DNA of 22,509 bases from a virus. Positions 1 to 22,509 of this stretch are shown piece by piece. The notes below the pieces were generated by a model. It saw only the letters and a list, made by a program, of their open reading frames with translations. It did no database searches and was not told the DNA's origin. A program made the translations under genes and the position numbers. The stretch spans positions 1-22,509 of the IMG/VR virus record IMGVR_UViG_3300049479_000272. The stretch is one strand, 5' to 3'. Within the stretch, counting starts at the first letter, position 1; every line of letters starts with the position of its first letter.

Positions 1-1616
1 ATCGTGCCAGCGGTTTGGGTGTCGAGGCTCGTGGTGATCGTTGCGCTGAAGTTGTCGGGTTTTGTGACCGAGAACGCCAGCGGGGTGGTATCGCTGAAGG
101 TGATGGTCTGCAGCGCTGCGACCTGCTGCCAAGCTGCACCAGTCCAGACGTAATTGAGGCCGGTGTTGGTGTTGATCCAGCCTTGGCCCTCGAAGTCGCC
201 GCTGCCGCTGGGGGCGTTGCCGCTGACGATGGTGCTGGAGTCGGCGGCCAGTTTGGGGCCGGTAACGGCGCCGGCGGCCAGTTTGCCGGTGGTGACGTTG
301 GCGTCGAGGATTTTTGCAGTTGTGACGGCGTCGGCGGCAATCGTGGCGGCGAAGCTGCCGGTGCCTGTGCCAGTTACATCACCGGTCAGGGTGATGGTTT
401 GGTCGCCGGTGTTGGTGCCGCTGCTGGTGCCGGAGTGCGTGCCACTGAACGTGCCATCTTGGGTAGCAAGGGTGCCAAGGCCAAGCGTGGTGCGTTGGGC
501 GGCAGCGTCGGCGTCGTCAAGTAGCGCCCGGCCGGCACTGGTGCAGGTGATCTCTTCGATGTTGCCGGCACCAGCACTGGAGCGACCCAGCAGCTTGTCG
601 GTAGCGCTGACGTTTTGGATCTTGGCGTAGGTGATCGCGTCGTCGGCCACCTTGATGGTGGTGACAGCGTCGCTGGCAAGGGCGGTTGTATCGACAGCGC
701 CAGCGCCGAGTTTGTCGACTGTGACCGCGTCGTCGGCAATTTTGGCGGTTGTGACCGCGCTGTTGATGATCTGGCTGGTGGCGATTGCGTCAGCAGCGAT
801 CTGCGTGGTAGTAACCGATGCACCGGTCAGCTTGGCGCCGGGGACACTGGCGTCAGCCAGGTTCAGCTTGGCGTAGGTGATCTGGGTGTCAGCTATTTTG
901 CTGACGGTCACGGCACCAGCGCCGAGTTTTGTCTCGGTGACGGCACCGGTGGCGAGTTTGGCCTCGGTGACGGCCGCGTTGACGATGGCAGCGGTGTCGA
1001 CCGCATCGTCAGCCAGTTCGGCCGCGCCAACGGCATTGGTGGCGATAGCAGCCGCATCGACAGCGCCAGCTTGAAATTTGCTGGAGGTGATGGTGCCGTC
1101 GGCAATTTTGGCAGCGATGACGGCGCTGTCGGCCAAGGCAGCCGTGCCAAGGCCGGAGGCGTCGACTTTGGCCGTAGTGACAGCGTTGTCGGCAATCTTG
1201 CCGGTTGTGACCGCTAGGTTTTCGATGCCCGCGGTCGGGGTGATGACCTGCTGGAAAGTGCTGCCGTCCCAAACGCTGAAGTATTTGGTGCTGCTGCTGA
1301 CGTGGCCACGGCCCTCGAAATTGTCGGAGACGGGGGCGGTTGTGCCGTAGTTGATGCTGGAGTCGTTGGCCAGCTTGGCGGCGGTGATTGCGTCGTCGGC
1401 CAGTGCGGTGGTGCCGAGTTTGGTGACGCTGCTCTGGTTGAGCTTGGCGAGATCGATGCTGGAGCTGTCTGCCAGGCTGGCACCAGCCTCGAAGAGGTCT
1501 TTGGCGGTGACTTTCTTGGTTTCGCTGGCCGATATGTCTACGATGGGTAGGACGTCAACGGCCGCGACGTCAGCCTCGGAGAGCTGGGTTAGCTGCGTAA
1601 TTCTCTGGTCAGCCAT
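1..1616 (-). CDS. Tail fiber / receptor-binding-type structural protein, C-terminus beyond the left edge
   Basis: A minus-strand frame is open from the ATG at 1616 to the window edge (538 codons, no stop seen). It begins MADQRITQLTQLSEADVAA and continues with VLPIVDISASETKKVT, an N-terminus I recognise from phage fiber and fibritin-like proteins. The middle holds about 22 imperfect units of roughly ten residues of the type DDAVTTAKIA or GAGAVTETKL, followed by DKLLGRSSAGAG, ALLDDADAAAQRTTLGLGT and GDQTITLTGDVTG, also classic fiber sequence. A module with FEGRG, VWDGSTFQQV recurs later as FEGQG, VWTGAAWQQV. It presumably forms an elongated trimer at the tail tip; the receptor-binding C-terminus is not visible. 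It lies 36 bp downstream of the preceding tail gene. The fiber family call is firm; which fiber it is (side or central) cannot be told. Confidence 0.88.
   Translation of the reverse strand, partial: MADQRITQLTQLSEADVAAVDVLPIVDISASETKKVTAKDLFEAGASLADSSSIDLAKLNQSSVTKLGTTALADDAITAAKLANDSSINYGTTAPVSDNFEGRGHVSSSTKYFSVWDGSTFQQVITPTAGIENLAVTTGKIADNAVTTAKVDASGLGTAALADSAVIAAKIADGTITSSKFQAGAVDAAAIATNAVGAAELADDAVDTAAIVNAAVTEAKLATGAVTETKLGAGAVTVSKIADTQITYAKLNLADASVPGAKLTGASVTTTQIAADAIATSQIINSAVTTAKIADDAVTVDKLGAGAVDTTALASDAVTTIKVADDAITYAKIQNVSATDKLLGRSSAGAGNIEEITCTSAGRALLDDADAAAQRTTLGLGTLATQDGTFSGTHSGTSSGTNTGDQTITLTGDVTGTGTGSFAATIAADAVTTAKILDANVTTGKLAAGAVTGPKLAADSSTIVSGNAPSGSGDFEGQGWINTNTGLNYVWTGAAWQQVAALQTITFSDTTPLAFSVTKPDNFSATITTSLDTQTAGT
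618..1225 (-). repeat. Degenerate ~30-bp coding repeats in the fiber gene
   Basis: The central fiber region is a tandem array of imperfect units encoding about ten residues each, with variants of A-V-T-x-x-K-[IL]-x-x-[DG]. At the DNA level, + strand words such as gtcggcaat, gtgaccgc and gcgtcgtcggc recur at roughly 30-bp spacing. A few further units lie at about 225-345. The array is protein-driven: units diverge at third positions and are not exact direct repeats. Such arrays usually build a long beta-rich or coiled shaft and can gain or lose units by recombination. Confidence 0.75.
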
Positions 1617-1652
1617 GCGCCAGCTCCGGCTACAGCAAAGTCTTCTAGCAGT

Positions 1653-2525
1653 TTAGTCGGTGACTTCAGTGAGGAGGAAGTCGAGGTTTTGCTGCAGGCG
1701 GATCCGGTCGGTGTCCTCCTTGAGGATGTAGCCAGAGGGCTCACCGATCAGTAGTTTGATTTCGCCAGTGGTAACAAAGTCGATGGCGCAGTTGATGGTT
1801 TGGTCTGTGGTGACTTCAATTCCAGTGCGTGTGACCATCGCCTGGAACTCGTAGTAGATGTCTTGAGCGCCAGGGTAGTTTTCGTCTTCGGTGAGCTGGA
1901 GGTAACAGTCAAACTCGCTGCCGATGTCGGTGCGGTTAATCAGTTGCAGCATCAGCAGCGGATTTTCCACTAGGCCGCTGTTGCTTGTGTTGAAGATGCA
2001 GTCGATCGAGCCAGAGCCGCTAATCAGACCAGCCGAATACATCCGCTTGAAGCGGTCGGACATGGTTGTGGTTTCCAGGGATTCGCGGTCGGTGTTGAAG
2101 CTAAAGCCTCGGACATCACCAAGGACGCGCTCCACGGAACCGTAAATCTGCACGGTGATTGGCAGGGCGCTGCCTGCGAACGATTCCAGGGGATACTCGA
2201 CGCTGCGGTCGTTGTTGATGGCAGCGCTGAAGGTTTCAAAAAGGCGGACACCACCGATGGCATTGACGTTGGCGTAGGCAACGACCTCTTTAAATGTTGC
2301 GCCGCCGCCGTCGGGCCAGGTTGAGCTGGGTAAAAAGTCGAGCCCTCGGGCGTCTGTGGTGGTGATGACCAGTTGATCTCCAGTAAGCAGGTTGTCGACG
2401 GAGCCCTCAAAACCGACGCGGTTAAGAGTTGTGTTGACGTCTGCAGGCAGAACTGAGCTGGTGAATGTGCCAGCTGCTTTACGGCGAAGTTTGACTTTGC
2501 CGTACTGCCCTAGGAAGTACGTCAT
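1653..2525 (-). CDS. Tail protein with tube-like core and inserted domain (paralogue of the tail tube protein)
   Basis: This 290-residue protein starts at an ATG whose ATGA overlaps the stop of the upstream gene by 4 nt, indicating translational coupling. The N-terminus (MTYFLGQYGKVKLRRKAAG) aligns by eye with the N-termini of the 164-aa protein upstream and the main tube protein. Residues 139-180 (RGFSFNTDRESLETTT, then SGSGSIDC) match the RDWSLETSLELLETTT and STGSATVLYY segment of the neighbour. About 110 residues are inserted between the N-terminal strand and this core, as in the main tube protein. No signal peptide or membrane segment is seen. It is likely a virion tail component, perhaps a distal tail or tube-associated protein, since it lies after the hub gene. 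The exact role is unknown; paralogy is inferred from manual alignment only. Confidence 0.72.
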   Translation of the reverse strand: MTYFLGQYGKVKLRRKAAGTFTSSVLPADVNTTLNRVGFEGSVDNLLTGDQLVITTTDARGLDFLPSSTWPDGGGATFKEVVAYANVNAIGGVRLFETFSAAINNDRSVEYPLESFAGSALPITVQIYGSVERVLGDVRGFSFNTDRESLETTTMSDRFKRMYSAGLISGSGSIDCIFNTSNSGLVENPLLMLQLINRTDIGSEFDCYLQLTEDENYPGAQDIYYEFQAMVTRTGIEVTTDQTINCAIDFVTTGEIKLLIGEPSGYILKEDTDRIRLQQNLDFLLTEVTD

Positions 2526-3016
2526 GCGTCAATCAGTTCGCGGAAGGGTCCGTCTACAGTGAACTGGATGGCCACTGAAGTCAATTCACCAGTCGAGACT
2601 TGCATCGAAGCGCTGGTGATGTAGGCGTTAAAGGCGATGTCGTCTTTGATGTCGCCGCTGGATCCGGGGGTTTGGCCGACGCGGAGAATGATGCCAACGC
2701 GGTCAGACTCGGTGACGCCTGCCGTGGTGGTTTTCATCAGCTTGTCCAGGAACTGATCGAACTGAACGCCGGGCTCGGTGCTGGTGGTGCCTTCGCGGCG
2801 GTAGTACAGAACGGTGGCGCTGCCGGTCGAGCTGACGGCACCAGGGGTATAGCTTTTGACGGCGGTGTCAACGGTGGTGGTTTCCAGCAGTTCCAGGCTG
2901 GTTTCAAGGGACCAATCGCGGAGCTTAAGGGCTTGTTCAGTGCTGGATGGCGTCACGGCACCTGAACCAGCAGTGGTGAGGTACAACGCACCAGTGCGTC
3001 CGGTGAAGAAGGCCAT
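2522..3016 (-). CDS. Minimal tail-tube-like protein (second tube paralogue)
   Basis: This 164-residue protein lies 26 bp after the hub gene. It begins MAFFTGRTGALYLTTAG, followed by LKLRDWSLETSLELLETTT (residues 31-49), SYTPGAVSSTGSATVLYYR (55-73) and a C-terminal stretch with AFNAYITSASMQVSTGELTS. The same elements occur in the same order in the main tube protein at 11279-12049 (SGTSGALYYKPAG, RDWSFEISRAEIDVTT, GTGTATVYM, SFDAVLTSASLNINPDDAQS). Here the roughly 95-residue insertion is absent, so this is the compact form of the fold. It is probably a tail tube or tube-terminal ring component. No Shine-Dalgarno sequence is obvious before the ATG. Function is inferred from paralogy and position. 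Confidence 0.75.
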   Translation of the reverse strand: MAFFTGRTGALYLTTAGSGAVTPSSTEQALKLRDWSLETSLELLETTTVDTAVKSYTPGAVSSTGSATVLYYRREGTTSTEPGVQFDQFLDKLMKTTTAGVTESDRVGIILRVGQTPGSSGDIKDDIAFNAYITSASMQVSTGELTSVAIQFTVDGPFRELIDA

Positions 3017-3042
3017 GACAGGCGTAGCTTGATGGGATCAGT

Positions 3043-6000
3043 CTAGCGTTGGATAGTAAAGAGGTTGTCTGAGAAGTCTGCGATCAAGGAATTGTCGCTG
3101 GCATCGCAAGGAAAGATTGTGCCGCGAACCGTTACTTCGCCTTCTTCGTCCATCTGGACTTCGTTGACGCGAAAGACGCGGCGGGATTTGACCTTAGTGC
3201 CAAGGACGTACAGGTAGCCTTCGCGGGTGGCCAGGGCTGCCGCGATGTTGTCCGTGACAGTGGCCGTGGTCTGCACCACGCCGTTGCCGCTTTGGTAGAG
3301 AAGGAAGGAGTAGCTGCCGTTACGAACTGTGTTGTCAACTGGAGAGTTGAGTTTGCCGCCGGGGCCGACGACGCCGGCGGTGATGCCGTCCCAAGAGTTG
3401 TGGCCGATGTCGACGTAGATGTACGAGCCTGGTGAGATGGGGCTTGTGGTGGGGAAAGTCTTGAACTCGATGGCGGACCGGACGTAGCGTCTGGTGTTAC
3501 ACATCAGCTTGCCGAAAAGAATCGCTTGGGCTTCGTTGGTGACGAAAGCGGATGCGTCGAAGGACTGGAGGATGGCGTTGGCCGGATTGGTATCGCTGCG
3601 CTGGATAGTGATCGAGCGGTTTACGGAAAAGGTGCCGTTGCTGTCAAGCGAGCGGTAAATGACAGTGGCGATGATGTCTTGGACGTTCGAGTCGTAATCC
3701 AAGAACTCTTCTTTGTAGCTGTCTTCGAGGATGTTGCCTTGGTTGAAAAGGGCGGAGACTTGGATTTGGCGTTGGATGGCGCCAGTGAGTTCGTTGTATG
3801 GGACGCTCGGGATTAGGGTTTCGCGGCCGCCCATGCGGGCAAATTCCAGCAGGCTGAAAGGTGCGTTGGCTGCCCAGAAGCTGCGCCAGTTTTGGCGGTC
3901 AGCGATTAGGGCATCCATGTATAGGTTATTTGCATCGCAGAAACGTTTGGTGATTGCAAGCTGGCGAATGTCGATGCCGTTGATCTTGGCGTAGTTGCCA
4001 ATGCCATCTTGTGTGTCAAGAATTGTGTCCAGGAAAATATCCGGCGCGAAGCTGGTGGGGCCGTCTGGTTGAGCGGGGTAGTAGTTGTAGTTTGCGCTGC
4101 CCCAGGGATTGCCGTTTTCGTCGGGGAAGTAAGTACGGAGTCGACGCACTGGTTTGCCTCCAGTGATAAACGTGGAGAACGAGCGCATGTCCTGCAAACT
4201 CTTGCCGCTGAAGACGTTAAAACCAACAAGCGAGAGGTTGGAGTACAGCGCAGGCGTAAAATTTTGTATCAACTGCTCGCTGACAGCGGTGATGGCCAGT
4301 TCGGGGCCGCGCTCGAAGGATGTTTGTAGTTGGGTGTCGGCATCGAGGCTGAAAAGGTCCCACTCGTTGGTGCCGTTGGCGGATTCGTTGAGTGGAGGCA
4401 GCCCGCTGGTTTGACTGTCTTGGGTGAAGCCGGTGAAGTAGAGCGTGCGACCGGAACCTAGATTGAAAGTGGCTGCGTTGCCTGAGTTTTGCAGGTAGAA
4501 ATAACGTACAAGGCCGTTAGCTTGGCGCAAGAAACTGTGCTTGGCGATCTCAGCTAACGGATCAAGGATTGGTTCTAGGCGGAACTGCCAGTTTTGCGGT
4601 GTAAAGCCGCCGTTGAATTTGATGTAGATGAAGTTGTCTTGTTCGGCGGCGCGGCGCACGACAAAAATGCCAGGTGCTGTGGTGTAGGCACCACCGGCGA
4701 TGCGGTAGTGCAGCAAGAACATGGACGTTCGCTGCTGGATGCCGTTGTCGCTGGCGGCGTAACCTGCACGACGCTGGCTGCCGTAGCTTTGCTGTCTACC
4801 CGAGATACGCCGGTATACCTGCGCTTTCAAGGCGATGTCGACAATGTTGCACTGGGAGACCGTGGTGTACGAGGCCTCTTCGACGCGGGTTATTGCTTTT
4901 AGGTAAAACAGATCGTCGCTGCCAACCTGTCTGGCATTTTCAAGTTCGATAAAGCGCTGTATGTCTGTGCGTTCAGCAGGTGTAATTGCACGAAAAAATA
5001 CCAGGCGGTAATCGGTGTAGTAGCGTTCTTCGCCGTAGTCATAATCGTAGTAGTTAGCTGTATAAGATTCGATACCGTATATGTTTCCTGAGTTAAGAAG
5101 AGCTTGGGCGTCTAAAACAACAAACCTTTCGTTTTCCGGTATCGATCCTCCGTATTGCAGATAATCGTATTGATAGTTACCGTCGCTGTCGTAAGCGGTG
5201 GCCATTGTGTTGCGTTGATCAAGTGCCAGTAAGTTATCAACTGTCCGCTTGCATCTTTGATAGTCTGGGCTATTTATTACATCTTGAGCCGTGTCGATAA
5301 CTTCGTCGTAGGTATAGTTAAGCGATGGAGCACGGCCGGCTTCAATACAGACCAGATCCACGACAAAATCACCTTCGTCGGTGGTCGTACCAGTGATGCG
5401 ATTGGTGCGGTAGCGAGCGGAGCCGAGCTTGAAGATGCCGGCGTCGTCGAAAACGCTGGCTAATGTGCGGCGCGTATCCATTGCGGTACGCACCAGGTCA
5501 TCCTCAAACGTTGCGCCATCGGGGGAATTTGCCGTGGAGGCAAAACGGATTTGCAACGTTTGGTTGAGCGGGATTACGGCAAGGGCGCCGGTGTTCCAGG
5601 CTTGGGAAGAGGCGGTTATTTGAATATCGGTGCTGCCTTTGTCGCCAGCTTCGTTACGGAGGTAGGTCTTGACGTTGATGGGGACGGGGCTGTAACCGCC
5701 GAAGATGTTCGAGCTGCTGGGGGAATAGGCCTGGCTGAAGCCGTCTACGCGGGTGTTTTCGATGCCGGGCTGTAAACGATAAGGATTCTCATTTGCACTT
5801 CCGTACTTGGTGGGGTCGGAGTCGCTGGAGAAGCTGGCTTCGTTGAACCAGTGGAGAGGGCCTGTGAGGCCCATGTAAATCCACTTGTTCTGGGCGATAA
5901 GGTCGGTGATGACTGTTTGACCGAAGGCGGATTTGTTGATGTCGACGCGGGTAATTTGGCCGCCGGTCAGCAGCATCAACATTTGCAGGAATTGGTTGCT

Positions 6001-6420
6001 ACCGTAGCTGCGGACGGCGCTCCAGAGGAGGGTGCCAGCGACACGGACGCCGCCGTTGGGGTTGCCGCTGTCGGAGCGGTCGGTATAGACCAGCGGCACG
6101 GTGTCGCCGTATTTGCCGAGTTCTTGGACGCTGTTGAAGCCGAACCGGGGCGAAAAGCGTTGTTCACGGGTCTGGCGTTCGCCGCCGGCCGTAATCGACG
6201 GGATCTCAGGGCGCGGTGTCAGCAGTACAGAGACGACTTGAAAAATGATGCCGATGACGGCAAGAACGATAGAAACAGGGTCGTTGCGGATGTCAAAAAT
6301 TGTGCCTTCTTTTGCGTCGGTATAGGTTTGCTGGATCGCCAGGAAGTCGAGATATTCTTCTTTGGTGATGCCAAGGGTGGCGATGAGGTCGTGCTCGTAG
6401 GGCAGCAGCTTGCGGGTCAT
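3043..6420 (-). CDS. Tail tip hub / host-specificity protein (lambda gpJ-like)
   Basis: The 1125-residue length is close to that of lambda gpJ, and the gene comes directly after an NlpC/P60-like gene with an ATGA overlap, the K-to-J arrangement. This family forms the baseplate hub that closes the tube and contacts the receptor or fibers. Near the N-terminus, residues 50-67 (SIVLAVIGIIFQVVSVLL) form a strongly hydrophobic helix, reminiscent of gpI-type tail assembly proteins; no separate gpI gene lies between K and J. The rest is a long beta-rich, Tyr/Asn-rich protein without recognisable enzymatic motifs. A local AT-rich patch covers about 4960-5290. Assignment rests on size, position and general character rather than on a decisive motif. 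Confidence 0.82.
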   Translation of the reverse strand: MTRKLLPYEHDLIATLGITKEEYLDFLAIQQTYTDAKEGTIFDIRNDPVSIVLAVIGIIFQVVSVLLTPRPEIPSITAGGERQTREQRFSPRFGFNSVQELGKYGDTVPLVYTDRSDSGNPNGGVRVAGTLLWSAVRSYGSNQFLQMLMLLTGGQITRVDINKSAFGQTVITDLIAQNKWIYMGLTGPLHWFNEASFSSDSDPTKYGSANENPYRLQPGIENTRVDGFSQAYSPSSSNIFGGYSPVPINVKTYLRNEAGDKGSTDIQITASSQAWNTGALAVIPLNQTLQIRFASTANSPDGATFEDDLVRTAMDTRRTLASVFDDAGIFKLGSARYRTNRITGTTTDEGDFVVDLVCIEAGRAPSLNYTYDEVIDTAQDVINSPDYQRCKRTVDNLLALDQRNTMATAYDSDGNYQYDYLQYGGSIPENERFVVLDAQALLNSGNIYGIESYTANYYDYDYGEERYYTDYRLVFFRAITPAERTDIQRFIELENARQVGSDDLFYLKAITRVEEASYTTVSQCNIVDIALKAQVYRRISGRQQSYGSQRRAGYAASDNGIQQRTSMFLLHYRIAGGAYTTAPGIFVVRRAAEQDNFIYIKFNGGFTPQNWQFRLEPILDPLAEIAKHSFLRQANGLVRYFYLQNSGNAATFNLGSGRTLYFTGFTQDSQTSGLPPLNESANGTNEWDLFSLDADTQLQTSFERGPELAITAVSEQLIQNFTPALYSNLSLVGFNVFSGKSLQDMRSFSTFITGGKPVRRLRTYFPDENGNPWGSANYNYYPAQPDGPTSFAPDIFLDTILDTQDGIGNYAKINGIDIRQLAITKRFCDANNLYMDALIADRQNWRSFWAANAPFSLLEFARMGGRETLIPSVPYNELTGAIQRQIQVSALFNQGNILEDSYKEEFLDYDSNVQDIIATVIYRSLDSNGTFSVNRSITIQRSDTNPANAILQSFDASAFVTNEAQAILFGKLMCNTRRYVRSAIEFKTFPTTSPISPGSYIYVDIGHNSWDGITAGVVGPGGKLNSPVDNTVRNGSYSFLLYQSGNGVVQTTATVTDNIAAALATREGYLYVLGTKVKSRRVFRVNEVQMDEEGEVTVRGTIFPCDASDNSLIADFSDNLFTIQR

Positions 6421-6806
6421 CGCTCCATCCAGAAGAGTTGGCCGGTGCCTTCTGGCAGCTTGGCTCTTACTACATTATGAGACGGACCAATGAAAACAGT
6501 GCTGCCGTCTTCCATGACGGTGCCAAGGGCTGCACCAACGTCGGAGGGCAGTAAGGCGACGGCGGCGGGGCGGGGAGTGGTCAAGCGGCTGCCGTTTTGC
6601 AGGAGCCAGCGGGCCATGCGGACTCGCGGGAAGGTATCGTCGTCAAACTCGTTGTAGACCCAGGCAAAGGCTGGTGCGTAGTCCGCAAAGCCAAAGCGGC
6701 GGTGGATTTCGCAGGCAAGTTGGAAGCAGTCCGTTTGGTCGCTGCCGTCACCGGGGCGATGGTCCCACCCGTAGGTCAGCCCGATGAGGTCGTTGACGTT
6801 GATCAC
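6417..6806 (-). CDS. NlpC/P60-type tail assembly peptidase (lambda gpK-like)
   Basis: This 129-residue protein resembles a short NlpC/P60 domain. The segment YGWDHRPGDGSDQTDCFQLA (residues 12-31) corresponds to the family's Y-x-W-G and D-C-x-x-L signature, with C27 as candidate nucleophile. H110 in FIGPSHNVVR is the candidate catalytic histidine. The third polar residue is not clear to me. In lambda-like tails this protein helps assemble the tip and may cut peptidoglycan during DNA entry. The start overlaps the upstream L-like gene by ATGA and the stop overlaps the hub start by ATGA. The usual DCSG is replaced by DCFQ, so activity is probable but not certain. Confidence 0.78.
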   Translation of the reverse strand: MINVNDLIGLTYGWDHRPGDGSDQTDCFQLACEIHRRFGFADYAPAFAWVYNEFDDDTFPRVRMARWLLQNGSRLTTPRPAAVALLPSDVGAALGTVMEDGSTVFIGPSHNVVRAKLPEGTGQLFWMER

Positions 6807-7267
6807 TGGAGGACCAGTTGCGAGTCCAGTGGCAGGGGGCCTACGAGTTCGCGGGTAAGGATGCGGTTAGGGAAGTTGCTGGTGACGCTGTCGATTGCAG
6901 AGCGGAAGCGCAGCTCCAGCGTGGTGTCGCTGATGCTGCTGCCGACGCCGACGTAATACTCGACTTGGATGTTGTTGGTGTAGCTGCCGTCAGCGGTTAG
7001 CCAGACAGTGGCGAGTTCCAGCGTGCTGAGGCGGTTGCCATCACCTGCGTAGAGCATGGCGACTGAGATGTCGAGGTTGGGGAAGAGGATCTGGAGGATG
7101 TTGTTTTCACCGTTGAGGCTGGCGATGGCGCCCTCGGCGCGGAATGGGGCGAAGCTGTAGGTGCGGCCGGCGTAGACCTTGTTCTGGTTGGCGAAGTAGT
7201 TCTGGAAGAAGTGGCGGTTGCCGGTGCTGGTGGTCAGATCGAAGAACTGACAGATGCGGATGTCCAT
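6803..7267 (-). CDS. Minor tail protein, lambda gpL-like
   Basis: This 154-residue protein starts at an ATG that shares its A with the preceding TGA (TGATG) and ends with an ATGA overlap into the K-like gene. It reads MDIRICQFFDLTT, then SFAPFRAEGAIASLNGENN, and ends with FPNRILTRELVGPLPLDSQ. The C-terminal TRELVGPLP pattern and the M-L-K order fit the gpL / DUF1833-type tail-tip proteins, which form a ring between tube and hub. Some gpL proteins bind an iron-sulfur cluster through cysteines, but only one cysteine (C6) is visible here, so that property is unlikely. Assignment is by synteny and weak motif resemblance. Confidence 0.7.
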   Translation of the reverse strand: MDIRICQFFDLTTSTGNRHFFQNYFANQNKVYAGRTYSFAPFRAEGAIASLNGENNILQILFPNLDISVAMLYAGDGNRLSTLELATVWLTADGSYTNNIQVEYYVGVGSSISDTTLELRFRSAIDSVTSNFPNRILTRELVGPLPLDSQLVLQ

Positions 7268-7671
7268 CAGTCGTCAAGCAGCGGGTTGCGAATTTCGCCA
7301 GCGAGGTTGATGCGGACGTTATTGATGCCGGGGCGGATGGTTTGCACTTCAGGCGGGCCGGCGTATTCCCAGCGGAGGCCGTCAATGCTTGCATTGGCGC
7401 GGGCGGCCAAGGTGCTGGACATGCCAGCAGTGACGTTGCTGCTGAGGGTGAAGCGGCGGTTGGCGGCGGTTTGGCTGCGGTAGTGGTCTAGCAGGGTGAC
7501 GACGGTGGCGTCGGAGATGCTGTCGAACTCCAGGTCGAGCTGAGCGCCGTACGGTGAATTGCCGTAGGTGCGCTTGACGACTGCACCACTAAGGGCGCGG
7601 TATGCCTTTTGCGGGTACACGCCAGGGCGGAAGCTGCGGCCGGTTGGGGTGATCGAGGGAAACGCGGCCAT
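7267..7671 (-). CDS. Minor tail protein, lambda gpM-like
   Basis: This 134-residue protein sits directly after the tape measure with a TGATG overlap and ends with another TGATG overlap into the L-like gene. It starts MAAFPSITPTGRSFRPGVYP and contains YGAQLDLEFDSISDATV followed by LLDHYRSQTAANRRF, then a C-terminal RWEYAGPPEVQTI. This fits the compact gpM / phage minor tail family, where a beta-sandwich core sits at the tape-measure end of the tip complex. There is no membrane segment and no cysteine. The call relies on length, the conserved tape measure-M-L-K-J order and general pattern. Confidence 0.7.
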   Translation of the reverse strand: MAAFPSITPTGRSFRPGVYPQKAYRALSGAVVKRTYGNSPYGAQLDLEFDSISDATVVTLLDHYRSQTAANRRFTLSSNVTAGMSSTLAARANASIDGLRWEYAGPPEVQTIRPGINNVRINLAGEIRNPLLDD

Positions 7672-10613
7672 CAGCGGATACCGATGCGGCTACGGGTTTG
7701 GGGGGATTGCTTGATGCGATCCAGTGTCATGGTCATGCCGCGATTGGCGCCGTCGCGGGTGGCTTGGCGGCGGGTTTCGGCCATGGCCGCCTCCAGTTGG
7801 TCTCTACTGACGTACTCTACGCCGCCGATGCTGGTTGTCTGGAAGCTCATGTTGAGCACCGGTGAGCCACTGCTGCCTGGCGCGGCGCCCATTGCATCGC
7901 GCAGGCCGGAGTTGGAAACAACGCTGCCGTTACGCCCTGGCACGAACAGCTCGGGGCCGTGCTCGCCAACGACGTAAGGAGATCCAGCAGAGACGGGACC
8001 GCCATTGGCGCGGAAGGCACCGCTGTAGTCGGGGATTCCGGGCAACGCCGGGATTCCAGCGTCGACGGAGCCGCCGAAACCTGCGGCGTTACTGGAGAAA
8101 CCGCCGCCTCCACCGCCCGCTCCGGTGAACACACCTAAGGCTTTAAGGATCGTGCCCAGGATTACCATTGTGGTCTGCTTAGCGATAATTTGGGCAGCCA
8201 TGTTGATGAAGTTTTCGCCGATGCTTCTCATCATGTTGGCGAGAGCTTCTTGTGCGCTGGATGAGCCGTTGATGATTTCCTGGAACGCTTGACCGAAGGC
8301 GTTGCCCATGTTGTCTGCGGCAAGCACAGCGACATTTTCCAGATTTGTCAGTTCGGCCAGTTCGGCTTTGAGTTCTTCCATGCGTTTTTGGCCCGGTCCT
8401 TTGGTGCCAGTACCAGCAGCTGCGACGGCGCGGTTTCTGTAGGCCGTAATCTCCTCTTCGGTCAGGAGGATTCCTTGTTTACGTAGGTCGATGATGTCGA
8501 ACTCGATCTGACGGAGTTTTTTGGCGGCTTCGTCTTTAATGCCAGCTAATTCAATCTCTCGGTCAAATTTTGTAAGCAAATCGGTGTACTTTTCTGTTCT
8601 TTGCGCTTCAATTTCTTCTACTTTTAGTAACGTGTTTAGGCGCGAGTTTTCGATAGCTTGCAAACCTTCTTGTACGATTGCCTGCTGAGCATTTATGTTT
8701 TGCTCGTTTGCCAGTGCTTGTGCGTATCTGTACTGGATGTCGAGTATCTCTTTTTCGCCGTTCAATCTGGCCACAAGGCTGGCATCTTTCACCAGCTCGG
8801 CGTTAGCGATTTTTTCCTGAAGTTGGCCTTGAATCCGAAGCATTTCGGTTTCGGCCATGCGGTCACGGATGACTTCCGCAACTCGTGCAGCTTCACGGGC
8901 TGCGTCGTCTGCCGCCTTATTCTTTCTAGTCTTAGAGCCGCCGGCTGCTTCTGTGAATTGAGTAGGAGCTTTAAATGTAGATACAGTAGGTAACGCCCCA
9001 GCGGCTGTAGTTTTAAATTCCGGTTGTTGCTGGAGCAGCTTTACAAATTTATCGGTGTTAAAACCGATTCCTAACATACCCGGACCGGCTTGCTTCTGTA
9101 GCTGCCTAGTTCTTGACTCTCCGAGTAGTTCAACAACACCTTGAGTACCGAAAGGTAATTTACCTTGTTGTACTGCTTTTACAGCTGCAGCTTTTGGCCC
9201 CATAGCTGCTCTATCTACAAGAGCACCTATTTGAGCAAAAGCATTTGCAGCGATGTTTACAATATCGGCTAAACGGCGAACAAGCCAGTCAAATACTGGT
9301 GTTAGTTTCGTTACGATAGTCGCTGCAATGTTACCTATAGCCGTCGCTAGAGCATCCCAGGAATCTTTAAGTACATCTACAGCTGTCTTATTTTTATTTA
9401 CAGCACCTGTGCCTTTGTTGCCTAAATCAACCATAGTATTTATTAAGTCTTGGACAGAAATTTTCCCGTCCTTTGCCATCTGGAGAATGGTGTCTCGGTT
9501 AGTTTTATACTTAGTTGCTAGAGCACCTTGTATATCTATACCTTGGCTAGACAGCTGATTAAGTGTTGCTTGTGTTACTTTACCACTTTCTAAAACACTT
9601 GTTAGTGCGTTAGTTACCTTTGTAATGTTCCCTCCGAATTTTTCTGTAAGTACGCTGACAAGTTGAATCGCTTTCGCTTGATCTTCAATTTCTAAACCGA
9701 CGCCGCGTATGTTTTGAACAGCTTCTGTAAATTTTTCTGCGTCGGCACCGGCTAATTTAAAGGCTGCTTGTAGTTGTAGTGTCTGCTGAGCAGTAAATCC
9801 TATATCTCCGGCTAGTTCTTTAATTTTGTTTCCCTGTTCAGCTATACCACCAAGAAGAGTGCCAAGAAGCGAACCAGCAAATCCACCACCTGGACCGAGA
9901 AGTCCGCCTGCGATACCGCCTATTGCGCCTCCCGCTGCAGCTCCAGGGCCTTGACCGAACAGTAAAGGGAAAGAACCGCCGATAATTCCTTCACTGACAG
10001 CTCCGCGAATTCTTTTACCTCGGGCTTGTTGAGCAGCAACTCTAGCCGTTTCACGTTCACGAACAGATGCAGCAATACGTTCTGCTTCATTTACGGCTTG
10101 TGCTGCGCGTGCTTCTTGTTGGCGCTGTTTAATCCGTCCGCTTTGAATAGTATTTAGTCGACGGTAATATTCAAAATCACGCTCAGCTTGAGTTTGTAAA
10201 CCTTTTGCAGTTCGCGCAAGATCATTCTGAGCAATCGAAAGTTTGCTTGCTTGCTTTTCTGCTTCGGCAAGAGCATTAGCATAAAGTTTTACAGATGCAG
10301 ATTGCTTTTCATAGCCGCCTGCAGCTACTTTTACGTTTTCTAGAACGGTTCGGAATACGTTTGCTTGTTGGACTGCACCAGCGAAAGTATTGGAGATTCG
10401 TTTATTACCGTTCTGTACGCTGCGGGCAAAATCGTTGATCGGTTTGATAGCTAGGCGAATCGAGTCGCCCAGCTTTCCGCCGCCAGGTGCAAGTAAATTT
10501 AAGGGTTTTAAATTCTGGCTTAAGTTATTTAAACGTTCGACGGAAGCTGTTACTGCGTTCAGGCGCGACGCACCAGCAACAGTGATGTTGATGTTGGCGT
10601 TGTAGTTGGCCAC
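7671..10613 (-). CDS. Tape measure protein
   Basis: This is a 980-residue protein starting with GTG (ANYNANINITVAG). Residues about 100-205 are a long charged, coiled-coil-like helix. About 209-258 is a Gly-rich hydrophobic stretch (GGAIGGIAGGLLG). Residues about 270-400 match the usual tape-measure N-terminal domain (LSSQGIDIQGALATKY, then DLINTMVDLG), followed by further hydrophobic and long helical segments. Near the C-terminus, ANGGPVSAGSPYVVGEHGPE and LFVPGRNG form the hallmark tape-measure motif. It sets tail length and is ejected with the DNA. It follows the G/GT chaperone pair, which should coat it. Roughly 8.5-10.6 kb is clearly poorer in GC than the flanking genes (24/60 at 9601-9660). 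The Shine-Dalgarno before the GTG is weak. Confidence 0.95.
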   Translation of the reverse strand: MANYNANINITVAGASRLNAVTASVERLNNLSQNLKPLNLLAPGGGKLGDSIRLAIKPINDFARSVQNGNKRISNTFAGAVQQANVFRTVLENVKVAAGGYEKQSASVKLYANALAEAEKQASKLSIAQNDLARTAKGLQTQAERDFEYYRRLNTIQSGRIKQRQQEARAAQAVNEAERIAASVRERETARVAAQQARGKRIRGAVSEGIIGGSFPLLFGQGPGAAAGGAIGGIAGGLLGPGGGFAGSLLGTLLGGIAEQGNKIKELAGDIGFTAQQTLQLQAAFKLAGADAEKFTEAVQNIRGVGLEIEDQAKAIQLVSVLTEKFGGNITKVTNALTSVLESGKVTQATLNQLSSQGIDIQGALATKYKTNRDTILQMAKDGKISVQDLINTMVDLGNKGTGAVNKNKTAVDVLKDSWDALATAIGNIAATIVTKLTPVFDWLVRRLADIVNIAANAFAQIGALVDRAAMGPKAAAVKAVQQGKLPFGTQGVVELLGESRTRQLQKQAGPGMLGIGFNTDKFVKLLQQQPEFKTTAAGALPTVSTFKAPTQFTEAAGGSKTRKNKAADDAAREAARVAEVIRDRMAETEMLRIQGQLQEKIANAELVKDASLVARLNGEKEILDIQYRYAQALANEQNINAQQAIVQEGLQAIENSRLNTLLKVEEIEAQRTEKYTDLLTKFDREIELAGIKDEAAKKLRQIEFDIIDLRKQGILLTEEEITAYRNRAVAAAGTGTKGPGQKRMEELKAELAELTNLENVAVLAADNMGNAFGQAFQEIINGSSSAQEALANMMRSIGENFINMAAQIIAKQTTMVILGTILKALGVFTGAGGGGGGFSSNAAGFGGSVDAGIPALPGIPDYSGAFRANGGPVSAGSPYVVGEHGPELFVPGRNGSVVSNSGLRDAMGAAPGSSGSPVLNMSFQTTSIGGVEYVSRDQLEAAMAETRRQATRDGANRGMTMTLDRIKQSPQTRSRIGIR

Positions 10614-10648
10614 CGGCGCCTGAGTCCTGTTTTACCAGTGTACGCGAG

Positions 10649-10675
10649 AAAAAAGCCGCCGGGGTTAGTGGCGGC
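10649..10675 (-). terminator. Factor-independent terminator after the G/GT genes
   Basis: On the minus strand GCCGCC, a 9-nt loop and GGCGGC form a 6-bp GC-only stem followed at once by six T. The stem's 5' arm includes the last codons of the GT reading frame and its stop codon lies in the loop. It precedes the tape measure gene and would reduce transcription into the tail-tip genes. Confidence 0.78.
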
Positions 10676-11191
10676 GTTTGGCTTTGTCTAGCTCTTTTTG
10701 TTGGTCCTCGTTGAGGATCTGGAAGTAGGCGCTCCAGCCGATCAGCTCTTCGGCGGTCATTGAGGCGCGGACCTCGCGCAGGGATTTGCCTAGCTCTTTG
10801 GCGACTCCGAACTGGAGCATGAGCCAGTTGTCCTTGCGGAGTTCGGCGCTCAGCTCTTTGGGTCGAGGGGCTCGGCGTCGTCGGTGATGATGGCGAGCAT
10901 CAGGGCTTGGAGGTCCTTGTCCTTGACTTCGTTCTTAAGGACGTCGATCTCGCCAGCGTTGAAAAGTTTGGCGCCGGATTCGTCGAGGGCCTTGGTGATC
11001 AGCAGTTGGAGAGCGAAGGCGTTGGCGTCGTCGGACTTGGCCTGTTTCTGAGCGCGTTCGCGCTCGGCCATGGTCAGGGGAGTGACCCACAGCTCGAAAG
11101 TGCTGCCGTCCGAGAGGTCGACGGTCTTTTTGACGGGCTCCAGGTTGGCGGCCTTGCGGAGGCGGTCAATGGCGCGAACTGGAACTGGCAT
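10665..11191 (-). CDS. Tail assembly chaperone GT fusion made by -1 frameshift
   Basis: The G frame ends at 10850, but the overlapping -1 frame stays open to the TAA at 10667-10665 and encodes a convincing domain: ELSAELRKDNWLMLQFGVAK, then ELGKSLREVRASMTAEELIG and WSAYFQILNEDQQKEL. The frames meet at CCCAAAG (minus strand 10862-10856). In the G frame it is read C CCA AAG, an X-XXY-YYZ slippery heptamer equivalent in form to lambda GGGAAAG. Slipping one base back gives a 175-residue product: 112 G residues plus 63 T residues. In lambda and relatives, G and GT bind the tape measure and recruit tube subunits. No start codon suits independent T translation, and the position before the tape measure fits. 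Frameshift efficiency cannot be read from sequence. Confidence 0.88.
10850..11191 (-). CDS. Tail assembly chaperone G (unshifted product)
   Basis: This 113-residue protein starts at ATG 11191 and ends just two codons past the slippery site (EPLDPKS then TGA). The sequence RKAANLEPVKKTVDLSDGST, WVTPLTMAERERAQKQAKSD and the helical, acidic remainder resemble gpG-like chaperones, which bind tape measure protein during tail assembly and are absent from the finished virion. It lies between the tail tube gene and the tape measure, the standard position. A strong terminator at 11235-11258 separates it from the tube gene, so its expression depends on readthrough or on a promoter I do not see. No Shine-Dalgarno is apparent. 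Confidence 0.85.
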   Translation of the reverse strand: MPVPVRAIDRLRKAANLEPVKKTVDLSDGSTFELWVTPLTMAERERAQKQAKSDDANAFALQLLITKALDESGAKLFNAGEIDVLKNEVKDKDLQALMLAIITDDAEPLDPKS

Positions 11192-11234
11192 ACAACGAGG
11201 GTGTTGATGCTTCTAGTGTAGCGGAGTAGACAAC

Positions 11235-11258
11235 AAAAAAGCCCCGCCGAAGCGGGGC
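11235..11258 (-). terminator. UUCG-tetraloop terminator after the tail tube gene
   Basis: On the minus strand GCCCCGC, TTCG loop and GCGGGGC form a perfect 7-bp GC stem closed by a stabilising tetraloop, followed by six T. It lies 20 bp beyond the tail tube stop codon. This is a textbook intrinsic terminator and the strongest of the window, fitting a gene whose product is needed in large amounts while the downstream chaperones are not. Confidence 0.92.
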
Positions 11259-11278
11259 CTGGTGTTTGTTGTGTGATT

Positions 11279-12049
11279 TCAGCTCTTGCTGAAGTCGAAA
11301 GTGGGGGTGCCAGCGGGGCGGAACTTGACGGTGACGGACTGGGCGTCGTCGGGGTTGATGTTCAGGCTGGCGGAGGTCAGCACGGCGTCGAAGGAGATCG
11401 AGCGGCTGAGTGTTTCGCTCAGGGTGCCGCCGCTGAAGACGCGGTCGGTGTAGAGCTTGAAGGCGGCGCCGTCTTGTTGGCGCTGCAGGACATCCTGGAT
11501 CATCCGGTTGGAGAGGGCGGCGTCCTCGTTGGTCATGTAGACCGTGGCGGTGCCGGTGCCATCGCCGAAGCCGCTGATGTAAGTGCGGAAAGGGACGTAT
11601 TGGCCGGGAGTCTGACCGATGGTGGTGACGTCGATCTCGGCGCGGCTGATCTCGAAGCTCCAGTCGCGGACTTGACCGACAACAGCGAAGTCGGCGTAGG
11701 CGACTTGGAACTCGTTGGGGGCAACAGCGGTGCCGTCATCCGTGATGTCGACAGCAGCGCCGCCGGCGGTGGCAGAAACCTGCAGAGCACCGGTGGCAGC
11801 GGTGTACGAGATCACGTAGTAGGTGGTGGCAGCACTCAGGCCGGCGGGAAGAGTGCCGCTGCCGGCTCCACCGGTCTGGCTGTTGATGACGCTGAACACC
11901 ACAGGATCGCCGACCTTGAAGTTCAGGTAGGTCTGGACCGTAATGGTGTCGGTAGCGGTGGTCACGTTGGATTCACCGAACGATCCGGTGGTGCCAGCGG
12001 GCTTGTAGTAGAGGGCGCCGGACGTGCCGGACAGAACGGTTGTGGCCAT
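11279..12049 (-). CDS. Major tail tube protein
   Basis: This 256-residue protein lies between the tail terminator gene and the G/GT chaperones, where the tube gene is expected. Residues 1-19 (MATTVLSGTSGALYYKPAG) and 128-256 (RDWSFEISRAEIDVTT, GTGTATVYM, SFDAVLTSASLNINPDDAQS) carry the tube-like core shared with the 164-aa and 290-aa proteins downstream. Residues about 30-110 form an inserted domain (VGDPVVFSVI, GTLPAGLSAATTYYVISYTA, VDITDDGT) of a kind common in phage tail proteins, probably exposed on the outside of the tube. The gene is followed by a strong terminator. A small hairpin lies in the 69-bp leader. Role is assigned from synteny and paralogue comparison. Confidence 0.87.
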   Translation of the reverse strand: MATTVLSGTSGALYYKPAGTTGSFGESNVTTATDTITVQTYLNFKVGDPVVFSVINSQTGGAGSGTLPAGLSAATTYYVISYTAATGALQVSATAGGAAVDITDDGTAVAPNEFQVAYADFAVVGQVRDWSFEISRAEIDVTTIGQTPGQYVPFRTYISGFGDGTGTATVYMTNEDAALSNRMIQDVLQRQQDGAAFKLYTDRVFSGGTLSETLSRSISFDAVLTSASLNINPDDAQSVTVKFRPAGTPTFDFSKS

Positions 12050-12070
12050 GGGGCTTACCGAGGGGTAAAG

Positions 12071-12093
12071 GCAGTGGGGGCGGGCACTGCCCG
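12071..12093 (-). other. Hairpin-forming sequence in the tube gene leader
   Basis: Between the tail terminator and tube genes, GCAGTG (12071-12076) pairs with CACTGC (12085-12090) across an 8-nt loop, and an overlapping alternative CGGGC-ACT-GCCCG pairs at 12081-12093. The two are mutually exclusive. On the minus strand the first is followed by CTTTACC, a poor T-run, so it is at best a weak terminator or an mRNA leader structure. Confidence 0.3.
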
Positions 12094-12118
12094 GCTTTTA
12101 CAACAATAGCAAGAGTCT

Positions 12119-12550
12119 TTAAGAGAGGACTGTTGCTACCCAGTTGGTGTCGATGCGGCCCATGAAGTGTGGGGCGTCTTCGGTTGTTGAGAAGATTGGC
12201 CCGTTAATTTCGCCGAGGCGGAAGAATGTTCCAGTAGAAGGTTTGGCAGTGGCGTTGATTGTTTCTAGGGTGTTGACGGCTGTCGTCAACAGGGTTTGGT
12301 TGCGGGAAGGGCCGCGTCCTTTTTCTGTGAAGATGCGAATGATGAGGGCACCACGAGCGTGGTCGACGCTGGTGGTAAGGGTTGGCTCGTTTGTGATGCC
12401 GAAGGTGATGTTGACGCGGACGTATTCCGTGGTTGTGTTGGGTGGGACTGCCGTGATGTTGTCGAAGTAGACGGGCACTGGGGGCACCAGTGCGCTGAAG
12501 GCGGTCAGCAGAGGGTTTTCGACTGCGGCGCGGATGGCTTGGTAGTTCAT
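12119..12550 (-). CDS. Tail terminator protein (lambda gpU-like / DUF4128-like)
   Basis: This 143-residue protein starts MNYQAIRAAVENPLLTAFSA, then VPPVPVYFDNITAVPP. It continues with EYVRVNITFGITNEPT, DHARGALIIRIFTEKGRGPS and a C-terminal HFMGRIDTNWVATV. An N-terminal helix, a short target-site strand and an acidic or charged ring segment fit the small tail-terminator / tail-completion proteins that cap the tube below the neck. It overlaps the preceding neck gene by ATGA and lies 69 bp before the tube gene, the usual order. No catalytic motif is expected or seen. The identification rests on size, place and overall pattern. Confidence 0.72.
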   Translation of the reverse strand: MNYQAIRAAVENPLLTAFSALVPPVPVYFDNITAVPPNTTTEYVRVNITFGITNEPTLTTSVDHARGALIIRIFTEKGRGPSRNQTLLTTAVNTLETINATAKPSTGTFFRLGEINGPIFSTTEDAPHFMGRIDTNWVATVLS

Positions 12551-13068
12551 GCTTGAAACTCAGCTTTGATGCCGCGTTCGAGGGCTTTTTGCATTTTGCC
12601 GCCCTGTGCGTAGGTTGTGTACCAGTCAAGGGGGGCGGTGGAGCGGTTGTCGGAGCCGCCTCGGACTTTGGGGCCGATGTCACCGCGGCGACCCCCTTCG
12701 GGACGAGTGCCGCGGAAAACGACGTCACCCTCGGGTTCGTAGCCGGGGTAGCGGAAACCGTCGCTCGGGGCGACCAAGTCCATGGCCACCATGGCGTAAG
12801 GGGCACGGTTGCCGATGATCAGTTTTGTTACACGCTCCATCTCCCGCTTGGTTACAGGGAGTTCGGGAATGTCGGAGAGAGTGTATGGGTACTGTCCTGG
12901 GATAGCTGCACCAACGCTTGGGGCGTAGGCTTCCCAGCTGTCGCGGAACTCGCCGCCCCAGACCGGACCCGCTTCCGCAAGGTCGTTCATGATGTTGCGG
13001 GCGACTGTCCGCACGGTTTTGTTGAGCTTGGTGCGGAGGTCGCGTTCCAGTTGGGATAGGGCGGCCAT
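12547..13068 (-). CDS. Neck / tail-completion protein (HK97 gp10- or lambda gpZ-like)
   Basis: This 173-residue protein has an N-terminal amphipathic helix (MAALSQLERDLRTKLNKTVR) and the segment GPVWGGEFRDSWEAYAPSVG, the W-x-G-x-[FL]-x-x-S pattern typical of gp10-like head-tail joining proteins. NRAPYAMVAMDL and a C-terminal WYTTYAQGGKMQKALERGIK follow, again as in that family (NxxPYA and a terminal helix). Gene order agrees: after head closure, before the tail terminator. The start shares TAATG with the preceding stop and the end overlaps the next gene by ATGA. An Arg/Gly-rich loop near residues 115-140 is unusually long. Confidence 0.75.
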   Translation of the reverse strand: MAALSQLERDLRTKLNKTVRTVARNIMNDLAEAGPVWGGEFRDSWEAYAPSVGAAIPGQYPYTLSDIPELPVTKREMERVTKLIIGNRAPYAMVAMDLVAPSDGFRYPGYEPEGDVVFRGTRPEGGRRGDIGPKVRGGSDNRSTAPLDWYTTYAQGGKMQKALERGIKAEFQA

Positions 13069-13445
13069 TACTGGGGCCTCGCTATGACGGTGTGGAGGAC
13101 GGGGTTGTCGCCGCGGTAGGTGGTGATGTTGATGATTTTGGCCTCGCGGGTTGCGCCGTCTTGGGTGTACTGGATGCGGTCGGCTTCGGTGGGGTAGTAG
13201 GTGCCAAGCTCGGCGGTGCCAAAGATGACTTTGATGTCGGTGGCTTGGTAGAGGCCTTCGGATTCGCGTGGTGTGAGGCGGACGATCAGCGCCTTCATGC
13301 TGACGTTGGTGTCGGCGCCAGTGACTGCTCCAGTGGTTGGGTCGTAGGTGCGGGGGGTAGTGGTTTTGATGTAGGTGATGGTTTGGCCCCAGTCGTTGAG
13401 GAGGGGGGCCGGGATGGAGGCGAAGGTGTCGTCGATCAGGCCCAT
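13068..13445 (-). CDS. Head closure / head-tail joining protein
   Basis: I place the start at ATG 13445, one base after the upstream stop (TGA-C-ATG), giving 125 residues beginning MGLIDDTFASIPAPLLNDWG. An ORF open further upstream exists, but its extra 30 residues are low-complexity and overlap the preceding gene. The core GQTITYIKTTTPRTYDPTTG, then MKALIVRLTPRE and DIKVIFGTAELGTYYPTEAD, is a small beta-barrel-like protein of the head-closure (FII / gp16-like, DUF-type) class. It presumably sits on the adaptor ring and is the docking surface for the tail. No enzyme motif is seen; assignment comes from synteny and length. Confidence 0.72.
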   Translation of the reverse strand: MGLIDDTFASIPAPLLNDWGQTITYIKTTTPRTYDPTTGAVTGADTNVSMKALIVRLTPRESEGLYQATDIKVIFGTAELGTYYPTEADRIQYTQDGATREAKIINITTYRGDNPVLHTVIARPQ

Positions 13446-13446
13446 G

Positions 13447-13977
13447 TCAGCCTCGGAATAGACGGACGGCGTAGTTGGCGGCCCCGCCCATGCAGTAGGG
13501 GCCGAGGTAGGACTGGAGCCAGGGGTAGACGTCAAAGACGTTGTTGACGACGCCGCTGGTTTGTGAAGTTTTGTTGTACTTGACGCGGAGTTCGCCGAGT
13601 TCGACTTCGTCGTAGATGCCGGTGGTACCAGTGGTGCCGATGATGGCGTCAGTGTCGTTGGCGAGGGCGCGTGCCAGCTCGTAGGTGGCGACCTTGATGG
13701 GCTCGGGGATCAGGGTGCAGGCGAGGTCGATGCCGTCGACGGTGTAGTCCTCGCGGGGCCACTTGAGGGATTGGGTTGTGGTGCAGCGGTCGCCATAGAA
13801 GCTGAGGGCGTCGATCCAGCGGGTGGCGGAGATCAGGGCGCGGTTTTTGGCGTCGGTGGACTTGCTGGTCCAGTTGGTGCTGTCGGGGACCGTCTCGAAA
13901 TAGGCGTCAGCGGCTGCGAGCGTCACGTACGAGTTGGCGTTGGCGCCAGACAAGGTTGCGTCGATGACGGCGGCCAC
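13447..13977 (-). CDS. Head-tail adaptor, DnaT-like family
   Basis: This 176-residue protein starts with GTG two bases after the upstream stop. The N-terminus contains ANSYVTLAAADAYF, a pattern I know from phage proteins annotated as putative DnaT-like (DnaT_2) ssDNA-binding proteins, which in phage head loci act as connector or adaptor proteins beneath the portal. Helical segments ALISATRWIDAL, SLKWPRED and IKVATYELARAL match the all-helical adaptor pattern, including the R-W-I-D and L-x-W-P-R signatures. The name DnaT is historical; a role in priming is not suggested by the context. The final helix region YLGPYCMGG and a basic tail end the protein. Confidence 0.78.
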   Translation of the reverse strand: MAAVIDATLSGANANSYVTLAAADAYFETVPDSTNWTSKSTDAKNRALISATRWIDALSFYGDRCTTTQSLKWPREDYTVDGIDLACTLIPEPIKVATYELARALANDTDAIIGTTGTTGIYDEVELGELRVKYNKTSQTSGVVNNVFDVYPWLQSYLGPYCMGGAANYAVRLFRG

Positions 13978-13979
13978 GG

Positions 13980-14174
13980 TCAGTACAGTCTTTGTCTGAG
14001 TCTAGCCTCGGCTGTAAGTTTTCTTGATTTCTTGGGTTGACTGAGGACGGAGGCGTGGTAAATGGTCGCTCCAGACATTTCGAGATCGGCCTGTGCTTCG
14101 GTGTGTTGGCCGTATGGGACGTCGATTACGCGACGGAGGTTATCCTGTAGTACGAAGAGACGGACTTTTTTCAT
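13980..14174 (-). CDS. Small unknown protein between capsid and adaptor genes
   Basis: I choose ATG 14174, giving 64 residues: MKKVRLFVLQDNLRRVIDVP, then a segment with GQHTEAQADLEMSGATIYHAS and a basic end (KKSRKLTAEARLRQRLY). The frame is open farther upstream, but the extra 66 residues are Ser/Thr-rich and lie wholly antisense to the plus-strand gene starting at 14173, so I regard them as noncoding. The chosen start codon and that of the plus-strand gene overlap in the palindrome CATG. The stop is two bases before the adaptor gene. No family recognised; perhaps a small head-joining or decoration protein. No clear Shine-Dalgarno precedes it. Confidence 0.6.
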   Translation of the reverse strand: MKKVRLFVLQDNLRRVIDVPYGQHTEAQADLEMSGATIYHASVLSQPKKSRKLTAEARLRQRLY

Positions 14175-14436
14175 GGCTACGCGCAGAAGTGCTTCTGAAG
14201 GCAGCGTAAACGCAGCCGAAAAGGTTGTGGATGCGACTAAGCCTCGGGTTTGGGCTGATGTTGCTAAGCAGGTGCAGGCAATGCGAGAGGACGGTGCCAA
14301 CGTCCCCGAGATCTGCGAGAAGTTGGAAGTGTCGTATGTGTTGGTGAACCAGTTGGTGCTCCAGTCGTACAAGATGGCGATTGATTCGGCGCAGGTGTTT
14401 GAGCGGCAGGAGAAGATGCGGTTGGGGATTGAGTGA
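14173..14436 (+). CDS. Small helix-rich, possibly DNA-binding protein on the opposite strand
   Basis: This is the only plus-strand ORF that reads as a real protein. From ATG 14173 it encodes 87 residues: a basic start (MATRRSASEGSVNAAEKV), then VWADVAKQVQAMREDGANVP and EICEKLEVSYVLVNQLVLQS, ending QVFERQEKMRLGIE. The middle fits a helix-turn-helix of the kind A-x-x-x-x-E-G-x-x-x-x-x-I-x-x-x-L-x-[VI]-S. In contrast, all three minus-strand translations of 14180-14436 look nonsensical. An upstream extension to 14062 is possible but is antisense to the 64-aa gene. The stop lies 10 bp before the capsid terminator hairpin, which could also stop this transcript, though with a poorer T-run. It could be a late regulator or a displaced small terminase; neither is proven. 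Confidence 0.65.
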   Translation: MATRRSASEGSVNAAEKVVDATKPRVWADVAKQVQAMREDGANVPEICEKLEVSYVLVNQLVLQSYKMAIDSAQVFERQEKMRLGIE

Positions 14437-14440
14437 CATG

Positions 14441-14465
14441 AAAAAAGGCCCCCGGTTGGGGGCCT
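14441..14465 (-). terminator. Terminator after the major capsid gene
   Basis: On the minus strand GGCCCCC, loop AACC and GGGGGCC make a perfect 7-bp GC stem (8 bp with the flanking A-T pair) followed by six T. It starts 19 bp after the capsid stop codon. Read on the plus strand, the same hairpin is followed by TTGCTTATG, so it may be weakly bidirectional and serve the convergent plus-strand gene. Confidence 0.92.
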
Positions 14466-14483
14466 TGCTTATGTGCCTGGAGA

Positions 14484-15587
14484 TCAGGCGTAGGCGGAGG
14501 TGTCCAGCGGGGTGTTGACCAGCAGGCGCACGATGGGCACCATCTTGGTGGTGCTGTAGACCAGGCCCCAGTTGCCGGTGGTGGCAAGGGCGGCGTTGGT
14601 CGGGTTGTCAGTGGCGTTGGAATACTTGGTGCCAGTGACGTGGTAGCCGTAGTGGTAGTCCACTGCGACGACATCCTGCATGGAGAGGATGTTGCGGTCG
14701 GCGGCGAGGCGCAGGTCCTGTTGGATGCCCTCGGAGATGACGCCGGACTTGAACATGTAGACGGGGTACTTCACCGCGTGGGTGGCAGTACCGCCGGTCA
14801 GGTAGGTCAGCTGGTCGTCGATGACGACGCGCAGGCCGGCGAAGGTGGCCACTTCGGGTTGGGTCACGCCCACACCGCCGCCGCCCCAGACGATGGAGCC
14901 GCTGGCCGACAGGGCCGAGGTGCTGAAGGTCAGCATCCCGACTTGCTGCAGGTAGAAGGCCACGTTCGAGTGCATGGCGATGACGTCAAGCTCGTCGCCG
15001 CGCTCACCGAGCTTGGCTTTGGCTTTGACGATGTTGGCCACGTTGAGGTAGTTGGCCTCAGTGACCGAGCCGGGGACACCAGCGTAGGAGGCGTCCAGTT
15101 GGTTGGCGCCGATGACACCAGCAGCCGAGATGCCGCCGAAAAGACCCAGGAGCTGGTTCTTCAGGGTGGTGGTCTTCAGCTTGTTGATGGCGGCGGTCAG
15201 CTGGTTGCGGACGTGGGCCAGGGGGTCGGCGCCAGAGCCCAGCTTGCTGAGGTCGTCAGCGGCGTAGGCGAAGCCACGGTGCAGGATCGTCATGATCTGC
15301 TCGTCGGCGGTCGACTTCTGAGGGGTCAGATAGCCAGCGCCGGAGGTGCCCCAGGCAGCCGAGGAGAGGATTTGCTCTTCGGTGGGGTTGATGGGGTCGA
15401 AGAAGGGGACGCGGACGCGGGTGCCGCCGCTGCGGGCATCCAGGGCAGCGTTGCGCTGGACGATGCCGCTTTGGATCCACTTCGATTGCTCGAAGATGCC
15501 CTCGCTGGTGTAAGCGAGGAACTCGGGGCGGGAGACAAGATCCGACAGGAATGTACCGCCGGAATAGTTTTCGAGAGAAGCAGCCAT
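14484..15587 (-). CDS. Major capsid protein
   Basis: This 367-residue protein lies directly after the scaffold gene with a Shine-Dalgarno (GGAG, 6 nt before the ATG) and is followed by a strong terminator. It begins MAASLENYSGGTFLSDLVSR. Segments typical of HK97-fold coat proteins follow: an N-terminal arm, TRVRVPFFDPINPTEEQI, YLTPQKSTADEQIMTIL, a long helix (ANIVKAKAKLGERGDELDVI), and DVIAMHSNVAFYLQQVGML. Further on, AGLRVVIDDQLTYLTGG is the usual P-domain strand, and near the end GNWGLVYSTTKMVPIVRLLV. It resembles the gp13-like major capsid family. No protease motif or cleavage delta domain is visible, which agrees with a separate scaffold. Mature processing cannot be judged. Confidence 0.9.
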   Translation of the reverse strand: MAASLENYSGGTFLSDLVSRPEFLAYTSEGIFEQSKWIQSGIVQRNAALDARSGGTRVRVPFFDPINPTEEQILSSAAWGTSGAGYLTPQKSTADEQIMTILHRGFAYAADDLSKLGSGADPLAHVRNQLTAAINKLKTTTLKNQLLGLFGGISAAGVIGANQLDASYAGVPGSVTEANYLNVANIVKAKAKLGERGDELDVIAMHSNVAFYLQQVGMLTFSTSALSASGSIVWGGGGVGVTQPEVATFAGLRVVIDDQLTYLTGGTATHAVKYPVYMFKSGVISEGIQQDLRLAADRNILSMQDVVAVDYHYGYHVTGTKYSNATDNPTNAALATTGNWGLVYSTTKMVPIVRLLVNTPLDTSAYA

Positions 15588-15630
15588 TGTGGGCTCCAGG
15601 TGGGTTTACGGGGGAGGTGCCCCACAGGGG

Positions 15631-16341
15631 CTACTGGGCTCCGGCTTCTGCGCGGAGCAGCCTGGCTTTGTCGGGATCCTTGCTGAGAAGGATCATCTGC
15701 TGGGTGACGTTCCAGCTGTCTTTAAGCCAGGGGTTGGATTGGCCGGGGAGGCTGGTGGAGCGGGCACTGCCTGCTACACCCATGCCGGCGCGGTTCGTAG
15801 CTGCGAAATGATGCTCGTAGCCGCTGCCGGGGTTTTTGAGGTTGGCGATGTATTCGCCAACTGGAACTTCGACGCCGCCGACGACAGCCACGGGCTGACC
15901 GTCTTTAGCGCGAAGGTTCTCCTGCAGTAAACGATACAGCTGATCGGGCGCCAGCGCACCAGCTGAGGAGAGTTGGGCGATGGCGGCAGATTTGAGTTGT
16001 TCTTGTGTGAAGCCTTGGCGGATTTGATCGACTTCGGATTCTTTTGCGGCGAGTTGTTGTTTGAGGTCGGCAACAGTTTGTTGGGCTTCTTCCCAGAGGG
16101 TTTTGAATTCGCCGGATTCTGCGAGTTTGGCGGTTTTGGCGGATTCTTGGGCGTTGCGGAGTTCGTCGATTTGGGCTTGGAGGGCTTCGCGGTTTTCGCG
16201 GTCCTTGCGGCGTTCGGCGATCAGTTCTTGGTTTTTGGCTCGAAGGGCCTCGATTTGGGAGGCGTAATCGGCGGTTTCAGCCACGGGCTGAGGGGCAGCG
16301 GGCTCCACAGGAGCTGGCGTTGCCGGAGTTTCTTCGGGCAC
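15631..16341 (-). CDS. Capsid scaffolding protein
   Basis: This 236-residue protein starts with GTG at 16341: an in-frame TAG lies 12 nt upstream, so no earlier start is possible. The N-terminus is Pro/Ala/Glu-rich and disordered (PEETPATPAPVEPAAPQP). Residues about 26-110 form a long charged coiled coil (YASQIEALRAKNQELIAERR, then ALQAQIDELRNAQES, QTVADLKQQLAAKESEVD). The C-terminal part is helical with LLSKDPDKARLLRAEAG, plausibly the coat-binding end. This layout, and the position immediately before the coat gene, are typical of scaffolds that direct procapsid assembly and then leave. No Ser protease motif is seen. The Shine-Dalgarno is absent, so expression may be moderate. Confidence 0.85.
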   Translation of the reverse strand: MPEETPATPAPVEPAAPQPVAETADYASQIEALRAKNQELIAERRKDRENREALQAQIDELRNAQESAKTAKLAESGEFKTLWEEAQQTVADLKQQLAAKESEVDQIRQGFTQEQLKSAAIAQLSSAGALAPDQLYRLLQENLRAKDGQPVAVVGGVEVPVGEYIANLKNPGSGYEHHFAATNRAGMGVAGSARSTSLPGQSNPWLKDSWNVTQQMILLSKDPDKARLLRAEAGAQ

Positions 16342-16384
16342 GGTTTTGTGCTACATAGACGCTTCTAGTTTACAAGAAGAGACC

Positions 16385-17182
16385 TTAAAAAGTTCCGTCG
16401 TCGAACTCTGCGTTCGAGAAGTCTCCGACGGGTAGTGTGAAATTGAGGATGGCGGCGGTGCTTGTGCCGCTGTTGGTGACGACGGCACTGGCTCCAGGGG
16501 AGCCTGTGGTGACGGCGCCGATGGTGATGGTGGCGGCGTTGCCTTGGGGGCCTTGCGGGCCGGTTTCTCCAGTGGGGCCGGCGGGGCCTGTTTCGCCCTG
16601 AGGGCCTGCGGGACCCGTCTCGCCTTGAAGACCTTGCTCACCCTGGGGGCCAGTAGGACCGGTCGCTCCAGTCGGTCCTGCGGGGCCTTGGGGGCCTGTT
16701 TCGCCGGCAGGGCCTGTGGGACCGGCTGGGCCGGTGGCGCCTGTTGCGCCGGTAGGGCCTGCGGGGCCGGTGGCTCCAGTGGGGCCGGTGTTGCCGCGAG
16801 GGATGGTGAAATTGAAGATTGCGGCGGTAGAGGTGCCGACGTTGGTGACGGAGGCGGATGTGCCGGGTTCGCCGGTGGTTGTTGTACCAGCGGAGATGGT
16901 TGCTGTGGTGCCACTGCCGCCGGTGCCGGGGAGAGAGCCACCGACAGTTAGGCCGCTGATTTGACTGCGGGTGGCTATTTCGATGCCGGTGCCCCAGGTG
17001 GAGGCTTTGGGGCCGTAGAGGGTGAGGTCGGTGGTGTCGACGTACCAGTCGCCGGGGGTGCCGAGGGTTGAGGGTGGGGGGCCGTCGCCGGAGTGGATGG
17101 TGTTGAGGGCGTCGACGCGCTGGGTCAGGCGGACCAGGGCTGTGACTTGGGCGAGCGTGAGTTGCTCGGTTTTGGTGGCCAT
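16385..17182 (-). CDS. Collagen-like virion protein between portal and scaffold
   Basis: This 265-residue protein overlaps the portal stop by TGATG. Residues 1-30 are a helical start ([20 protein letters not shown]), a trimerisation candidate. Residues 44-63 hold [20 protein letters not shown], a module common in phage fibers. Residues 130-213 are 28 uninterrupted Gly-X-Y triplets rich in GPT, GPA, GET and GPQ. The triplet block is flanked by two copies of one module: [20 protein letters not shown] with [13 protein letters not shown] before it, and [20 protein letters not shown] with [13 protein letters not shown] after it. It most likely forms a trimeric collagen-like rod on the virion. Most such proteins are tail fibers; the location in the head module suggests a head fiber or capsid-attached decoration, but this is inferred. 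Confidence 0.85.
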
Positions 17183-18666
17183 CAGCGGGACAGCAGTTCG
17201 ATGAGGCGGTCCACGCGGTCGGGGGACATTTCGGCGCGTTGGTTCATGTCGTCTTCGCCGGTGTTTTCGTTTGCTTCGATTAGTTCGGGGGCTTGCATGT
17301 TGCTGCGGGCTGCCTCGGCTTCGTCTTCGACGTTGATGTTGTCGGGGAGGACTTCGCCGCGGCGGAGGATCTCCAGCAGCATGGCGTCGCTGATTTTGCC
17401 CATCTGGTTTAGCTGGGTCAGCACGGAGACGTCTTGGCCGATCAGGCGGTAGTAGTCGAAGTCGCGGTCGATGGTGATTTCGGGGGGTTCCATGCCGACA
17501 TACTGGGCGGCGAAGGCGAAGGCTTGGTTGAGGGCGCTTTCGAGTTCTTGGCTGATGATCGAGAGGACGCTGTTGGATTGGGCTTGGTCGATGCGCTTGG
17601 CCTCGGCGGATTCGGCGACGAATTTCTGGCCGAAGAGCTTGGTGACGCCCAGGGTGGACATTTGTTGTTCCAGGGATTGGAGTTCGGCCATTTGGGCGTC
17701 GAAGCTGGTGGCGTCGGCCTGGACGTAGTACGCCTTGTTGCCGGGTTGCATGGCGATGGCGTAGTTGACGCCCATGGTGGCGCTGCCGGTGGTGTCGTCC
17801 CAGCCCTCTAGGACGAGGGTGGGCATGGCGGCGATGTGGAGGGCGTGGATGAGGTCGGCTTGGCGTTGGTAGTGGGTGATGTTGAGGTTGGCGATGTCAA
17901 GCAGTGGGGGCTGGGAGCGCAACATGCCGCGGCGGTTGCTGTAGATGGGGACCAGGGGGATTTGGTCGAGGCTGTAGTCGCCGGTGGAGCTGAACTCGAC
18001 GACGTCTTGGCCGAGGGTGTAGAGGTCGTAGCGGCCGGGGTAGATGACGCGCATCTGCTCGATCTGTTCTTCGCCGAAGTCGTTGAGGGGGCGGACTGTG
18101 TAGTCGTGGATGCGGACTTGGACGAGGGGGGAGCCGGGGAGGGTGGTTTCTTGGCGCCAGCCCCAGATTTGGGGGGCGTCGATGTGGACGAAGTAGGGGC
18201 GGCGTCCCAGGGCTCGTTCTTCGGCGAGGTTGAGGACTTGGGTGGCGGCCGGGTAGTCGATGAGGATGGCGCTGTGGCCGTAGGTGAGGCTGCTTACCAA
18301 TGCGCGGCGGGCGTACTCGTTGATGTTCGAGCCGAGGCCGTCGATGTTTTGGGCGAGGTCGAGCCAGTAGGGGTCGCCCTCGATGTGGATGGGTTTGCGG
18401 AGGATGGCGCCAGCGGCCGTTTCGATGAGGCGGCTGGTGTAGGGGCTTAGGACCGAGCGGTCGACGCGGGTTTGGTAGGCGTCGTCGTCTTCGCGGGGTT
18501 CTTGGGGGAGGTAGGTTTCGCTGAGGTCGCGTAAGTAGTTGGTGCCGCGGGTGACGGCGGCCATGACGCTCCAGTCGGGCATCATGGCGATGACGTCGAG
18601 GCTGCGGACGAAGGGGGATTCGCTGACTACAGCGCCAGTCGGGGGGATTTGGGCGCTGTAGACCAC
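17182..18666 (-). CDS. Portal protein (DUF4055-like)
   Basis: This 494-residue protein starts with GTG, preceded by AGGAG at 7-nt spacing. Early residues [20 protein letters not shown], then [20 protein letters not shown] and [12 protein letters not shown] match my picture of DUF4055-type portals (the R-A-x-x-x-N-x-x-R and K-P pattern). A central [17 protein letters not shown] and [20 protein letters not shown] follow, as does the long stem/clip helix with [20 protein letters not shown]. The acidic C-terminal tail includes [20 protein letters not shown]. The dodecameric portal is the DNA gate and terminase docking site at one capsid vertex. The gene lies downstream of the terminase after a run of small genes, and its stop is overlapped by the collagen-like gene. 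Confidence 0.9.
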
Positions 18667-18702
18667 GGCTTGACTCCTACTTTGCTTCTATTTTGGCACC
18701 GC

Positions 18703-18975
18703 TTACCACTTGACACGATTTGCCCAGTAGGCGGCGGACATTTTGCCTTTGGAGATGTTGGCGGCGTGGCGGGCTTGGAAAGATGCGCGGCGAGCTTTAT
18801 CGGCGGCAGATTCACCTTTTTTGGCGGGAGATCCAGAGACTCCTTGTTGGCCGAAGCGGATGAGTTTGACTGTGTCGCCTTCTTTGGCGAGGACGACGTG
18901 GGATTTTTTGGGGTGATTGGGGGTGCGCTTGGGCTTGTTGTAGCCCTCGAAGCGTTCGCCACGATACTCAATCAT
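18703..18975 (-). CDS. Small basic conserved-type protein, function unknown
   Basis: This 90-residue basic protein reads MIEYRGERFEGYNKPKRTPN, then KSHVVLAKEGDTVKLIRFGQ, QGVSGSPAKKGESAADKARR and ASFQARHAANISKGKMSAAY. The pattern K-x-x-V-V-x-x-x-x-x-K-x-I-R-F-G-x-x-G with a terminal R-x-x-F-x-x-R-H and A-x-x-W resembles a short phage-associated domain (possibly DUF6321), but I am not certain of the accession. It overlaps the upstream gene by 8 nt and sits 36 bp before the portal. Placement among packaging genes and its charge suggest a nucleic-acid or capsid-interior role; this is only an inference. Confidence 0.72.
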   Translation of the reverse strand: MIEYRGERFEGYNKPKRTPNHPKKSHVVLAKEGDTVKLIRFGQQGVSGSPAKKGESAADKARRASFQARHAANISKGKMSAAYWANRVKW

Positions 18976-19168
18976 CTTCTTCGGGCTCCTCGTCGTCGGG
19001 GTCGGGGATTGGCACCAGCACTTCGATGCCGCGGGTGAGCATTGTGACGAAACCGCCGATGGTTTCGGGTAGGGAAGGGGTTTTGAAGACGAAGGTGGCG
19101 TGGGTTAGGCCGTCTTCTGCGTCGATGTCAATTTGGACGCAGCCGCCGTTGATGGTTTGGATACGCAT
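18968..19168 (-). CDS. Small acidic-tailed unknown protein
   Basis: The start is ATG 19168, which overlaps the preceding stop as TAATG; the frame is open farther upstream, but the extra residues are Arg/Gln-rich shadow of that gene. The 66 residues run MRIQTINGGCVQIDIDAEDG, LTHATFVFKTPSLPETIGGF, VTMLTRGIEVLVPIPDPD and end in an acidic tail (DDEEPEEDD). It looks like one small beta domain. I recognise no family. It overlaps the following basic protein gene by 8 nt, so an acidic and a basic small protein are made from coupled genes. That might reflect an interaction, but nothing proves it. Confidence 0.65.
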   Translation of the reverse strand: MRIQTINGGCVQIDIDAEDGLTHATFVFKTPSLPETIGGFVTMLTRGIEVLVPIPDPDDEEPEEDD

Positions 19169-19518
19169 TAGCCGTGGTATGCGACTGCAATGTGGGGGAC
19201 GATGCTTGGCGTTCCAGAGCTGATGGAGGCGATGCGCATACGGATTTTGGCGGCGGGTTTGCCGTCGTAGAAGTAGACGTATTGGCCGTTGGAGTTGATG
19301 GTTTTGCCGTTGTCGATGGTGAACCAGTTGCCGTTGCCGTTGAAGCTGCACTCCAGGGCGAGCTGGAAGTTGGCGCCGCCGGTGACGGTAGCCGCGAAGG
19401 TGTAGCTGGAGGACTGGGCGGGGACTTCCATCCAGTCGTCGACGGCGGTCATGGTGCCGCCGGTGTATTCGACGATGTTGGTGAAGTGGTCCTTGGCAGT
19501 GTTAGCGACGGCGGCCAT
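19168..19518 (-). CDS. Predicted small structural protein, unknown role
   Basis: This 116-residue protein has a good Shine-Dalgarno (GGAG about 8 nt before the ATG). It reads MAAVANTAKDHFTNIVEYTG, DDWMEVPAQSSSYTFAATVT, GGANFQLALECSFNGNGNWF, TIDNGKTINSNGQYVYFYDG and ends IVPHIAVAYHG. The alternating hydrophobic and polar residues predict a beta-sandwich, similar in feel to head decoration or fiber-base proteins. There is no membrane segment. The end is coupled to the next gene by TAATG. Similar small beta proteins occur between terminase and portal in several marine phages, but I cannot name a family. Confidence 0.7.
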   Translation of the reverse strand: MAAVANTAKDHFTNIVEYTGGTMTAVDDWMEVPAQSSSYTFAATVTGGANFQLALECSFNGNGNWFTIDNGKTINSNGQYVYFYDGKPAAKIRMRIASISSGTPSIVPHIAVAYHG

Positions 19519-19532
19519 TGTTTTTCTCCGGT

Positions 19533-19694
19533 TTACTTGCGACCTTTGGGTCGCTTGGCGGTTTTGGCGGAGGCTTTGAAGGCGGCGGCGGTGGGGGCGC
19601 CTTTGGAGCCAGGCTTACGCATTTTTTCGCCGCTGCCGGCAGCGATGCGCTTGCGCTTGGCGTTGATGTTGGCGTAGAGACCGGGTTTAGCCAT
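19533..19694 (-). CDS. Very basic 53-aa protein, function unknown
   Basis: Too short for many gene callers, this frame starts at ATG 19694, sharing TAATG with the upstream stop, and ends TAA at 19535-19533. It encodes MAKPGLYANINAKRKRIAAG, SGEKMRKPGSKGAPTAAAFK and a Lys/Arg-rich tail (ASAKTAKRPKGRK). The sequence GLYANIxAKRKRI-A-GSGEKMRKPGSKGAP is one I associate with a small protein found near terminase or portal genes in many aquatic phages; its role is not known to me. The charge suggests binding to DNA or to acidic capsid surfaces. It is coupled to the DUF6496-like gene upstream and lies 15 bp before the beta-rich protein. Confidence 0.78.
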   Translation of the reverse strand: MAKPGLYANINAKRKRIAAGSGEKMRKPGSKGAPTAAAFKASAKTAKRPKGRK

Positions 19695-19879
19695 TACTTT
19701 TTACCTTTCTTGGTGGATTTTTTGGCCATTCCAGCCTCGGAGAGGGCGATGGCGATGGCCTGTTTGCGGGATTTCACCACGGGGCCCTTTTTGCTGCCCG
19801 AGTGGAGGTCGCCTTTGCCGTACTCGCGCATGACTTTGGCAACCTTTTTCTGGGTTTTGGATGGTTTTTTGGCTGCCAT
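19694..19879 (-). CDS. DUF6496-like small basic protein
   Basis: The start is set at ATG 19879, 18 bp after the terminase stop; an ORF continuing eight codons upstream adds residues lacking any family feature and runs into the terminase end. The 61 residues are MAAKKPSKTQKKVAKVMREY, GKGDLHSGSKKGPVVKSRKQ and AIAIALSEAGMAKKSTKKGK. The motif VMRE[FY]xxGxLHSG...VKSRKQAIAIALSEAG is what I know as DUF6496, found widely in phages and bacteria with no settled function. The basic ends suggest nucleic-acid contact. Its stop overlaps the next gene's start (TAATG). Confidence 0.8.
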   Translation of the reverse strand: MAAKKPSKTQKKVAKVMREYGKGDLHSGSKKGPVVKSRKQAIAIALSEAGMAKKSTKKGKK

Positions 19880-19896
19880 TCCGCTATACGGGGGAA

Positions 19897-21141
19897 CTAC
19901 CACACACGATAATTGGTTTTGCCGAGGGATTCCGGTTTGGCGAGGTTAAAAGTCTGGAGGCAGAGGTAGCCGAGGGCGTCGAAAGCGTGGTCCACGCCTA
20001 GGTTTTTGTTGGGGAGGCCGGTGTTGGGGGCGTAGGTCAGGGTGCGAAGGGACTTGATGAGTTCCTTGCACTTGGGGTGGATGAAGAGGCGGCGGGTTCC
20101 AGTGGCGTCGAGGAGGGCGGTGTTGACGCAGGTGATTTTGTCGCGGATTTTCCAGGGGGAGCGGGGGCTGGAGACGGTGAAGCCTGATTTGCGGAGGATG
20201 TTGTGGTCGGTGGCGCCAACGCCGGAGGTTTTGCGGGCACCGCCGGTGGGGTCGGGGCAGGCGATGATGCGGCGCTCCACGCCGAAGCGGGTTTGGATTT
20301 CTTCGCAGAGGTCCCAGGTGGTGGCGCCGCCGGTCATGATGATTTCGTCGAAGACCCAGAGGACGTCGCCTTTTTTGACGGCGCAGACGGCGGACATGGG
20401 GTCGATGTTGAAGTCGACGCCGATGAGGAGGGGGAGGACCGGGAGGTCTTGGACCAGCTTGTCGATGTTGTCGTCGGAGAAGGAGATGGCGACGAGGCCG
20501 GAGAGGTTTTCGAAGCTGGCCTCGAATTCTTGGCGGAAGGTGCGGGCGTCGAGTTGGGCGCGGGCGGCTTCGATTTCGGCGGCGGGGACGTTGTCGCCTT
20601 GGATGGTGGTGAATTGCCAGCGCTGCCAGTCAGTGTCGCCTTCGTCGGCGTAGCACCAGAGGTCGTAGAACCAGCTGGCGGTGCCGTCGGGGGTGGAGAT
20701 GAAGAGAGCCCAGCCCTGTTTGTCGGCGAGGGCGGGGCGGATGACCTCGAACCAGACCTCGGAGTCCATGAAGGCGGCTTCGTCGAGCACCACGCCGGCC
20801 AGGCTGCGGCCTCGCAGGGCCATGGCGTTTTCGGTGCCCTTCAGTTCGATGGTGGAGCCGTTTACGAGTTCGATTTTTAGATCGGTTTCGTTTTTACTTT
20901 TTACCCATGCTTTTGGGACAAGTTTTTTTAACAATTTCCATACAATATCTTTTGCCATGCGATAACTCGGCGCACAGTAAAAGTAGGTTTCGCCGGGGCG
21001 TTCGATTGCTCCACGGAGGAGTTCGACGCAGGAGAGGTAGCTTTTGCCGAAGCGGCGGCCTGCTACGAGGACGCGGAAGCGTTTGCGGCTGCTGAATACT
21101 TCGCCTTGGGCGTAGCGGAGGCTGACGCTGTTGTCACTCAT
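19897..21141 (-). CDS. terL: Terminase large subunit
   Basis: This 414-residue ATPase-nuclease packages DNA into the procapsid. I choose ATG 21141, overlapping the HNH stop as ATGA; the longer open frame upstream only shadows the HNH gene. Walker A is GRRFGKS at residues 28-34, Walker B GVVLDE at 116-121 with E121 as catalytic acid, and the coupling motif ISTP at 148-151. The RNase H-like nuclease begins with GVDFN (D243), then CPDPTG (D297) and DHAFDALGY (D384/D388), consistent with metal-binding acids. Length is slightly short compared with the usual 420-600 residues but all motifs are present. An AT-rich patch at about 20870-20960 (19/60 G+C at 20881-20940) encodes residues about 61-91. 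No small subunit gene is adjacent. Confidence 0.95.
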   Translation of the reverse strand: MSDNSVSLRYAQGEVFSSRKRFRVLVAGRRFGKSYLSCVELLRGAIERPGETYFYCAPSYRMAKDIVWKLLKKLVPKAWVKSKNETDLKIELVNGSTIELKGTENAMALRGRSLAGVVLDEAAFMDSEVWFEVIRPALADKQGWALFISTPDGTASWFYDLWCYADEGDTDWQRWQFTTIQGDNVPAAEIEAARAQLDARTFRQEFEASFENLSGLVAISFSDDNIDKLVQDLPVLPLLIGVDFNIDPMSAVCAVKKGDVLWVFDEIIMTGGATTWDLCEEIQTRFGVERRIIACPDPTGGARKTSGVGATDHNILRKSGFTVSSPRSPWKIRDKITCVNTALLDATGTRRLFIHPKCKELIKSLRTLTYAPNTGLPNKNLGVDHAFDALGYLCLQTFNLAKPESLGKTNYRVW

Positions 21142-21674
21142 AGCCAAGACCAGTTGCGGCCGGAGCTGATGGCACTGATTGTTACGGTTTTGACGCCATA
21201 GTCTAGTGCAATAGAAGCGTGGGCCTCTTTTTGCTCCAGGCGGCGTTTGATTTGGCGGACTTGGTCTTCGGTGAGGCGGGAATTGCCGACTCGGCTGCCG
21301 CGGACCCAAGTGCCGTGGGTGATTTTGTCTGCCATGTTTTCGGCGGATGTGCCCCAGCGAAGGTTGGCGAGGTGGTTGTTGCGGATGTTTCCGTCGAGAT
21401 GGCGGCACTCCTGGCCGGGTTGTTTGGGGCCGCAGAATGTCTCCAGCACCAGGCGGTGGATGGCGTAGGTGTGGTGGTCGTTATTGGCGTCACAGAGTGT
21501 GACGATTTCGTAGCCGCGGCTGTTCAGGGCCGGTTTGAGCAATCTGGCTGGGTAATGGCGTTGGATCCGGCGACCGTCACGGCGGGTGTAGGTCACGATG
21601 CGTTCCAAGGAGCTGACTTGACCGAACTCGCTGATTTCGTAGGAGTTTTCGTAGCCGCGAATCGGTTTCCACAT
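21138..21674 (-). CDS. HNH homing-type endonuclease with NUMOD4 domain
   Basis: This 178-residue protein has three parts. Residues 1-55 form a NUMOD4-like domain (WKPIRGYENSYEISEFGQVS). Residues about 70-110 form the HNH_3 nuclease (AIHRLVLETFCG, then ECRHLDGNIRNNHLANLRWG) with H73/R74, H92, D94, N100 and H101 as candidate active residues. Residues 134-178 form a helix-turn-helix-like DNA-binding end (LTEDQVRQIKRRLEQKEAHA). The GAAGGA-type Shine-Dalgarno lies 8 nt from the ATG. Free-standing HNH genes next to terminases can be mobile homing endonucleases, or can act with the terminase at cos sites. This one is translationally coupled to terL, which favours a packaging role, though its NUMOD4 architecture is typical of homing enzymes. 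Confidence 0.9.
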   Translation of the reverse strand: MWKPIRGYENSYEISEFGQVSSLERIVTYTRRDGRRIQRHYPARLLKPALNSRGYEIVTLCDANNDHHTYAIHRLVLETFCGPKQPGQECRHLDGNIRNNHLANLRWGTSAENMADKITHGTWVRGSRVGNSRLTEDQVRQIKRRLEQKEAHASIALDYGVKTVTISAISSGRNWSWL

Positions 21675-21697
21675 GGGAGATGTCCTTCACAGGCTGT

Positions 21698-21703
21698 ATT
21701 TTA
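21698..21703 (-). promoter_or_regulatory. Possible -10 element for the HNH-terminase transcript
   Basis: TAAAAT on the minus strand (one mismatch to TATAAT) lies 24 bp before the HNH start and would give a leader of under 20 nt that still includes the Shine-Dalgarno. It follows the terminator at 21835-21859, so a new promoter is expected here. No good -35 hexamer stands 16-18 bp upstream, which keeps this tentative. Confidence 0.35.
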
Positions 21704-21773
21704 TCCTATCACTTGCGTATTTTTTGGGGCCTAGCGGACGCGTCCCGGCAGAATCGCAACCCTGCCCCCGGTG

Positions 21774-21804
21774 TGATACAGGAGAAGGAATTTGGAATGT
21801 ATCA
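21774..21804. repeat. 7-bp inverted repeat upstream of the HNH gene
   Basis: TGATACA (21774-21780) and TGTATCA (21798-21804) are perfect inverted copies separated by 17 nt in an otherwise gene-free 210-bp gap. Arm centres are 24 bp apart. It could be an operator or an mRNA hairpin. A 7-bp inverted pair within such a distance can occur by chance. Confidence 0.35.
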
Positions 21805-21834
21805 GTAGGTTCCCTGGGCCCCGCCTGGCACGCC

Positions 21835-21862
21835 AAAAAACCGGGAGCCTCCCCCCGGCTTT
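21835..21862 (-). terminator. Terminator after the 63-aa gene
   Basis: On the minus strand AAAGCCGGG pairs with CCCGGTTTT (one G-T wobble) around an 8-nt loop, with five strong GC pairs, and runs into six T (21840-21835). It begins 22 bp after the stop at 21885 and separates this small transcript from the HNH-terminase genes. Confidence 0.75.
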
Positions 21863-21884
21863 GAGAATGGTTATCAGTCTCGCC

Positions 21885-22076
21885 TCAGGCCCACCGGCGG
21901 CGGTGCTGCTCCGTGTAAAGCTCCTGTAACACGTCCCAGGTAGCGGCCCGGCGGTGATCACACCAGCGGCGCTGTAGGCTGGCCACCTTGCCTGTGAGCT
22001 GGGCGTCAGTGAGCTGGGCGGTTGCGGTCTGGACTTTGGAGCGAAGGGCGTTCCAAGCGGCGGGGGTGTTGTTCAT
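21885..22076 (-). CDS. Unknown 63-aa protein
   Basis: ATG 22076 is preferred over a start further upstream because it has a Shine-Dalgarno-like GGGAG about 9 nt before it and a promoter-like element just upstream. The 63 residues begin MNNTPAAWNALRSKVQTATA and contain QLTDAQLTGKVASLQRRW and DHRRAATWDVLQELYTEQHR. It is predicted to be mostly helical, with no membrane segment; the end is very basic. I recognise no family. It forms a single-gene unit with its own promoter candidate and terminator. Size and helices would allow a small regulator or terminase-associated protein, but there is no direct support. Confidence 0.65.
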   Translation of the reverse strand: MNNTPAAWNALRSKVQTATAQLTDAQLTGKVASLQRRWCDHRRAATWDVLQELYTEQHRRRWA

Positions 22077-22104
22077 GGGGTGGTCTCCCTTTGTTGACTC
22101 TTTA

Positions 22105-22113
22105 ATTGTAGCA
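22105..22113 (-). promoter_or_regulatory. Extended -10 promoter candidate for the 63-aa gene
   Basis: On the minus strand TGCTACAAT gives an extended -10 (TGn + TACAAT, one mismatch to TATAAT). A TTGACC hexamer stands upstream at 22138-22133, but with 22-bp spacing it is too far for normal sigma-70 geometry, so the extended -10 or an activator may carry recognition. Two GTTACAG repeats lie immediately beyond the TTGACC. Confidence 0.5.
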
Positions 22114-22139
22114 CACAAGAAGCCCGGCGAGCGGTCAAC

Positions 22140-22156
22140 CTGTAACACACTGTAAC
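22140..22156 (-). repeat. Two GTTACAG direct repeats one helical turn apart
   Basis: On the minus strand GTTACAG occurs twice with a 10-bp period (22156-22150 and 22146-22140) next to the TTGACC hexamer of the promoter candidate. A third copy is at 21930-21924 inside the 63-aa gene, and the related TGTAACAC is at 22374-22381. Same-face repeats beside a promoter suggest a protein-binding site, though none is known here. Confidence 0.4.
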
Positions 22157-22170
22157 GTGGTAGGTTTGAA

Positions 22171-22293
22171 CTAGTCCGCCGGAACCGTGGCACCGATCGC
22201 CAGCCCGCCAGCCGCAAGTGCCACGGCAAGGGGGAGGTTAGCGGTGGACGCTGCAAGGGCCAGGAGAGCTAGGGCGGCGATGGTGCGTTTCAT
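22171..22293 (-). CDS. Small hydrophobic ORF, possible membrane peptide
   Basis: From ATG 22293 to TAG 22171 the minus strand encodes 40 residues: MKRTIAALALLALAASTANL, then PLAVALAAGGLAIGATVPAD. A basic start followed by about 30 hydrophobic residues looks like a signal sequence plus a membrane helix, or two short helices. No Shine-Dalgarno is seen close to the ATG, and the composition (Ala/Leu from GC-rich DNA) can arise by chance. It is placed directly downstream of the hairpin at 22327-22367. It might be a small membrane protein such as a lysis-related peptide, but the family is not recognised. Confidence 0.42.
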   Translation of the reverse strand: MKRTIAALALLALAASTANLPLAVALAAGGLAIGATVPAD

Positions 22294-22326
22294 GGCGTGG
22301 TGTGCCCGGTACCCTCACACAATAGC

Positions 22327-22367
22327 GAAGCCTGGGGCCGCGGCTAGGTCGCAACGCCCCAGGCTTC
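22327..22367. repeat. 12-bp perfect inverted repeat (long hairpin)
   Basis: GAAGCCTGGGGC (22327-22338) and GCCCCAGGCTTC (22356-22367) are exact inverted copies with a 17-nt spacer; GCG and CGC inside the spacer can add three pairs. It lies 24 bp beyond the stop of the partial gene at the right edge. There is no T-run on either side, so it is not a canonical intrinsic terminator; it may be a factor-dependent terminator, an mRNA-stabilising hairpin or a binding site. Confidence 0.7.
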
Positions 22368-22391
22368 ACACTTTGTAACACCCGCAGCGGC

Positions 22392-22509
22392 TCAGGACTG
22401 CCGGCGATCTTCGACCGTGATCTCAAGCCTGGGAGCAGCGGCGGCGGCGGCTTCCGGGGCGACTTCCCCAACGACCGCGCCAAGGTCTCGCATGAGCAAC
22501 TGCGCAGAG
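22392..22509 (-). CDS. C-terminal end of an unknown protein entering from the right edge
   Basis: A minus-strand frame is open from the edge to the TGA at 22394-22392. The visible residues are SAQLLMRDLGAVVGEVAPEA, an Ala run, then PRLEITVEDRRQS. It could also be a 33-residue ORF starting at ATG 22493, but the frame stays open upstream of that ATG, so a longer partial gene is more likely. The ending reads like an ordinary protein tail with an Ala-rich linker; no function can be assigned. Confidence 0.5.
   Translation of the reverse strand, partial: SAQLLMRDLGAVVGEVAPEAAAAAAPRLEITVEDRRQS

Follow-up and report, generated by a model that had tools for sequence, protein, structure and literature searches.

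Proteins with the tube fold are found repeatedly where phage tails, T6SS, and contractile injection systems end. In contractile tails, T4 gp48 and gp54 and the tube paralogues of AFP and PVC serve as tube initiators. Tube initiators also occur in Mu and in other myophages (PMC11915804). In lambda, gpM has the same topology as gpV and makes the ring below the tube, while the last ring consists of three gpL HDI and three J HDII domains (PMC10721106). The distal tail protein of JBD30, gp49, is a trimer in which each subunit harbors two domains resembling the major tail tube protein (MTP) (PMC11445458). Full-text literature searches, outside of which most subscription papers lie, returned no description of tube paralogues encoded after J in siphophages.

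The window analyzed here is a stretch of viral DNA of 22,509 nucleotides (IMG/VR record IMGVR_UViG_3300049479_000272), in which two genes, referred to as X1 and X2, lie between the tail-tip hub and a tail fibre. In the 5′ to 3′ direction, the minus strand encodes an HNH gene, the large terminase, the portal, a collagen-like gene, the scaffold, the major capsid protein, and connector genes, followed by the tail terminator, MTP, chaperone, tape measure, gpM-like, gpL-like, NlpC-position gene, hub, X1, X2, and the fibre. Unless marked otherwise, all window coordinates given below are on the minus strand. The collagen-like gene (16385–17182) encodes a GXT repeat protein (PF01391, 2e-14), and its place between portal and scaffold is unusual for a fibre-like protein. 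The NUMOD4/HNH endonuclease gene (21138–21674), likely a homing endonuclease, is located just upstream of the large terminase and overlaps its long frame. On the opposite strand within the head gene run, an open frame at 14062–14436 (+) has a weak match to phrog_9129 (0.003) and may be a small antisense-oriented gene.

The tail genes follow a lambda-like plan. The tail terminator (12119–12550) matches phrog_179 (2.6e-11) and Pfam Phage_tail_terminator_5 (1.5e-6), and the tail assembly chaperone (10850–11191) matches phrog_344 (9e-5) and phrog_20784 (2.8e-34). Between them lies the gene of the MTP (11279–12049, 256 aa), which is 76% identical to the KBS-S-2A protein in the same gene position. 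The tape measure protein (7671–10613) is assigned from its place between the chaperone and gpM, where related loci carry a homologous large gene. The gpM-like distal tail protein (7267–7671) matches the minor tail protein family phrog_15525 (2e-16). The gpL-like tail-tip protein (6803–7267) is identified by phrog_25799 (1e-6) and by position, and its homologue in the related locus L387 has a weak Phage_tail_L match (E 0.045). In the position of lambda gpK, which in complete loci is between the gpL-like gene and the hub, 6417–6806 encodes a putative NlpC/P60-like peptidase, recognized by eye; PHROG and Pfam searches gave no family match for it.

The lambda J-like hub or central fibre protein (3043–6420) is assigned on the basis of phrog_27845 (1.8e-9) and gene order, and it is 24% identical to a tail protein of Mic1. 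The Mic1 genes 3′ of the hub were considered as equivalents of X1 and X2, yet they are unmatched by profile and appear gpM-like by eye. The N-terminus of the hub harbors a hydrophobic stretch, DPVSIVLAVIGIIFQVVSVLLTPRP, similar to one in L387, which may be a lambda gpI-like plug fused to J. The tail fibre (3–1616; phrog_892, 2.6e-39) has its N-terminus at 1616, directly 3′ of X2, and runs off the window. The sequence-only reading of this DNA had described two tube-fold genes after J as foreign to the standard lambda layout, and the arrangement indeed departs from it, with X1 and X2 present on top of the standard gpM, gpL, NlpC, and J-like genes.

X1 (2522–3016, 164 aa), the first gene 3′ of the hub, encodes a compact tail-tube-fold protein. 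X2 (1653–2525, 290 aa) encodes a tail-tube-fold protein homologous to X1 and the MTP, and the two reading frames share four bases (ATGA). These two frames and that of the MTP are found on the minus strand where the sequence-only reading had placed them, and they share the ordered motifs that it listed, namely GTSGAL/GRTGAL/GQYGKV, PAG/TAG/AAG, RDWSF/RDWSL/RGFSF, IDVTT/LETTT/LETTT, and GTGTA/STGSA/GSGSI. X1 is compact as described; relative to it, the core begins ~100 residues later in the MTP and at least 110 later in X2. The insertions, of ~100 residues in the MTP and ~110 residues behind the first strand in X2, occupy one shared place, behind the N-terminal strand and ahead of R-[DG]-[WF]-S. 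Their position is common, but comparison of the two insertions gave no significant homology (hhalign E 0.27). Conserved columns of X2 also include a C-terminal tail past the tube fold. An open reading frame located after the fibre in another locus (L065:9724–10308) has part of the MTP insertion domain in common (51% over a segment), suggesting that in these phages the domain may move from one protein to another.

X1 and X2 are homologous to the MTP, and the three are tube-fold paralogues. BLASTP E values are 6e-8 for X1–X2, 3e-7 for X1–MTP, and 2e-4 for X2–MTP, and X1, used as query against the entire record, returns exactly three places, the X1, X2, and MTP genes. Pairwise identities are just 23–29%, as might be expected if convergence or composition rather than paralogy had produced the resemblance. 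Such an origin is nevertheless barely conceivable, because none of 500 shuffles reached the real score (z = 11.1 for X1–X2, 9.2 for X1–MTP, and 7.9 for X2–MTP), the fold is common, and profile–profile comparison upholds the kinship first read from the motifs (E 2.8e-9 for X1–X2, 2.5e-12 for X1–MTP, and 1.9e-9 over 229 columns for X2–MTP). Moreover, a profile built from X1 and proteins of the Synechococcus phage S-H1 type, containing neither the window-type MTP nor X2, recovers both in whole viral records, the MTP at ~1e-14 to 1e-17 and X2 at ~1e-7 to 1e-15.

The kinship of X1 and X2 extends to recognized major tail proteins of the tail tube protein (TTP) superfamily. X1 matches phrog_10528 (major tail protein; E 4e-4), and X1 of L387 matches phrog_10528 (8.8e-9) and phrog_1407 (8e-8). 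In the Pfam search, none of the window X1, X2, and MTP gives a match or passes the curated cut-off, and the best score of any homologue, to Phage_TTP_11 (0.0013), is below it; this cut-off is a filing criterion outside the fold definition, and the window MTP fails it as well.

The structural models are in agreement with a TTP beta-sandwich. The AF2 model of X1, of middling confidence (pLDDT 68, pTM 0.62), has 34 matches in the PDB at E<=0.001, and 34 of 34 are tail tubes, tips, necks, or baseplates, including lambda gpV, 80alpha, SPP1, R4C, GTA, and monocin. The top matches are tail tubes. A search of the PDB by sequence yielded nothing convincing. For X2, the model was built on the homologue from locus L079 (59% identical) instead of the window protein and has an uncertain core (pLDDT 68); its PDB matches are weak, with none below E 0.001, although many are tail-tube or related folds. 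Because of these weak matches, the X2 fold rests mainly on the homology of its C-terminal half.

The pair was followed through ~270 fetched IMG/VR loci, a partly redundant sample. Throughout, X1 is directly followed by X2, mostly with a 1- or 4-base overlap, and the pair lies 3′ of the hub, or of hub and gpM, and 5′ of the fibre. The first 80 related loci show hub, X1, X2, and fibre in this order wherever their flanks are present. Among 385 loci, one main layout is terminator, MTP, chaperone, tape measure, gpM, gpL, hub, X1, X2, and divergent relatives have a second one, tape measure, gpL, hub, gpM, X1, X2; the gpM homologue has thereby left its place ahead of gpL and come to lie between hub and X1, as seen in L388, L389, L322, and many others. 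The overlap measures 4 bases or 1 base in 193 of 198 labelled pairs, and the compact gene comes first in all. When a distant X2 was used for scanning, X1 was directly upstream in 76 of 78 further loci, and in the remaining two the X2 match starts at or within 102 bases of the contig end. As loci from different scans partly overlap, these counts do not equal numbers of independent viruses. An apparent case of three copies (L103) looks like a single X1 broken into fragments of 69 and 71 aa.

Both genes are under strong purifying selection. In 89 loci, X1 and X2 have median identities to the window of 0.80 and 0.81, compared with 0.52 for the hub, 0.61 for gpM, and 0.60 for gpL, and in 88 of the 89 both are better conserved than the hub. 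Median dN/dS values are 0.097 for X1 and 0.078 for X2 (NG86, 89 loci), approximate figures because synonymous sites are near saturation. Small overlapping genes adjoining structural genes could also encode non-virion assembly factors, such as tip nucleators, that use the tube fold transiently. This is very improbable, given the strong conservation of the pair and the fact that the solved tube-fold proteins returned by the fold search are components of virions or particles.

A tree of 85 core domains, including 37 of X1 and 30 of X2, places X1, X2, the first S-H1-type copy, the second S-H1-type copy, and the window-type MTP in separate clades, with long deep branches that leave the order among clades unsure. 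With X1 and X2 each forming one clade apart from the MTP, the duplications are old, as had been proposed from the motifs. Since S-H1-type tandem copies exist besides X1 and X2, several duplications have taken place in this tube family. In the S-H1-type loci (L132–L211), the tandem tube genes stand at the MTP place, each in its own clade, and are possibly the genes of a two-protein tube shaft; multi-protein tubes may therefore exist in the wider group. In L232, a tube gene directly 3′ of the tape measure (5887–6291) is nearest to the first S-H1-type copy (47% identity), and a window-type MTP is present too.

True homologues of the MTP might themselves be minor tube variants, mixed or stacked in the shaft as alternative MTPs rather than tip parts, and the two tandem tube proteins at the S-H1-type MTP locus lend this some appeal. 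It is nonetheless improbable for X1 and X2. The S-H1-type copies form separate clades grouped with the P-HS2-type MTP and thus represent a different duplication. The position of a shaft-forming MTP gene, from terminator to chaperone and tape measure, is occupied by 11279–12049, whereas X1 and X2 lie 3′ of the hub, keep a constant place with gpM and the fibre, and persist beside an MTP of the Phage_tube_2 family. The latter is seen in L387, L388, and L389, which retain gpL, hub, gpM, X1, and X2 (and, in L387 and L388, the fibre start), although their terminator differs and their MTP position is occupied by a tube protein of 310 aa, identified in L387 and L388 as Phage_tube_2 (PF18906, 2e-27 and 4e-28). 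Because hub, gpM, X1, X2, and fibre are retained beside an unrelated MTP, the pair is part of the tip module.

A tip location is thus supported by gene order and by co-inheritance with tip genes. X1 and X2 are structural tube paralogues that have become fixed in the tail-tip module. Since they are inherited with the tip and not with the tube, they are probably specialized tip rings or fibre collars. On the basis of gene order, fold, and conservation, this appears to be the likeliest reading. The proteins would assemble distally as one or more tube-like rings or a collar adjoining the trimeric hub and the gpM ring, and they would connect the fibres, products of the gene that follows, with the tube or hub; the X2 insertion and C-terminal tail would point outward or contact the partner. 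The presence of lambda-like gpM, gpL, and J, which already make the tip rings, counts against extra rings; X1 and X2 would be tube-fold units that the tip has in addition to these three.

The constant pairing of the genes points to either a stack of two rings or a single mixed ring (3+3). In a more elaborate and rather doubtful version, X1 and X2 would alternate, three of each, in a single ring equivalent to a split two-domain distal tail protein, which would adapt the six-fold symmetry of the tube or gpM ring to the three-fold symmetry of the hub while carrying the fibres, and the whole tip module could dock onto other tube families.

A role as fibre adaptors or collar, with the tube fold off the DNA channel as in the T5 fibre collar, overlaps with the tip ring or collar and is a possible, though less favored, explanation. 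In most loci, a fibre with the same type of N-terminus directly follows X2, and the conserved C-terminal tail of X2 extends past the tube fold, as an adaptor might require. X1, however, is a bare tube fold with nothing additional to hold a fibre, and KBS-S-2A has a related fibre N-terminus without X1 or X2, so this kind of fibre does not require the pair. The latter observation also weakens the case for X1/X2 being tied exclusively to fibre N-termini of the SETKK type.

The window capsid protein is nearest to those of AG-345-A17, S-2L, S-H1, and KBS-S-2A, which, together with the MTP identity to KBS-S-2A, makes a cyanobacterial host likely. The viruses carrying the pair form a large uncultured group, probably infecting cyanobacteria. 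Among isolates (INPHARED), the window X1 has no close relatives, and the window X2 finds only S-H1 at 2e-3 and matches at E 2–5; a divergent X1 query matches isolate MTPs, and a divergent X2 query matches nothing, so that isolate searches found no cultured relative with the pair. Kinship of X2 to the giant structural protein found in T4-like cyanophages (tblastn E 2 for P-RSM4) was dropped, as profiles were not significant. Prophage searches in bacterial genomes gave just six short, probably spurious Gilliamella matches. X1 and X2 are unnamed candidate virion proteins, encoded in many siphophage contigs from the environment that are related to cyanophages. As an obligate, widespread pair of tube paralogues that remains with the tip even where the tube is replaced by one of another family, they offer a natural test of tip–tube matching.

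Several described systems resemble the pair in part. Lambda-type major tail proteins (gpV; Phage_TTP_11, PHROG 10528 and 1407) have the same fold as X1 and X2, and X1 is also their kin in sequence; X1 and X2 differ in being paired genes 3′ of the hub, with the MTP encoded separately. Lambda gpM and distal tail proteins likewise form a tube-fold tip ring, and many relatives have a gpM homologue directly before X1, but X1 and X2 match MTP families, and they do not replace gpM because its homologue (7267–7671, phrog_15525) is present in addition. In S-H1, as here, two tube proteins of the same family occur in one genome; its copies are in tandem at the MTP locus, and the long S-H1-type records searched contain no pair 3′ of the hub and no tube proteins besides the two. 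Contractile tube initiators (Mu gp43) share the tube fold and the distal-end specialization proposed for X1 and X2, whereas the window encodes a lambda-like siphophage tail. JBD30 gp49 offers two linked tube-fold units at a 6-fold/3-fold junction (PMC11445458), whereas X1 and X2 are two separate genes.
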